Positions 1-64,000 of a DNA stretch of 64,000 nucleotides are shown in pieces. Below the pieces are notes generated by a model, which was not told where the DNA came from, did not search any database, and saw nothing but the letters and a program-made list of their open reading frames with translations. Position 1 is the stretch's first letter, and every line of letters starts with the position of its first letter. The stretch lies in NCBI RefSeq assembly GCF_946886105.1, contig NZ_CAMPHV010000001.1, positions 124,001 to 188,000 of the forward strand, given 5' to 3'. Origin of the DNA: an uncultured Pseudomonas sp. (GTDB lineage: Bacteria; Pseudomonadota; Gammaproteobacteria; Pseudomonadales; Pseudomonadaceae). A program made the position numbers and the translations under genes.

Positions 1-585
1 GATGGGGCCTGCCGAGATCGCGTTTACCCGGGTGCCCTCTGGGCCGAGGCTGCCGGCCAGGTAGCGTACGCCGGCTTCCAGGCTGGCTTTGGCCATGCCC
101 ATGACGTTGTAGTTGGGCATGGTGCGCTCGGCGCCCAGGTAGGAGAGGGTGAGCAGGCTGCCGTTGCGGCCTTTCATCATCTCGCGACCGGCTTTGGCGA
201 GGGCGACGAAGCTGTAGGCGCTGATGTCGTGGGCAATGCGGAAGCCTTCACGGGTGGTCACTGCGGTGAAGTCGCCATCGAGCTGATCGCCCGGCGCGAA
301 GCCGACGGAGTGAACGATGCAATCGAGGCCGTCCCATTGCTTGCTCAGGGCCTCGAAGACCGCGGCGATTTCCTCGTCGTTGGCCACATCGCAAGGGAAG
401 CACAATTCGGGACTGGAGCCCCAACCGGCGGCGAATTCCTCGACCCGGCCCTTGAGTTTTTCGTTCTGGTAGGTGAAGGCCAGCTGCGCGCCTTCACGGT
501 GCATGGCCGCGGCGATACCCGAGGCGATAGACAGTTTGCTGGCTACGCCAACGATCAGTACGCGCTTACCGCTTAGAAAACCCAT
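1..585 (-). CDS. fabI: Enoyl-[acyl-carrier-protein] reductase FabI (3' end cut by window)
   Basis: NADH-dependent enoyl-ACP reductase, the last step of each fatty-acid elongation cycle in the cytoplasm. The 195 visible residues begin [20 protein letters not shown], the atypical SDR nucleotide-binding start of FabI. Near residue 156-163 the catalytic Tyr and Lys appear in the FabI arrangement, Y-N-V-M-G-M-A-K (Y-x6-K), and NAISAGPI closes the visible part. The family is about 265 residues, so some 70 C-terminal residues lie outside. A strong purine-rich ribosome site (AGGAAGAGGAAG) precedes the ATG. It starts 23 bases after the stop of the ABC ATPase gene upstream, so it may be partly co-transcribed with the transporter; P. 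aeruginosa has the same order (PA1807-PA1806, from memory). Confidence 0.95.
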
Positions 586-608
586 ATGTGTTCTTCCTCT
601 TCCTGCTT

Positions 609-2228
<1,620 letters not shown>

Positions 2229-2229
2229 A

Positions 2230-3249
2230 TCACTTCCTCGGGTCGAAGGCATCACGCGCCGCCTCGCCAATAAACACCAGCAGGCTGAGCATCAACGCCA
2301 GTACGGCGAAGGCGCTGATGCCGAGCCATGGCGCTTGCAGGTTGGATTTGCCCTGGGCCACCAGCTCACCCAGGGACGGCGCGCCAGGCGGCAGGCCGAA
2401 ACCGAGGAAGTCCAGTGCGGTCAAGGTGCCGATGGCGCCCGTGAGGATGAAGGGCATAAAGGTCATGGTCGAAACCATGGCATTGGGCAGGATATGGCGG
2501 AACATGATTGCGCCATTCTCCATGCCCAGGGCACGGGCGGCGCGCACGTATTCCAGATTGCGTCCGCGGAGGAACTCGGCGCGCACCACGTCGACCAGGC
2601 TCATCCAGGAAAACAGCAGCATGATGCCCAGCAGCCACCAGAAATTCGGCTGCACGAAGCTGGCGAGAATGATCAGCAGGTAGAGCACCGGCAATCCCGA
2701 CCATATCTCCAGAAAACGCTGGCCGATCAGATCGACCCAGCCACCATAGAAGCCCTGCAGCGCGCCGGCGAACACGCCGATGATCGAGCTGCAAATGGTC
2801 AGAACCAGCGCGAATAGCACCGAGATGCGGAAGCCGTAAATCACCCGCGCCATGACGTCGCGGCCCTGATCGTCGGTACCCAGCCAGTTGTCGCTCGAAG
2901 GCGGAGCAGGGGCTGGAACCTGCAGGTCGTAGTTGATGCTGGAGTAGCTGAACGGAATCGGTGGCCAGACCATCCAGCCATCCTTCTCGGCGATCAGCTC
3001 CTGGATATAGGGGCTCTTGTAGTTGGCCTGCAATGGGAATTCGCCACCGAACACGGTTTCCGGATAGCGCTTGAACACCGGGAAGAACCACTCGCCGTCA
3101 TAGCGCACCACCAGCGGCTTGTCGTTGGCGATCAGCTCGGCGCCGAGGCTGAGAACGAACAACGCGAGGAATAGCCACAACGACCACCAGCCGCGTTTGT
3201 GCGCCTTGAATCTATCGAAGCGTCGCTGATTAAGTGGGGAGAGCGCCAT
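2230..3249 (-). CDS. nppC: Peptide ABC transporter permease NppC/YejE
   Basis: Inner-membrane permease of the peptide importer, 339 residues. An N-terminal membrane segment (about residues 22-42) is followed by a periplasmic stretch of roughly 100 residues that includes DNWLGTDDQGRDVMARVIYG, a DppC/OppC-family signature. A binding-protein-dependent transport domain with about five further membrane segments follows. The coupling loop that contacts the ATPase is visible as EYVRAARALGMENGAIMFRH. ATG is preceded by GGGAGGCTTGAG. The gene is separated from the other permease by one base and from the ATPase gene by one base, so the three are a single translationally coupled unit. Confidence 0.93.
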   Translation of the reverse strand: MALSPLNQRRFDRFKAHKRGWWSLWLFLALFVLSLGAELIANDKPLVVRYDGEWFFPVFKRYPETVFGGEFPLQANYKSPYIQELIAEKDGWMVWPPIPFSYSSINYDLQVPAPAPPSSDNWLGTDDQGRDVMARVIYGFRISVLFALVLTICSSIIGVFAGALQGFYGGWVDLIGQRFLEIWSGLPVLYLLIILASFVQPNFWWLLGIMLLFSWMSLVDVVRAEFLRGRNLEYVRAARALGMENGAIMFRHILPNAMVSTMTFMPFILTGAIGTLTALDFLGFGLPPGAPSLGELVAQGKSNLQAPWLGISAFAVLALMLSLLVFIGEAARDAFDPRK

Positions 3250-3250
3250 C

Positions 3251-4324
3251 TCAAGCCTCCCGGCTTTCGAAGTCGATACGTGGGTCGACCAGGGTGTAGG
3301 TAATGTCGCCGATCAATTTCACCACCAAGCCCAGAAGCGTGAAGATAAACAGGGTGCCGAACACCAAGGGATAGTCGCGATTGATCGCCGCCTCGAAACT
3401 CATCAGCCCGAGGCCGTCGAGAGAGAAGATCACCTCGATCAGCAAGGAACCGGTGAAGAAGATGCCGATGAAGGCCGAAGGGAAGCCGGCGATGATGATC
3501 AGCATGGCGTTGCGGAACACATGGCCATAGAGCACGCGGTTGTTGCTCAAACCCTTGGCGCGGGCGGTGGTCACGTACTGTTTGCCGATCTCGTCGAGAA
3601 AACTGTTTTTGGTCAGCAGCGTGAGGGTGGCGAAGTTGCCGATCACCAAGGCCGTGATGGGCAGGGCCAGGTGCCAGAAATAGTCGAGAATTTTTCCGCC
3701 CAGGCTGAGTTCGTCGAAGTTGTTCGAGGTCAGCCCGCGCAGTGGAAACCAGTCCCAATAGCTGCCGCCGGCAAACAGCACGATGAGCAGAATGGCGAAC
3801 AGAAACGCCGGAATCGCATAACCGATGATGATCGCCGAACTGGTCCAGACATCGAAGGCGCTGCCGTGGCGGGTGGCCTTGGCGATGCCCAGGGGAATGG
3901 AGACCAGATACATGATCAGGGTGCTCCATAAGCCCAGGGAAATCGACACGGGCATCTTTTCGATGATCAGGTCGATGACCTTGGCATCGCGGAAAAAACT
4001 ATCGCCGAAGTCGAGCTGGGCATAGCTCTTCAACATGATCCAGAACCGTTCGGGCGCCGATTTATCGAAGCCGTACATTTTCTCTATCTCGGCGATCAAG
4101 TCGGGATCCAGGCCCTGGGCGCCGCGGTAATTGGAACCGGCCACCGAGACTTCGGCGCCGCCGCCGGCGATACGGCTGGTGGCGCCCTCGAAGCCTTCCA
4201 GCTTGGCGATCATCTGTTCCACCGGGCCGCCGGGTGCGGCTTGAATGATGGCGAAGTTGATCAGCAGAATGCCGAACAGCGTCGGAATGATCAGCAATAG
4301 ACGACGAACAATATACGCCAGCAT
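3251..4324 (-). CDS. nppB: Peptide ABC transporter permease NppB/YejB
   Basis: Second inner-membrane permease of the peptide importer, 357 residues, DppB/OppB family. It opens with the usual cytoplasmic start and first membrane helix ([20 protein letters not shown]), has a periplasmic loop of about 115 residues, then five membrane segments. The ATPase-coupling loop is seen as [20 protein letters not shown]. The length fits YejB, which is longer than OppB because of the periplasmic loop. One base separates its start from the stop of the upstream binding-protein gene, so co-translation with it is likely. Confidence 0.93.
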
Positions 4325-4325
4325 C

Positions 4326-6497
4326 TTATTGCTCCGTGCTCGCCGGTAACTCGGCTTCAGGTATTACCGGCGCAGGTTCGGCTTGCGCCCGAACCCACCA
4401 GGTATGCAGGCCGATATCGAATAGCGGGGTGGTTTTCGGGTGTTCGAGGCGGTCCCAATAGGCCACGCGCCAGGTCTTGATATGCCAGTTGGGGATCACA
4501 TAGTGGCCCCACAGCAGCACCCGGTCGAGGGCACGGGTATGGGCGATCAGGCTTTGTCGGGAGTCGGCGCCGATCAGCCCTTCGACCAGCAGGTCGATCG
4601 CCGGATCTTTCAGACCGATGAAGTTGCGGCTACCGGGATCGTCGGCGCTGCTGGAGTGCCAATATTCGCGCTGTTCGTTACCCGGCGAGTTGGACTGGCC
4701 AAAGCCGCTGACGATCATGTCGAAGTCCCGCGAGCGCAGGCGATTGATGTATTGCGAGACATCGACCCGGCGAATCACCAGCTCGATACCCAGGTCCGCG
4801 AGGTTGCGCTTGAACGGCAGCAATACCCGTTCGAACTCGGGTTGCGCGAGGAGAAACTCGAGGTTCACCGGCTTGCCCTCGGCGTCGAGCATCTGATCCT
4901 CTTCGATACGCCAGCCGGCCTCTTGGAACAGTTGGTAAGCGCGACGTTGCTGATCGCGGATGATGCCGCTGCCGTCGGTGACCGGCACGCTGAATTCGTC
5001 GGTGAACACCTGCGGCGGAATCTGCTCGCGTAACGGCTCGAGAATCTTCAATTCCTCGGCACCGGGCAAGCCGCTGGAAGCCAGCTCGGAATTGTCGAAA
5101 TAGCTACGGGTGCGGGTGTAGGCGCCATTGAACAGTTGGCGGTTGGCCCACTCGAAGTCGAACAGCAAGCCCAGGGCTTCGCGTACCCGGCGATCCTGGA
5201 ACAGCGGGCGGCGGGTATTGAAGATAAAGCCCTGCATGCCAGTGGGGTTGTGATTCTGGATTTCTTCCTTGATCAGGCGCCCATCGGCGACGGCGGGGGT
5301 GTCGTAGGCGGTGGCCCAGTTCTTCGCACTGGTCTCCAACCAATAGTCGAATTGGCCTGCTTTCATCGCCTCCAGGGCGACAGTGTTATCGCGGTAGTAG
5401 TCGATGCGCATGTCGTCGAAGTTATAGAAGCCGCGATTGACCGACAGATCCTGCCCCCACCAGTCCTTGACCCGCTCATAGCGAATCGAGCGCCCGGCCT
5501 GGACTTCGGCGACTTTATAGGGGCCGCTGCCCAGGGGGATTTCCAGGCTGCTCTTGCTGAAGTCGCGCTTGCTGGGCAATACCCGCAGTTGTTCGAGCGC
5601 GGGCAGCAACTGCTCGGTGCCGCCCTTTTTCACGTCGATACGCAAGCTTTGTTTGTCTGCGCTGCTGTAACCGGTGATCGCCGCCAAGGGCTTGAGCGCT
5701 TCGTTTGTCGAATCGGCCGCTTTTTGCAGGTTCAATTGCAAAAGCTCGGCGTTGAGTTTCTTGCCGTTGGCGAGGCGGGCGTCTTCATGGATACGCAGGG
5801 TGATACTGGCTTTATCCGGCGCTTCGACGATATCGACAATGTTGTCGTCGCCCAATTGCGGCTGCTGCGACGTGTCGCTCTCGTCCAGCTCGGTCCACGA
5901 GTGCTTCGGCAGCACCGGCAGTTGTCCGAGAATCAGCGGTAGTTCGCGGTTGCCGGCATGCTTGAAGACGAAGCGCACCTTGTTGGGGCTTTCCACCTCG
6001 ACCCGCTCGACATCGGCGTAATAGCCGCGGTACATGGGCGAGCCTTTGCTCATCAAGGTTTCGAAGGTGAACTTGACGTCATCGGCGGTGACCGGCTGGC
6101 CGTCGTGGAAGCGTGCTTCGGGGCGTAGATAGAAGCGTACCCAGGTGTTATCCGTAGCCTTCTCGATCTTTCCGGCCAGTAGGCCGTACTCGGTAAAGGG
6201 CTCGTCCAGGCTATGGCGGGTCAGGGTGTCGTAAATCAGGCCGATATCGTCGGCGGAAACCCCTTTGTTGATAAAGGGGTTGAGGCTGTCGAAACTGCCG
6301 AAACCGGCTTGGCGCAAGGTGCCGCCCTTGGGCGCGTCCGGGTTGACGTAGTCGAAGTGCTGATAATCGGCGGGGTACTTGGGCGGTTCGTCGTACAGCG
6401 TCAGTGCATGTTTGGGGGCGGCCTGGGTCAGGCTGGCCAGGCCAAGCAGCAGAATGCCACTGCCATGCAGGAGTGCGGTGCGCAGAGAACGCGTCAT
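4326..6497 (-). CDS. nppA2: Peptide-binding protein NppA2 (YejA family) with extra internal segment
   Basis: Periplasmic solute-binding protein (family 5) for the peptide importer, 723 residues. The start at 6497 overlaps the upstream stop as ATGA and has GGAGAAAG before it. Residues 1-27 form a signal peptide ending TQAA. The family-5 core is clear ([40 protein letters not shown]). It is about 110 residues longer than the neighbouring paralog: between LPVLPKHSW (ends near residue 201) and [18 protein letters not shown] (from about 312) lies a segment the paralog lacks, in which the two proteins otherwise align closely. The extra segment is in frame with normal codon use. P. aeruginosa NppA2 is the likely ortholog; whether it shares the insertion I cannot tell. 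Confidence 0.88.
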
Positions 6498-8323
6498 CGG
6501 TCTTTCTCCGTGGGTTTCAGCCACCAGCTACGCAGGCCCAGGGTATAGGGCGGCACGGTGACGAAGGCGAACCGGTCGCGGTAAGCCAGGCGGTGATAAT
6601 TGATGTACCAATTGGGGATGGTGTAATGCTGCCAAAGCAAAACCCGGTCCAGAGCACGGGTTGCGGCAATCTGTTGATCGCGGGTTTTCGCCGAAAGCAG
6701 CTTTTCCAGCAAGGCATCGACTACAGGGTGATCGATCCCGGCATAGTTTTTACCGCCTTTGATCTTCGCCTGGCTGGAGTGGAAATACAGCCATTGCTCC
6801 AGGCCAGGGCTCAGGGTTTGCCCGAGGGTCAGGGAGATGGCGTCGAAGTCGAATTGATCCAGCCGTTGCTTGTATTGCGCCCGGTCGACGCTACGGATGC
6901 CGGCCTCGATACCAAGACGCGAGAGGTTCTGGATATAGGGTTGGTAAATCCGCTCGAGCCCCGGGTTGACCAATAGGATCTCGAAGCGCAGGACTTCGCC
7001 TTTGCTGTTGACCAAGCGCTCGCCGGAAGGCTTCCAGCCCGCTTCGGCCAGCAGCCCGAGAGCGCGGCGCAGGGTTTCCCTGGGAATGCCGCGGCCGTCG
7101 GTTTGCGGAATCTGGAAAGGTTCGGTGAACAGCCGGGCCGGCAGTAGCTTGCGGTGGGGCGAAAGCAACAGCCATTCGGCCCCTTCGGGTTTGCCGGTCG
7201 CGGAAAATTCACTGTTGGGGTAGTAGCTGCTGGCGCGGATGTACGAGTCGCTGAACAGCGCGCGGTTGGTCCACTCGAAATCGAACATCATCGCCAGGGC
7301 TTCACGCACCTTGCGATCGGCGAAGACCGCGCGCCGGGAGTTCATGAACAGCGCTTGGGTCTGGGTCGGAATACTGTGGGGGATTTCCGCTTTGATGATC
7401 TCGCCGCGGTCCACCGCGGGGAAGTTGTAGCCATTGGCCCAATTCTTCGCCTGTTGCTCGATATAAAAGTCGAATTCGCCGGCCTTGAAGGCTTCGAAGG
7501 CAACATGGCTGTCGCGGTAGAACTCCACTTCGAGCCGATCGAAATTGTACTTGCCGCGATTGACCGGCAATTGCTCGCCCCACCAATCCTTCACCCGGCT
7601 GAACGTGAGGCTGCGCCCCGGCCTCACCTGGGTGATGCGGTAAGGACCGCTGCCCAGCGGCGGTTCGAAAGTGGTGGCCTTGAAGTCGCGGTCTTTCCAG
7701 TAATGCTGCGGCAGCACCGGCAGTTCGCCCAGGCGCATGATCAACAAGGGGTTGCCGGAGCGTTTGAAGACGAAGCGGATACGGTGACGGTTGAGGATGT
7801 CGACGCGCTTTACTTCCTGCAGATTGGTGCGGTACTGCGGGTGGCCATCCTTGAGCAGCAGGCGGTAGGAGAACGCCACATCGTAAGCCGAGATGGGCAC
7901 GCCGTCATGGAAGCGCGCTTCGGGTCGCAGGTTGAACACCACCCAGCTGCGGTCGTCGCTGAACTCGATCGACTTGGCGATCAGGCCGTAGCTGGAGGCG
8001 GGTTCGTCGCCCGAGGGATCGTAGGCGCCGGTGCCGGCCATCAAGGTTGCGTTCAGCTCGGTGACGCCGTATTGCTGGAAGTTCGCCGTGCTGATCGGGC
8101 TGCTGCCCTTGAAGGTGTAAGGGTTGAGGGTATCGAAGGAGCCCGACGCCATGATGCGGACGGTGCCGGCTTTGGGCGCGTCGGGGTTTACCCAGTCGAA
8201 ATGGGTAAAGCTCGCGGGGTACTTGAGCGCCCCGAATTGCGCATAGCCGTGGCTTTCGCGAAGGCTTGCCGAAGCGGGAGCGCCGATAACCAAACTGAGG
8301 AATAGTGCAAAGAGGAGACGCAT
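6494..8323 (-). CDS. nppA1: Peptide-binding protein NppA1 (YejA family)
   Basis: First gene of the peptide importer set and second periplasmic family-5 binding protein, 609 residues, usual YejA length. Residues 1-19 are a signal peptide (MRLLFALFLSLVIGAPASA). The family core includes [40 protein letters not shown] and LGSGPYRI. The open frame begins one codon earlier at a TTG, but the ATG at 8323 is the sensible start; the ribosome site is weak. Two binding proteins for one permease/ATPase set match the P. aeruginosa Npp system, which suggests a broadened peptide range. Expression of the operon must start in the 380-base region upstream, which contains a MITE-like element. Confidence 0.9.
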   Translation of the reverse strand: MRLLFALFLSLVIGAPASASLRESHGYAQFGALKYPASFTHFDWVNPDAPKAGTVRIMASGSFDTLNPYTFKGSSPISTANFQQYGVTELNATLMAGTGAYDPSGDEPASSYGLIAKSIEFSDDRSWVVFNLRPEARFHDGVPISAYDVAFSYRLLLKDGHPQYRTNLQEVKRVDILNRHRIRFVFKRSGNPLLIMRLGELPVLPQHYWKDRDFKATTFEPPLGSGPYRITQVRPGRSLTFSRVKDWWGEQLPVNRGKYNFDRLEVEFYRDSHVAFEAFKAGEFDFYIEQQAKNWANGYNFPAVDRGEIIKAEIPHSIPTQTQALFMNSRRAVFADRKVREALAMMFDFEWTNRALFSDSYIRASSYYPNSEFSATGKPEGAEWLLLSPHRKLLPARLFTEPFQIPQTDGRGIPRETLRRALGLLAEAGWKPSGERLVNSKGEVLRFEILLVNPGLERIYQPYIQNLSRLGIEAGIRSVDRAQYKQRLDQFDFDAISLTLGQTLSPGLEQWLYFHSSQAKIKGGKNYAGIDHPVVDALLEKLLSAKTRDQQIAATRALDRVLLWQHYTIPNWYINYHRLAYRDRFAFVTVPPYTLGLRSWWLKPTEKDR

Positions 8324-8702
8324 CAAGTGAAAAATCCAGTCCGTGGCGTCTTGTAGGCTATAGGCTCGGTACAGTAACAGCTTGTATAGGCAGGAAAAAG
8401 ACCGTATCTCAGACTGTGTGAAAACTACTGCGCTCGGTTATGCGGCGTTAAAAACAGGCCGGGACACGTTGGCTCGGCAAGCCGCTTGCGGCTAACGCGC
8501 TTCAGCGCGGCCTGAAGGGCGAGCGAAGCGAGTAATGCTCAGAACCGGTAAACTCGCGTGCGGGCCCAGACCGCTTCCTCGCCTGTTTTTGCCTTGCCTG
8601 GGCGGCCCCGCCTAACCTTCGCGCGCTACGTTTTCACACGGCCTGGCCCGGCGGCGATGCCAAGCAACATCTTGCTACACTCGAAGAAATCACAAAGAGG
8701 GC
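8324..8702. other. Divergent intergenic region, no gene
   Basis: A 379-base region between the divergently read peptide-importer operon and the HDOD gene. No convincing reading frame is present. Positions 8411-8644 are an inverted-repeat element (separate entry). The remaining 87 bases next to nppA1 and 58 bases next to the HDOD gene are all that is left for the two native promoters, so the element probably sits in, or now forms part of, the promoter region. Confidence 0.7.
8411..8644. mobile_element. MITE-like element with imperfect terminal inverted repeats
   Basis: About 230 bases bounded by imperfect inverted repeats. The left end reads GTGTGAAAACTACTGCGC from 8416; the right end, on the other strand from 8639, reads GTGTGAAAACGTAGCGCGCG. 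A second inverted pair lies just inside: AAAAACAGGC at 8450-8459 and GCCTGTTTTT at 8581-8590. The interior contains small palindromes, for example AAGCCGCTTGCGGCTAA and GAGCGAAGCGAG. No coding potential. Non-autonomous transposon remnant is an inference; no clear target duplication was identified. Confidence 0.5.
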
Positions 8703-10154
8703 TTGAATTTGGGTACCCATAGCCACGGCTTGCAATCTTGGATCGACCGCTTGAATCAAGCCGAGTTGCCCGCTCTAGCGGCCGTGGTGCAGGACCTGCA
8801 TCGCCTGGCGCAACAGGATAAATCCTCGGTGCAGCAGTTGGCCGACGTGTTGCTGCGAGATGCTTCGCTGACCTCGAAAGTGCTGCGCATCGGCAACAGC
8901 GTCTACTACAACCCCTCTCAGGAAGCGATCAAGACCATCTCGCGGGCCATCGTGATGATCGGCTTCGACAACGTGCGCTTGATCGGCATGTCCGTTGCGC
9001 TGATCGATGGCTTGCTGGTCCGCGCGCCGCGCGAGCAACTGCAGGAGTTGCTCGCGCGTTCGTTCCATGCAGCGGTGCAGGCGCGCAATATCGCCGGCTA
9101 CGTATTGGCCAAGCATCAGGAAGAGGTGTTTATCGCCGCCTTGCTGTTTCACTTGGGCGAACTGGCGTTCTGGGGCTGCGGCGGCGACCAGGCTGACGAA
9201 CTGGCGAGCGCCTTGGCGCAGCCGGGAGTGGATGTGGACGAGGCGGTGCAACAGGTGCTGGGCACCAGCTTTCGTCAACTGACCCAGGGCTTGGTCAAGA
9301 GTTGGAACCTGGGCGACATCGTCAGCCAGGCACACAACACCGCCAACCGCAACGACCCAACGGTATTTTCGGTCAACCTCGGCGCCCGGATCAGTCAGGC
9401 GGCGCTGGAGGGCTGGGACTCGGCGGCGATGGAAAGCTTGATCGAGGAAATGGCGAATTTTATCGGTGTCACCCCTGAGGAAGCTTTGCAGCAGGTGTTC
9501 GCCAGTGCCGAAGAGGCGGTCAAGGTGGCGACCACCTTCGGTGCCAGCAAGTTGTGCAAGCTTATTCCCAATACCGACCCTGAGCAGATCCGCGAGCAGC
9601 AGGAGCTACGTCGAGCCCGTTTGCTGCAACCCAATCTGTTGACCCTGCAACAGGCGCTGCAAGACCTCGGCATGATGGCCAGCAAGCGCGGCGATGTCGC
9701 GCAGATCATCGACACCTTGCTCAAGGGCTTGCACCAAGGCGCCGGGCTGGAGCGGGTCATGTTGGTGGTGCTGGCCGACGGGCACAGCTGCTTTCGCACC
9801 AAGCGGGTGGTTGGCGAAGGCAGCCAGGGCTGGCTGAGCGATTTCGTATTGCCGGTCGACCAACCCGAGCAGCAGCACATATTCAGCTATGTGCTGCGCA
9901 ATAGAGAGGCGTTGTGGATGGGGGTGCCGGCCAGTTACAACCTCGCCGAATTGGTCACCCAACCGATTCGCAAATCCCTCGGCCAGGGCATGTTCTTTAT
10001 CGCCCCATTGCTCGCGGGCACCCGCGAGATCGGTGTGGTGTATGCCGACAACCGGGTCTCGGGGCGGGCTTTGAAGCATGAACAGTTCGTCGCTTTTCAG
10101 CGCTTTTCCCAGTTGACCGGACGTTGCCTGGATGCGCTGAGCAAGCGTTCCTGA
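8703..10154 (+). CDS. HDOD-domain signalling protein with C-terminal GAF-like region
   Basis: Probable cytoplasmic signalling or regulatory protein, 483 residues. Residues about 15-215 match an HDOD domain (LADVLLRDASLTSKVLRIGN, then a conserved helical core), a catalytically silent relative of HD phosphohydrolases often linked to two-component or c-di-GMP control. Residues about 325-480 look like a GAF-type sensor (LPVDQPEQQHIFSYVL, MFFIAPLLAGTREIGVVYAD). The start is the unusual TTG at 8703, supported by AAAGAGGG a few bases upstream; the next in-frame ATG is about 75 codons later, inside the HDOD domain, so the TTG is preferred. It converges with mltD, the two stops being two bases apart. 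Ligand and target are unknown. Confidence 0.8.
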   Translation: MNLGTHSHGLQSWIDRLNQAELPALAAVVQDLHRLAQQDKSSVQQLADVLLRDASLTSKVLRIGNSVYYNPSQEAIKTISRAIVMIGFDNVRLIGMSVALIDGLLVRAPREQLQELLARSFHAAVQARNIAGYVLAKHQEEVFIAALLFHLGELAFWGCGGDQADELASALAQPGVDVDEAVQQVLGTSFRQLTQGLVKSWNLGDIVSQAHNTANRNDPTVFSVNLGARISQAALEGWDSAAMESLIEEMANFIGVTPEEALQQVFASAEEAVKVATTFGASKLCKLIPNTDPEQIREQQELRRARLLQPNLLTLQQALQDLGMMASKRGDVAQIIDTLLKGLHQGAGLERVMLVVLADGHSCFRTKRVVGEGSQGWLSDFVLPVDQPEQQHIFSYVLRNREALWMGVPASYNLAELVTQPIRKSLGQGMFFIAPLLAGTREIGVVYADNRVSGRALKHEQFVAFQRFSQLTGRCLDALSKRS

Positions 10155-10156
10155 AA

Positions 10157-11728
10157 TCAGTTGGGCAGATACAGGGTGAGTGTCTGTCCCGGCTTGAGCG
10201 CTTTGCCGGCTTTGGGATTCCAGTTTTGCAGATGCTGCATGCGTACCTTGAATCGCTTGGCGATCAGGTACAGCGAATCACCGCTGCGCACCCTGTAATA
10301 AGTCGCGGCTTTGCGTGCTGAAGTGCTGGAGGCAAGGTGCACAGGCGCGCTGCCGTCCTTGAAATTGAGCACCTGGCCGACGCGCAGGTTGTTGCCCCTG
10401 AGGTTATTCCAGCGCTTCACATCGGCGACCGAAACCTTGTGCGCCCTGGCCACCAGCCAGAGGTTGTCGCCATTCTTAACCCGGTAGGTGCGCGAGGCGG
10501 CGGCTGTACTGCTGGTGCTGGTCGAGCTCTGAAACAGCGGCTCGTTTGGCGAGACGCCGGGTTCGGCCGGAATACTGAGGATCTGACCGACGCTCAAGTG
10601 GTTGCTGGTCAGCCGATTGATATCTTTAAGGGTGTTGACCGTTAGCCGATAGCGGGTGGCGATGCCGTGCAGGCTGTCGCCCGAACGCACCCGGTATTGC
10701 TGCCAATCGACCAGCTCTTCCGGCTTCATCAGCAGCAGGTTGGCGGTCAGGAGCTCGGCTTTACTCGCCGGCACCAGCAAGTGCTGAGGGCCATCGAGGG
10801 TGATCCGCCGTTTGAATGCAGGGTTGAGCAGATACAGCTCGTCTTCGTCCAGGTCCGCCAGGGCGGCGATACGGGATAGGTCCATGCGCTGCTTGAGTTC
10901 GACCTTCTCGAAGTAAGGCTCGTTGGCGATCGGCTCCAGGCTGACGCCGTAGGCTTCCGGGCTCATCACCACTTGGGATAAAGCCAGTAGTTTGGGCACA
11001 TAGTTCTGGGTTTCGCTCGGCAGCGACAAGTTCCAGTAGTCGGTCGGCAAGCCCAGCTTGCGGTTGCGTTCGATAGCGCGGGCGACCCGGCCTTCGCCGG
11101 CGTTATAGGCGGCCAGCGCGAGCAGCCAATCGCCACCGAACATCTCATGCAGGCGCGACAGGTAATTCATCGCTGCATTGGTCGAGGCCATGACATCGCG
11201 GCGGCCGTCATACCAGCTGGTCTGGCGCAGATTGAAACTGCGACCGGTGGAGGGGATGAACTGCCAGAGCCCAACGGCATCGGCGTGGGAATAGGCGAGG
11301 GGGTTATAAGCGCTTTCGATCATCGGCAGCAGCGCCAACTCCATCGGCATATTGCGCTCTTCCAGACGCTCGACGATGTAGTAGATATAAGGGTTGCTAC
11401 GTTCGCCGACTTTTTCCACGAAAGACGGATTGCTGACGAACCACAACCGCTGTTGTTCGATCCGCGGGTTGATACCTATCGCGTCCTGCAATTGATAGCC
11501 GTTGCGTACGCGCTCCCAGATGTCTTCAGGTTCCGGCACTTGCAGCGTGGTGGTAAGCCATTCCGGCTCTCGCTCCATGCCCACTGCTGTATCGGTATCG
11601 CGACTCCGATCAAGGGAGGACGAGGTGCTTTGACAGCCGCTCAGGACGACGCAAAAAACCACCGCGAGCGCCTGAGTGCTATGTGCCAATGCTTTTAAAT
11701 TCAATAGTTTGCATGATGGTAAGAGCAT
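10157..11728 (-). CDS. mltD: Membrane-bound lytic murein transglycosylase D with LysM repeats
   Basis: Outer-membrane lipoprotein that cleaves peptidoglycan glycan strands with formation of 1,6-anhydromuramic acid ends. The 523-residue protein has a signal ending in a lipobox (LSGC, lipidated Cys at residue 32). The SLT domain contains LALLPMIESAYNPLAYSH with catalytic Glu138, then GLWQFIPSTG. Three LysM peptidoglycan-binding repeats follow at roughly residues 343-388, 413-458 and 476-521, each opening YRVRSGD or YRVKNGD. It lies downstream of gloB on the same strand (99 bases apart), the order found in P. aeruginosa (PA1813-PA1812, from memory). Confidence 0.95.
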   Translation of the reverse strand: MLLPSCKLLNLKALAHSTQALAVVFCVVLSGCQSTSSSLDRSRDTDTAVGMEREPEWLTTTLQVPEPEDIWERVRNGYQLQDAIGINPRIEQQRLWFVSNPSFVEKVGERSNPYIYYIVERLEERNMPMELALLPMIESAYNPLAYSHADAVGLWQFIPSTGRSFNLRQTSWYDGRRDVMASTNAAMNYLSRLHEMFGGDWLLALAAYNAGEGRVARAIERNRKLGLPTDYWNLSLPSETQNYVPKLLALSQVVMSPEAYGVSLEPIANEPYFEKVELKQRMDLSRIAALADLDEDELYLLNPAFKRRITLDGPQHLLVPASKAELLTANLLLMKPEELVDWQQYRVRSGDSLHGIATRYRLTVNTLKDINRLTSNHLSVGQILSIPAEPGVSPNEPLFQSSTSTSSTAAASRTYRVKNGDNLWLVARAHKVSVADVKRWNNLRGNNLRVGQVLNFKDGSAPVHLASSTSARKAATYYRVRSGDSLYLIAKRFKVRMQHLQNWNPKAGKALKPGQTLTLYLPN

Positions 11729-11827
11729 TGGCTGAAGAGTTCTTGTTGTACCGAGAATCGGGCGATTCTAGGAATCGATGCTCGACTGGTCAAGTTTTAA
11801 CCAGCTTTTTGCCGAGTGGTCGCGCTT

Positions 11828-12601
11828 TTAGAAATTATCTTTCCATGCCCGCAAGCGGGTGAATACCTGGGCGCTGGAGCGATTTTCCGCCCCCTCGCGA
11901 CAGTTGAGGGTTTCGATTACGGCCGGCTCGGCGCAACGCAAAAAAGGATTGGTAGCGCGCTCAAGCGCCAAGGTCGAAGGCAGGCTTATTTGCCCTGCCT
12001 GGAGCCAGGCGGCGACCTGCCGCAGGCGTTCGGCGATCTGCGCATTGTCGGGCTCGACCGCTTGGGCAAAGCGTAAATTGCTCAGGGTGTATTCATGGGT
12101 GCAGTACACCAGGGTGCGCTCGGGTAGGGCGGCCAGGCGCTGCAGCGACGTGTGCATTTGTGCGGGGCTGCCTTCGAACAGTCGGCCACAGCCTGCGGCG
12201 AACAGGGTGTCGCCACAGAATAACCAGTGCTGCTCGGCCTGGTAATACGCGATATGTCCGAGGGTGTGGCCCGGCACCTCGATGACGTTCAACGTATGGC
12301 CGAGCACTTCGACGCAGTCGCCGTCCTTGAGTGCGCTATCGCGTTCGGGGATGGTTTCCCGGGCGGGGCCGAGCACCCGGGCGCCGGTCGCGGCCTTGAG
12401 CTGGGCGATGCCACCGACATGGTCGTGGTGGTGGTGGGTGACCAAGATATCGCTGAGTTGCCAGCCGGGGTGGGCGTTCAGCCATGCCAGCACGGGGGCG
12501 GCGTCCCCCGGATCGACCACGGCGCAGCGCTGTTGTCCGCTGTCTTGCAGCAGCCAGATATAGTTGTCGGAGAAAGCCGGTAGAGCGTCGATTTTAATCA
12601 T
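11828..12601 (-). CDS. gloB: Hydroxyacylglutathione hydrolase (glyoxalase II)
   Basis: Second enzyme of methylglyoxal detoxification: hydrolyses S-lactoylglutathione to D-lactate and glutathione. The 257-residue protein is a metallo-beta-lactamase-fold enzyme with the binuclear metal motif THHHHDH at residues 55-61, further metal ligands around [10 protein letters not shown] and [17 protein letters not shown], and the glyoxalase II C-terminal domain ([12 protein letters not shown] and the following helices). The start is the ATG at 12601 giving [18 protein letters not shown]; an upstream open extension runs into the divergent methyltransferase gene and is not believed. Only 75 bases separate it from that gene, so promoters are probably back to back. 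Confidence 0.95.
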
Positions 12602-12676
12602 GACACGGGTCGCTATGCGGGCTACAAAGGTGCATCTTAGGCTGCATTGAAAGTCACGGCTACGCAGGTGATACCT

Positions 12677-13435
12677 ATGTCTGATCATCCCTTCGCCCAA
12701 GCCGACGCCGATTGGCTGAGTCTGATCGGTGCCGCCCGCGGCTGGTTCAACGGCCCCCACGGGCAGTTGCTGCTGGAGGAGGAGCAGCGTCTGCTGGAGG
12801 AAGAACTGGCACGGTTTTTCGGCAGCTACCTGGTGCATTACGGCCCCGCCGCGGAAGAAACCGCGAGCGCGGCGCAGATTCAACGCAGCGTACGTCTGGG
12901 CGCGCCTTTCCGCGGTGTGGATATCGTCTGCGAGGAGCAGGCCTGGCCACTGACCGAGCACGCCGCCGATGTCGTGGTGCTGCAACATGGCTTGGACTTC
13001 AGCCTGTCGCCCCACGGCTTGTTACGTGAAGCCGCGCGTAGCGTCAGGCCCGGCGGCCACTTATTGATCCTCGGGATCAATCCGCTGAGCGCCTGGGGCG
13101 TGCGCCATCTATATACCCAGGACGCCTTGAGACAAGCGCGCTGTATTGCCCCGAGCCGCGTCAGCGACTGGCTGCACCTGTTGGGTTTTGCGCTGGAGAA
13201 ACGCCGCTTCGGATGCTATCGTCCGCCGCTTTCTTCCGTGGGCTGGCGGGAACGCCTGGCCGGTTTGGAAGCCTGGGGGGACGCTTGGCAATTGCCGGGC
13301 GGCGGCTTTTATATTCTGGTGGCGCGCAAATTGGTGGTGGGTTTGCGCCCGTTGCGCCAATCGCGCCGCGAGCCCATGGGCAAGCTGTTGCCGCTGCCGG
13401 TGGCCAAGGTCAGCCGGCGCAATTCCGAGCATTAA
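12677..13435 (+). CDS. Class I SAM-dependent methyltransferase-like protein
   Basis: 252-residue protein of the methyltransferase type 11 family that lies between gloB and rnhA in Pseudomonas (PA1814-like). Recognisable parts are the acidic post-II region ([20 protein letters not shown]), [11 protein letters not shown] and [20 protein letters not shown] classical GxGxG motif I is not evident, so SAM binding is inferred from the family. The C-terminal 30 residues are basic. ATG at 12677 is preferred over an in-frame TTG 30 bases earlier because AGGTGAT precedes it. The next gene, rnhA, starts 8 bases after its stop. Substrate unknown. Confidence 0.8.
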
Positions 13436-13443
13436 GACGAACT

Positions 13444-13896
13444 ATGAGTGAACAGGTCGAGATTTACACCGACGGCGCCTGCAAGGGCAATCCCGGCGTT
13501 GGCGGGTGGGGTGCGCTGCTGATTTTCAAGGGCGTGGAAAAAGAGCTCTGGGGTGGTGAGGCGCAAACCACCAACAACCGCATGGAGCTGACCGCGGCGA
13601 TCCGCGCCCTGGCCGAGCTCAAGCGCAGCTGCGACGTGCGTCTGGTGACCGACTCGCAGTACGTCATGCAGGGGATTCAGGATTGGATGCCCAACTGGAA
13701 GAAGCGCGGCTGGAAAACCGCGACCAAGCAACCGGTGAAGAACGCAGATCTCTGGCAGCAGCTCGATGAGCAAGTCAACCGCCATAGCGTGACCTGGCAG
13801 TGGGTGCGCGGCCATAACGGCCATCCCGGTAACGAACGTGCCGACCTGCTGGCCAACCGCGGCGTCGATGAAATGAGAGGCTTGAAACATGCGTAG
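13444..13896 (+). CDS. rnhA: Ribonuclease HI
   Basis: Degrades RNA in RNA-DNA hybrids such as R-loops and primers. The 150-residue protein keeps all active-site positions in E. coli numbering: Asp10 ([16 protein letters not shown]), Glu48 ([10 protein letters not shown]), Asp70 (VTDSQYV), His124 (RGHNGHPGN) and Asp134 (ERADLLAN). The ATG at 13444 lies 8 bases after the methyltransferase stop; a longer open frame upstream is a shadow of that gene. Its last eight bases overlap dnaQ, which suggests coupled translation of two DNA maintenance proteins, an arrangement also known in P. aeruginosa. Confidence 0.97.
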
Positions 13897-14626
13897 TGTC
13901 GTACTCGATACCGAAACCACGGGCATGCCGGTGGCCGATGGCCACCGGATCATCGAAATCGGCTGTGTCGAGCTGATCGGCCGGCGGTTGACCGGGCGTC
14001 ATTTCCACGTCTACCTGCAGCCGGATCGCGAAATCGACGAAGGCGCCATCGCCGTTCACGGCATCACCAACGAGTTCGTGCAGGACAAGCCGCGCTTCAA
14101 GGAAATCGCCGACGAGTTCTTCGAGTTCATCAAGGGCGCGCAGCTGATCATCCACAACGCGGCGTTCGACGTCGGCTTCATCAACAACGAATTCGCCCTG
14201 ATCAAGCAGAACGAGCGCGCCGATCTCAGCGAGCATTGCTCGATTCTCGACACCCTGCTGATGGCTCGCGAGCGCCATCCGGGGCAGCGCAACAACCTCG
14301 ACGCGCTGTGCAAACGTTATGGCGTCGATAACTCCGGTCGCGACCTGCACGGCGCCTTGCTCGACGCCGAGATCCTTGCCGACGTCTACCTGACCATGAC
14401 CGGCGGGCAGACCAATCTGTCGCTGGCCGGCGAAGGTTCCGAAGGCGATGGCAACGGTCGCCAGCAAGCCAGCCCGATTCGCCGCCTGGCCGCCGACCGC
14501 GCGTTGACCCGGGTGATCCGCGCCAATACCGATGAACTGAGTGCGCACCTCGCGCGTTTGGCGATCATCGAAAAATCCGCGGGCGCGCCGTCGCTATGGG
14601 CGCAACTGGAACAGCAGGAGGGGTAG
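13889..14626 (+). CDS. dnaQ: DNA polymerase III epsilon subunit (3'-5' proofreading exonuclease)
   Basis: Proofreading subunit of the replicative polymerase. In 245 residues the DEDDh exonuclease site is complete: Asp7 and Glu9 (LDTETTG), Asp94 (HNAAFDVGF), His154 and Asp159 (DLHGALLDA). A roughly 65-residue C-terminal tail (from about residue 180) should hold the flexible linker and polymerase-binding segment. The ATG at 13889 overlaps rnhA by eight bases and has GAGAGG as its ribosome site within rnhA. The tail is glycine- and glutamine-rich, as in other epsilon subunits. Confidence 0.97.
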
Positions 14627-14738
14627 TCGTCCTGCTTGGCCGGGTCGCTGATTATCGACAGTCAACGCCCCGGCTCGCCCTGTCGGCGCTCTTGTTAAGA
14701 TGCCGCGCTTTTTCCCGTCCCAGCCTTGGTAGCCCTCG

Positions 14739-15200
14739 ATGCCCGAGCTTTCCGCCATTCGTCTCGATGAGATCGACCGCCAGTTGATTGCCGCCTTGCA
14801 GCTCGACGCCCGCGAGAGCGTCGCCATGCTCGCACGCAAGCTCGGTATCGCGCGCACCACGGTGATTTCGCGCATCGCCCGCCTGGAGAAAAGCAAGGTC
14901 ATCACCGGCTATGGCGTGCGCTTGGGGCAGAGCGTGACCGAGGGTGGGTTGCAGGCCTATGTCGGCATCACTCTGCAGCCGCGGTCGGGTAAGGAGGTGT
15001 TGCGGCGGCTGAGCAATATGCCCGAGGTGCAGCAGCTGTGTACGGTCAGCGGCGAATTCGACTTCGTCGCCTGGCTGCGCGCCGATACGCCGGAACGGCT
15101 GGATCAGTTGCTCGACGAGATAGGTGCGGTGGACGGCGTGGAGAAGACCACGACCTCGATCATCCTGTCGTGCAAGATCGATCGCGGCGGGCGCTTGTAG
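14739..15200 (+). CDS. Lrp/AsnC-family transcriptional regulator
   Basis: 153-residue amino-acid-responsive regulator. An N-terminal winged helix-turn-helix (LDEIDRQLIAALQLDARESV, then LARKLGIARTTVISRIARLE) is followed by the alpha-beta ligand-binding and oligomerisation domain (EGGLQAYVGITL, VSGEFDFVAWLRADTPERLD). These regulators form octamers that bind amino acids. It precedes, across a palindromic repeat, a saccharopine-dehydrogenase-like gene and a lysine decarboxylase, so lysine or a related amino acid is a reasonable ligand guess, though only context supports it. Upstream (14627-14738) I see no clear operator. Confidence 0.88.
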   Translation: MPELSAIRLDEIDRQLIAALQLDARESVAMLARKLGIARTTVISRIARLEKSKVITGYGVRLGQSVTEGGLQAYVGITLQPRSGKEVLRRLSNMPEVQQLCTVSGEFDFVAWLRADTPERLDQLLDEIGAVDGVEKTTTSIILSCKIDRGGRL

Positions 15201-15225
15201 GGGCGAATCAGGCAAGCGGCTTTTG

Positions 15226-15291
15226 TAGCCCGGATGCAATCCGGGGCGGCGGTGCCGGCCATAAGAGAATCCCCTGATTGCATCCGGGCTA
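15226..15291. repeat. Palindromic repeat, TAGCCCGGATGCAATCCGGG family, copy 1
   Basis: Two inverted arms, TAGCCCGGATGCAATCCGGG at 15226-15245 and its near-complement ending at 15291 (GATTGCATCCGGGCTA), flank a 24-base centre. The same sequence recurs at 35481 and 41033, so this is a dispersed genomic repeat rather than a gene-specific terminator. It lies just beyond the Lrp gene and could still act as a transcript end structure. Confidence 0.85.
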
Positions 15292-15309
15292 GATGCTGAG
15301 CGCAAACAT

Positions 15310-15329
15310 CTGCCCGCCGGGGCGGGCAG
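15310..15329. terminator. GC hairpin between convergent genes (possible terminator)
   Basis: A perfect hairpin, CTGCCCGCC with GGCGGGCAG, lies between the ends of the convergent Lrp and saccharopine-dehydrogenase-like genes. The downstream T content is modest on either strand (GTTGTTTCG on plus), so activity is a guess. Confidence 0.4.
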
Positions 15330-15344
15330 GTTGTTTCGTCCGTT

Positions 15345-16442
15345 CTATGCGGCTTCCAGATCCTGCACGGCGTTTTCCTCGTAGGCTTTACCAAAGCGGT
15401 TGGCGAGGAAGTCGTCGAGCGACACCTGCTCCTGACTGATAAAGCCCGATTGCGGTAATTGCTTGGCGCGGAACAGATCCAGCGCGGCGCAGATGCCGGC
15501 GGCGGTGGTGATCTGGATGGCGCTGGTAACCCGGCCGTTGCGCACGTCGGCGAAAATCTTGCGGCTGAACACCTGTTGCACCAGCTTGCCGTCCTTCAGC
15601 CCGCTGACAGTGACGAACACCAGCACCACGTCCTGCATGGTGCTCGGCACGGCGCCGCGCAGGATGTCCTTGAGCTTGTCCTGATTGTCGGACAGACGCA
15701 GGTCTTCCAGCAGGAACTTCATCAGGTCGCGATGGCCCGGGTAGCGCACGGTCTTGTAATCCAGGGTTTCGACCTGATCCTTGAGGGTTTCACAGAGGGT
15801 GCCGAGGCCGCCTGAAGTGTTGAAGGCTTCGTACTCGACGCCATCGAGGGAGAAGTGCTCCAGGCCTTCGAGCGGTTGTACCAGTTGCAGGCGGCCGTTG
15901 CGGATCGCCTCGCACGGGTGGCAGTACTCGTTGACCAGGCCGTCGACGCTCCAGGTCAGGTTGTACTTCAGCGAATTGGTGGGGAATTCCGGCAGGGCGC
16001 CGACGCGCATCTTCACTTCGCGCACCTTGTCGAAGCGACTGGCCAGGGAATGCGCGGCGATGCCGATAAACCCGGGAGCCAGGCCGCACTGCGGCATAAA
16101 CGCGACCTGGGCGTCCTTGGCCAACTCCATGATGGTTTTGGTCGCATGCACGTCTTCGGTCAGGTCGAAGTAGTGGGTGTGACTGTTCTTCGCCGCTTTG
16201 GCCACGCCGATGGCCATATGGTAAGGCAGGGCGTTGAGCACCGCGTCCTGGTCGGCCATGGCCGCTTCCAGGGCGGCGCCATCGGCGGAGTCGAGTTCGA
16301 GGGTGGCGATCCCCAGGGCGGCGATAGCGCTGAGGGAAGCAGCGTCGCGGTCGGCCACCACAACCCGGTAGTCGCCACTGTTATGCAGCAATTGCGCAAT
16401 GGTGAAGCCGATATGGCCAGCGCCGAGCAGGAGTACGTTCAT
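15345..16442 (-). CDS. Saccharopine dehydrogenase-family oxidoreductase
   Basis: 365-residue NAD(P)-dependent oxidoreductase of the saccharopine dehydrogenase superfamily. The N-terminal Rossmann motif is MNVLLLGAGHIG (Gly7, Gly9, Gly12), followed by VVVADRDAASL. The middle and C-terminal parts match the saccharopine dehydrogenase C domain (QCGLAPGFIGIAAHSLASRF, then LKYNLTWSVDGLVNEY). Relatives include saccharopine reductase, carboxynorspermidine dehydrogenase and lysine 6-dehydrogenase; the sequence alone does not choose. It is divergent from a lysine decarboxylase and next to an Lrp regulator, so a role in lysine metabolism is the best contextual guess. ATG at 16442 follows CGGAGAGAACA; the open frame continues further upstream without support. 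Confidence 0.82.
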   Translation of the reverse strand: MNVLLLGAGHIGFTIAQLLHNSGDYRVVVADRDAASLSAIAALGIATLELDSADGAALEAAMADQDAVLNALPYHMAIGVAKAAKNSHTHYFDLTEDVHATKTIMELAKDAQVAFMPQCGLAPGFIGIAAHSLASRFDKVREVKMRVGALPEFPTNSLKYNLTWSVDGLVNEYCHPCEAIRNGRLQLVQPLEGLEHFSLDGVEYEAFNTSGGLGTLCETLKDQVETLDYKTVRYPGHRDLMKFLLEDLRLSDNQDKLKDILRGAVPSTMQDVVLVFVTVSGLKDGKLVQQVFSRKIFADVRNGRVTSAIQITTAAGICAALDLFRAKQLPQSGFISQEQVSLDDFLANRFGKAYEENAVQDLEAA

Positions 16443-16650
16443 TATTGTTCTCTCCGGAGTGGGTGAAGTCGCAGCCAGTCTAGAGAGCGGTTTATCCGAC
16501 AATAAGACGTGAAAAGTAGCAAATTGATGATAGATTGCTGCGTTATGACGATTGGGTGATGCGATTTGCAGTATTCCGCCCATGACGTACGGTGCGTCTT
16601 CGCCTGGCATGGTGTTTACTCAAGACAGTTGCGATCGCCGGAACCCAGCC

Positions 16651-18942
16651 ATGTACAAAGACCTGAAGTTTCCCGTGCTTATCGTGCACCGCGACATCAA
16701 AGCCGATACCGTGGCTGGCGATCGGGTACGCGCCATCGCCCAGGAATTGGAGCAGGACGGCTTCACCATACTGTCCACCGCCAGTTCGGCCGAGGGGCGT
16801 ATCGTCGCCTCCACTCACCACGGCTTGGCCTGCATCCTGGTGGCCGCCGAAGGGGCGGGGGAGAACAAGCGCTTGTTGCAGGACATGGTCGAGTTGATCC
16901 GCATCGCGCGTCGGCGGGCGCCGCAGTTGCCGATATTCGCCCTTGGCGAGCAGGTGACCATCGAGAATGCGCCGGCCGAGGCCATGGCCGATCTCAATCA
17001 ACTGCGCGGTATTCTCTATCTGTTCGAAGACACCGTGCCCTTCCTCGCCCGGCAAGTGGCCCGCGCCGCGCGCAATTACTTGGATGGTTTGCTGCCGCCG
17101 TTCTTCAGAGCCCTGGTGCAGCACACCGCACAATCCAACTATTCCTGGCACACGCCCGGCCACGGTGGCGGCGTGGCTTACCGCAAAAGCCCGGTGGGTC
17201 AAGCCTTCCATCAGTTCTTCGGCGAGAACACGCTGCGCTCCGACCTCTCGGTGTCGGTGCCGGAACTCGGCTCGTTGCTCGATCACACCGGCCCTTTGGC
17301 CGAAGCAGAGGCCCGCGCGGCGCGCAACTTCGGTGCCGACCACACCTACTTCGTGATCAACGGCACCTCGACGGCGAACAAGATCGTCTGGCATTCCATG
17401 GTCGGCCGCGACGACCTGGTGCTGGTCGATCGCAACTGCCACAAGTCGATTCTCCATTCGATCATCATGACCGGCGCCATTCCGCTGTATCTGAGCCCCG
17501 AGCGTAACGAGCTGGGCATCATCGGGCCGATTCCCCTGAGCGAGTTCAGCCGCGAATCGATTCAGGCCAAGATCGACGCCAGCCCCCTTGCTTGTAACCG
17601 TGAGTCGCGTAACCGGGCGCCGAGCAGCAGCGGGGCCATGGTCAAGCTGGTAGTGGTGACCAACTCGACCTACGACGGGCTCTGCTATAACGCCGAACTG
17701 ATCAAGCAGACCCTGGGCGACAGCGTCGAAGTGCTGCACTTCGACGAAGCCTGGTACGCCTATGCGGCGTTTCATGAGTTCTACGCCGGACGCTATGGCA
17801 TGGGCACCGTGCGCGGGGACAAGGCGCCGCTGGTGTTCAGCACCCACTCCACCCATAAGCTGCTGGCGGCGTTCAGCCAGGCCTCGATGATCCATGTGCA
17901 GGACGGCGGCGTGCGCCAGCTCGATCGCGATCGCTTCAACGAAGCCTTCATGATGCACATCTCGACCTCGCCGCAGTACGGCATCATCGCCTCGCTGGAT
18001 GTGGCCTCGGCGATGATGGAAGGGCCGGCCGGGCGCTCGTTGATCCAGGAAACCTTCGACGAGGCCCTGAGCTTTCGCCGCGCCCTGGCCAATTTGCGGC
18101 AGAACCTCGATGCCGAGGATTGGTGGTTCAGCATCTGGCAGCCGCCCCAGGCCGAGGGCGCCGACGATGTGGCGACCACGCAATGGCTGTTGCGGCCCCA
18201 GGCCGATTGGCACGGCTTCGGCGATATCGCCGCGGATTACGTGCTGCTCGACCCGATCAAGGTCACCCTGGTCACCCCCGGGCTGACCGCCGACGGCAAG
18301 TTGGACCGGCGCGGGATTCCCGCCGCGGTGGTCGGCAAGTTCCTCTGGGAGCGCGGCCTGGTGGTGGAGAAGACCGGCCTGTATTCCTTCCTGGTGCTGT
18401 TCTCCATGGGCATCACCAAGGGCAAGTGGAGCACGCTGCTGACCGAATTGCTGGAGTTCAAGCGCAGCTATGATGCCAACTTGCCGCTGATCGATGCCTT
18501 GCCCACGGTCGCCCAAGCCGGCGGGGCGCAATACCAGGGCATGGGCCTGCGCGACCTTTGCGATGCCTTGCACCGCTGTTACGGCGACAACGCCACCGCC
18601 AAGGCGATGAAGCGCATGTATACGACGCTACCGGAAATCGCCCTGAAGCCCGCCGATGCCTACGACCAATTGGTCCGCGGCGAGGTCGAGGCCGTGCCGA
18701 TCGAGCAGTTGGAGGGGCGTGTCGCCGCAGTGATGCTGGTGCCGTACCCGCCCGGAATTCCGTTGATCATGCCGGGCGAGCGCTTCACCGCGGCGACCCG
18801 TTCGATCATCGATTACCTGGCATTCGCCCGTGCCTTCGATCTCAGTTTTCCCGGCTTCGATGCGGATGTGCATGGCTTGCAACGCCATGAAGGTCCGCAG
18901 GGGGACATCTATACGGTCGATTGCATCAAACCGCGCGAATAA
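16651..18942 (+). CDS. ldcA: Lysine (Orn/Lys/Arg) decarboxylase LdcA
   Basis: PLP-dependent fold-I decarboxylase, probably converting L-lysine to cadaverine as P. aeruginosa LdcA does. The 763-residue protein has the N-terminal wing domain (VLIVHRDIKADT), the core (NYSWHTPGHGGGVAYRKSPV; VVTNSTYDGLCYN) and the PLP-binding Lys403 in STHSTHKLLAAFSQAS, followed by the C-terminal domain. ATG at 16651 starts MYKDLKFPVLIVHRDIKADT; the open frame extends 33 codons upstream but the homology begins here. It is about 12 residues longer than the P. aeruginosa protein I remember, because of a short Arg/Ser-rich insert near residues 318-330. The gene is divergent from the dehydrogenase gene, with 208 bases between them. 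Confidence 0.93.
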   Translation: MYKDLKFPVLIVHRDIKADTVAGDRVRAIAQELEQDGFTILSTASSAEGRIVASTHHGLACILVAAEGAGENKRLLQDMVELIRIARRRAPQLPIFALGEQVTIENAPAEAMADLNQLRGILYLFEDTVPFLARQVARAARNYLDGLLPPFFRALVQHTAQSNYSWHTPGHGGGVAYRKSPVGQAFHQFFGENTLRSDLSVSVPELGSLLDHTGPLAEAEARAARNFGADHTYFVINGTSTANKIVWHSMVGRDDLVLVDRNCHKSILHSIIMTGAIPLYLSPERNELGIIGPIPLSEFSRESIQAKIDASPLACNRESRNRAPSSSGAMVKLVVVTNSTYDGLCYNAELIKQTLGDSVEVLHFDEAWYAYAAFHEFYAGRYGMGTVRGDKAPLVFSTHSTHKLLAAFSQASMIHVQDGGVRQLDRDRFNEAFMMHISTSPQYGIIASLDVASAMMEGPAGRSLIQETFDEALSFRRALANLRQNLDAEDWWFSIWQPPQAEGADDVATTQWLLRPQADWHGFGDIAADYVLLDPIKVTLVTPGLTADGKLDRRGIPAAVVGKFLWERGLVVEKTGLYSFLVLFSMGITKGKWSTLLTELLEFKRSYDANLPLIDALPTVAQAGGAQYQGMGLRDLCDALHRCYGDNATAKAMKRMYTTLPEIALKPADAYDQLVRGEVEAVPIEQLEGRVAAVMLVPYPPGIPLIMPGERFTAATRSIIDYLAFARAFDLSFPGFDADVHGLQRHEGPQGDIYTVDCIKPRE

Positions 18943-18983
18943 ACCCGTACTGCCTACAGGCAGCATTTGCAGGCATGGACTAT

Positions 18984-19029
18984 CTTCAGTGGATCAAGAG
19001 CGTAAGCTTCAGTAGATCAAGAGCTTAAG
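18984..19029. repeat. Tandem duplication of a 23-base unit
   Basis: CTTCAGTGGATCAAGAGCG followed by TAAG (18984-19006) is repeated immediately as CTTCAGTAGATCAAGAGCT plus TAAG (19007-19029) with two mismatches. It lies in the less GC-rich 231-base gap between ldcA and the isomerase gene, which contains no gene that I can see. Confidence 0.8.
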
Positions 19030-19173
19030 AACGATATTCAGAATACGGCTTAACTCCGATGACGTGGGCTACATCACAGATACCGGCATCGACATTTATG
19101 TCGCTCTTGTTATAGTTGGGCAGCTTTACCATAAGCATATGACTATAGGTTCTAGCAGTGCCTGCTGCCGAGG

Positions 19174-19995
19174 ATGATTGCCGTGCCCCAATACCAAGCC
19201 TTTCGTGTCGAATTGGCGGATAAGATTGCCCATGTGACGATCAATCGACCGGAGAAAGTCAACGCCATGGGCGCTGAGTTCTGGTCGGAAATCGTCGAGA
19301 TCTTCCGCTGGATCGACGACACCGATGAAGTACGCGTGGTTGTGCTCTCGGGGGCCGGTAAGCACTTCTCCTCGGGCATCGATTTGATGATGCTGGCGCA
19401 GGTCGGCAGTCAGTTAGGCAAGGATGTCGGCCGCAATGCCGAGGCACTGCGGCGCAAAATCCTGCAATTGCAGGCTTCGTTCAACGCCGTGGACAATTGC
19501 CGCAAGCCCGTATTGGCGGCGATTCAGGGCTATTGCCTGGGCGGCGCGATCGACCTCATCACCACCTGCGACATGCGCTATGCAACGCGCGATGCGCAGT
19601 TCTCGATCAAGGAAATCGATCTCGGCATGGCCGCCGATGTCGGCACCCTCCAGCGTCTGCCACGGATTATCGGCGACGGTATGATGCGCGAGCTGGCGTT
19701 CACCGGTCGCACCATCGACGGCGAAGAGGCGCGCAGCATCGGTCTGGTCAACCGCACCTATGCGGACGCCAACGAACTGCTGGATGGGGTAATGGCGATT
19801 GCCCGCGACATCGCCGCGAAATCGCCGGTTGCGGTGCGGGGCACCAAGGAAATGATTCGATATATGCGCGACCACCGTGTCGACGACGGCCTCGAATATA
19901 TCGCCACCTGGAACGCAGCCATGCTGCAATCCGCCGATTTGCGCGTGGCGATGACGGCTCAAATGAGCAAGCAGAAGCCGGAGTTCGCCGACTGA
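19174..19995 (+). CDS. Crotonase-family delta3,5-delta2,4-dienoyl-CoA isomerase
   Basis: 273-residue crotonase-fold enzyme, most like mitochondrial ECH1, which shifts 3,5-dienoyl-CoA to 2,4-dienoyl-CoA during beta-oxidation of unsaturated fatty acids. Oxyanion-hole regions are KHFSSGIDL and IQGYCLGGAIDL. The three acidic residues that define this branch are all present at the ECH1 spacing: Asp127 (GGAIDL), Glu147 and Asp155 (KEIDLGMAADVGTLQRLP). A GAGG sits directly against the ATG at 19174, too close for good use; the in-frame GTG at 19183 has it at 9 bases and may be the true start. It is the gene before fimL, as in P. aeruginosa, where it is usually labelled enoyl-CoA hydratase. Confidence 0.87.
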   Translation: MIAVPQYQAFRVELADKIAHVTINRPEKVNAMGAEFWSEIVEIFRWIDDTDEVRVVVLSGAGKHFSSGIDLMMLAQVGSQLGKDVGRNAEALRRKILQLQASFNAVDNCRKPVLAAIQGYCLGGAIDLITTCDMRYATRDAQFSIKEIDLGMAADVGTLQRLPRIIGDGMMRELAFTGRTIDGEEARSIGLVNRTYADANELLDGVMAIARDIAAKSPVAVRGTKEMIRYMRDHRVDDGLEYIATWNAAMLQSADLRVAMTAQMSKQKPEFAD

Positions 19996-20045
19996 TGCAG
20001 TGCCTGCATCTGTTTCTTCTACCAGCGCGGGAGGCGCACTAGCTC

Positions 20046-21728
20046 ATGGTTTCAGGAGCCACGTCCCTTAGTTTGGTACGTAACGAACTGTTCGCCACCA
20101 TGGAGGAAGCCGAGTCCAGTCTCGAGCAATTCATCGCCGAGCGGCACAACGGCAGCCTATTGCAACAAGCGGTGGAAAGCCTCCAGCAAGTGCGCGGCAC
20201 CCTTAACCTGATCGAACAGGCGGGTGCCGAACTGTTGGCGCAGGAAGTCCTCGAGCAGGCCACCGATATTCCGGTGGGCGCTGGCGAAGAGCGCAACGTT
20301 CAGCTTTCGGCATTGAGCAATGCCCTCCATGTGTTGCGCCAGTACCTGGAAAATGTCGACGCGCACCGTCAGGAAATGCCCGAACTGCTGCTGCCGGCCA
20401 TCAATGCCTTGCGCCAGGCCGGCGGCCAACCGGCATTGCCGGAAAGTTTCTTTTTCAGCGTGCGGCTCGACCAGCCGCGCCCACGCAGCGCGCCGCCCAG
20501 CGTGGATGCAGCGGCCAGGGACAGCGAGGCACGGCGCTTACGTCACATGTACCAGGTCGGCTTGCTCGGCTTCATTCGCGAGCAAAATCCCCAGGCCAGC
20601 TTGAAGCTGATGGGGCGGGCCATGAGCCGTTTGGATAGCCTGTTCGCCAACGAGCCACGCGGGCGTCTGTGCTGGATCGGTGCCGCAGCCCTGGAAGCCC
20701 AGATCGACGGTCAGTTGCTGCTGCGCAAATCGCGCAAGCAGTTGTTTTCGCGAATGGACCGCGAACTCAAGCAAATGCTCGGTAATGCGCAGTACGAACC
20801 ACCGCGCAATTTGCTCAAGGAATTGCTCTACCTGGTCACCTTGGCCGATAGCCGCGGCCCACTGGTTACGCCACTGCGCAATATATTCGGGCTGACCTCC
20901 TTACCCTTTACCGATCACCTGCTGGAAGAAGAGTCGCGCCGTTTGGCCGGTCCCGGCCAGGCGGTGATGCGCTCTTTGGGCTCGGCCATTCGCGAAGAGC
21001 TGGCCAGCCTCAAGGACATGCTCGATCTGATCGAGCGCGGCACCCTGCAGGCGGATCACCTCAGCAGTTTGCATGCATTGCTCGGTAAATTGAGCAAGAC
21101 GCTCGGAATGGTCGGCCTCAGCTCGGCCGGCAACTCGCTGAATGCGCAGTTGCAGACCGTCGCCGCATGGACCGAGGCGAGCCCACCACCGAGCGACGAA
21201 TTGCTCAAGTTGGCGGACGCCGTACTCTATGTCGAGGGTATGGTCGCCAGCCTGGAGCGCGGCGATCGTCAGGAAGCCCGCCCAGCTGTGGCCAAGCCAG
21301 GGGAGGAGGCCGAGTCTTTCGCCCAGCACCAGCTCAACGAGGCGCGGATCGTCGTGATCGATGAAGCCCAGGGCGGCTTGGGGTTGGCCAAGCGGGCGAT
21401 CACCGCTTACCTCGAGTCGAACGGCGACCGCATGCACCTGTCCAACGTGCCCTTCAGCTTGCAGGCGGTACGCGGCGGCTTGTGGTTCCTCGGTCAGGAG
21501 CGCGCGGCCATGCTGGTCGGTGCGTGCGCCGACTATATCGAGAAGCAAATGCTCGAAGCCCCGCAAATGCCCTCCGAGCAGATGCTGGAGACCCTTGCCG
21601 ACGCCTTGAGCAGCTTGGAATACTATTTGGAGGCCGGTGCCGTGCTGCGACCAGAAACCAAACCCAGTGTGCTCGATTTGGCGGAAGAGAGCGTACGCGT
21701 GCTCGGTGTACCGGTAACCACACAATGA
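20046..21728 (+). CDS. fimL: FimL, pseudo-Hpt scaffold protein of type IV pilus/cAMP signalling
   Basis: 560-residue cytoplasmic protein matching FimL of P. aeruginosa (PA1822 in memory), a homolog of the N-terminal part of ChpA that works with PilG and FimV to control adenylate cyclase CyaB and twitching motility. It is almost entirely helical. Two segments resemble histidine phosphotransfer helices but lack the phosphorylated His: [16 protein letters not shown] (residues 45-60) has Gln/Val/Arg there, and [18 protein letters not shown] further on has no His. This matches the published view of FimL as non-phosphorylatable. A GGAGG lies about 11 bases before the ATG. Its stop overlaps the nudC start as ATGA. 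Confidence 0.9.
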
Positions 21729-22555
21729 CTCAACGTTGGCATCCCGCTCTATTGGATATCGAACAGCCCGGCGGCTGGGTGCTGGCGCACTGCAAGCAGC
21801 ACTTTCTGGCCGATGACAATGGCGCGCTGTTTCCCCGCGAGTGGCTGAAGAAGCAGGATTTGCCGATTCTCGCCGAACATGGCATCGGCCATTTTGATGG
21901 CGATGCGATCTATCTGCTCGAGCTGTCGCAACCCATCGACCTGCCGGGCTGCGCCTGGCAAAGCCTGCGGCAGTTCATGCTGCAGGGCGATGCCGACACC
22001 TTCAAACTCCTCAGCTATGCCACGCAGATCGGCACCTGGGCCGCGCACCACCGCTTTTGCGGCAGTTGCGGCGAACCCATGCGGCATATCGCCGGCGAGC
22101 GCGCCATGCATTGTCCGCGCTGCGAGCTGCACCATTACCCGCGGTTGTCGCCGAGCATGATCGTGCTAGTGACCCGCGGTGATGAAATCCTCCTGGCGCG
22201 CTCACCGCGTTTCGTCCCCGGCGTTTACAGCACCCTGGCCGGTTTCGTCGAGGCGGGGGAGTCGGTGGAGCATTGCGTGGCTCGGGAAGTACGCGAAGAG
22301 GTTGGCGTCGAGATCCGCAACCTGCGCTATCTCGGCAGCCAAGGCTGGCCATTCCCGCATTCGTTGATGCTCGGTTTCCATGCCGAATACGCCGCAGGAG
22401 AGATCGTCATGCAGGCCGACGAGATCGAAGACGCCCAGTGGTTCAACGTGTATCAATTGCCGCCGCTGCCCGCAGCCCGCTCGATCGCCCGCTACCTGAT
22501 CGACGTCTATGTCGCGCAGCGTTTAGGCCAGCCCGAACCAGTGTTGCCAAGCTAA
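21725..22555 (+). CDS. nudC: NAD(H) diphosphatase / mRNA deNADding enzyme NudC
   Basis: 276-residue Nudix hydrolase that cleaves NADH and removes NAD caps from RNA. Visible parts are a zinc ribbon (Cys112, Cys115, Cys130, Cys133 in FCGSCGE and HCPRCE), the Nudix box from Gly173 ([20 protein letters not shown]) and the family specificity motif, which here reads [10 protein letters not shown] (residues 205-214) where most NudC proteins have SQPWPFP. The ATG at 21725 overlaps the fimL stop; a longer open frame upstream is a shadow of fimL. The last 33 bases overlap the 3' end of the convergent TauE/SafE gene. Confidence 0.93.
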
Positions 22556-23308
22556 ACGCGCGGTCAACGCCAGCACGACCAGAATGAATACCGGGCGGAT
22601 GAACTTCGAGCCACCCTTGATCGCCGTGCGTGCGCCGATAAAGGCGCCCGCCATCAGGGCGATGCCCATGCAGATACCGAGCAGCCAGGCGACATTGCCG
22701 TTGACGATAAACACCGCTAGCGCACAGGCGTTGCTGACGAAATTCATGGTTCGCGCAACGCCGCTGGCGCGCAGCAGATCCAAGGGGTAAAGCAGCAGGC
22801 TGCTGACGGTCCAGAACGCCCCGGTGCCGGGGCCGGCCACTCCATCGTAGAAGCCCAGACCCAGCCCTTGCGGCCACTGCCGACCCGTTGGAATCGACGG
22901 TTCGACCTCGGCAGGCGCTTGCGGGGTGCGGCCGAACAACAAGTACAGTCCGCAAGCGAACACCACGGCCGGTAACATCCGGTTGAGCCAGGCCGCCGGC
23001 ATCCACTGCGCCAGTGCCGCGCCGAGCAATGCGCCGATGGCGGTGGCGAGCAAGGCGTTTCGCCACTGGCGCGGCACGAATAATTTGCGTCGGTAGAAGG
23101 TATGGCTGGCCACCGCGGCGCCGAAAGTGGCGCACAGCTTATTGGTGCCCAGCACCAGGTGCGGTGGCAAACCGGCAGTCAGCAGCGCAGGGATGGTCAG
23201 CAAACCGCCGCCGCCGGCAATGGCATCGATAAAGCCCGCGGCAAATGCGACCAGGGCAAGAATCGCCAGCGTCGAGGGATCGACGGCGAGCTCGAAGGGA
23301 AAAGGCAT
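22523..23308 (-). CDS. TauE/SafE-family membrane transporter (TSUP)
   Basis: 261-residue integral membrane protein of the TSUP family, whose members move sulfite, organosulfonates or other small anions. The N-terminal repeat carries [18 protein letters not shown] (about residues 25-42), the family signature; a related motif in the second half reads [14 protein letters not shown]. About seven or eight membrane segments. The ATG at 23308 gives [17 protein letters not shown]; the open frame continues 177 codons upstream, through the start of the divergent gene, and that part is not credible. Its stop lies inside the 3' end of nudC. Substrate not deducible, although a sulfite reductase gene lies 8 kb away. 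Confidence 0.88.
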
Positions 23309-23410
23309 GAAAAAAACACGTCCTGCGTCTAATTGTGCGGTGATCTCGCTATTCGCCAGCGAGGCAGCTGCGCATAATGCCGGGATTTTCACGCAGAAGG
23401 AATTGAGTCG

Positions 23411-24058
23411 ATGCAATACGACGGTCTGGCCTGGGTCATCGCGCTGCTGGCGGTGTTGGCGATCTTTATCGCGGCGCGCATTCTGCTCAACAGCCATTGG
23501 TTTCTCGGTTGGTTGCGCGGTACCTGTGGCATTGCGTTCCTCGCGCTCGCCGGGCTGATCGGCCTGGTGGCGTACGACCTCTACAGCTATGCGCCCTTGC
23601 CGGAAGACAAACCGCTCGCGACTTTGAGCTTTCAGGGGGATGGCACTCGTTATCGGGTCAGCATCTTGGAAGGCGGGCACGAACGCACTGTGACCCTCGA
23701 AGGCGACCTCTGGCAATTGGATGCGCGGGTGTTGCAATGGAAGGGCCTGGCCGCTTTGATCGGCCTGGAACCGGGCTATCGCCTGGAACGACTGTCGGGG
23801 CGTTTCCTCGCCATCGAGCAGCAAGCCTTGGCCCAACAAGCGGGTGTCGCCCTGGCGACGAGCCCCTATGGCATCGATCTCTGGCGTTGGCTACGGTTGG
23901 GCCAGCATGACTTGTTGATGTTCGACCCGCAGGCGTACCGAGTGACCTATCTGCCGATGGCTGACGATGCAGTCTTCAGCGTCAGCATGACGCCCACCGG
24001 GTTGCTGGCCCAACCGGTGAACCAGGCGGCCAAGCAGGCGTTGCAGGATTGGCAGTAG
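23411..24058 (+). CDS. Conserved membrane protein of unknown function (two N-terminal helices)
   Basis: 215-residue protein I cannot assign beyond a Pseudomonas-conserved family found in this position (PA1825-like). Two hydrophobic helices at about residues 7-26 and 35-55 are joined by a short basic loop (HWFLGWLRG), leaving a C-terminal domain of about 155 residues that would be soluble, with a beta-rich pattern (LATLSFQGDGTRYRVSILEG, ERTVTLEGDLWQL). No catalytic motif is seen. GAAGGAATTGAG precedes the ATG. Some databases label the family as a multidrug efflux component; nothing in the sequence supports that. Confidence 0.7.
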   Translation: MQYDGLAWVIALLAVLAIFIAARILLNSHWFLGWLRGTCGIAFLALAGLIGLVAYDLYSYAPLPEDKPLATLSFQGDGTRYRVSILEGGHERTVTLEGDLWQLDARVLQWKGLAALIGLEPGYRLERLSGRFLAIEQQALAQQAGVALATSPYGIDLWRWLRLGQHDLLMFDPQAYRVTYLPMADDAVFSVSMTPTGLLAQPVNQAAKQALQDWQ

Positions 24059-24127
24059 TGCGCCAAGGCTTATCCGGCGAGGCGTCACGCATTCGCTGAG
24101 GCCGCCAGAGCTAAAGATCCGGATCAT

Positions 24128-24157
24128 AAAAAAAGGAACCCAAAGGTTCCTTTTTTT
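24128..24157. terminator. Bidirectional Rho-independent terminator
   Basis: AAAAAAAGGAACC-CAAA-GGTTCCTTTTTTT: a GGAACC/GGTTCC stem with A and T runs on both sides, placed between the convergent membrane-protein and SDR genes, so it can terminate both. Confidence 0.93.
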
Positions 24158-24178
24158 ATGCCTGCTATTTCCCGAGTA

Positions 24179-24946
24179 TCAGGAAAGGAAACCGCCATCC
24201 ACATTCAGCGAAACGCCAGTGGTGTAGCTGGAAGCGTCGCTGGCTAGGTACAGCACGGCGCCGGCCATTTCGCTCGGGTCGGCCACACGCTTGAGTGGAA
24301 TGCGCTGCAGAGCGACATTCAGAATGGCGTCGTTTTTGGTCAGGGCCGAGGCGAACTTGGTGTCGGTCAGGCCTGGCAGCAGGGCGTTGCAGCGGATGCC
24401 AAACTGCGCGCATTCCTTGGCGAAGACCTTGGTCATGCTGATCACCGCGGCCTTGGTCACCGAGTAGATGCCCTGCATCTCGCCCGGGCTGACGCCATTG
24501 ATCGAGGCGACGTTGATGATGCTGCCGCCGCCGTTCTGCTTCATCAGCTTGCCGCCTTCGATCGACATGAAATAGTAGCCGCGGATGTTCACGTCGACGG
24601 TCTTCTGGAAAGCGCTCAGGTCGGTTTCCAGCACGTTGCCGAACTGCGGGTTGGTGGCGGCATTGTTGACCAGGATATCCAGGCGGCCGAACTGCTCGCG
24701 GATCTGGGCGAAGACGTTGCTGATCTGCTCCATTTCACCGATATGGCAGGCGATCGCGGTGGCTTTGCCGCCTTCCGCGATGATCGCGTCGGCCACGCCC
24801 TGGCAGCCCTCGATCTTGCGGCTGGAAACGATGACATGCGCGCCTTGCTGGGCCAGCAGTTTAGCGATGGCTTCGCCGATACCGCGGCTGGCGCCGGAAA
24901 CGAAAGCAATCTTGCCGTCGAGGTCGAACAGAGTGGTCTTGGACAT
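24179..24946 (-). CDS. SDR-family oxidoreductase
   Basis: 255-residue classical short-chain dehydrogenase/reductase. The cofactor motif is GASRGIG (residues 18-24), NNAA follows at 94-97, and the catalytic set is Ser148, Tyr161 and Lys165 (YSVTKAA). FabG-like proteins of this type often act on acyl-CoA or hydroxy-acid substrates. It follows the phosphotransferase-like gene on the same strand with 26 bases between them, a pair usually found together in Pseudomonas (PA1828-PA1829-like) and suggestive of joint action on an acyl-CoA or hydroxyacyl intermediate. Substrate not deducible. Confidence 0.88.
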   Translation of the reverse strand: MSKTTLFDLDGKIAFVSGASRGIGEAIAKLLAQQGAHVIVSSRKIEGCQGVADAIIAEGGKATAIACHIGEMEQISNVFAQIREQFGRLDILVNNAATNPQFGNVLETDLSAFQKTVDVNIRGYYFMSIEGGKLMKQNGGGSIINVASINGVSPGEMQGIYSVTKAAVISMTKVFAKECAQFGIRCNALLPGLTDTKFASALTKNDAILNVALQRIPLKRVADPSEMAGAVLYLASDASSYTTGVSLNVDGGFLS

Positions 24947-24972
24947 AAGTGCGCTACCTTGATTGAGCCGGA

Positions 24973-26040
24973 TTAGAGCGTGGATTTATCGATGACCTGC
25001 AGGCTCATCTGCTCCAGCAGTTTGTTCATCTGAACGAACTGGGCGAAGCGTTTGTCCTGGGTCTGGCCGTGGAAGAAGCGGTAATAGATCTGTTGCACGA
25101 TGCCGGCCAGGCGGAACAGGCCGTAGGTGTAATAGAAGTCGAAGTTATCGATCTGGATGCCCGAGCGCTCGGCGTAGTAGTCGACGAATTCGCGACGCGT
25201 GAGCATGCCGGGCGCATTGCTCGGTTGGCGGCGCATCAATTGCACCGGCGCTGGGTCGGCGCCCTCGATCCAGTAGGCGAGGGTGTTGCCCAAGTCCATC
25301 AGCGGGTCGCCGATGGTGGTCAGCTCCCAGTCGAGGATGCCGATGATCTGCATCGGGTTGTTCGGGTCGAGGATCACGTTATCGAAGCGGTAATCGTTGT
25401 GCACGATGCCCGGGGTATGGTGATCGGCCGGCATCTTGTCCCTGAGCCAGGCTTTGACCGGCTCCCAGGTCGGTGCGTCGGGGGTCAGGGCGTTGTCGTA
25501 GCGATCGCTCCAGCCGCCGATCTGCCGCTGCACATAGCCTTCAGGTTTGCCCAGATCGCCCAAGCCGCAAGCCTGGTAGTCGACGCGGTGCAGTTCGACG
25601 AACTTATCGATAAAGCTTTTGCACAGCGCGCGGGTCTGTTCGGCGCTGAAATTCAGCTCGGCCGGCATGTCCGAACGCAGGATGATGCCGTTGACCCGTT
25701 CCATGACATAGAACTCGGCGCCGATCACCGACTCGTCGGTACAGTGCACATAGGCCTTCGGGCAATAGGGGAAGCCGGCATTGAGCTGGTTGAGAATGCG
25801 GTATTCGCGGCCCATGTCGTGGGCCGATTTGGCTTTGTGGCCGAACGGCGGGCGACGCAGCACGAATTCCTTCTCCGGGTATTCGAGCAGATAGGTGAGA
25901 TTCGATGCGCCGCCGGGGAACTGACTGATACGCGGCTCGCCGGTCAAACCAGGAATATGCGCCTTGAGATACGGGTCGATGATGGCGGCGTCGAGTTCTT
26001 CGCCTTCGCGGATGCGGGTGGACTGGTCGGTAAGCGCCAT
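24973..26040 (-). CDS. Aminoglycoside-phosphotransferase-fold kinase (ACAD10/11 N-terminal type)
   Basis: 355-residue protein with the APH/choline-kinase fold. The ATP-site start is QFPGGASNLTYLLEYPEKEF, the catalytic loop is VHNDYRFDNVILD and the metal-binding loop is GILDWELTTIGDPLMDLG. It resembles the kinase domain of human ACAD10/ACAD11, which phosphorylates 4-hydroxyacyl-CoA, so a role with the neighbouring SDR in hydroxy-fatty-acid breakdown is plausible but inferred. It is not an antibiotic-resistance gene on this evidence. ATG at 26040 follows AAGGGA; an 11-codon upstream extension lacks a ribosome site. Confidence 0.85.
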   Translation of the reverse strand: MALTDQSTRIREGEELDAAIIDPYLKAHIPGLTGEPRISQFPGGASNLTYLLEYPEKEFVLRRPPFGHKAKSAHDMGREYRILNQLNAGFPYCPKAYVHCTDESVIGAEFYVMERVNGIILRSDMPAELNFSAEQTRALCKSFIDKFVELHRVDYQACGLGDLGKPEGYVQRQIGGWSDRYDNALTPDAPTWEPVKAWLRDKMPADHHTPGIVHNDYRFDNVILDPNNPMQIIGILDWELTTIGDPLMDLGNTLAYWIEGADPAPVQLMRRQPSNAPGMLTRREFVDYYAERSGIQIDNFDFYYTYGLFRLAGIVQQIYYRFFHGQTQDKRFAQFVQMNKLLEQMSLQVIDKSTL

Positions 26041-26192
26041 GCTTAATCCCTTCTGCTTATGATGGGGGCCCAATATTATTGGCTAATCTAATGCTGCATT
26101 CGCACCGTCACAAGCGCTACCCAGCTTTATAGGCGGGCGTGTTGCAGCACAATCAAACTGCATGATTCTTTCCATCGTCCGGACTGCGGACG

Positions 26193-26222
26193 AAAAAAAA
26201 CCGGAGTCCACGACTCCGGTTT
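26193..26222 (-). terminator. Rho-independent terminator of the SCP2 gene
   Basis: On the minus strand CCGGAGTCG-TG-GACTCCGG is followed by TTTTTTTT. It lies 20 bases after the SCP2-protein stop and separates it from the phosphotransferase/SDR pair, whose promoter should lie in 26041-26192. Confidence 0.93.
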
Positions 26223-26241
26223 CGATGGTCAAGCGTAGCGC

Positions 26242-26553
26242 TTATACCGGGAACAGTTCGCCCAGCTTCATCGCCAGCATCATGTCGCCTTCGGCGCGCA
26301 GCTTGCCGCCCATGAATGCTTGCATGCCATCGGTTTCGCCGGTGGTGATGCCTTTCAGGGTTTCGCTGTCCATGATCAGGGTCACGTTGGCATCCGGGCT
26401 GTCGCCTTGCTTAACGTCGCAGGTGCCGTCTTTGACCACCAGATAGTGGTTCTCGCCGTCTTCGATATTGAATTGGAATACCAGGTCCAGGCCCGCAGCG
26501 GCACCGGCGTTGAACTTGGACTGCATGGTTTTGACGATGTCTGCAACGCTCAT
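26242..26553 (-). CDS. SCP2 sterol-carrier-domain protein
   Basis: 103-residue single-domain SCP2 protein, a small lipid or acyl-CoA binding fold. Sequence landmarks are FQFNIEDGENHYLVVKDGTC, DANVTLIMDSETLKGI and GKLRAEGDMMLAMKLGELFP, close to the SCP2 modules of peroxisomal multifunctional enzymes. ATG at 26553 is preceded by AAAGGAAGAAACC; the upstream open extension of 16 codons is not needed. A strong terminator follows. Neighbouring genes (SDR, ACAD10-type kinase, dienoyl-CoA isomerase) fit a fatty-acid context. Confidence 0.93.
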   Translation of the reverse strand: MSVADIVKTMQSKFNAGAAAGLDLVFQFNIEDGENHYLVVKDGTCDVKQGDSPDANVTLIMDSETLKGITTGETDGMQAFMGGKLRAEGDMMLAMKLGELFPV

Positions 26554-26612
26554 GGTTTCTTCCTTTGGTTTCAGGTTTTTCGCACGCCCGATTGGGCGCA
26601 ATAGGCCGGTAC

Positions 26613-27323
26613 TCAGCGGTAAGTGATGAGTTCCGGCGCCTTCAGCAGCTGTAAATGCAGATGGCTGTTGAAGGAAGCCAGGCTCACTTGGCTGCCACGG
26701 AATTTCAGGCAGCTTAGCGAGGTATTGACGATTTGCCAGTTCAGCTCGAAGGCTTTGGCCGGCGGTACGCCGGTGATTAGATGGAGCAGAGCGGTGATAG
26801 TGCCGCCGGAGGTGAAGACCGCGATGTTTTGTTTGCTCTCGGCTTGTTCGAGCAAGCGCGCCAAGCCGGCCTGAACTTGTGCAACGTAGTCCGGCCAGCT
26901 CTGTAAATTCGGCTTGTCGTATTCGCCGGAAATCCAGCGGCCGATAATCAGGGCGAACAGACGTTGGAATTCGGCGCGGTTTTGCGTGGCATTGCGCAGG
27001 ATGTGCAGGGCTTGGGGCTCGTCGGGCAACAGCTCGGGGAGCAGATTGCGGATGACCGCATCGGCGTCGAACTCGTTGAATGCCGAATCGATTTCCAACT
27101 CGGGGACAGGCGTGCCGGCATCGCCGAATTGGCTCAAGGCCGCGCGGGCGGTGTGCTGCTGGCGGCGCAAGTCGCCACTCAGGCTGCGGTCGAGGCGTAC
27201 GCCGAGCTGTGCCAGATGTGCCCCCAGTATTTCGGCCTGGCGAATACCGATGGGCGATAGCACATCGTAGTCGTCGGCGCCGAAAGAGGCCTGGCCATGT
27301 CTAATCAGATAAATGCTGCCCAC
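26613..27323 (-). CDS. Histidine phosphatase (phosphoglycerate mutase-like) family protein
   Basis: About 236 residues, histidine phosphatase superfamily. The nucleophile motif is IYLIRHGQASFGADDYDVLS; the second conserved His region may lie in FTSGGTITALLHLITG, where the usual GH is replaced by Gly-Gly, so the general-acid arrangement is unusual. The start is uncertain: the open frame extends to 27458, but homology begins at the RHG motif, so I chose the GTG at 27323 (VGSIYLIRHGQ). A GGA 10-12 bases upstream is the only ribosome-site candidate. Divergent from sohB. Substrate unknown. Confidence 0.8.
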   Translation of the reverse strand: MGSIYLIRHGQASFGADDYDVLSPIGIRQAEILGAHLAQLGVRLDRSLSGDLRRQQHTARAALSQFGDAGTPVPELEIDSAFNEFDADAVIRNLLPELLPDEPQALHILRNATQNRAEFQRLFALIIGRWISGEYDKPNLQSWPDYVAQVQAGLARLLEQAESKQNIAVFTSGGTITALLHLITGVPPAKAFELNWQIVNTSLSCLKFRGSQVSLASFNSHLHLQLLKAPELITYR

Positions 27324-27529
27324 GTCCGCACAGTTCCGGTCGTTGAAGTTTCGCGAGGGTATAGAGGATCGTTGAGAGCTGTCAACGAAAAAACATACGC
27401 TTGTTTGAATCCTCGTTCGATTGTCACACGCAGGCTCATGCGCTGGTCGTCGTTCCATGGCGTCGGTATGCTTGCTCGACTGGTGCGTGGCTCAGCGCTG
27501 CGTGCGGCTAATCGGACGAGGGGATAGGT

Positions 27530-28549
27530 GTGGAGTTTTTTGCTGAATACGCGAGCTTTTTGGCTAAGACCGTGACACTGGTGGTCGCCATTCTGGTCGT
27601 GCTGGTAGCGTTGGCCGTCCTGCGTGGCCGCGGCCGGCGCAGCTCGGGACAGCTGCAGGTGTCCAAACTCAACGACTTCTATAAGCAACTGCACGACCGT
27701 TTGGAGCACTCGGTACTCAGCAAGGACCAGCTCAAGAGTGTGGTCAAGGAAGCAGCCAAAGCCGCCAAGTTGGAGAAAAAGGCCGCGGTGCATAAACCGC
27801 GGGTCTATGTGCTGGATTTCGATGGGGATATCAAAGCCTCGGCCACCGATAATTTGCGCCATGAAATCACCGCCGTGCTGAGCATGGCCACGGCCCAGGA
27901 CGAAGTGGTGCTGCGCCTGGAAAGTGGTGGCGGCATGGTCCACAGTTATGGCCTGGCCTCGTCGCAATTGGCGCGCATTCGCCAAGCTGGCGTGCCGCTG
28001 ACCGTGTGCATCGATAAGGTCGCGGCCAGCGGCGGTTACATGATGGCGTGTATCGGCGAGAAAATTATCTCCGCGCCTTTTGCCGTCCTCGGTTCGATCG
28101 GTGTGGTCGCGCAGTTGCCCAACCTGCACCGGTTATTGAAAAAGCACGATATCGACTTCGAAGTGCTGACCGCCGGCGAGTACAAGCGCACCCTGACGAT
28201 TTTCGGCGAGAACACCGAAAAGGGCCGGCAGAAGTTTCAGGAGGATTTGGAAATCACCCATGAGCTGTTCAAAAACTTCGTTGCGCGCTATCGCCCGCAG
28301 TTGGCTATCGATGAAATCGCCACCGGCGAAGTCTGGCTGGGCATGAGCGCCTTGGAAAAACAGTTGGTGGACGAGCTTAAAACCAGCGATGAATACCTCG
28401 CCGAACGAGCCAAGACGGCCGAGCTCTTTCACCTGCATTACGCCGAGAAGAAAAGCTTGCAGGAGCGTATCGGCCTGGCTGCCAGCGTGGCGTTGGATCG
28501 CTTCGCCCTGACCTGGCTGAGTCGCCTCAATCAGCAGCGTTTCTGGTAA
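27530..28549 (+). CDS. sohB: Inner-membrane serine peptidase SohB
   Basis: 339-residue family S49 peptidase (signal peptide peptidase A relative). An N-terminal membrane helix spans about residues 10-32. Catalytic Ser167 sits in AASGGYMMACIGEKI and the paired Lys219 in TAGEYKRTLTIFGEN, the Ser-Lys dyad of the family. The active site would face the periplasm. The start is GTG at 27530 with GAGGGGATAG upstream. acuI follows after 25 bases, so they are probably one transcript. Length and order match Pseudomonas sohB. Confidence 0.95.
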   Translation: MEFFAEYASFLAKTVTLVVAILVVLVALAVLRGRGRRSSGQLQVSKLNDFYKQLHDRLEHSVLSKDQLKSVVKEAAKAAKLEKKAAVHKPRVYVLDFDGDIKASATDNLRHEITAVLSMATAQDEVVLRLESGGGMVHSYGLASSQLARIRQAGVPLTVCIDKVAASGGYMMACIGEKIISAPFAVLGSIGVVAQLPNLHRLLKKHDIDFEVLTAGEYKRTLTIFGENTEKGRQKFQEDLEITHELFKNFVARYRPQLAIDEIATGEVWLGMSALEKQLVDELKTSDEYLAERAKTAELFHLHYAEKKSLQERIGLAASVALDRFALTWLSRLNQQRFW

Positions 28550-28574
28550 TCGCATTACCCTGAAGGGGATTGAT

Positions 28575-29567
28575 ATGAGCATGTTTAGCGCATTGCAGGC
28601 CCGTGAAAACGCGAGCGGCACGTTCGAACAGGTGATCGTCGAGCGTGATATCGCCGACTTGCCGGCGGGCGAACTGTTGATTCGGGTTAAATATTCCTCG
28701 CTGAACTACAAGGATGCCTTGTCCGCCAGCGGCAACCGCGGCGTAACCAAGCAGTTCCCGCACACCCCGGGCATCGATGCTGCCGGCGTGGTGGAAAGCT
28801 CCAGCGTGGCCGAGTTCAGCGTCGGCGACGAGGTCATCGTCACCGGCTACGACCTGGGCATGAACACCGCGGGCGGCTTCGCGCAATATATTCGCGTGCC
28901 GGCCAGTTGGGCGATCAAGCGGCCGAAGGGTTTGTCGCTGCGCGAGGCGATGGTGCTGGGCACCGCGGGGCTGACCGCCGCGTTGTGCGTCGACAAGCTG
29001 GAGCAGGCCGGTGTGGCGGCCGATGCCGGCCCGATTCTGGTGACCGGAGCGACCGGTGGCGTCGGTTGCGTGGCCGTGGCCCTGCTGGCCAAGCTTGGCT
29101 TCAGCGTGGCGGCGTCTACCGGCAAGGCCGAGCAGGGCGAATGGCTGCAGCGTCTGGGGGCAACTCAGATCGTCCCGCGTAGCGCGCTGCAAGAGGGTGG
29201 CGAGAGGCCCTTGCTCAAAGAGCAGTGGGCGGGCGCCGTCGATACCGTGGGCGGCGATATCCTGTTCAACGTGGTCAAGGCGCTGCGTTATGGCGGCAGC
29301 GCCGCCTGCTGCGGTTTGACCGCTGGCGTGGGCTTCAATGGCAACGTGCTGCCGTTCATCTTGCGCGGGGTCAATCTGCTCGGCGTCGATTCGGTCGAGT
29401 TGCCGTTGGTGGTCAAGGCGTCCATGTGGGACAAGCTGTCAGTGCAGTGGAAGCTGCCGGCGCTGGATCGTTTGACCCACGAAATCGGCCTGGAGCAACT
29501 GCCCGAGGCCATCGCTCAGATGCTCGCAGGCAGGTCTCATGGGCGGATATTGGTGCGCGTGGATTGA
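28575..29567 (+). CDS. acuI: Acryloyl-CoA reductase AcuI / YhdH-family quinone oxidoreductase
   Basis: 330-residue zinc-independent medium-chain reductase of the YhdH/AcuI family; AcuI reduces the toxic intermediate acryloyl-CoA to propionyl-CoA with NADPH. Landmarks are the substrate domain start (SSLNYKDALSASGNRGVTKQ), DEVIVTGYDLGMNTAGGFAQ and the nucleotide motif VTGATGGVGCVAVALLAKLG. AAGGGGATTGAT precedes the ATG. It follows sohB closely and ends at a strong terminator. The specific acryloyl-CoA role is from family knowledge; a general enone reductase is the alternative. Confidence 0.88.
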   Translation: MSMFSALQARENASGTFEQVIVERDIADLPAGELLIRVKYSSLNYKDALSASGNRGVTKQFPHTPGIDAAGVVESSSVAEFSVGDEVIVTGYDLGMNTAGGFAQYIRVPASWAIKRPKGLSLREAMVLGTAGLTAALCVDKLEQAGVAADAGPILVTGATGGVGCVAVALLAKLGFSVAASTGKAEQGEWLQRLGATQIVPRSALQEGGERPLLKEQWAGAVDTVGGDILFNVVKALRYGGSAACCGLTAGVGFNGNVLPFILRGVNLLGVDSVELPLVVKASMWDKLSVQWKLPALDRLTHEIGLEQLPEAIAQMLAGRSHGRILVRVD

Positions 29568-29588
29568 CGTTCTGGCGTTAGCGAGCAG

Positions 29589-29619
29589 CGGCCCGGCATC
29601 GTCCGGGCCGTTTTGTTTT
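29589..29619 (+). terminator. Rho-independent terminator after acuI
   Basis: CGGCCCGG-CATCGT-CCGGGCCG followed by TTTTGTTTT, 21 bases after the acuI stop, ending the sohB-acuI transcript. Confidence 0.93.
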
Positions 29620-29694
29620 GGCAGGTGTTCGAAGCGGGCCGCCACTTGGGCATTGAACATGGGCGCGCATCGGGGCAGCATAGCCGACCAAAAT

Positions 29695-29720
29695 AATGTT
29701 CTATTTCGCTCAATGTTCTA
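29695..29720 (+). promoter_or_regulatory. Direct repeat AATGTTCTA upstream of tetR-type gene (possible operator)
   Basis: AATGTTCTA occurs at 29695-29703 and again at 29712-29720, 17 bases apart, immediately before the regulator's ribosome site. An inverted partial copy, TTGAACAT, lies at 29653-29660. Placement suits autoregulation by the TetR protein; binding is not shown. Confidence 0.45.
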
Positions 29721-29729
29721 AGGACCGCC

Positions 29730-30308
29730 ATGGGCCGCCGTACCCGCAAAGACGAAATTCTGCAGGCCGCGCTGGCCTGCTTCAGCGAAGTGGGGGTGGA
29801 TGCCACCACCATCGAGATGATCCGCGATCGCTCCGGGGCCAGTATTGGCAGCCTGTATCACCATTTCGGCAACAAGGAGCGGATCATCGCTGCGCTCTAT
29901 CTGCTCGGCACCGGCCAATACGCAGGATTGCTCGAACAGGGCTTCGCCAAGGCCGAGAGCGCCGAGGCGTGCGTCAGGTTATTGGTCACCAGCTATATAG
30001 ACTGGGTGGTGGCCAACCCGGAATGGGCACGTTTTATCCTGCACAGCCGCGGCCGGGTAGAGGCCAGCGAGTTGGGCGAGCAGCTACGCGAAGCCAATCA
30101 GGAGCATTTCGCCCGTATTCATCAGGCTCTTGCCGGTTACCGCGAGCAGGGTGTGTTCAAGGAAATGCCGAGCGATTGCTTCGCTTCGCTGATCATCGGG
30201 CCCACCCATGACTTTGCGCGCAACTGGCTGGCCGGCCGTACCCGTACCGAACTGGCCGACTGCCGCGAATTGCTGGCGAATGCGGCCTGGGACAGCGTGC
30301 GGGCGTAA
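29730..30308 (+). CDS. TetR/AcrR-family transcriptional regulator
   Basis: 192-residue repressor-type regulator. The N-terminal helix-turn-helix spans about residues 8-50 (RKDEILQAALACFSEVGVDA, then MIRDRSGASIGSLYHHFGNK). The ligand-binding C-terminal domain contains VVANPEWARFILHSRG. ATG at 29730 follows AAGGACC. It stands alone between two terminators. Its likely site is the repeated AATGTTCTA in its own upstream region; a target beyond itself, perhaps acuI or cysI neighbours, is unknown. Confidence 0.9.
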   Translation: MGRRTRKDEILQAALACFSEVGVDATTIEMIRDRSGASIGSLYHHFGNKERIIAALYLLGTGQYAGLLEQGFAKAESAEACVRLLVTSYIDWVVANPEWARFILHSRGRVEASELGEQLREANQEHFARIHQALAGYREQGVFKEMPSDCFASLIIGPTHDFARNWLAGRTRTELADCRELLANAAWDSVRA

Positions 30309-30312
30309 ATGT

Positions 30313-30344
30313 GTAGCCCGAATAAGCGTCAGCGCAATCCGGGG
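30313..30344. repeat. Degenerate half-copy of the TAGCCCG...CAATCCGGG repeat
   Basis: GTAGCCCGAATAAGCGTCAG, continuing CGCAATCCGGG, resembles one arm of the palindromic repeat family seen at 15226, 35481 and 41033, especially the variant arm at 41079-41108. Only one clear arm is present here. Confidence 0.55.
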
Positions 30345-30366
30345 GCTGGTCTACCGGATGCGAAAA

Positions 30367-30398
30367 CGAAAAAGCCCTGAAATTTCAGGGCTTTTTCG
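30367..30398. terminator. Bidirectional Rho-independent terminator
   Basis: CGAAAAAGCCCTGAAA-TTTCAGGGCTTTTTCG is a perfect inverted repeat with A and T runs, between the convergent regulator and DUF934 genes. Confidence 0.93.
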
Positions 30399-30411
30399 CG
30401 AAGCGGGATAA

Positions 30412-30909
30412 TCAGGCGCGGCGGCGGAACAGCGGTTGCGGCTGGTCGCTCGAGGCCTGGTACACCTCGGAGAAATCCGCGAATGCTTTGAGCGCATCCT
30501 CGGGGTCCTTGTCCTCGCGCAGGGCGAAGGCGTCGAAGCCGCAGCGCTTGAGGGCGAACAGTTGATCGCGCAGCACGTCGCCGATCGCCCGTACTTCGCC
30601 CTTGTAGCCATAACGCGTACGCAGCAGGTAGGCCGTGGAGCAATGCCGACCGTCGGTGAACGAGGGGAAGTTCAGGGCGATCACCTGGAAGTTGCTCAGC
30701 TGTTCGGCGATTTCCTCGATTTCCTCGCCGGCATCCAGCCACACGCCCAGGCCGCCGTCGCGGGCTTTCAGCGCATGGGCGTGTTCGACCCATAGGGCCA
30801 GCGGCACGATCAGGTCGTCGCAGTTGCTCAGGCCGTCCATGGTGGTGTCTTTGGGCAGCAGGCGCCAGGTTTCGTCGACGATCTGGCCGTTCTTAATGAT
30901 TCGCTGCAT
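30412..30909 (-). CDS. DUF934 protein, sulfite-reductase-associated
   Basis: 165-residue cytoplasmic protein of family DUF934, which in proteobacteria almost always follows cysI and is thought to support assimilatory sulfite reduction. The core is FPSFTDGRHCSTAYLLRTRY, followed by GEVRAIGDVLRDQLFALKRC, the typical family block. The ATG at 30909 overlaps the 3' end of cysI by 17 bases and has AGGAGCG within cysI, so translation is coupled. No catalytic mechanism is known; electron delivery or cofactor handling has been proposed from context only. Confidence 0.9.
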   Translation of the reverse strand: MQRIIKNGQIVDETWRLLPKDTTMDGLSNCDDLIVPLALWVEHAHALKARDGGLGVWLDAGEEIEEIAEQLSNFQVIALNFPSFTDGRHCSTAYLLRTRYGYKGEVRAIGDVLRDQLFALKRCGFDAFALREDKDPEDALKAFADFSEVYQASSDQPQPLFRRRA

Positions 30910-32551
30910 ATACACGCTCCTTGAATGGGGCGACGCCGATACGGCGGAAGGTGTCGAGGAAACTCTCTTCATCGGTGCGCTGCTCGACGTAGACCTTGAT
31001 GATCTTGTCGATCACATCCGGCATGTCGTCCTGGGCGAAGGATGGACCGAGGATCTGCGACAGGCTGGCTTCGCGGCCGGAGCTGCCGCCGATGGACACC
31101 TGATAGAACTCCTGACCCTTTTTGTCCACGCCGAGAATGCCGATATGGCCGACGTGGTGGTGGCCGCAGGCGTTCATGCAGCCGGAGATGTTCAGCTCGA
31201 TATCGCCGATGTCGAACAGGTAATCGAGATCATCGAAGCGGCGCTGAATGGACTCGGCGACCGGGATCGACTTGGCGTTCGCCAGGGAGCAGAAGTCGCC
31301 GCCCGGGCAGCAGATTATGTCGGTCAACAGCCCGACGTTCGGCGTGGCGAAGCCCAACTCGCGCAACTCGCCCCAGAGGGCGAACAGCTTGGCCTGCTCG
31401 ACGTCGGCGAGGATGATGTTCTGGTTATGGCTGTTGCGCACTTCGCTGAAGCTGTAACGCTCGGCCAGATCGGCGATCGCATCGAGCTGCTTGTCGGTGA
31501 CATCGCCAGGGGCCACGCCGGTCGGCTTCAGCGACAGGGTCACGGCCACGTAGCCGGGGCGCTTGTGGGCGAAGGTGTTGCGTTGACGCCAGCGGGCGAA
31601 ACCCGGGTGCTCGGTATCCAACTGCGCCAGCTCGGCGTCCTGGTCCGGCAATTGGCGGTAAGCCGGATCGACGAAATGCGCGGCGATGCGCTGTACTTCG
31701 GCTTCGGTGAGGGTGGTCGGGCCGTCTTTCAAATGCGCCCATTCGGCATTGACGCGCTCGGCGAACACCTCGGCGGTCAGTGCTTTGACCAGAATCTTGA
31801 TACGCGCCTTGTACTTGTTATCGCGGCGGCCATAGCGGTTGTACACACGCAGGATGGCGTCGAGGTAACTGATCAGGTGCTGCCAGGGCAGGAACTCGTT
31901 GATGAAGCTGCCAACCACCGGGGTACGGCCCAGGCCACCGCCGACGGAAACGCGGAAGCCCAATTCGCCGGCTTCGTTGTTCACCGCTTCCAGGCCGATA
32001 TCGTGCACTTCGATCGCGGCACGGTCGCTCACGGCGCCGTTGACGGCAATCTTGAACTTGCGCGGCAGGTGGGTGAATTCGGGGTGGAAGGTCGACCACT
32101 GACGGATGATTTCGCACCAGGGGCGTGGATCGATGATCTCGTCCTTGGCCACGCCGGCGAACTGGTCGGTGGTGGTGTTGCGGATGCAGTTGCCGCTGGT
32201 CTGGATCGCATGCATCTGCACGGTGGCCAGTTCGGCGAGAATATCCGGCACGTCTTCCAGATCGGGCCAGTTGAACTGCACGTTCTGACGGGTGCTGATA
32301 TGGGCGTAGCCCTTGTCATAGTCGCGAGCGATCTTGGCCAGCATGCGCACCTGGGTGGACGACAGCAGGCCATAGGGCACCGCCACGCGCAGCATGGGCG
32401 CATACCGCTGAATGTACAGGCCGTTCTGCAAGCGCAGAGGGCGGAACTCCTCACCTGAGAGTTCGCCGGCCAGATAGCGGCGGGTCTGATCGCGGAACTG
32501 CTTGACGCGTTCCTCAACGATCCGTTGATCGTACTCGTCGTATACGTACAT
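30893..32551 (-). CDS. cysI: Assimilatory sulfite reductase, hemoprotein (nitrite/sulfite reductase)
   Basis: 552-residue siroheme and 4Fe-4S enzyme reducing sulfite to sulfide for cysteine synthesis. The cluster ligands are complete: Cys415 and Cys421 (CCPGGDFC, C-x5-C) and Cys458 and Cys462 (SGCMNACGHHH, C-x3-C). The two ferredoxin-like repeats of the family are visible (STRQNVQFNWPDLEDVPDIL and RNSHNQNIILADVEQ). Plant/cyanobacterial-type single-protein sulfite reductases use ferredoxin; no flavoprotein cysJ lies nearby. ATG follows AGGATATAT. It is translationally coupled to DUF934. The product is required for growth on sulfate; CysB control is expected but I identified no site. Confidence 0.94.
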   Translation of the reverse strand: MYVYDEYDQRIVEERVKQFRDQTRRYLAGELSGEEFRPLRLQNGLYIQRYAPMLRVAVPYGLLSSTQVRMLAKIARDYDKGYAHISTRQNVQFNWPDLEDVPDILAELATVQMHAIQTSGNCIRNTTTDQFAGVAKDEIIDPRPWCEIIRQWSTFHPEFTHLPRKFKIAVNGAVSDRAAIEVHDIGLEAVNNEAGELGFRVSVGGGLGRTPVVGSFINEFLPWQHLISYLDAILRVYNRYGRRDNKYKARIKILVKALTAEVFAERVNAEWAHLKDGPTTLTEAEVQRIAAHFVDPAYRQLPDQDAELAQLDTEHPGFARWRQRNTFAHKRPGYVAVTLSLKPTGVAPGDVTDKQLDAIADLAERYSFSEVRNSHNQNIILADVEQAKLFALWGELRELGFATPNVGLLTDIICCPGGDFCSLANAKSIPVAESIQRRFDDLDYLFDIGDIELNISGCMNACGHHHVGHIGILGVDKKGQEFYQVSIGGSSGREASLSQILGPSFAQDDMPDVIDKIIKVYVEQRTDEESFLDTFRRIGVAPFKERVYAANH

Positions 32552-32864
32552 ATATATCCTGTGAGTTCAGGCTACTGCTTTTATTTAGACAGCTAACAGG
32601 CCGTTGCAATGATGGCGCGAGGTAAAACACTCGCGGCCTCTACAAGGGCCGTTTAGGCTTTCTGCACACACGGCTGCGCACTCCCGGCGGAGGCGGGGGA
32701 AGATACCAGTTCGAGCGGGAGGGCAAAAGTGATGTTTGCGTATATGTACTTAACCAAAGGCACTAAGAAAACATTGCCGTTAGTACGCAACTGCTTGAGC
32801 GGATGGTTTTTGTGGTCTTAACTGGCTGAGCAATCTCTTCATTACCATGACTAAGGACGATGCC
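32552..32864. other. Divergent intergenic region upstream of cysI
   Basis: 313 bases between cysI and a small membrane-protein gene read the other way. It is less GC-rich near 32725-32850 and should hold the cysI promoter on the minus strand and the small gene's promoter on plus. No structured RNA, repeat or convincing regulator site was recognised. Confidence 0.6.
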
Positions 32865-32978
32865 ATGAACGAGCACTCCGAACCCAACGAAAGAGACAGC
32901 GTTGTCGATGCGTGGGCGATCTTCGCGCTGATCCTGCTCGCGGTGGTTACCGCAGTGTTTTGGGTGAGTAACCAGTAG
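32865..32978 (+). CDS. Small single-helix membrane protein (37 residues)
   Basis: A short reading frame with good signals: AAGGACGA seven bases before the ATG and a stop at 32978. The protein begins MNEHSEPNERDSVVDAWAIF, a charged N-terminus followed by one hydrophobic helix of about 20 residues (about residues 16-35) and ends VSNQ. A GC hairpin follows directly. I do not recognise a family; small one-helix proteins at this location are plausible in Pseudomonas. Function unknown. Confidence 0.65.
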   Translation: MNEHSEPNERDSVVDAWAIFALILLAVVTAVFWVSNQ

Positions 32979-32983
32979 CCTTC

Positions 32984-33010
32984 CGCCCCTCTCCCCGAGG
33001 GGAGAGGGCG
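32984..33010. terminator. GC-rich hairpin between convergent small genes
   Basis: CGCCCCTCTCCCC directly followed by GAGGGGAGAGGGCG, a nearly perfect 12-13 base-pair stem, lying between the convergent 37-residue gene and the DUF2970 gene. No T run follows, so it may be a repeat element serving as a terminator. Confidence 0.6.
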
Positions 33011-33027
33011 TGTGGAGCGTCTGTCGT

Positions 33028-33255
33028 TCAGACGCCCGCGAGGTGCAGCACCAGCTTGACCACGGCAATGATCATCAGGACGAAAACCAGGGTGAATGCC
33101 ACGCCCAGAATAATGAAATGACTGGGTTTGCCGCGGCTGAAATCCCTGCTGCGGTTCTTGCCGCTCTGCACGCCGATAGCCGCCGCTAAAATACTTTGCA
33201 GCATTTCCCAAAGAGTCAGCGGCTTATCGTCGTCTTTTTTGCCTTGCTCGCTCAT
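33028..33255 (-). CDS. DUF2970 small membrane protein
   Basis: 75-residue protein of family DUF2970: a conserved N-terminal block (LTLWEMLQSILAAAIGVQSG), a basic spacer (KNRSRDFSRGKPSHFIILG) and one C-terminal membrane helix (about residues 48-70). ATG at 33255 is preceded by AGGGGGC. It follows acetoacetyl-CoA synthetase on the same strand, 34 bases away, but a functional link is not evident. Function unknown. Confidence 0.85.
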   Translation of the reverse strand: MSEQGKKDDDKPLTLWEMLQSILAAAIGVQSGKNRSRDFSRGKPSHFIILGVAFTLVFVLMIIAVVKLVLHLAGV

Positions 33256-33289
33256 TGAAAGCCCCCTGCCTTTTATGTCACGCCGCGGA

Positions 33290-35245
<1,956 letters not shown>

Positions 35246-35480
35246 GTCGATTCCTCATTCGGCAGGTGCCGTGATTCTTGTTGTGCCGGGTTGTCGCGTC
35301 TGGCCAATGGCACGCTAGCCTACTGGGTGCTGGGTGTATTGAACTGCAACGACCCTTATTGTTCGGCTGCTGACCTAGGGGTTGGTTGTAGCGGCTTTGC
35401 GCCGATGTCAGGGCGCCTGCGCCAAGCCTGACTGCGTTGCTTTACAGCGCGTAAACAAAGCCTGACAGCAGGGACTGGCG

Positions 35481-35537
35481 TAGCCCGGATGCAATCCGGG
35501 AAACCCTACCCAAAGCCCCCGGATTGCATCCGGGCTA
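35481..35537. repeat. Palindromic repeat, TAGCCCGGATGCAATCCGGG family, copy 2
   Basis: Perfect 20-base inverted arms: TAGCCCGGATGCAATCCGGG at 35481-35500 and its exact complement at 35518-35537 with a 17-base centre. The right arm overlaps the last codon of liuE: the TAG stop of liuE (35535-35537, minus strand) is the first three bases of the arm. The rest of the gap to acetoacetyl-CoA synthetase (35246-35480) shows no gene. Confidence 0.92.
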
Positions 35538-36437
35538 TGCGCTGGCCAGCCGCGCCCGTGCTACCCGCGAGCCGTTGGGCTTGTCCAGTACCGCGCAGAT
35601 ACGCTGGCCGGCCGCGATCAGCTTGCCCATGTCGATACCGGTGTCGATCCCCAGGCCCTCAAGCAAATACAGCACATCCTCGGTCGCCACGTTGCCGGTG
35701 GCCCCCTTGGCGTAAGGACAGCCGCCCAGGCCCGCCACCGAGCTGTCGAATACGCCGATGCCTTCCAGCAGGCTGGCGTAGATATTGGCCAGTGCCTGGC
35801 CGTAGGTGTCGTGGAAATGCCCGGCTAATTTATCGCGGGCGATATCGCGGCCGACCACCTCGAACAGGCGGCGGGTCTCACCGGCCGTGCCGGTGCCGAT
35901 GGTGTCGCCGAGGGACACCTCGTAACAGCCCATGGCGAACAGTTCGCGGGCCACGCTGGCCACTTGCTCGGCAGGTACCGCGCCCTCGTAGGGGCAACCG
36001 AGCACGCAGGAAACATAGCCGCGTACGCGTATGCCCTGTTGTTTGGCGGCGTCCATCACTGGCACGAAACGTTCGAGGCTCTCGGCGATCGAGCAATTGA
36101 TGTTTTTCTGCGAAAAGGCTTCGCTTGCTGCGGCGAATACCGCGACTTCTTTCACGCCCGCCTGCACGGCGGCTTCGAAGCCTCTCAGATTGGGTGCCAA
36201 AGCCGCATAAGTGACGTCCGGAAGCTGACGGATCTGCGCGAAGACCTCGGCGCTGCCGGCCATCTGCGGCACCCACTTGGGCGAAACGAAGCTGCCCACC
36301 TCGATATAGCCGAGGCCGGCGACGGACAGTTCATCGACCAGACGCACCTTGTCGGCGACGCTGATAGGTTGTTTCTCGTTCTGCAAACCGTCGCGCGGGC
36401 CGACTTCGACCAGGCGCACCTGTTTCGGTAAATTCAT
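35535..36437 (-). CDS. liuE: Hydroxymethylglutaryl-CoA lyase LiuE
   Basis: Splits HMG-CoA to acetyl-CoA and acetoacetate, the last step of leucine/isovalerate breakdown. The 300-residue TIM-barrel enzyme has the metal/catalytic start VGPRDGLQNEKQ, the metal-binding His pair in GHFHDTYGQALANIYASLLE, and the signature GLGGCPYAKGATGN with the active-site Cys. The start is the ATG at 36437 (MNLPKQVRLVEVG) with GAGG six bases upstream; two earlier in-frame starts are not needed. Its stop codon is provided by a palindromic repeat. It follows liuD with another palindrome between them. Confidence 0.95.
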   Translation of the reverse strand: MNLPKQVRLVEVGPRDGLQNEKQPISVADKVRLVDELSVAGLGYIEVGSFVSPKWVPQMAGSAEVFAQIRQLPDVTYAALAPNLRGFEAAVQAGVKEVAVFAAASEAFSQKNINCSIAESLERFVPVMDAAKQQGIRVRGYVSCVLGCPYEGAVPAEQVASVARELFAMGCYEVSLGDTIGTGTAGETRRLFEVVGRDIARDKLAGHFHDTYGQALANIYASLLEGIGVFDSSVAGLGGCPYAKGATGNVATEDVLYLLEGLGIDTGIDMGKLIAAGQRICAVLDKPNGSRVARARLASA

Positions 36438-36470
36438 CTGCATCCTCGTTATCACCCTTGTGATCCGAAT

Positions 36471-36558
36471 GTTGGGCTTCGCAGGCTCAGCGCCAACCTA
36501 CATGCGTTCGCGCCGAGCATTATGCGTTGTAGATTGGCGCTGAGGCACGAAACCCAAC
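36471..36558. repeat. Long inverted repeat between liuD and liuE
   Basis: GTTGGGCTTCGCAGGCTCAG, continuing CGCCAACCTAC (36471-36501), is mirrored by GTAGATTGGCGCTGAGGCAC, continuing GAAACCCAAC (36529-36558). The arms are about 30 bases with a few mismatches and a 27-base centre. Different sequence from the TAGCCCGG family; it fits a second dispersed palindrome family. Confidence 0.85.
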
Positions 36559-36564
36559 AGGCGA

Positions 36565-38508
36565 TCAAATCTCATCCAGCTCCACCAGTACCGCGCCTTC
36601 GGCGACCATTTCGCCCTCAGCGCAATACAGCGCCTTGACCACCCCGGCATGGGCCGCACGGATGCTGTGCTCCATCTTCATCGCTTCCAGTACCACCAGG
36701 GCGGTGCCGGCTTCGACGGTTTGCCCGGCCGCGACCAGTACGCGAACGATACTTCCGTTCATCGGCGCGCTCAGGCCGCCATGTTGGTGCTGACCGGCCT
36801 GCGCCTCGGCAATCGGGTCGACGCGCTGCACGCTGCGCAGCTCGCCGGCAAAATGCAAGTAGAGGCTGCCGCCGCGGCGGATCGCCAGGTGCTGACGGCG
36901 CACGCCGTCGCGCTCGACCAGCAGCTGCTCGCCGTGCAAGCGCACCTGGGGCTGCGCGCCATGGCGCAGACGAACCACCTGTCGCTCGCCCTGGCAGAGC
37001 AACTGTACGTCGATCTCGGCGGGCAGGCCTAAACGCAAGCCCTTGGCCGTCGCCCACGGCGAATGGGCATCGTCGTCGCGCTGGCAGGCAGTCTCGCTCT
37101 GCGCCATGGCTTCGGCGGCCAGTTGCCAGAATTCGCTGGGCAACTCGGCGGCGCCCGGCAGCAGTTCTTGCTGATAACGCGGAATAAAGCCGGTATCCAG
37201 TTCGCAGGCGGCGAAGGCGGGGTGGGCCAGTACGCGCTGCAGAAACGCCAGATTGGCCCTGACGCCGCCGACGCAAGTCTCCGCCAGCATCGCCAGCAAG
37301 CGCAGGCGGGCTTCTTCGCGGTTCTCGCCCCAGGCGATCAACTTGCCGAACATCGGGTCGTAGAACGGTGAAATCTCGTCACCCTCGCAGACCCCACTGT
37401 CGACCCGACGCCCCGGCCCGGTCTGGGCTTCGCGGTACAGCGCCAGGGTGCCGGTGGCCGGCAGAAAATCGTTGTCCGGGTCTTCGGCGTACAGGCGTAC
37501 CTCAATGGCATGACCGTTCAGAGGCACTTGATCCTGAGTGATCGGCAACGGCTCGCCACGGGCCACGCGAATCTGCCAGGCCACCAGATCGAGCCCGGTG
37601 ATGGCTTCGGTGACCGGATGCTCGACCTGCAGGCGGGTGTTCATCTCCATAAAGAAGAAATCACCACGCTCATCCAGCAGGAACTCCACGGTACCGGCGC
37701 CGACATAGCCGATCGCTTGCGCGGCTTTAACCGCGGCTTCGCCCATGGCGCGGCGCAGTTGCGGGGTCAGGCCCGGAGCCGGCGCTTCCTCGACCACTTT
37801 CTGGTGGCGGCGTTGGATCGAGCAGTCGCGTTCGTTCAGGTACAGGCAGTTGCCGTGCTGGTCGGCGAACACCTGGATCTCCACATGGCGCGGTTTGAGC
37901 ACGTATTTTTCCACCAGCATGCGCGCATCGCCGAACGACGATTGCGCTTCGCGCTGGGCGCTGAGCAGCGCTTCGGCCAGCTCGCTTTCCCGTTCAACCA
38001 CTTTCATGCCCTTGCCGCCACCGCCAGCGGCGGCCTTGAGCAGCACCGGGTAGCCGATCACCTCGGCGGCGGCGCGGAAGGTTTCCACATCCTGGGCTTC
38101 GCCGTGGTAACCGGGCACCAGCGGCACCCCGGCCTGTTCCATCAAGGCTTTGGCCGCGGATTTGCTGCCCATGGTCTCGATGGCGGAGGCGGGCGGGCCG
38201 AGGAAAATCAGCCCGGCCTGCTCGATGGCGTGGGCAAAGCCGGCATTCTCCGAAAGAAAGCCATAGCCCGGATGAATCGCCTGGGCGCCGCTGGCCTTGG
38301 CCGCGGCGATCAGTGCGTCGATACGCAGGTAGCTCTCCGCCGGTTTGGCGCCGCCGAGGTCGACGCGGATATCCGCCTCGCGGACGTGCCGCGCATTGGC
38401 ATCGATAGCGCTATGCACGGCCACGGTGGTGATGCCCATGGCTTTCGCGGTGCGCATGACCCGGCAGGCGATTTCCCCGCGGTTGGCCACCAAAAGGGTT
38501 GTGATCAT
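36565..38508 (-). CDS. liuD: Methylcrotonyl-CoA carboxylase, biotinylated alpha subunit LiuD
   Basis: 647-residue biotin-dependent carboxylase subunit. Order: biotin carboxylase N-domain from residue 1 (TTLLVANRGEIACRVMRTAK), ATP-grasp domain with GGGGKGMKVV and NTRLQVEHPVTE, C-domain, then the BT linker region and a C-terminal biotin carrier domain in which Lys611 (VLEAMKMEHSI) is biotinylated. It carboxylates biotin, which LiuB uses to make 3-methylglutaconyl-CoA. ATG at 38508 is followed directly by the homology; the open frame runs 23 codons upstream across the liuC end and is rejected. 22 bases separate it from liuC. Confidence 0.96.
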   Translation of the reverse strand: MITTLLVANRGEIACRVMRTAKAMGITTVAVHSAIDANARHVREADIRVDLGGAKPAESYLRIDALIAAAKASGAQAIHPGYGFLSENAGFAHAIEQAGLIFLGPPASAIETMGSKSAAKALMEQAGVPLVPGYHGEAQDVETFRAAAEVIGYPVLLKAAAGGGGKGMKVVERESELAEALLSAQREAQSSFGDARMLVEKYVLKPRHVEIQVFADQHGNCLYLNERDCSIQRRHQKVVEEAPAPGLTPQLRRAMGEAAVKAAQAIGYVGAGTVEFLLDERGDFFFMEMNTRLQVEHPVTEAITGLDLVAWQIRVARGEPLPITQDQVPLNGHAIEVRLYAEDPDNDFLPATGTLALYREAQTGPGRRVDSGVCEGDEISPFYDPMFGKLIAWGENREEARLRLLAMLAETCVGGVRANLAFLQRVLAHPAFAACELDTGFIPRYQQELLPGAAELPSEFWQLAAEAMAQSETACQRDDDAHSPWATAKGLRLGLPAEIDVQLLCQGERQVVRLRHGAQPQVRLHGEQLLVERDGVRRQHLAIRRGGSLYLHFAGELRSVQRVDPIAEAQAGQHQHGGLSAPMNGSIVRVLVAAGQTVEAGTALVVLEAMKMEHSIRAAHAGVVKALYCAEGEMVAEGAVLVELDEI

Positions 38509-38530
38509 CGTTTCGACTCCATTGCCGGCA

Positions 38531-39328
38531 TCATGCTCGTTCCTGCCAAGCCGGTTTGCGTTTATCGAGGAAGGCACGCAGGCCTTCCTGGCCCTCGGCG
38601 CTGACGCGAATGCGGGCGATGGCGTTTTCGGTATAGCGGCGCAGGGCAGGGGTCAGCACGCCGCTGCCGACCTCGCGCAGCAAATCCTTGCTGGCTTGCA
38701 TGGCCAGCGGGCTGTTGAGCAGCAGGTTGTCGACCCAGGTCTGCACCGCACCATCCAGCTCGTGCGCCGGGTAGCATTCGGCGAACAAGCCCAGCTCGCG
38801 GGCGCGCTCGCCGCTGAAACGTTCGGCTGTGATGGCGAAACGTCGCGCCGCGCGTTCGCCGATGGCCTGCACAACGAAAGGGCTGATCACCGCCGGGGCC
38901 AGGCCGATGCGCACTTCGGACAGGCATAACTGCGCGTCTTCGGCGCCAATGGCCATATCGCAGCAACTGATCAAGCCCAGAGCGCCGCCGAAGGCCGCGC
39001 CTTGCACCACGGCCAGGGTCGGGATCTTCAACTGATACAGGTTGTGCATCAGTTCGGCCAGCTCGCGCGAATCGGCCAGGTTGGCGTTGTAGTCCAGGGT
39101 CGCGGCGTGCTGCATCCAGGCCAGATCGGCACCAGCGGAGAAATGTTTGCCACGACCGCGTAGCAGCAGAAAGCGCAGGCTCTTATCGGCCATCACCGCG
39201 TCGAGGGCGAGAATCAGCTCGCGGATCATCTCGGCGTTGAAGGCGTTGTTCTTGTCGGCGCGATTCAGCCAGAGGGTGGCGAAGCCGCGTGGGTCTGTTT
39301 CGAGCTGGATGGTGCTGAAGTCGGTCAT
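38531..39328 (-). CDS. liuC: 3-Methylglutaconyl-CoA hydratase LiuC
   Basis: 265-residue crotonase-family enzyme hydrating 3-methylglutaconyl-CoA to HMG-CoA. Landmarks are the oxyanion regions RGKHFSAGADLAWM and VVQGAAFGGALGLISCCDMA, then CLSEVRIGLAPAVISPFVV with the catalytic Glu region. The start is the ATG at 39328 (MTDFSTIQLETDPRGFATLW), with GAAG at a suitable distance; an ATG two codons earlier (39334) is possible. An inverted repeat lies just upstream, between it and liuB. Confidence 0.93.
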   Translation of the reverse strand: MTDFSTIQLETDPRGFATLWLNRADKNNAFNAEMIRELILALDAVMADKSLRFLLLRGRGKHFSAGADLAWMQHAATLDYNANLADSRELAELMHNLYQLKIPTLAVVQGAAFGGALGLISCCDMAIGAEDAQLCLSEVRIGLAPAVISPFVVQAIGERAARRFAITAERFSGERARELGLFAECYPAHELDGAVQTWVDNLLLNSPLAMQASKDLLREVGSGVLTPALRRYTENAIARIRVSAEGQEGLRAFLDKRKPAWQERA

Positions 39329-39337
39329 GGTCATCTT

Positions 39338-39396
39338 CGTAGGGTGCGCTGTGCGCACCATTGCGTTGAAAAGCGGTGCGCGCAGCGCACCCTACG
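39338..39396. repeat. Inverted repeat GTAGGGTGCGC...GCGCACCCTAC between liuB and liuC
   Basis: CGTAGGGTGCGCTGTGCGCA plus CC (39338-39359) is mirrored by GGTGCGCGCAGCGCACCCTA plus CG (39375-39396), with one mismatch and a 15-base centre. This sequence type recurs in many gamma-proteobacterial genomes, from memory. It fills the liuB-liuC gap and would fold in the operon mRNA. Confidence 0.9.
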
Positions 39397-39407
39397 GTAT
39401 TCCGGCC

Positions 39408-41015
39408 TTACATGCGGAACACACCAAAGGTAGTCGGCTCGATCGGCGCATTGAGGCTGGCCGATAGCGCCAGACCCAGCACCTCACGGGTCTGCGCCGG
39501 GTCAATCACGCCGTCGTCCCACAGCCGCGCGCTGGAATAGTAAGGATGGCCCTGGCGTTCGTACTGCTCGAGGATCGGCTGCTTGAGCTTGGCTTCCTCC
39601 TCGGCGGAGAAGTCGTGACCGGCGCGGGCGGCCTGTTCGTGCTTGACCTGCACCAGCACGCCGGCGGCCTGCTCGGCACCCATCACACCGATCCGCGCGT
39701 TCGGCCACATCCACAGAAAGCGCGGGTCGTAGGCGCGGCCGCACATGCCGTAGTTGCCGGCACCGAAGCTGCCGCCGATGATTACGGTGAACTTCGGCAC
39801 CTTGGCGCAGGCCACCGCATTGACCAGCTTGGCGCCATGCTTGGCGATGCCGCCGGCCTCGTACTTTTGCCCGACCATAAAGCCGGTGATGTTCTGCAGG
39901 AACAGCAGCGGTATGCCGCGCTGGCAGGCCAGTTCGATAAAGTGCGCGCCTTTTTGCGCCGATTCGGCGAACAGGATGCCGTTATTGGCGAGGATCGCCA
40001 CCGGATAGCCCTGGATATACGCGAAACCGCAGACCAGGGTGGCGCCGAACAGCGCCTTGAATTCGTCGAACAGCGAGCCATCGACAATGCGGGCGATCAC
40101 TTCTCGCACGTCGAACGGCTGCTTGGCGTCCGCGGGAATCACCCCGTACAACTCGGCGGCGTCGAACAAGGGGGCGATGGGCGCGCGGCTGTTGAGCACA
40201 CCGAGCTTGCGCCAATTGAGGTTGGCGATGCTGCGCCGCGCCAGGGCCAGGGCGTGTTCGTCGTTGTCGGCGTAGTGGTCGGCCACGCCCGAGGTCTTGC
40301 AGTGCACATCGGCGCCGCCGAGCTCCTCGGCGCTGACCACTTCGCCGGTGGCGGCCTTCACCAGCGGCGGGCCGGCGAGGAAGATGGTCGCCTGTTCGCG
40401 CACCATGATCGCCTCGTCGGCCATCGCCGGCACATAGGCGCCGCCGGCGGTGCAGGAGCCCATGACCACAGCGATCTGCGGGATTCCCATGGCGGACATG
40501 TTGGCCTGGTTGAAGAAGATTCGGCCGAAGTGTTCACGGTCGGGGAACACCTCATCCTGACGCGGCAGGTTGGCGCCGCCGGAGTCGACCAGGTAAATGC
40601 AAGGCAGGCGGTTCTGCTGGGCGATGGCCTGGGCGCGCAGGTGCTTCTTCACCGTCAGCGGGTAATAGCTGCCGCCCTTCACCGTGGCGTCGTTGGCCAC
40701 GATCATGCATTCGACGCCTTCGACCCGGCCGATCCCGGCGACCACGCCAGCAGCGGGCACGTCCTCGCCATATACCTGGTAAGCGGCCAACTGGCCGATC
40801 TCGAGGAATGGCGAGCCGAGATCCAGCAGGCGGTTGATCCGTTCGTGCGGCAGCAGCTTGCCGCGCGAAGTATGGCGATGCTGGGCCTTTTCACCGCCAC
40901 CTTCGTGAATGCGCGCGAGCAGGGCGCGCAGGTCGCCCACCTGGGCGAGCATCGCCGCACTATTGGCGGCGAACTCCGGCGAGCGGGTGTTGATCTGGGT
41001 ATGCAGGATGGCCAT
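39408..41015 (-). CDS. liuB: Methylcrotonyl-CoA carboxylase beta subunit LiuB
   Basis: 535-residue carboxyltransferase subunit that moves CO2 from biotin on LiuD to 3-methylcrotonyl-CoA. Typical carboxyltransferase blocks are [60 protein letters not shown] and [20 protein letters not shown]. The ATG at 41015 follows GGAGTGA and gives [15 protein letters not shown]; the longer open frame runs into the repeat upstream. Length equals the P. aeruginosa protein from memory. Confidence 0.96.
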
Positions 41016-41032
41016 GCGGCTCACTCCATCGC

Positions 41033-41108
41033 TAGCCCGGATGCAATCCGGGGTCTTTGTCTCGCGGCACCAACCGCTCCCGGATTGCGCCAAGGCGTAT
41101 CCGGGCTA
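41033..41108. repeat. Palindromic repeat, TAGCCCGGATGCAATCCGGG family, copy 3
   Basis: Left arm TAGCCCGGATGCAATCCGGG at 41033-41052. The right side, CCCGGATTGCGCCAAGGCGT plus ATCCGGGCTA (41079-41108), carries a 10-base insertion relative to the other copies. It occupies the whole liuA-liuB gap and ends about 13 bases before the liuA stop. Confidence 0.9.
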
Positions 41109-41121
41109 CGGTTCTTGCGGC

Positions 41122-42285
41122 TTATTTGGTCTCGTTAAACAACTCGCGGCCTATCAGCATGCGGCGGATCTCGCTGGTGCCGGCGCCGATCTCGTAGAGC
41201 TTGGCGTCACGCAAAAGGCGGCCGGTGGGAAACTCGTTGATATAGCCGTTACCGCCGAGGATCTGGATCGCCTCCAAGGCCATTTGCGTCGCGCGCTCGG
41301 CGGTGTAGAGGATCACCCCGGCGGCGTCCTTGCGCGTTGTTTCGCCGCGGTCGCAGGCGTTGGCCACGGCGTACAGGTAGGCGCGGCTGGCGTTGAGTTG
41401 GGTGTACATGTCGGCGACCTTGCCCTGGATCAGCTGGAACTCGCCGATGCTCTGGCCGAACTGCTTGCGGTCGTGGATATAGGGCACGATCACGTCCATG
41501 CAGGCCTGCATGATGCCCACCGGGCCGCCGGAGAGGACCACGCGCTCGTAATCCAGGCCGCTCATCAACACGCGTACGCCGCCGTTTTCCAGACCCAGCA
41601 CGTTTTCTTCCGGCACTTCGACGTCATCGAAGAACAGCTCGCAGGTGTTTGAGCCGCGCATGCCGAGCTTGTCGAACTTGTTGCCGCGGCTGAAACCTTT
41701 CCAGTCGCGCTCGACGATAAAGGCGGTGATCCCGTGAGGGCCCTTGTCCAGGTCGGTTTTGGCGTAGATCACGTAGGTATTGGCATCCGGGCCGTTGGTG
41801 ATCCAGGTTTTGCTGCCGTTGAGCACGTAGCGGTCGCCCTTGCGGTCGGCGCGCAGTTTCATGCTCACCACGTCGGAGCCGGCGTTCGGCTCGCTCATCG
41901 CCAGGGCGCCGACATGTTCGCCGGAAACCAGCTTGGGCAGGTACTTGGCTTTCTGGGCGGCCGAGCCGTTGCGCTTGATCTGGTTGACGCAGAGGTTGGA
42001 GTGGGCGCCGTAGGAGAGGGCGACCGAGGCCGAGCCGCGGCTGATTTCCTCCATGGTGATCACATGGGCCATATAGCCCAAACCTGAGCCGCCGTATTCC
42101 TCTTCGACGGTGACGCCGAGCAAGCCCATCTCGCCGAATTTCTTCCACATGTCCATGGGGAACTGGTTGCTGCTGTCGATCTCGGCGGCGCGCGGCGCAA
42201 GCTCGGCGGCGACAAAGGACTGCACCTGCTCGCGCAGCATGTCGATGGTCTCGCCGAGGGCGAAGTTGAGGGACGGATAGCTCAT
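41122..42285 (-). CDS. liuA: Isovaleryl-CoA dehydrogenase LiuA
   Basis: 387-residue FAD enzyme oxidising isovaleryl-CoA to 3-methylcrotonyl-CoA, first committed step of the pathway. Acyl-CoA dehydrogenase blocks are [40 protein letters not shown] and [20 protein letters not shown]. The catalytic Glu is in [16 protein letters not shown], the position used by isovaleryl-CoA dehydrogenase rather than the usual C-terminal site. ATG at 42285 follows ATAGGTGGAACC. liuR lies 29 bases upstream on the same strand, so the regulator probably heads the operon. Confidence 0.96.
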
Positions 42286-42314
42286 GGTTCCACCTATCTG
42301 AATCGAAATCAGGT

Positions 42315-42716
42315 TTATTGTGTAATAGGTTGTTTTTTATCGGTTTCTGCTAGCGCTTTTAAGCAGCGTTCTTCGGCTGTATCCAATTCCAGCTGCATTT
42401 GTCGAATGTCCAGTAGCTGCTGTTCCAACTGCGCGCGGCGTTCGGTGATCTTTTGCATAAAGGTCTGCAACTGCTTGCGGTTGCCATGCACCGGGTCGTA
42501 CAGCTCGATCAGCTCCTTGCATTCGGCGAGGGAGAAGCCGATGCGCTTACCGCGCAGAATCAACTTGAGGGTGACCTTGTCCTTGGCGCTGTAGATGCGC
42601 TCCTGGCCGCGCCGCTCGGGGCTGAGCATCTGCTGCTCTTCATAAAAGCGAATGGCGCGGGTGGTGATATCCAGCTCGCGGGCCAGTTCGGAAATGGAGT
42701 AGGTGATGGCGGACAT
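42315..42716 (-). CDS. liuR: MerR-family regulator LiuR of leucine/isovalerate catabolism
   Basis: 133-residue MerR-type regulator. The winged HTH is [20 protein letters not shown] with the following wing ([19 protein letters not shown]), then a C-terminal coiled coil ([20 protein letters not shown]) for dimerisation. The long effector domain of some MerR proteins is absent, as in LiuR. The ATG at 42716 is chosen; an in-frame GTG two codons earlier (42722) is about equally possible given GAGAG upstream. A perfect palindrome 24 bases before the start is the expected autoregulatory operator, and liuABCDE follow in the same direction. Confidence 0.92.
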
Positions 42717-42739
42717 ATTCACGGCGCTCTCGTTTACCT

Positions 42740-42753
42740 TTACGTTAACGTAA
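42740..42753 (-). promoter_or_regulatory. Perfect palindrome TTACGTTAACGTAA, probable LiuR operator
   Basis: TTACGTTAACGTAA is a perfect 14-base palindrome just upstream of liuR, as expected for a MerR dimer bound within its promoter spacer. The flanks (CTTACG and TAAACG) could form part of the promoter. The similarity to the LiuR motif is from memory; no footprint is available. Confidence 0.7.
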
Positions 42754-42906
42754 GCTTGCGGCGAAATTTAGTCAACTGCCTCAAGCGAGTGCTTAATTAA
42801 TGTGATTTATAGGTTAGTAAAACTTAATTTAAATCAAATGATTAGCGATATTAGTTAAAAAACAGCTAAGGACTTGCAAAGGCGGCGCGGGTCAGCCGGA
42901 TAAGGA

Positions 42907-43245
42907 TCAGGGCCGACTAGACGGTAGATAGCGGCGCACCCGGGCGTTCAGCAACTCGATCAGGGCCGGGTCCATAAACTCATAGTCGTCGGGGATATCC
43001 AGGCAGACGATGCGCTTATTGGCCAGCTGCGCGCGGAATTTGGCGGCCAGCTTGGTGCGGTGAACCCGCTGCATCACCAGAATCAAATCGGCCCAGGCCA
43101 GCAGCTCGGGGCAAACCGGCGTGTCGGCGTCATGATTGACACCGGCCGATGCGGTTTCCACGCCCGGCCAGTCGGCGAACAGCTGTTCGGCGGTAGGGCT
43201 GCGCAAGCGGTTCTTGGCGCAGATAAACAGCAGCTTGAGAGGCAA
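42907..43245 (-). CDS. Low-molecular-weight protein-tyrosine-phosphatase-like protein
   Basis: 112-residue protein with an N-terminal phosphatase P-loop, LFICAKNRLRSPTAEQLFAD: Cys9-x5-Arg15-Ser16. It is shorter than most LMW-PTPs (about 150), and the usual C-terminal DPY/DPF loop is reduced to IPDDYEFMDPALIELL, where Asp residues may supply the acid. The start must be near the P-loop, so I use TTG at 43245 with GTGGAAAA upstream; no ATG is available. AT-rich DNA (about 42785-42865) lies just beyond its 3' end. Substrate unknown; small proteins of this type also occur as standalone phosphatases in accessory regions. Confidence 0.8.
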   Translation of the reverse strand: MPLKLLFICAKNRLRSPTAEQLFADWPGVETASAGVNHDADTPVCPELLAWADLILVMQRVHRTKLAAKFRAQLANKRIVCLDIPDDYEFMDPALIELLNARVRRYLPSSRP

Positions 43246-43300
43246 GAAAGTTTTCCACTATCGGCTGTGTCAGCACGGGGTTAAGCGGTTGCAGCGCAGG

Positions 43301-43522
43301 TCAGGGCTTTCTGCCAGCGAAGCCGAACAGTAGGCCGCCAGCAAGTATGGCACCTATGCCGGCCCAAACCGGCACATTGACCCGTTCCTTTTCCTGTACT
43401 GACAGTTCGAGTGGGCCGAGCTTCACTGCCGTGCTGTCCTTGGTGTAGCTGAAGCCGCCATACAACAGCCCCAGCAGGCCCGCGACGATGAGTGCGATTG
43501 CCACAATCCTGATTGAATTCAT
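43301..43522 (-). CDS. DUF3185 family small membrane protein
   Basis: 73-residue protein with two membrane helices (about residues 5-24 and 51-68) and a central exposed segment containing GPLELSVQEKERVNVPVWAG, the DUF3185 pattern. The final residues are basic (GRKP). ATG at 43522 is preceded by an excellent GGAGGATC. Function unknown. It sits between the phosphatase-like gene and the RES toxin gene, all on the minus strand but with gaps of 55 and 83 bases. Confidence 0.88.
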   Translation of the reverse strand: MNSIRIVAIALIVAGLLGLLYGGFSYTKDSTAVKLGPLELSVQEKERVNVPVWAGIGAILAGGLLFGFAGRKP

Positions 43523-43605
43523 GCGGTGATCCTCCTGCGGCGCCTGAGCTTATCGCCAGCGGTTTCAAAGGCAGGGCCGTCACAGTCATTGAAGCACAGT
43601 AACGA

Positions 43606-44292
43606 CTAGGCGATTTCCTTGATTTCGAACACATTGACGATCTGCTGCAGCTTGCCGTCCCACACGTAACGCAGATGCACGCCTTGCTGCGGAATGCTCG
43701 CCGCGGGCGGACGGAACAGCGCGGCGCACTCGCCGCCGGGATGCCTGACGCTGCGGTAGAGCAGGCCCCAGGAGCGCTGGTTGCGCAATTCGGCGGCGAA
43801 ACGTTGGGCGACCGGATAAGCACTCAAATCCGGATCGTGAAGGTGATCGTAATTGTTGCGGATATCGTGCAGCGGCTTGACGATGCGACACACGTAGGTG
43901 CGCAGGGTCAGTTCCAGATTGGGTTCGGCGGTCGCGCGCAAAAAGCGCTCGCGATGGAAGCGAGTTTCCGCCACCGCGGCCTGCAGGCTGTCGGCGCAGT
44001 AGTAAACGCCGTATTGCCCGGCGGTAAAGCGGCTCACCGCGCCGACATGGGTAAACGCGGCCATCAATGGCGATGAGCCGGGGCCGCTGACGCGGTCTTC
44101 GGCGGCCACATGGGACAGCAGGCCCGCTTCCTCGCGCAGGCGATCGTTGGTCAGGCCTTCGATCAGATAGGCCAGCTCCAGATCCGCGGGGTCGAGCACA
44201 TCCTCGAACACCGAAATCGGTGGAAAGGCGCTGGAGACCAGCCGATAAGCCCGTCGCCAGCCGGGTAGAACCAGCGTGGGCGGCGCGCTCAA
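43606..44292 (-). CDS. RES-domain toxin of a type II toxin-antitoxin pair
   Basis: About 228 residues, RES family; characterised members degrade NAD+ when not blocked by the Xre antitoxin. The conserved block is GVYYCADSLQAAVAETRFHR with Glu109, and the Ser of the R-E-S triad is probably Ser181 (LYRSVRHPGGECAALF); Arg17 in WRRAYRLV is the likely Arg. The open frame reaches 44412 inside the antitoxin gene, but the only start compatible with the domain is TTG at 44292, whose TTG overlaps the antitoxin TGA as TTGA. That implies translation of the toxin is coupled to, and weaker than, the antitoxin. Antitoxin first, toxin second is the usual order. Confidence 0.88.
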   Translation of the reverse strand: MSAPPTLVLPGWRRAYRLVSSAFPPISVFEDVLDPADLELAYLIEGLTNDRLREEAGLLSHVAAEDRVSGPGSSPLMAAFTHVGAVSRFTAGQYGVYYCADSLQAAVAETRFHRERFLRATAEPNLELTLRTYVCRIVKPLHDIRNNYDHLHDPDLSAYPVAQRFAAELRNQRSWGLLYRSVRHPGGECAALFRPPAASIPQQGVHLRYVWDGKLQQIVNVFEIKEIA

Positions 44293-44693
44293 CCCCTGAC
44301 CCCGTCGAGGTAGCGGCGTACGTCGGCAAGGTCCACCACGCCGCCGGCCAGCATCAGCTGCAAAGCGCTGTTGCCGTTGAACGGCGCCTCGCTGTTGGCT
44401 TTCTTGACCCATTCATAGGTCGAAGGCTTGTCGCCGAAGAGGATGCGCAGGGACTTGTGAATACCCATTAGGTACGACACCCGCTCCATGGTGTCGCGCG
44501 GCAAGCGCACCTCGGGCAGTTGCCGGTACTTGTACAGGGTGCTGCGGCCGATGGAGCCCAGCAGGACCATCTGCTGCTCCAGGGTGCAATTCCATTTTTC
44601 CATCAGGTTGAAAAAGAACTTCAGGGCGACCTGGCCGGCTTTGGCCGAGTCGGGATCGAAAACGGGGGCGTTGTGCTGCATGGCAACGGACAT
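44289..44693 (-). CDS. Xre/MbcA/ParS-type antitoxin (DUF2384)
   Basis: 134-residue partner of the RES toxin. The N-terminal half is a helix-turn-helix (LNLMEKWNCT region, then LLGSIGRSTLYKYRQLP) and the C-terminal half is the DUF2384 toxin-binding domain (MERVSYLMGIHKSLRILFGD, then WVKKANSEAPFNGNSALQLM, ending ADVRRYLDGVRG). It would neutralise the toxin and repress the operon. ATG at 44693 follows GGAGAACG. Upstream, TCCACAT occurs twice on the minus strand within 30 bases (about 44705-44742), a possible autorepression site. Confidence 0.9.
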   Translation of the reverse strand: MSVAMQHNAPVFDPDSAKAGQVALKFFFNLMEKWNCTLEQQMVLLGSIGRSTLYKYRQLPEVRLPRDTMERVSYLMGIHKSLRILFGDKPSTYEWVKKANSEAPFNGNSALQLMLAGGVVDLADVRRYLDGVRG

Positions 44694-44849
44694 GAGCGTT
44701 CTCCGTATGTGGACTATAAGTCGATACTATTCCCGATGTGGAATTCAGGCAATGCATTATTTGCGGGTTCTTGCGCGAGTGACGCTCACAGGGAGTGAAT
44801 GGCATATCCAATGCAAATCGATTGACTCATGGGCTTGTCGAATAGTTTG

Positions 44850-44861
44850 GTTAGCGCTAAC
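44850..44861 (+). promoter_or_regulatory. Palindrome GTTAGCGCTAAC upstream of gntK (probable GntR operator)
   Basis: A perfect 12-base palindrome of the LacI-family type, 50 bases before the gntK start and just after a possible -35 TTGACT at 44822. It shares TAGCGCTAAC with the site at 45499-45508 inside the gene. TAGCGCT is, from memory, part of the reported GntR target in P. aeruginosa. Confidence 0.7.
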
Positions 44862-44911
44862 ATCGCCAGCACAATACGTGGCGCCACATCGATGGTCGCC
44901 CAGGAGAACAC

Positions 44912-46045
44912 ATGCACATATCCTATTCTGCCGCCGCGACACCGGCTCGCCACACCTTGGTGGTGATGGGCGTCAGCGGTTCCGGCAAGACCGAAATCAG
45001 TCATGGCGTCGCCCGCGAACTGGGCTGGCGGCATATCGAAGCCGACAGCTTTCACCCCAGCGAGAACATCGAGCGCATGCGTGCCGGCATCGCCCTCAGC
45101 GATGAGGACCGCATCCAGTGGCTCGATGCGCTGATCGTCGAAATGCAACACGCCTTGGCCGCGGGCCAGAGTTTCGTCCTGGCCTGTTCGGCGCTCAAAC
45201 GCGCTTACCGCGAGCGTTTACGCCAGGCGGTGCCGGGTTTGCAGTTCGCCTATCTGAAAATCGATCGCGCCACGGCCTTGCAGCGTGTTGGTGCCCGGCC
45301 CGGGCATTTCATGCCGACTTCGCTGGTCGACAGCCAGTTCGCCACCTTGCAGTCGCCCGAGGGAGAGCTCCATGTGGTGGCGGTCGATGCGAGCAAGAGC
45401 CGTGAAGCGGTGATCGCGGAAATCTGCCGGTGGGTCATGCGCGACTCCGCGGAGGAGGCCATCGAAGAGCGGGTCGATCTTTCTGCGAAAGAATTTGATA
45501 GCGCTAACCATGCGCCGTCGCTGACAGGCGAGCCCATCTATGGCGGCTTCCTGGCGAGCCTGTTCGATCGCCTTACCGATGGCCTGATGGCGGTGCTGAT
45601 GACCTTTATGGTGGTGGCGGTATTCGGCAACGTGGTGCTGCGTTACGCCTTCGGCACTGGCTGGGCCGGGGCCGAGGAGCTGTCGCGGCTGGCCTTCGTC
45701 TGGCTGGTGTTCGTCGGCGTGGCCTCGAGCATGCGCCGCGGCGAGCTGATGCGTTTTTCGATGATCCGCGATCGTTTCGCCAAGACCTGGCGGCGCCTGC
45801 TCGATTCCTGCAGCTGGCTGCTGGTGGCCGGCGCCAGCCTGCTCTGCGCCTGGGGCGCCTGGAACCAACTGCGATACGGCTGGGGCAATATCAGCACCGT
45901 GGTCGGTTACCCGGTAGGGCTGGCGATGCTGCCGGTGATGGCGTGTATGGGCGTGCTGGCGTTGTTGGCGCTGGTGCAATTGATCAATACCTGGCGCCGG
46001 CCAGCCAACCAGGGAGCGGCGTCCGCCAATGTCACAGCCGACTGA
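44912..46045 (+). CDS. gntK: Gluconokinase fused to TRAP transporter small membrane subunit (GntK-DctQ)
   Basis: One 377-residue frame with two unrelated domains. Residues about 12-176 are a GntK-type gluconokinase: P-loop GVSGSGKT (20-27), HIEADSFHPSENIERM and ACSALKRAYRERLR. Residues 177-212 form a charged linker. From about 213 to 365 is a DctQ-type TRAP small permease with four membrane helices (DRLTDGLMAVLMTFMVVAVF; TGWAGAEELSRLAFVWLVFV). Normally these are separate proteins. No stop, frameshift or convincing internal start lies at the junction. ATG at 44912 follows AGGAGAACAC. The large permease and binding protein follow. The arrangement would tether the kinase to the uptake channel, phosphorylating gluconate (or a similar sugar acid) as it enters. 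A GntR-like site lies within the linker codons. Confidence 0.87.
   Translation: MHISYSAAATPARHTLVVMGVSGSGKTEISHGVARELGWRHIEADSFHPSENIERMRAGIALSDEDRIQWLDALIVEMQHALAAGQSFVLACSALKRAYRERLRQAVPGLQFAYLKIDRATALQRVGARPGHFMPTSLVDSQFATLQSPEGELHVVAVDASKSREAVIAEICRWVMRDSAEEAIEERVDLSAKEFDSANHAPSLTGEPIYGGFLASLFDRLTDGLMAVLMTFMVVAVFGNVVLRYAFGTGWAGAEELSRLAFVWLVFVGVASSMRRGELMRFSMIRDRFAKTWRRLLDSCSWLLVAGASLLCAWGAWNQLRYGWGNISTVVGYPVGLAMLPVMACMGVLALLALVQLINTWRRPANQGAASANVTAD
45497..45508 (+). promoter_or_regulatory. GntR-like operator GATAGCGCTAAC within the fusion linker
   Basis: GATAGCGCTAAC differs by one base from the palindrome at 44850. It is read as the linker residues Asp196-Ser-Ala-Asn199, at the boundary between kinase and transporter domains. 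It may be a relic of a promoter that once preceded a separate dctQ gene, or an auxiliary operator for looping. Confidence 0.5.
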
Positions 46046-46084
46046 TCTGCTTTCTAACAAGCCGTTGCAGACGAGGAGCCAGCC

Positions 46085-47362
46085 ATGACAGTTGTGGTCT
46101 TTCTCGGCTCGTTGCTGGGCTTTATGACCCTCGGGATGCCCATCGCCTTCGCCTTGATTCTCACCGGCGCGGTGCTGATGTGGTACCTGGATTTCTGGGA
46201 CGTGCAACTGCTGGCGCAGAACCTGCTCGCCGGCGCCGACAGCTTTCCGCTGCTCGCCGTGCCGTTCTTCATCCTCGCCGGCGAGCTGATGAATGCCGGC
46301 GGCATTTCCAAACGCATCATCGCCATGGCCCAAGCCTATTTCGGCCATCTGCGTGGCGGTCTCGGTTATGTGGCGATTGCCGCGGCGGTGCTGCTTGCCA
46401 GCATGTCCGGTTCGGCCCTGGCCGACACCGCGGCGCTGGCGACCCTGTTGCTGCCGATGATGCGCCAGCGCGGTTATCCGCTGCATTCCTCGGCAGGTCT
46501 GGTCGCCGCCGGAGGCATCATCGCGCCGATCATTCCGCCGTCGATGCCATTCGTAATCTACGGCGTGGTGACCAATACCTCGATCAGTCAGCTATTTATG
46601 GCCGGTCTGGTGCCCGGGTTGATCATGGGCGCCGGCTTGATTTTCGCCTGGGTGCAGATCGCCCGTGGCTTCACCGAGCCGAGCCCGCCCAAGGCCAGTA
46701 AAGCCGAGCGGCGCCGCGTGCTGGTGGACGGCGCGGCCGCGTTGATGCTGCCGGTGATCATCGTCGGCGGGCTGCGCTTCGGCATCTTCACCCCGACCGA
46801 AGCGGCGGTGGTCGCGGCGGTCTATGCCTTGGCGGTCTCGACGCTGCTCTATCGCGAGCTGAGCTGGGCGAGTCTGAACGCGACTCTGACGCACGCCAGT
46901 CGCACCACCGCGTCGGTGATGTTCCTCTGCGCGGCGGCCACGGTCTCGGCCTATATGGTGACCCTGGCGCAGTTGCCCGAGGAAATCGGCGTGATGCTCG
47001 GGCCGCTGCTGGATCACCCGTACCTGCTGATGGTCGCCATCATGCTGCTGATGGTCGCGGTGGGCATGGTGCTCGACCTGACCCCGACCATTCTGATCCT
47101 CGGCCCGGTACTGGCGCCGATCGCCGTCAGGGCTGGTATCGATCCGGTGTACTTCGGCGTGATGTTCGTGCTGATCGGCTCGATCGGCCTGATCACCCCG
47201 CCGGTGGGCACGGTGCTCAATGTGGTCGGCGGCATCGGCAAGTTGCGCATGGAAATCTTGGTGCGCGGGGTGATGCCGTTCTTTCTGATTTACCTGGCCA
47301 TAGTCGCACTGCTGATCGCCTTCCCGGCGATCATCACGGTGCCGCTGGCCTGGCTGCGCTGA
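46085..47362 (+). CDS. TRAP transporter large permease subunit (DctM family)
   Basis: 425-residue inner-membrane protein with about 11-12 hydrophobic segments, the ion-coupled transport subunit of a TRAP system. Family motifs include LLAVPFFILAGELMNAGGIS, LASMSGSALADTAAL and AAGGIIAPIIPPSMPFVIYG near the transport core, with the inverted second half DLTPTILILGPVLAPIAVR. It begins 40 bases after the GntK-DctQ stop with GAGGAGCC as ribosome site. Direction of coupling is probably sodium-driven as in other TRAP transporters. Substrate inferred as gluconate or a related sugar acid from the fused kinase and GntR. Confidence 0.92.
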   Translation: MTVVVFLGSLLGFMTLGMPIAFALILTGAVLMWYLDFWDVQLLAQNLLAGADSFPLLAVPFFILAGELMNAGGISKRIIAMAQAYFGHLRGGLGYVAIAAAVLLASMSGSALADTAALATLLLPMMRQRGYPLHSSAGLVAAGGIIAPIIPPSMPFVIYGVVTNTSISQLFMAGLVPGLIMGAGLIFAWVQIARGFTEPSPPKASKAERRRVLVDGAAALMLPVIIVGGLRFGIFTPTEAAVVAAVYALAVSTLLYRELSWASLNATLTHASRTTASVMFLCAAATVSAYMVTLAQLPEEIGVMLGPLLDHPYLLMVAIMLLMVAVGMVLDLTPTILILGPVLAPIAVRAGIDPVYFGVMFVLIGSIGLITPPVGTVLNVVGGIGKLRMEILVRGVMPFFLIYLAIVALLIAFPAIITVPLAWLR

Positions 47363-47425
47363 TCCATCCAAACCGCTTTGCCTGGCAAAGCTCAACCCGT
47401 CCGACAACAAAAAAGGTAACCCACC

Positions 47426-48439
47426 ATGAGACGTCCACTGATCACCGTTCTGGCTGCGGCCCTGCTATGCAGCCCCTTTGCCTCGCTGAGCGCCCATGCC
47501 GATGAAGTCCGTTCGCGAATGATCCGCTTCGGCTACGGCCTCAATGAAAACAGCAACCAGGGCAGGGCGGCCAAGCTGTTCGCCGAGGAGGTGGCCAAGG
47601 CCTCCGAAGGCAAACTGAAGATGCGCACCTATGCCGCGGCCAGCCTGGGCTCGGACGACCAGATGCAAAGCGCGTTGATCGGTGGCGCTCAGGAAATGAT
47701 GGTCGGCTCCACCGCGACCCTGGTTGGGATCAGCAAGGAGATGGCGGTGTGGGATACACCGTTTCTGTTCAGCAGCGCCGCGCAGGCCGATGCCGTGCTC
47801 GACGGTCCGGTCGGCCGACAGGTGATGAACAAGCTCGAAGAGAAGGGCCTGGTCGGCCTGGTGTATTGGGAAAACGGTTTCCGCAATATGACCAACAACG
47901 TGCGGCCGATCACCAAGCTGGAAGAGTTTTCCGGGATCAAACTGCGCGTGATGCCCAACCCGGTGTTTCTCGAAACCTTCAAGCTGATGGGCGCTAATGC
48001 CGTGCCGTTGCCGTTCTCCGAGCTGTTCACCGCGTTGGAAACCAAGGCCGTGGACGGCCAGGAAAACCCCTTCAACACCATCCTCTCGTCGAAGTTCTAC
48101 GAGGTGCAGCAGTACCTGACCGTGACCAACCACGTCTACAGCCCGTGGATCGTCACCGCCTCCAAGCGCTGGTGGGATGGCTTGTCGCAGGCCGAGCAGG
48201 GCATCCTCATGGCAGCCGCGAAGAAAGCCCGCGACTTCGAGCGCCTGGACACCCGCGAGGAAGCCGCCAAGGCACTGGCGCAGCTCAAGGCCAACGGTAT
48301 GCAGGTCAACGAAATCAGCCCGGACGAAGTGCAGCGCATGCGCGAGACCGCTCAGCCGGCGATTCAGCAAGTGATCGATACCGTCGGCCAGCCGCTGTTC
48401 GACAGCGTTCAGGCCGAGCTGGCCAAGGCACCGCAGTAA
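47426..48439 (+). CDS. TRAP transporter periplasmic binding protein (DctP family)
   Basis: 337-residue secreted binding protein of the TRAP system. The signal peptide covers about residues 1-25 (ending SAHA-D). The DctP fold shows GYGLNENSNQGRAAKLFAEE, the carboxylate-binding Arg region GIKLRVMPNPVFLETFKLMG and the downstream ETKAVDGQENPFNTILSSKF. The Arg in KLRVMPNP should bind the substrate carboxyl group, consistent with a sugar acid. AAAAGGTAACCC precedes the ATG. It is the last structural gene before a GC hairpin and gntR. Confidence 0.92.
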   Translation: MRRPLITVLAAALLCSPFASLSAHADEVRSRMIRFGYGLNENSNQGRAAKLFAEEVAKASEGKLKMRTYAAASLGSDDQMQSALIGGAQEMMVGSTATLVGISKEMAVWDTPFLFSSAAQADAVLDGPVGRQVMNKLEEKGLVGLVYWENGFRNMTNNVRPITKLEEFSGIKLRVMPNPVFLETFKLMGANAVPLPFSELFTALETKAVDGQENPFNTILSSKFYEVQQYLTVTNHVYSPWIVTASKRWWDGLSQAEQGILMAAAKKARDFERLDTREEAAKALAQLKANGMQVNEISPDEVQRMRETAQPAIQQVIDTVGQPLFDSVQAELAKAPQ

Positions 48440-48445
48440 AGCGCA

Positions 48446-48475
48446 GGGGAGCGGGGCGGTGCGAGCCCGCTCCCA
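48446..48475 (+). terminator. GC hairpin after the TRAP binding-protein gene
   Basis: GGGAGCGGG and CCCGCTCCC pair around a 10-base loop, seven bases after the DctP-type stop. There is no T run, so it may act as a weak terminator or as a processing/stability structure before gntR. Confidence 0.55.
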
Positions 48476-48526
48476 GTCTGCTAGCGGCCTGCTAGAATCG
48501 CTCGTCCCGCCATCAATGGAATCCCC

Positions 48527-49546
48527 ATGAGCCAACGCCGCCGCCGTTCAGCCGAGCGCGTCACCCTGTCCGATGTGGCCAAGGCCGCCGACTGTTCCTT
48601 GATGTCCGCCTCGCGCGCGTTGTCCCAGCCGGATAGGGTCTCCGACACCCTGCGCGAGCAGGTGATGCAGGCGGCGAGGGCGCTAGGCTATGTGCCCAAT
48701 CCAGCCGCACGGGCCTTGGCCAGCTCGAAATCCAACCTGGTGGCGGTGGTGATTCCATCGCTGTCCAACTCGGTGTTCGTCGACACCGTCGAGGCCATCC
48801 AGCGGGTGCTGATGCCGGCCGGCTTCGAGATGATGATCGGCGTCAGCCACTACCGCCCGGAAGAGGACGAACGTCTGCTGCGCTCATACCTCGCGCACCA
48901 GCCCGCGGGCTTGCTGGTGACCGGCTTCGAGCGCAGTGACACGGCGCGGGAAATCCTCGGCGGTTGCCGTGGCCCAGTGGTCACCATGATGGAGCTGAGC
49001 GACGCCGAGGACGATTACTGCGTCGGTTTTTCTCAATTCGAGGCCGGCGCCGCCATGACCCGGGCGCTGATCGAACGCGGTTACCGGCATATCGCCTTTG
49101 CCGCCGCGCAACTCGACCCGCGCACCTTGCAGCGTGCCGAAGGCTATCGACAGACCATGCGCAGCCATGGGCGTTACGACCCGAACCTGGAATTGCTGAC
49201 CCCGGAGCTGTCCTCGATCGGTCTGGGCGCCAATCTGCTGGATCGCCTGCTGGCGCAGCATCCGCAAATCGACGCGGTGTTCTTCAACAACGACGACCTG
49301 GCGATGGGTGCGCTGTTCCGCGCCCGCCAGCTCGGCCTCGTGGTGCCGCAACGGCTGGCGATCGCCGGTTTCAACGACCTGCCGGCGGCGGCCTGGTTGC
49401 AGCCGGCCCTGACCACGGTACGCACCACTCGCGGGCGCATCGGCCAGTTGGCGGGGGAAATGTTGTTGACCCTGATGCGTGGCGAGCAACCGGCGCAGCA
49501 TTGCATCGATGTCGGTTTCGAACTGGTGCTGCGCGAGAGCGCGTAG
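48527..49546 (+). CDS. gntR: LacI-family regulator GntR
   Basis: 339-residue repressor of the LacI family, close to Pseudomonas GntR, which is released by gluconate or 6-phosphogluconate. The N-terminal HTH and hinge helix are VTLSDVAKAADCSLMSASRA and RVSDTLREQVMQAARALGYV, followed by NPAARALASSKSNLVAVVIP; the rest is a periplasmic-binding-protein-like sensor domain (GFNDLPAAAWLQPALTTVRT). It follows the TRAP genes by 87 bases and likely controls the two palindromes at 44850 and 45497. A TAGAAT at about 48493 could be its own -10. Confidence 0.9.
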   Translation: MSQRRRRSAERVTLSDVAKAADCSLMSASRALSQPDRVSDTLREQVMQAARALGYVPNPAARALASSKSNLVAVVIPSLSNSVFVDTVEAIQRVLMPAGFEMMIGVSHYRPEEDERLLRSYLAHQPAGLLVTGFERSDTAREILGGCRGPVVTMMELSDAEDDYCVGFSQFEAGAAMTRALIERGYRHIAFAAAQLDPRTLQRAEGYRQTMRSHGRYDPNLELLTPELSSIGLGANLLDRLLAQHPQIDAVFFNNDDLAMGALFRARQLGLVVPQRLAIAGFNDLPAAAWLQPALTTVRTTRGRIGQLAGEMLLTLMRGEQPAQHCIDVGFELVLRESA

Positions 49547-49551
49547 CGCCG

Positions 49552-50301
49552 CTAGGGTTGCTGGTAGCGCTCCAACAGGCGCGGGATGTCGCCATTATCG
49601 TACCCGCGGCGAATCACTTCGTTGAACGCCTTGAGAAATTCGCCCATGGCCAGCCGCTTATGGAAACCGAGGTAATTGGCGTCGCGCTTGAGTGGCCGGG
49701 GCAGTGCCTGGATATCACCGGCGTGGGCCAGCAATTTCTGGTCCTGGGCGATGGCCCGCTGTAGACCAACCAGGCCCGGGTTGATCAAGGCCACGTCGAT
49801 GCGGCCGGCCAGCAATTTGTTCAGTCGCGAAACCGGGCCGTTATCCTCGTCGACCTGAAACAGGCCATGCCGACGGGCCTGCTCGAACTCCTCGCCGAAA
49901 CTGCCGCCGGCCCCGATCCCCACACGACGCCCCCTGAGGTCGTCGATATCCTTGAAGTCGAACGCCTCGCCGTTACGCACCACGATCAGCACTTCGTCAT
50001 AGAACAGCGGTTCGGAGTAGTCGAAAATCTGCTGGCGTTCGGCCGTCCAGCTCAGGCCGACGATGCCGGCCTGGGCGTCCTCTGCCATCCAGTAGGCGCG
50101 AGCCCAGGGGTAGAGGTGCAGGGTAAAGCTATGTGCGGGCATGGCGGCATCGGCATACCGAAGTATGTCGACCAACATACCTCGGGGTTCATCGGCTTCG
50201 GCATAGATTTTCGGTACCGAATAGTTGTTGCCGACAATCAGCAGTTCCTGGGCCTGAGTCGCGCCGCAGAACAAAAGGCAAAGCAGTAGCAAATGGCGCA
50301 T
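49552..50301 (-). CDS. Periplasmic solute-binding protein, family 3 type
   Basis: 249-residue secreted protein with a signal peptide (MRHLLLLCLLFCGATQA) and a family-3 amino-acid-binding fold: ILIVGNNYSVPKIYAEADEP-like start, WARAYWMAEDAQAGIVGLSW, DLRGRRVGIGAGGSFGEEF and RLNKLLAGRIDVALINPGL. No permease or ATPase genes are adjacent, so it may be an orphan sensor or serve a distant transporter. The start at 50301 is set by the signal peptide; an upstream extension of 17 codons is rejected. It converges with gntR, five bases apart. A second orphan of the same kind lies at 57553. Confidence 0.82.
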   Translation of the reverse strand: MRHLLLLCLLFCGATQAQELLIVGNNYSVPKIYAEADEPRGMLVDILRYADAAMPAHSFTLHLYPWARAYWMAEDAQAGIVGLSWTAERQQIFDYSEPLFYDEVLIVVRNGEAFDFKDIDDLRGRRVGIGAGGSFGEEFEQARRHGLFQVDEDNGPVSRLNKLLAGRIDVALINPGLVGLQRAIAQDQKLLAHAGDIQALPRPLKRDANYLGFHKRLAMGEFLKAFNEVIRRGYDNGDIPRLLERYQQP

Positions 50302-50402
50302 CCGGCACGACCTAACAAGCAGCTCCTCGTAGGCGCAAGATAAGCTCCGCACGCCAGTTTGCCCAGCCTATTTCGTCCCCCCGAGCAGTTGGCTAGGTGC
50401 CC

Positions 50403-51335
50403 TCATTCCGGCGCCTTTTCGATCTTCTTTTCCTGCGCCGTGACGTGCTGGCAGATTTCGATGATCTGCTCGCGCATCCAGCGGTTCGCCGGGTCCTGGT
50501 CGGTGCTTTCATGCCAGTACAGGTGGGTTTCCAGGGCCGGCACGTCATTCACCGGCAATTGCACGTAATGCAGCTCGTTACGCCGGGCGAAGCGTTCCGG
50601 CACGGTCATCGCCAGGTCGGTATTGAGCATCACCGTGGATGCCATCAGGTAGTGCTGCGAGCGCAATGCCACGCGGCGTTGCAAGCCCATCTTGCCGAGC
50701 GACAGGTCGATATAACCCAGGCCGCTGCGGCGGCTGGAAATATGGATATGGGTCAGGGACAGGTATTCGTCCAGGCTGATCTTGTCCTTGGACAACGGAT
50801 GGCCTTTGCGCATGGCGCAGACGTAACGGTCTTCCATCAGCTTGACGTGGCGCACCTGGGGGTCGGTGTTGAGCGGCGCGTCGACGGCGAAATCCAGACG
50901 CCCGGCGGCCAGTTCCTTGGTGGTGTCGCGGCGCCGCGAGAGCATGCTCTCGATCGTCACGTTCGGCGCCAGGCGGCGCAGACGCTGGAACAACGGCGGC
51001 AGGACCACGGCCTCAGTCAGGTCGGTCATGCTGATGCGGTAGGTTTTATTCGCCTGGGCGGGGGTGAAGGTGCGGCTTTCCTGCACCGAGATGCGCAATT
51101 GCTGCAGGGCGTTGCGCACCGGGCCGATGATGTTCTGCGCCATCGGCGTCGGCACCATACCTTGTGCGGTGCGCACGAACAGGGGGTCGTTGAAGGTTTC
51201 GCGCAGACGGGCGAGGGCGTTGGAAACCGCCGGCTGGGTGATACCGACAATCTGTCCGGCGCGGGTCAGATTGGCTTCGGTGTAGATGGCGTCGAAAACG
51301 ATGAAGAGGTTCAGGTCGACCTTGTTGAGATTCAT
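50403..51335 (-). CDS. LysR-family transcriptional regulator
   Basis: 310-residue LysR-type regulator with the N-terminal HTH (LNLFIVFDAIYTEANLTRAG, then GITQPAVSNALARLRETFND) and a C-terminal effector-binding domain (TYRISMTDLTEAVVLPPLFQ). It is divergent from an acyl-CoA dehydrogenase gene over a 157-base interval containing a palindrome, the usual arrangement for activation of the divergent gene. P. aeruginosa has a comparable pair (PA2551-PA2552, from memory). The C-terminus is Lys/Glu-rich (QEKKIEKAPE). Effector unknown; an acyl-CoA or fatty acid is the contextual guess. Confidence 0.9.
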   Translation of the reverse strand: MNLNKVDLNLFIVFDAIYTEANLTRAGQIVGITQPAVSNALARLRETFNDPLFVRTAQGMVPTPMAQNIIGPVRNALQQLRISVQESRTFTPAQANKTYRISMTDLTEAVVLPPLFQRLRRLAPNVTIESMLSRRRDTTKELAAGRLDFAVDAPLNTDPQVRHVKLMEDRYVCAMRKGHPLSKDKISLDEYLSLTHIHISSRRSGLGYIDLSLGKMGLQRRVALRSQHYLMASTVMLNTDLAMTVPERFARRNELHYVQLPVNDVPALETHLYWHESTDQDPANRWMREQIIEICQHVTAQEKKIEKAPE

Positions 51336-51370
51336 GCCAAGCGCGCTCCGAGGGTTGTCCGCATTAGTGA

Positions 51371-51386
51371 ATCATATATCGGTGAT
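51371..51386. promoter_or_regulatory. Palindrome ATCATATATCGGTGAT in the lysR/acyl-CoA dehydrogenase gap
   Basis: ATCA-N8-TGAT inverted repeat, 36 bases before the LysR start and about 107 before the dehydrogenase, in a locally AT-rich stretch. Position and symmetry suit a LysR binding site. Confidence 0.5.
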
Positions 51387-51492
51387 GAATGTTTATACAC
51401 GACGAAAATAGGTTAGATAAATCCAGAACCCTGATCTAGCATCGTCATCACATTGAAAACACCACCAGACACCCGCCAGAAGGTAGCCCATC

Positions 51493-52722
51493 ATGGATTT
51501 CGCCTACTCCCCTAAAGTCCAGGACCTGCGTGAGCGCGTCACCGCGTTTATGGAGACCCACGTCTATCCCGCCGAGGCGGTATTCGAGCAGCAGGTCAAC
51601 GAGGGCGACCGCTGGCAGCCGACGGCGATCATGGAAGAACTGAAAATCAAGGCCAAGGCCGAAGGCCTGTGGAACCTGTTTTTGCCGGACTCGGAACTGG
51701 GTGCCGGCCTGACCAACACCGAATACGCGCCCTTGGCGGAAATCATGGGCAGCTCGTTGATCGGTGCCGAGCCGTTCAACTGCGCCGCACCCGATACCGG
51801 CAATATGGAAGTGTTGGTGCGTTACGCCAACGAAGCGCAGAAAGAACAATGGCTCAAACCACTGCTCAGCGGCGAGATCCGCTCGGCCTTCGCCATGACC
51901 GAGCCGGGCGTGGCATCAAGCGACGCCACCAACATGGAAGCCAACGCCCGCCGCGAGGGCGACGAGTGGGTGATCAACGGCCGCAAGTGGTGGACCTCCG
52001 GCGCCTGCGATCCGCGCTGCAAGATCATGATCTTCATGGGCCTGACCAACCCCGACGCGCCGCGCCATCAGCAGCACTCGATGATTCTGGTGCCGATGGA
52101 TGCGCCGGGCGTGAAAGTGATTCGTCCGCTGCCGGTGTTCGGCTACGACGACGCGCCCCATGGCCACGCCGAAGTGCTGTTCGAAAACGTCCGGGTACCT
52201 TACGAGAACGTGCTGCTGGGCGAAGGTCGCGGTTTCGAGATCGCCCAGGGTCGCCTCGGCCCGGGGCGGATTCACCACTGCATGCGTTCGATCGGCATGG
52301 CCGAGCGCGCGTTGAAGTTGATGTGCGAGCGCGCCGTCAGCCGCACCGCATTCGGCAAACCCTTGGCGCGGCTGGGCGGCAATATCGATCACATCGCCGA
52401 CTCGCGCATGGAGATCAACATGGCCCGTCTGTTGACGCTCAACGCCGCTTATATGATGGATACCGTGGGCAACAAGATCGCCGCCAGCGAAATCGCCCAG
52501 ATCAAGGTGGTGGCGCCGAACGTCGCGCTCAAGGTGATCGACCGCGCGATCCAGATCCACGGTGGTGCCGGGGTTTCCAACGATTTCCCGCTGGCTTACT
52601 GGTACGCCATGCAGCGCACCCTGCGTCTGGCCGACGGCCCGGACGAAGTACACCGCATGGCTATCGGCAAGTTCGAGATCGGTAAGTACATGTCCAAGGA
52701 CATGATAAAAGCCAGTCGCTGA
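51493..52722 (+). CDS. Acyl-CoA dehydrogenase (ACAD10/11-like)
   Basis: 409-residue FAD-dependent acyl-CoA dehydrogenase. Core blocks are [60 protein letters not shown] and [20 protein letters not shown]. The [12 protein letters not shown] block is the ACAD10/11-type variant of the usual TEPxAGSD, and it suggests long- or branched-chain substrates, but this is not certain. ATG follows AGAAGGTAGCCC. It stands alone after the divergent LysR gene and is closed by a strong terminator, so LysR control of this single gene is likely. Confidence 0.9.
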
Positions 52723-52737
52723 TCCAATCGGTAATAT

Positions 52738-52767
52738 CCACAAGGCCCGCATTTGCGGGCCTTGTGG
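52738..52767 (+). terminator. Rho-independent-type terminator after acyl-CoA dehydrogenase
   Basis: CCACAAGGCCCGC-ATTT-GCGGGCCTTGTGG, a perfect 13-base-pair stem 16 bases after the stop codon, followed by TTTG. Confidence 0.9.
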
Positions 52768-52912
52768 TTTGCGCCGCTCGCCTTGCGCACGTCCCCATAG
52801 CAGCAATGCTTGCCGGTGAGCGGCGAATTGCCACCCCACCCGCAGGATGCGACGCCGATGTCTATAGTGGTATTGCAGCGATTCGCTCTGTACCAGGATG
52901 CAAGGGGGAGCT

Positions 52913-55900
52913 ATGCAGATGCCGCAACGCACTGCAGTAATGGATGGCTTGGCTCAGGCGGTGAGTACGCACTTGACTCCTTGCTTGGATGCCCTGATCG
53001 ATGCTGCGATTCATGCCCTGAAAGAGCACCGCTTGGCCGCTCGGAACAATATCGAAGCCCAGGGTTGCGAAGATTTTTTGCGTGTATGCGGCGCTCTGCG
53101 CGAAAGCGTCGTCGCGCAGAGCGTGGAAGCTATTCTCGATTTACTGCCTGTCGGCATTACGCCTTTGGCAACGGCTCCGGCGAATGCCACCGAGTGGCAA
53201 CTCGTAGATGATGCCGAAGTGGAGGAGATGCTCGAGGCGCGCCGCTTGGTACGTCAATTACGCGAAACCTTGGGCGTCATGGAATGGCGCAGTTGCGCCC
53301 GCTTGAATGCCGTGACGGGCGCGGCCGCCAGGGATCGCGAAAGTCCGTTATCGCTCGAGTTCATGGTGCGTACCTTGCAGGCACGGCTGCATTTGCGCGA
53401 ACAACCGCCGAGCGTACGCGACCTCTTCTACCACGTGGCCGCGCAAGCATTGGGCCGCACATTACAAACCTATTTCCAGCAGTTGGATGGGCTTTTCGCC
53501 CAATTCCAGGTCGAGCCGCGGTTCGACCCGCTCGAACATCCGGCGAGCGGACGGCGCCGCGAAAGCGCCAGGCATGCGGCGCCGGATGCGCCTTACCGGG
53601 CGATTCAACAGCTGCGGGCTTTCGGCGTCGGGGCCACACAAGCGCAATCGGTGTCGCAGGAACCTCCAGGGAAGCCGCTGGACGCCGCCGCGCTGGAAAC
53701 GGCTCTCGCCACTTTGCAGAGCCGCTTGCCGCCTGCGCAGGGATGGTCAGTGCAAAGTTTCTTGCAGCAATTGGGCGCCGAAGGCGCCGTCCTGTCGCCT
53801 CGCCAACGCGACGATGCCGGGGTGGTCGCCGAACTCTTTCAGCAGATAGAACAAGAGCCGGCGATCGCCACGGCCATAAAACCGGCGTTGCAACGCCTGA
53901 TGCTGCCCGTGGTCCGGGCTGCAATGCTCGAACCCGCAGCTTTTGCCGATAGCACCCACCCGGTGCGTGCCACCTTGGATAAGTTGATACGCCTGTGCGA
54001 TTTTTCCGAGCCGCCCAACCACGTCATGGAAAGCCGCGTCCAGCTGTTGATCGACGGCATCGTCAACGACTACCGCGGCGATAACCAGGTGTTCACCCGT
54101 TGTAATGAAGAACTCGAGCAATTGCTCGCCGTGCAACAACGCGCCTACAGCAACAATGCCGATCGTGTACGCCAGTACAGCCGCGGCCGCGATGCCCTGG
54201 AACGCGCGCGTGAACAGGTCGGCCGCGAACTGGCCAAGCTGTTCGGCAGCCACACGCCGAGAGTATTGCTCGATTGGCTGGACGTGGGGTGGCGCGAATT
54301 GCTGGTGCACGAGCTGATTCGGCAGGGCGAGGAGAGTTCCGAATGGCTCGACGATCTGGCGGTGATTCGCCAACTCAACGCTTGGTTGCAAAGCGAGCTG
54401 AATGGTGAGGTCGGCGAGATCAACCCGGTAGAACGCGCCTACGAGGTCGTGCCGGTCCTGGAGTTGTTGCGCAAACGTATGGAGAGCTTCCTGCCCGGGC
54501 AGTACCGGCACAGCACCACCCTGAAACAGTTGCAGCAACAACTGCTCGGCGAAGAGCCGGTCGAGTGGCTGGCCTTGCCCGAGCCGCCAGCGGAAGAGGT
54601 CGCCCCTTTGCTCGATCCCGCCCAGCAACGCTGGCGCGAGCGGGTGCAACAGCTGCGCGTCGGCGACTGGTTGGTGACGCAGCGCGGCCAGCACCTGCAG
54701 CTGATCTGGGTCAACCCTGCCTGCGATCACTATGTCCTGGTCGACCGCCAGGGTTGCGAAGCCGGCAGTTTTACCGCCGAGGGCCTGATGGAGCAGCTCG
54801 CCAGCGGCTGGATCGGCAGCGCCGCACCTGAGACCCAAGGGGTGATTCAGGAGCACCTGCAGAACATCGTCGGCAAGCTATACCGCGACATCGCCCATGT
54901 CCGCAGTCATGACGAACTCACCGGTCTGCTCAACCGCCGCAGTTTCGAGGCGGCAGTGGCGCAGGCCCTGGCTGCCAGCGAATCCCATGCGTTCATCTAT
55001 GGCCACATCGATCAGTTCAGCGTGCTCAATTCCATTTTCGGCCCTCTGGCCGGCGATACTTACCTCAAGCAAACCGCCAAGTTGCTGGCGGCTCATCTCC
55101 CCGAGGCGGCGAGTCTGGCGCGGATCGGCGGCGTGGATTTCGCCGTGGTCCTGCCGTACAGCGACGAGTACCCGGCAGGCCTGCTTGCCGAAACGCTGCG
55201 CGCAGCGATCGAGGCCCACCCATTGGAATGGCAAGGCCACTCGCACGGCATGACCATGAGTGTGGGCTTGGTCCTGACGAGCGAACGACACGATGTCATC
55301 AACCTGTTCCGCGACCTGCAAACCGCCTGCAATACCGCCAAGGAAGAAGGGCGCAATCGCGTGCATATCTATAGCGACGAGATCGACGGTGCGCGCACCG
55401 GCCTGATGGCCATCGCCGGGCGTGTGGACGATATCGTCGAACGCGGCGAACTCAGCCTGCGGGTGCAGCAAATCGCTCCGGCGCGTGCGGCTGTCGAGCA
55501 ACTGCCGCACTACGAAGTGCTGCTGGTGATGCAAAACGAGCTGAATCTGCTGGATTTCATTGGCGCCGCCGAGCGCTATAACCGCATGACCAAGGTCGAC
55601 CGCTGGGTGCTCAAGCGGGTGTTCGCCGAGTTGGCGCAATATCCGTGGTTATGGGCGCAATGCAGCGGCCTGTCGATCAACCTGTCGGGCAGCAGCCTCA
55701 ACGACGACAAACTGCTCGAGTTCATCGAGACGTTGTTCGAAGACTACGCGGTGCCGCCGGAAAAAATCTGCTTCGAGCTGACCGAAACCGCCGCGGTGGC
55801 CAATCTGACCAAGACCGCGGATCTGGTGCGTTACCTGCAGCGTTTTGGCTGTACTTTTTCGATAGACGATTTCGGCACCGGCTTCTCCTCTTACGAGTAC

Positions 55901-56173
55901 CTGAAACAATTGCCGGTGGATTACGTGAAGATCGACGGCAGCTTCGTCAAGGAAATCGAGCGCTCGCCCAGTGATCTCGCCATGGTCAAATCGATCAACG
56001 AAATTGCCCACGTACTGGGCCGCAAGACCATCGCCGAATACGTCGAGACGCCCAGCATTCGCGAGCGCCTGGTCGAGTTGGGAGTCGATTACGTGCAGGG
56101 CTATGGCGTCGAGCTGCCACGTACCTTGGGCGAGCTTCTCGCGAGTTGTAAAAGTGACCTCGCGCCTGCGTAG
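52913..56173 (+). CDS. DUF1631 protein with degenerate GGDEF and intact EAL-type phosphodiesterase domain
   Basis: About 1086 residues, a c-di-GMP-linked protein. Residues about 1-650 are DUF1631, mostly helical. A GGDEF domain follows (about 660-815; DELTGLLNRRSFEAAVAQAL) whose active site reads GGVDF (739-743), so it is unlikely to make c-di-GMP. The C-terminal EAL domain (about 855-1080) has EVL (Glu868) for EAL but keeps SINLSGSSL, ELTET, IDDFGTGFSSYEYLKQLPVD, VKIDG, IAEYVE and VQGYG, so hydrolysis of c-di-GMP is plausible. GGGGGAG precedes ATGs at 52913 and 52919; 52913 is used but 52919 is about equally likely, and the frame runs open to 52898. Confidence 0.9.
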   Translation: MQMPQRTAVMDGLAQAVSTHLTPCLDALIDAAIHALKEHRLAARNNIEAQGCEDFLRVCGALRESVVAQSVEAILDLLPVGITPLATAPANATEWQLVDDAEVEEMLEARRLVRQLRETLGVMEWRSCARLNAVTGAAARDRESPLSLEFMVRTLQARLHLREQPPSVRDLFYHVAAQALGRTLQTYFQQLDGLFAQFQVEPRFDPLEHPASGRRRESARHAAPDAPYRAIQQLRAFGVGATQAQSVSQEPPGKPLDAAALETALATLQSRLPPAQGWSVQSFLQQLGAEGAVLSPRQRDDAGVVAELFQQIEQEPAIATAIKPALQRLMLPVVRAAMLEPAAFADSTHPVRATLDKLIRLCDFSEPPNHVMESRVQLLIDGIVNDYRGDNQVFTRCNEELEQLLAVQQRAYSNNADRVRQYSRGRDALERAREQVGRELAKLFGSHTPRVLLDWLDVGWRELLVHELIRQGEESSEWLDDLAVIRQLNAWLQSELNGEVGEINPVERAYEVVPVLELLRKRMESFLPGQYRHSTTLKQLQQQLLGEEPVEWLALPEPPAEEVAPLLDPAQQRWRERVQQLRVGDWLVTQRGQHLQLIWVNPACDHYVLVDRQGCEAGSFTAEGLMEQLASGWIGSAAPETQGVIQEHLQNIVGKLYRDIAHVRSHDELTGLLNRRSFEAAVAQALAASESHAFIYGHIDQFSVLNSIFGPLAGDTYLKQTAKLLAAHLPEAASLARIGGVDFAVVLPYSDEYPAGLLAETLRAAIEAHPLEWQGHSHGMTMSVGLVLTSERHDVINLFRDLQTACNTAKEEGRNRVHIYSDEIDGARTGLMAIAGRVDDIVERGELSLRVQQIAPARAAVEQLPHYEVLLVMQNELNLLDFIGAAERYNRMTKVDRWVLKRVFAELAQYPWLWAQCSGLSINLSGSSLNDDKLLEFIETLFEDYAVPPEKICFELTETAAVANLTKTADLVRYLQRFGCTFSIDDFGTGFSSYEYLKQLPVDYVKIDGSFVKEIERSPSDLAMVKSINEIAHVLGRKTIAEYVETPSIRERLVELGVDYVQGYGVELPRTLGELLASCKSDLAPA

Positions 56174-56234
56174 GCATCTGCGGCGCCTGGCAGGTAGGTG
56201 GTTTTTCAACAGACTGTCAATGTAGGACTACCGA

Positions 56235-56411
56235 TTAACGCTCGCCGTTGCTCAACTCGTGCAGCCAGAGCAGGCGCATATGCAGTTGCGCGGCGAAGGC
56301 GCGAGCGGCCTGTTCATGATGGAAGGTCAGGCAACGTCGCCCCATGCGCACTTGCCAATGCAGCTTGCCGCGCTGCAGCAGCGGCTCGATAACGATGCTC
56401 GGTGAGCTCAA
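56235..56411 (-). CDS. Small basic protein downstream of terC (58 residues)
   Basis: A short frame with a TTG start at 56411; AAGGAG, formed by the last two sense codons of the TerC gene, lies at an ideal distance (7 bases), so translation is coupled to TerC. The protein begins MSSPSIVIEPLLQRGKLHWQ and has MGRRCLTFHHEQAARAFAAQ in the middle; about a fifth of residues are Arg, Lys or His. No membrane segment or known motif. It stops at 56235, converging with the DUF1631 gene. Function unknown; it may be easily missed because of its length and start. Confidence 0.6.
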   Translation of the reverse strand: MSSPSIVIEPLLQRGKLHWQVRMGRRCLTFHHEQAARAFAAQLHMRLLWLHELSNGER

Positions 56412-56415
56412 ACAA

Positions 56416-57399
56416 TCACTCCTTGCGCTTGGGCGCGCGGGTTCTCAGCAGCGACAGTATCACTCCGCCGGCGAGCAGGCCGAGGGTTGTGCACAGCGAG
56501 AACAGGGCGGGCACCTTGATGATGTCATGGAGAAATATCTTGCCGCCGATAAACATCAGAACCAATGCCAGCGCGTACTTGAGGTAGATAAAGCGGTGCA
56601 TCAGCGCCGCCAGGGCGAAGTAGAGCGCGCGCAGGCCGAGAATCGCGAAGATGTTCGAGGTGTAGACGATAAAAGGGTCCTGGGAGATGGCCAGCACCGC
56701 CGGCACACTGTCCACGGCGAACACCAAATCGGCCAACTCGATCAGCACCAGGGCCAGCAGCAGCGGTGTGGCATGCAGCAGGTTCTTGCCCGATTTTCTA
56801 TCCGGCTGACGCAGCAGAAAGTGCCCGTCGTGCATATCCTCGGTCACCCGCAAGTGCTGACGTAGGAACTGCAACAGGCGATTCTGGTTCAGGTCGGGGT
56901 GCTGTTCTTGCTCGGCCGAGAGCATCCGTACCCCGGTGAACAGCAGGAACGCGCCGAATAGATAAAGCACCCATTCGAAGTTCTGCACCAGCGCCGTGCC
57001 CAGGCCGATCATAGTCGCGCGCAGCACGATCACCCCGAGAATGCCCCAGAACAGCACGCGGTGCTGATAGCGCCTGGGGATGGCGAAGAAGTTGAGAATC
57101 ACCGCCATGACGAACACGTTGTCCATCGACAGCGACTGTTCGACCAGAAAGCCGGTATAGAACTCCAGCGCCTTAGTGGCTCCGAGTTGCCACCAAATCC
57201 AGCCGCCAAAGCCCAGACCTACGCTGAAGTAGCCGCTGTACAGCAACAGACTTTCGCGCATCTCGATTTCATGCTGATCGCGGTGCAGCACACCGAGATC
57301 GAACACCAGCAAACCGAGGATGATCAGGATAAAGGCCAGCCAGAACCAGCCAGGGGTGCCGAACAGGGGGGTACTGAGAATATTTGCCAGGCTATCCAT
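56416..57399 (-). CDS. TerC-family integral membrane protein (Alx/YgjT type)
   Basis: 327-residue membrane protein with about eight or nine helices, TerC family. The conserved acidic membrane motifs are present: EQSLSMDNVFVMAVILNFF in the first half and LIELADLVFAVDSVPAVLAI in the second, with Asp residues in membrane helices that are thought to bind metal ions such as manganese. Members are linked to tellurite resistance, manganese export and alkaline-inducible Alx. ATG at 57399 follows GAGGTGGCTC. The 150-base leader has small hairpins but no recognisable yybP-ykoY riboswitch. P. aeruginosa has such a gene in a similar place (PA2549, from memory). Confidence 0.92.
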   Translation of the reverse strand: MDSLANILSTPLFGTPGWFWLAFILIILGLLVFDLGVLHRDQHEIEMRESLLLYSGYFSVGLGFGGWIWWQLGATKALEFYTGFLVEQSLSMDNVFVMAVILNFFAIPRRYQHRVLFWGILGVIVLRATMIGLGTALVQNFEWVLYLFGAFLLFTGVRMLSAEQEQHPDLNQNRLLQFLRQHLRVTEDMHDGHFLLRQPDRKSGKNLLHATPLLLALVLIELADLVFAVDSVPAVLAISQDPFIVYTSNIFAILGLRALYFALAALMHRFIYLKYALALVLMFIGGKIFLHDIIKVPALFSLCTTLGLLAGGVILSLLRTRAPKRKE

Positions 57400-57552
57400 T
57401 GAGCCACCTCGAATGTCTGCCTAAGTTGAGAATCAACTCAGTGACTCCGACATCACGGTGAGGGCTCACCGCCAGAGGGGCCCGGCGTCACGCTTATTAA
57501 GCAATAGGTGCTGCGGGCGTACTTGGCAAGTGTATTGGCCGCTGCGGTGCGC

Positions 57553-58305
57553 TCAGTTGCTGTACCGATAGATGATCGGGGCGAAAAGACCCGAGGCGTG
57601 GCCATTCTTCAGGCATTGATTGAATCGCTCAAGGAACCAGCCCATTTTCAATGACTTGGAAATGCCCATGTGCTTGCCGTCGCTCTTGAAGGGCACGGGC
57701 AGGGTGGTGAAGGCATCCCCCTGCAAGCCCGGCCAGCTTTGCGCGAGCTTGCGGATGTCCACGCTGGAGCCGATCAGAATGGCATCGATGCGCTCATGCT
57801 GAAGCATGCCCAGGCCGCTGCGGGTGTCGTTGAAACCGACAATGGTCAGGGTGCCATCGGCCACGGCTTGATCGAAGGCGTTGCCGTAGCTGGTGCCGAT
57901 GGTTGCGCCAATCAGCTTGTCTTGCAGGTCGGTAATGGCCAAATAGGGAAACTCGCGACCCTTTTTCACAACCAGCACGACATGTTCGGTGAATATGGGC
58001 GCGGAAAAGTCGAACAGGGCCAGGCGTTCATCGCTTATCGATAGGCCGATCACGCCTCCTTCGCCGCGTTCGGCCATGGTATAGGCGCGTTTCCACGGCA
58101 TCAGTTTGATCTGGTAGGGCACCTGCATGTCGTCCAGACAGTGCTTGGTGATGTCCACCACAATGCCCTTGGCTTCGCCGTCCTGTTCAAAATACTTGGG
58201 GAAACCATCAGGGCTGCCATACACCCGGAACACCTCGGCCTGTACGCTCTGCACGACCAGCAGAGCCAGCAGCAGAGCAAGGCGCAGAGGTGTGCTCGTG
58301 GTCAT
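57553..58305 (-). CDS. Periplasmic amino-acid-binding-type protein (family 3), orphan
   Basis: 250-residue secreted protein with a signal peptide (LRLALLLALLVVQSVQA) and the family-3 fold: VFRVYGSPDGFPKYFEQDGE, WKRAYTMAERGEGGVIGLSI, DLQDKLIGATIGTSYGNAFD and LGMLQHERIDAILIGSSVDI. It is the same type as the gene at 49552 (both have a W-x-RAY...GVIGLS/GIVGLS pattern) and, like it, has no permease or ATPase neighbour. Such orphans may feed distant transporters or act as sensors. Upstream of terC by 153 bases on the same strand. Confidence 0.82.
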   Translation of the reverse strand: MTTSTPLRLALLLALLVVQSVQAEVFRVYGSPDGFPKYFEQDGEAKGIVVDITKHCLDDMQVPYQIKLMPWKRAYTMAERGEGGVIGLSISDERLALFDFSAPIFTEHVVLVVKKGREFPYLAITDLQDKLIGATIGTSYGNAFDQAVADGTLTIVGFNDTRSGLGMLQHERIDAILIGSSVDIRKLAQSWPGLQGDAFTTLPVPFKSDGKHMGISKSLKMGWFLERFNQCLKNGHASGLFAPIIYRYSN

Positions 58306-58435
58306 GGCGGAACCTCGGGCGGACGTTGGGTTTCTTTAGCTTAGTCAGTCGGCGTGGTTAATCACTGTCTGATGCAGCAATAAAAGCAGTCAACGCCGGG
58401 GTTTCTGCGCAGCCCCATCCTGCGCGTGTTTACGC

Positions 58436-59818
58436 TTAGTAAACCCAGACTTCCACCCGGCGATTCTTGATCCGACCCTCATCCGCATCGTTCGCCGCTA
58501 CTGGCAGCTCTTCGCCAAGCCCAGTGACTTCGCGAAAAATCACCCCTTGCCTGGCCAGCTCTCGACGCACCGCCATGGCCCGTAACTTGGACAGTAATTT
58601 GGCGCGTGCCGGGTCGGCTTTGCTATCGCCAAAACCCATGAGCACGACTTTCTGCTTCATCTTGTCTTGTTTCTTCAGGTACAGGAGAACCCGCTCGACG
58701 TCTCGCAGGGCCTTGTTGTCCAGGCTGGAGCTGCCTTCCTGAAAGCGGAAGTTGACCGACAGACGCTGCGCCTCGCGGGCCAGGGTCTGGTAAGCGGCGG
58801 GCATGGCAGGGCTGGCAGCGACGCTGACCGCTTGCACGGTCTGGGCGATAAAGCCGCTTTGATCGACTATCGCCTGGCCGCGGGGGCTATGGGCGAAACG
58901 CACCAGCGCCTGGCCCCAGGGGTTTTGCATGTCCGGTTGGTTGTACAGGAACAAACGACGCGACAGCGGGTAATCCTCGGTGGCGATTAGGGTTACGCTC
59001 GGCAGCATCGGCTGCGACTCGCCGACGGCTATGGCCAGGGCTTTGGCCTGGCGGATATAGGGCAGACCGATAAAACCGATGCCCTGAGAGTCCCGGCTGA
59101 CCGAATCGGAGAGTTGCTCGCTCGATTCGAAACGCTTGGCGCTTTCGCTCAGGCTTTTGCCATGGGCATTGAGCACCAGTTCCTTGAAGGTGTCGTAGGT
59201 GCCGGAGTTGCCATCGCGGGCATACAGATTGATCGCACCCGGCAAACCGCCGAGCTCGGCCCAGTTTTTAATTTCCCCGGCGAAAATCTGCGCCACCTGT
59301 TCGCTGCGCAGTGCGCCGATCGGATTACCCGGATGGAGGATGATCGCCAGTCCATCGAGCGCGATGACTTGTTCGGCCTCACGGCTTTTCAGATCGCCCA
59401 AATGCGCCAGCTCGCCGGCTTCGCTGTCCTTGATCGGCCGTGAGGATGCCGCCAGATCGGCGCTGCCGTTCTTCAGCCCGACGAAACCGGTGCCGGAACC
59501 ATGGGCCGCCACTTCGACAGTCACGCTGCGACCATCGGCGGTCATGCCGGTGACCTTCTGCTCGTTTTCGACCGCGCCGGCTTCGATGCGAATGGCGCTC
59601 AGCCCTTGCTCTTCGAACAAGCCTTCGATCAGGGCTGGGCCGAGCTTCGCGCCTATGGTGTTGGAGCCCTGAATACGCAAGACGCTGCTGTTATCGGCAG
59701 GGATCGGCAGGGCGGCGGAGGCGATCCCGGACAGGCTGAGGCAAGCGATTCCCAATGCCAGGAAAGCGAGGGTACGGCTCAGGGTTTTACGATCGCAAAT
59801 GGACAGGGCACGCGGCAT
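58436..59818 (-). CDS. Phosphate-binding PstS-like domain fused to OmpA peptidoglycan-binding domain
   Basis: 460-residue exported protein of two parts. A signal peptide covers about residues 1-34 (AFLALGIACLSLSGIASAA). Residues about 45-330 are a PstS/SphX-type phosphate-binding fold (IQGSNTIGAKLGPALIEGLF; NGSADLAASSRPIKDSEAGE; LYARDGNSGTYDTFKELVLN). From about 355 to the end is an OmpA-like domain (NFRFQEGSSSLDNKALRDVE; LMGFGDSKADPARAKLLSKL; NRRVEVW). The second half would anchor the protein in the periplasm to peptidoglycan. Known as an annotated type in Pseudomonas. ATG at 59818 follows AGAAGG; the open frame upstream is arginine-rich shadow. Single gene, with no pst genes adjacent. Confidence 0.88.
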   Translation of the reverse strand: MPRALSICDRKTLSRTLAFLALGIACLSLSGIASAALPIPADNSSVLRIQGSNTIGAKLGPALIEGLFEEQGLSAIRIEAGAVENEQKVTGMTADGRSVTVEVAAHGSGTGFVGLKNGSADLAASSRPIKDSEAGELAHLGDLKSREAEQVIALDGLAIILHPGNPIGALRSEQVAQIFAGEIKNWAELGGLPGAINLYARDGNSGTYDTFKELVLNAHGKSLSESAKRFESSEQLSDSVSRDSQGIGFIGLPYIRQAKALAIAVGESQPMLPSVTLIATEDYPLSRRLFLYNQPDMQNPWGQALVRFAHSPRGQAIVDQSGFIAQTVQAVSVAASPAMPAAYQTLAREAQRLSVNFRFQEGSSSLDNKALRDVERVLLYLKKQDKMKQKVVLMGFGDSKADPARAKLLSKLRAMAVRRELARQGVIFREVTGLGEELPVAANDADEGRIKNRRVEVWVY

Positions 59819-59941
59819 GCGGCAACACCTTCTAGGAAAAGTGCGGCGACGATAAGACAAAAAGATGACTGTTATGTGACGGCGGGCGCCGGCCATTGGC
59901 CGTGCGCAAAGCGGGGGGAGGCGAGGCGGGGTGCGGCGCAT

Positions 59942-59967
59942 CGAGGACGTCTTAAAAGACGCCCTCG
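59942..59967. terminator. Hairpin downstream of xthA
   Basis: CGAGGACGTCTT-AA-AAGACGCCCTCG, a 12-base-pair imperfect stem just after the xthA stop on the minus strand. No T tract follows; it may end or stabilise the xthA transcript. Confidence 0.5.
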
Positions 59968-59992
59968 GGAGGGCTGAGCGTTAGCCTTTGGA

Positions 59993-60805
59993 TCAGCTCA
60001 GTTCCAACCAGATCGGCGCATGATCGGAGGGCTTTTCCATGGCGCGCAGCTCGTAGTCGATACCGGCATCCTTGATACGCGCTTGCAACGCCTGGGACGC
60101 GAGTATCACGTCGATGCGCAGGCCGCGTTTTGGCTCGTCCTCGAAACCGCGGCTGCGGTAGTCGAACCAGCTGAAACGGTCGTCGACCGCCGGGTTGAGA
60201 TGACGGAAGCTGTCGACCAGGCCCCAGGCTTTCAGGGTCGCCAGCCATTCGCGCTCTTCCGGCAGGAAACTGCACTTGCCGGTGCGCAGCCAGCGCTTGC
60301 GGTTCTCTTCACCGATGCCGATATCGCAATCCTCCGGGGAGATATTGATATCGCCCATCACCACCAATGCCTGCGCGGGCTGGAACTGGCCCTGTAGCAA
60401 ACGCTGCAAGTCCGCATAGAAGCGTTGTTTGGCGGGGAACTTGATCGGGTGGTCGCGGCTTTCGCCTTGGGGGAAGTAGCCATTCATCACGGTGACGGGG
60501 TTGCCGTCGGCATCGGCGAAGGTGCCGTAGATAAAGCGCCGCTGCGACTCCTCGCCATCGTCGGGAAAGCCCTTGTACACGCTCAGCGGCGCCTGGCGCG
60601 AAAGCAGGGCGACGCCGTAATGGCCCTTCTGGCCGTGGTAGTGCACGTGGTAGCCGAGCTGGCGAATCTCCGCTTCGGGGAATTGCTCGTCGGCCACCTT
60701 GGTTTCCTGCAGGCCGATCACATCCGGCTGGTGTTTCTCGATCAGCGCCGCCAATTGATGAGGGCGCGCACGCAGGCCGTTGATATTGAAGGAGACGATC
60801 TTCAT
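59993..60805 (-). CDS. xthA: Exodeoxyribonuclease III (AP endonuclease)
   Basis: 270-residue EEP-superfamily nuclease for base-excision repair: 3'-5' exonuclease, 3'-phosphatase and apurinic-site endonuclease. Landmarks are [13 protein letters not shown] with the metal Asn, [12 protein letters not shown] with the metal Glu, [20 protein letters not shown], the catalytic Asp/Asn in [10 protein letters not shown], and [10 protein letters not shown] at the end. Length is that of E. coli ExoIII. ATG at 60805 follows AGGAC. Divergent from the GNAT gene. Confidence 0.97.
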
Positions 60806-60961
60806 GGGCGGAAAGTCCTGGGGCCTAATTCGATAAGGCTGCGATGCTAGCCGATCAGCGAGGCATACGGCCAGTTCTAGCGGGCGGGCGAATGCGGTGC
60901 TAGGGTGCCTTCAGGCCCGATATAAATAACAAGAAAATGGAAAAAGCCCGAGGTCACGACC

Positions 60962-61603
60962 ATGCCGCATCGTACCGCTGAAATTCGTATGCTCGACGGG
61001 GGCTATGCCCGTGAAGCGCGCTCGCTGCTGTATCACGCTTACCGCCACGAGCCCACCTTCGCCTATTTGTTCGAAGCCGAACGCCCCGGCTATGACCAAC
61101 GCGTACGCGCCACCGTGCGTGAGCTGGTGCAACAGCATTTTCGCGAGGAATTACCGGCCATCGGTTTACTGGTCGACGATCGCTTGATCGGCATGGCGCT
61201 GATCGCACCGCCGCAGCGCCGCCTGGATATCACCGAAAGTTGGGCCTGGCGCATGCGCATGCTGTTGACCACCGGCTTCCGCTGCACCAAGCGCTACCTC
61301 GAATACCACGATGCGGTGCTCGCCTGCCTGCCGCCCGGTCCCTATCACCTGTTGCCGCTACTGGGCGTGCACCCGGAATTCCAGGGCCAGCATTTCGGCG
61401 AGCAACTGCTCGAAGCGCTGCATAACTGGTGCGCCGACGACGCCAGCTCGCAAGGTGTGGTGCTCGATACCGGCAACGCGCGCTACCTGGACTTCTACAA
61501 GCGTCAGGGTTACGAGGAGCTCGGCGAAGTGGCGGTTGGCCCGATCATCGAGCACGTGTTCTTCCATCCCAACCCCCAGCCGGTGCTTAAAGCCAGCGCC
61601 TGA
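60962..61603 (+). CDS. GNAT-family N-acetyltransferase
   Basis: 213-residue acetyltransferase-fold protein. The acetyl-CoA-binding motif A is seen as LLGVHPEFQGQHFGEQLLEA (Q/R-x-x-G-x-G/A variant), with LDTGNARYLDFYKRQGYEEL as motif B. The N-terminal region contains ALIAPPQRRLDITESWAWRM. It lies between xthA and tamA, the P. aeruginosa order (PA2544, from memory). Acceptor substrate unknown. A short GAGG (CGAGGTCACG) precedes the ATG. Confidence 0.85.
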   Translation: MPHRTAEIRMLDGGYAREARSLLYHAYRHEPTFAYLFEAERPGYDQRVRATVRELVQQHFREELPAIGLLVDDRLIGMALIAPPQRRLDITESWAWRMRMLLTTGFRCTKRYLEYHDAVLACLPPGPYHLLPLLGVHPEFQGQHFGEQLLEALHNWCADDASSQGVVLDTGNARYLDFYKRQGYEELGEVAVGPIIEHVFFHPNPQPVLKASA

Positions 61604-61690
61604 ATAAGGCGTAAAAAACTGTAATAAAGGATCGTACGCTACTGCGCCATTGGCTCTAGCACGGTACTTGGCTCGTGTTAGCATCCGGGC

Positions 61691-63415
61691 ATGACTGTGC
61701 TTAGCCCACTGTGCGCGGCTCTCGCGCTTTTATTGTTCAGTGCCTCCGTTGTTGCGGAAGCGCGTTTACAGGTGCGCGTGCAGCCGGCCAACGCGGCCCT
61801 CAAGGAAAACGTCGAAGGCTATATCGGCAGCCTGGACGATAAGGATGTCGAGGAGCTGCAGCGTTTTCGCCGCACCGCCGAGGCCCGGGCCGCTACAGCC
61901 TTGCAGGCGTTGGGTTATTACCAGCCACAGATCGGCAGCGAAGTAGCCGCCACCCCTCCGAGCCTGATCCTCGATATCATTCCCGGCGAACCCGTGCGCC
62001 TGCGCGACGTCGAGGTGCGCATCGAGGGGCCGGCGCAGCAATTGCCGGCGTTTCGCCTGCCCGCCGATATGCGCATGCAGCCGGGCGATGTGCTCAACCA
62101 TGGCCGTTACGAGGCGGCCAAACGGCATATCCAGAATCAGGCCTCGCGCTACGGCTTTTTCGACGGGCGTTTCGCCAGCCAACAGCTGCGCATCGACCCC
62201 CTGGGCGGGGTCGCCGATATCGAGTTGGTCTATGTCAGCGGCCCCCGTTACCGCATGGGCGAGGTGACGTTCAGCGGCGATACGCCACTCGACGAATCCC
62301 TGCTCCAGCGTATGGTGCCCTTCGAGCGGGACGCCCCTTACGAAGCCGAATCGATAGCCGAGCTGCATCAGGCTTTGCGCTCGAGCGGTTATTTCGAATC
62401 GGTGCGGGTCGATGCCGATCCGCTCGCGGCGCAGGGCGAGCGCGTTCCCGTTGCCGTTCATTTGCAGATCCGCGAACCGCGCAGCGTGGCCTTCGGCCTG
62501 GGGTTCGCCACGGATGTCGGGCCCCGTGGTCGCGCCAGTTGGACCCGTCACTGGGCCAACCCCCAGGGCCACAGCTATGGCGCAGAGATGGAGCTTTCCG
62601 CGCCGCAGCAGAATATCGGGCTGTGGTACGACATCCCCGACGATCCGCCCTTGACCGACAAATGGCGCTTCGTTGGCGGTTATCAAGCCGAAGACATCGC
62701 CGACACCGATAGTCGCAGCAAACTGCTGAAAGTCGGGCCGGAATGGCATTCCCAACTGGACAGCGGTTGGTTGCGCATCCTCTCGCTGAAGTGGCAACAC
62801 GAGGAGTATGCGCTGGGCGACGACACCGGCCTGAGCACCTTGCTGATGCCGGGTGTCAGCTATGCCTATTTGCGCAGCGACAACCCGATCGATCCGAACC
62901 AGGGTTATCGCCTGCAGTTCGATCTGGCGGTCGCCAAAGAGGGGCTGTTGTCCGATGCCGACGTGATCCACGGCAACGCATCGCTCAAGGGCCTGACGAC
63001 CCTCGGTCGCCGACATCGCTTTCTCGGTCGGGTACAGTTCGGCGGCACCGAATCCAACGGTTTCAATGCCGTGCCGCCGTCGTTGCGCTTCTTCGCCGGT
63101 GGCGATCAAAGCGTGCGGGGTTACGACTACCAGAGCCTGTCGCCGGACAATGGCCAGGGCGACAAGATCGGCGGGCAGTACCTGTTCGCCGCCAGCGTGG
63201 AATACCAATACAGCTTCGCCGAGCGCTGGCGCGTGGCGACCTTCTACGATCAGGGCAACGCCTTCAACTCGCTGAGTGCGCCCTCGGTGAAAAGTGCCGT
63301 GGGCGTCGGCGTGCGCTGGGTTTCGCCGGTCGGCCCGCTACGTCTGGACCTGGCCCACCCGCTGGACGGCGAGGGCGGCGTGCGCCTGCATTTCTCGATG
63401 GGCCCCGAGCTGTGA
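61691..63415 (+). CDS. tamA: Outer-membrane assembly factor TamA
   Basis: 574-residue Omp85-family barrel of the TAM complex, which helps insert autotransporters and move lipids to the outer membrane. A signal peptide spans residues 1-22. Three POTRA domains fill about 23-265 (e.g. GYIGSLDDKDVEELQRFRRT; YRMGEVTFSGDTPLDESLLQ), and the 16-strand barrel follows with the Omp85 lid-lock motif RFFAGGDQSVRGYDYQSLSP near residue 470 and the family ending FSMGPEL. Its stop overlaps the tamB start as GTGA, so the two partners are translated together. Confidence 0.96.
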   Translation: MTVLSPLCAALALLLFSASVVAEARLQVRVQPANAALKENVEGYIGSLDDKDVEELQRFRRTAEARAATALQALGYYQPQIGSEVAATPPSLILDIIPGEPVRLRDVEVRIEGPAQQLPAFRLPADMRMQPGDVLNHGRYEAAKRHIQNQASRYGFFDGRFASQQLRIDPLGGVADIELVYVSGPRYRMGEVTFSGDTPLDESLLQRMVPFERDAPYEAESIAELHQALRSSGYFESVRVDADPLAAQGERVPVAVHLQIREPRSVAFGLGFATDVGPRGRASWTRHWANPQGHSYGAEMELSAPQQNIGLWYDIPDDPPLTDKWRFVGGYQAEDIADTDSRSKLLKVGPEWHSQLDSGWLRILSLKWQHEEYALGDDTGLSTLLMPGVSYAYLRSDNPIDPNQGYRLQFDLAVAKEGLLSDADVIHGNASLKGLTTLGRRHRFLGRVQFGGTESNGFNAVPPSLRFFAGGDQSVRGYDYQSLSPDNGQGDKIGGQYLFAASVEYQYSFAERWRVATFYDQGNAFNSLSAPSVKSAVGVGVRWVSPVGPLRLDLAHPLDGEGGVRLHFSMGPEL

Positions 63416-64000
63416 GGCGGGCGCTGAAAGTTGCCTTGTTCAGCCTGCTGGCGCTGGTCCTGGTGCTGGCGGTCGGCATTGCCGTGCTGCTCGGCAGCCA
63501 GAGCGGCAGCCGCTGGCTGCTGGCGCAAGTGCCGGGGTTGCAGGTGCAGCGGTTCGATGGTCGTCTGGGCGGCTACTGGCGGGCGGATCTGCTGCTTTGG
63601 CAGCAAGGCGAAAGCCAGGTGAGGCTCGAGGAGCCCGTAGTCGACTGGTCGCCGTCCTGCCTGTGGCGTCTGACGCTCTGCGTCGAGCGCCTGCAGGCCG
63701 AACGCATCGCCGTGGACATGGCGCCGAGCGAACCGGCTAGTGACAGTGAGCCGATGCTGCCGGATATCGACCTGCCGTTGACCCTGCAACTGAACCAGGT
63801 GCGTATCGGCAGCCTGCAAATCGATGGCGACGAGCAATTGCAGAACCTGCAACTGGACGCCCAGTGGACGGCCAGCGGCTTGCAGATCGACAACCTGCGT
63901 GCGCAGCGTGAAGACCTGAGCCTCGACCTGCATGGCAGCCTGCAAGCCCAGGGCAATTGGCCGCTGGACCTCGCCGGTACCTTGAAACTGCCCGCACCGC
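63412..64000 (+). CDS. tamB: Translocation and assembly module protein TamB (5' part only)
   Basis: N-terminal 196 residues of the inner-membrane-anchored partner of TamA. It starts at GTG 63412, overlapping the tamA stop, with MRRALKVALFSLLALVLVLA, a membrane anchor of about 25 residues. The AsmA/TamB-type region continues (SGSRWLLAQVPGLQVQRFDG, LRAQREDLSLDLHGSL), typical beta-rich tandem pattern. Full TamB is about 1200 residues, so most lies beyond the window. Confidence 0.92.
   Translation, partial: MRRALKVALFSLLALVLVLAVGIAVLLGSQSGSRWLLAQVPGLQVQRFDGRLGGYWRADLLLWQQGESQVRLEEPVVDWSPSCLWRLTLCVERLQAERIAVDMAPSEPASDSEPMLPDIDLPLTLQLNQVRIGSLQIDGDEQLQNLQLDAQWTASGLQIDNLRAQREDLSLDLHGSLQAQGNWPLDLAGTLKLPAP

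Follow-up and report, generated by a model that had tools for sequence, protein, structure and literature searches.

A gluconokinase fused to a TRAP small permease in Pseudomonas, with a candidate GntR operator in its coding linker

In the gluconate operon of this uncultured Pseudomonas sp., a gluconokinase and the small permease (DctQ) of a TRAP transporter are encoded in one reading frame, and the linker between them contains a candidate operator of the repressor GntR. The explanation that we consider probable, on the grounds of sequence comparisons, is that of a fused kinase-permease in whose linker, a translated former intergenic region, a GntR operator has been kept as a roadblock or loop anchor. 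The product is most likely a single membrane-anchored bifunctional protein, in which DctQ would hold the kinase at the cytoplasmic face of the membrane and, together with the large permease DctM and the solute-binding protein DctP, would import a sugar acid. The features of the window (the whole stretch of 64,000 nucleotides that was analyzed) on which the argument turns are as follows.

44835..44863, + strand: promoter-like TTGTCG-17-TAACAT, overlapping op1
44850..44861, no strand assigned: candidate promoter operator op1, GTTAGCGCTAAC, 647 bp before the linker operator
44912..46045, + strand: gntK-dctQ fusion gene, ATG start, 377 amino acids, no internal stop
44957..45439, + strand: gluconokinase domain, residues 16-176, P-loop GVSGSGKT, TIGR01313 above cut-off
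45449..45544, + strand: linker, residues 180-211, pLDDT < 50, species-variable in the alignment
45497..45508, no strand assigned: candidate intragenic GntR-type operator op2, GATAGCGCTAAC, codons GAT AGC GCT AAC (D-S-A-N, residues 196-199)
45608..46000, + strand: DctQ small permease domain, residues 233-363, PF04290
46085..47362, + strand: dctM, large permease, PF06808, with its own GAGGAG at 46073-46078
47426..48439, + strand: dctP, solute-binding protein, PF03480; best PDB sequence match 7bbr (E 1e-95)
48527..49546, + strand: gntR, LacI-family repressor, NF052440, recognition helix CSLMSASR

The earlier note had proposed that complete GntK and DctQ domains share one uninterrupted frame, and profile searches bore this out. 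The kinase half scored 177.9 bits against NCBIfam TIGR01313 (GntK/IdnK; cut-off, 113.75), and the permease half 84.4 bits against Pfam DctQ PF04290 (cut-off, 28.3), covering positions 1 to 132 of the 132 in the profile. The end of the kinase, which the note had put near residue 176, stood, and its permease border had to be corrected: helices do begin at about residue 213, with the PF04290 match at 233-363 and residues 180-211 forming a linker. An AGGAG motif (44902-44906) lies five bases upstream of the ATG. The AlphaFold2 model, built from a 33-sequence input, had a mean pLDDT of 69 and a pTM of 0.47; the kinase part reached ca. 80 to 92 in most blocks, with dips near residues 121-140, and the DctQ part was predicted with middling confidence as four long helices (213-247, 254-276, 291-325, and 329-362), only three of which were flagged by a hydropathy scan. 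The closest structures were gluconate kinases both by fold (3t61, 4eun, and 1ko5) and by sequence (4eun, 3t61, and 1knq), and DctQ was absent among the 50 structural matches listed for the fusion model. Eight K/R residues lie between helices two and three of DctQ and none or one in the outer loops. This charge pattern fits a cytoplasmic N terminus (N-in), which would place the kinase in the cytoplasm.

We also tallied start codons in 101 fused loci, three of which had no anchor. The only in-frame start common to loci past the linker was an ATG at the head of helix 1, found in all 98 anchored loci; a TTG at -5 occurred in 24 loci, and no in-frame start between op2 and the first helix was common to more than 24. 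Separate translation of DctQ from a conserved start is thus unsupported by the tally of these 98 loci; a short DctQ might, in principle, begin at an invariant ATG at residue 226.

That GntR and the other two TRAP subunits adjoin the fusion, as had also been claimed, was confirmed by profile matches for DctM, DctP, and GntR, all on the same strand. DctP, DctQ, and DctM make up a TRAP set, and the gene order was identical in 34 of 34 longer loci. The ribosome site of dctM was rated strong, and GntR scored 484.5 bits against the Pseudomonas-type model NF052440 (equivalog cut-off, 400). The nearest solved relative of DctP, 7bbr, is what we take to be the sugar-acid receptor CxaP. Considering this relative together with gntK and gntR, we infer that the substrate is a sugar acid, most likely gluconate. 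The title of a work on the sugar-acid receptor CxaP appears in the reference list of PMC12076931. The closest named models for the membrane subunits were those of Escherichia coli YiaMNO, a 2,3-diketo-L-gulonate TRAP transporter (66.3 bits for DctQ-YiaM and 510 bits for DctM-YiaN), but these scores are far below the equivalog cut-offs of 260 and 800, and YiaM has no fused kinase. Fused TRAP permeases (DctQM; TIGR02123) are also TRAP gene fusions, but they join two membrane subunits, whereas the fusion in the window joins an enzyme to a permease; its DctM is not a DctQM-type fusion.

Other genes lie on the minus strand on both sides of the operon. It is adjoined by a RES-Xre type pair (43606-44693), made up of a RES-domain gene and an Xre/MbcA/ParS-type antitoxin gene. 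Farther away (36565-42722) are a MerR regulator and an acyl-CoA dehydrogenase, followed by frames resembling a leucine/isovalerate breakdown cluster, whose carboxylase subunits and enoyl-CoA hydratase were named by eye. Downstream of gntR (49552-51335) are an SBP_bac_3 protein and a LysR regulator. The LysR-like start MNLNKVDLNLFIVFD downstream of gntR recurs in four other loci described below (L059 and L064 to L066).

The fusion is widespread. A protein search returned 586 relatives at an E value of ≤0.001, and the best 120 of these all contained PF04290, 119 of them being 360 to 405 amino acids long and one 303. At the DNA level, the fetched loci comprised 101 fused in one frame, one split (L059), and seven with the kinase alone; since some genomes were fetched twice, the 101 fused loci correspond to 84 distinct proteins and to 51 representatives under 95% identity. 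In a sample of 398 genomes from the family of one relative (G001), the fusion was present in 72 by row count (68 rows spanning both domains plus four fused with longer linkers), and many other Pseudomonas have the architecture. When 293 genomes of the order were sampled (E ≤ 1e-30), matches across both domains were confined to two genomes already known, G001 and G031. A strain-specific fusion is ruled out by the 72 family genomes and the 101 fetched loci, and a sequencing error at the junction by the many relatives with both domains in one frame. Hosts among the first 28 loci included P. mendocina, P. oleovorans, P. indica, P. sediminis, P. taeanensis, and P. benzenivorans, to which protein names added Stutzerimonas. 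The protein is annotated in databases as "gluconokinase," "TRAP transporter small permease subunit," or "Multifunctional fusion protein," and the fusion is therefore already present in them.

In a midpoint-rooted tree of 67 related kinase sequences, one branch (support, 100/96) separated 12 unfused Pseudomonas kinases and that of locus L118 from the 51 fused and three solo kinases, and the kinase trees are consistent with a single origin of the fusion. The solo kinases (L064 to L066) look like permease losses, since they nest inside a clade of 32 fused kinases (100/99). They keep the LysR-type neighbor common to the clade, but the stretch read contains neither the operator nor TRAP genes nor gntR. 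Locus L059 is a natural split (2217-2300) in which the kinase and DctQ occupy separate overlapping frames just past the operator; in a kinase tree without the canonical rows, its kinase fell within the fused clade. The split is matched by P0125, a separate 174-amino-acid DctQ (standing for 14 sequences on 11 contigs) with an identical start point and 71% identity to the DctQ of the window. The nearest clearly unfused DctQ proteins, partly from Burkholderiaceae, were ca. 45 to 50% identical; the class-level DctQ matches L120 to L127 were outside the inspection. Locus L118 (genome G784) was rejected as an independent fusion: it has a 388-codon DctQ frame, but its kinase sits in another frame. 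As in the window, the kinase directly precedes dctQ and dctM; unlike there, the gntK and dctQ frames overlap by four bases (ATGA) with no operator between them, and AGCGCT is found only upstream of the kinase.

Evolution thus undoes the fusion at times, by a split in L059 and by absence of DctQ in L064 to L066. These cases, nested in the fused clade, would be expected if the fusion were nearly neutral, a stop codon having been lost between two co-transcribed genes with no gain from joining them. We give this reading credence, at somewhat less than even weight, given that 72 of the 398 family genomes, distributed over deep branches, have kept the fusion and that no more than one split was observed. 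A benefit from joining is possible through the coupling of transport to phosphorylation that the earlier note had suggested, the tethered kinase trapping gluconate as it leaves DctQM. Both domains are intact and above family cut-offs, and the charge-based topology would put the kinase on the appropriate side, but the linker is long, variable in length, and disordered in the model, and fission and loss are tolerated; we consider such vectorial coupling possible but less likely than not.

The linker itself, which varied between 66 and 171 nt from one domain match to the other among the 51 representatives, contains a conserved site. A frame-0 match to GATAGCGCTAAC with at least 10 of its 12 bases was present in 96 of the 101 fused loci (79 of the 84 distinct proteins and 46 of the 51 representatives), lying 36 to 63 nt past the kinase match and 12 to 111 nt ahead of the DctQ match. 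The exact form was present in 37 representatives, GATAGCGCTACC in six, and GACAGCGCTACC, GGTAGCGCTAAC, and GTTAGCGCTAAC in one each; the remaining five (L090, L097, L102, L103, and L105) had no such site. In the first set, TGATAGCGCTAAC was present in the linker of all 29 loci. The 8-mer TAGCGCTA was found nowhere else within the 51 representative frames, and 32 of the 34 longer loci had exactly two copies, one upstream and one in the linker; the other two (L014 and L018) had it in the linker only, with GGTAGCGCTGAC upstream. Three copies occurred in the window (at 44852, 45499, and 38406), a number reached by 2 of 100 shuffles. The third (38406-38413) lies inside a biotin-carboxylase-like frame on the other strand and was taken as chance. 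Both op1 and op2 contain TAGCGCT, the core of the Pseudomonas GntR operator.

Codon choice indicates that the constraint acts on the DNA. We compared each site with the usage of the same genes, with the rest of the gene as a control (the sequences are related, and kinship was ignored). Of 354 four-codon windows, the 11 that ranked highest began without exception at residues 188 to 198 and lay within residues 188-201, FDSA ranking first and DSAN fourth. Among sequences with the commonest residue, the codons of op2 were AGC in 100% (usage in these genes, 46%), GCT in 98% (12%), AAC in 100% (67%), and GAT in 96% (50%). The codons of op2 are, therefore, among the most constrained in the fusion gene. 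One might still argue that D-S-A-N is a protein motif (a hinge, cleavage, or contact site) whose operator likeness is incidental, since no other peptide in the variable linker is conserved as well and 99 of 121 proteins have it (20 differ and two have no anchor). But its synonymous positions are fixed, residues 1 and 4 vary only so that a GntR-like half-site survives in most variants, and the same 8-mer occurs in the promoter and after gntK in unfused relatives, all of which makes this alternative highly improbable. Along similar lines, variants of the linker peptide track operator forms seen at op1, as in GTTAGCGCTAAC (V-S-A-N, L100) and GGTAGCGCTAAC (G-S-A-N, L086).

The unfused relatives suggest where such a site may have come from. 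Ten of the 12 unfused Pseudomonas loci have a AAGATAGCGCTRTC-like or GATAGCGCT-type site 14 to 28 bp past the gntK stop, ahead of what is probably gntP; no operator-like site was seen after this stop in the other two (L069 and L117). A 450-amino-acid frame begins 74 to 108 bp past the stop in these loci, and in the one tested, L068, it was GntP (TIGR00791). Because the matching site lies between gntK and gntP, the linker looks like a translated intergenic operator. In this scenario, gntP would have given way to dctQMP and the reading frame would have run on through the GntR operator, which stayed, making the linker the former gntK-gntP intergenic region.

The two variable residues of the recognition helix set specificity in the LacI family. 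This helix of GntR was SLMSASR in 33 of 33 fused-clade matches and SPITASR in 12 of 12 from the unfused loci L068 to L070 and L110 to L118; no match was obtained for L067, and many records of the fused clade stop short of gntR. The operator flanks were GNTAGCGCTAMC in the fused clade versus AAAGATAGCGCTGTCT-like in the unfused loci, so that helix and flanks differ in step between the two groups. We lean towards the view that an intergenic GntR operator became linker code, that selection preserved its function in the DNA across most of the Pseudomonas/Stutzerimonas-containing clade, its flanks changing with the recognition helix, and that the same 12 bases may be a working operator gating kinase-transporter expression. 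GntR footprints of P. plecoglossicida and P. aeruginosa have the same core (PMC12195362 and PMC5902321), and the published flanks (AC-N-AAG-N before the core and TCT after it) are unmatched by op1 and op2, which have GTT or GAT and AAC.

GntR would repress from op1, where the -10 part of the overlapping promoter-like pair is well conserved: among the 51 representatives, TA[AC]CAT was present in 49, whereas the full TTGTCG occurred in 19, with 42 retaining the TT at its start. The TTGTCG-17-TAACAT pair was not listed by a generic promoter scan of the window. In 46 representatives, the median fraction for a sigma-70-like score was 0.0 at op1 (that of L062 scored unremarkably) versus 0.49 at op2, no better than elsewhere in the gene; only 1 of 46 linkers retained the final T of the -10 element at op2. 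With an ordinary promoter-like score and the T lost in the other 45, op2 probably does not serve as a promoter operator.

The opposite view is that op2 serves a second, internal promoter making dctM, dctP, and gntR independently of the kinase, like the gntP promoter of P. aeruginosa. The matching site in unfused relatives precedes gntP, GntR acts at the gntP promoter in P. aeruginosa according to PMC5902321, dctM owns a strong ribosome site, and a GAT-CTT-TC stretch upstream of the operator is also codon constrained in many linkers. We nevertheless regard an internal promoter as unlikely, given the lack of a sigma-70-like signal above the level of the gene at large and the lost -10 ending, and also considering that a transcript from op2 would have no conserved start for the full DctQ. 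The GAT-CTT-TC stretch (D-L-S, 45476-45486), ca. 20 bases before the operator in many linkers, uses rare codons (CTT in 86% versus a usage of 6%), is missing from the mendocina-type linkers inspected, and is possibly a remnant of an old promoter.

Rather than serving a second promoter, op2, ca. 640 bp inside the transcribed unit, would strengthen repression as a roadblock or as the partner in a loop, which over this distance is its simplest use; the binding of GntR, its mode of action at op2, and the order of historical events are our inferences. The spacing between op1 and op2 was 629 to 664 bp, with 17 distinct distances and no helical phasing (R, 0.27), and looping is thus without direct support.

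Intragenic auxiliary operators are known for LacI-family repressors, for example, lac O2 in lacZ and the internal gal operator. There, too, the operon's first gene contains a repressor site that is hundreds of bases away from the one at the promoter, but those sites sit in the code for a folded domain, whereas op2 is in an interdomain linker and apparently is a former intergenic operator. The gntR-gntK(gnuK)-gntP system of P. aeruginosa and P. plecoglossicida shares the GntR NCBIfam family and the operator core AGCGCT with the window and likewise has two sites, the first on the gntK side and the second separating gntK from the transporter gene. Those species have a stand-alone gntK, a GntP transporter, a divergently oriented gntR, and an intergenic second operator; the operon in the window ends with gntR, uses a TRAP transporter, and has its second operator in coding sequence, and both the flanks and the recognition helix differ. 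Each element (domain fusion and intragenic operator) is familiar; the literature searched, mostly outside subscription journals, yielded no case of an intergenic operator apparently turned into conserved linker code and no published description of this fusion or of its linker operator.

The linker operator, absent from the earlier note, is a stronger and more testable finding than kinase-transporter coupling, and one that would surprise a specialist. It offers a clean natural case in which a protein linker apparently carries a regulatory DNA constraint; relatives have an intergenic counterpart, and site losses, one split, and permease loss can serve as natural controls. Whether an operator in a coding linker still regulates and whether uptake becomes faster when a kinase is tethered to a TRAP permease are questions now open to direct test. 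It is also a warning that conserved linker peptides may mark DNA elements.
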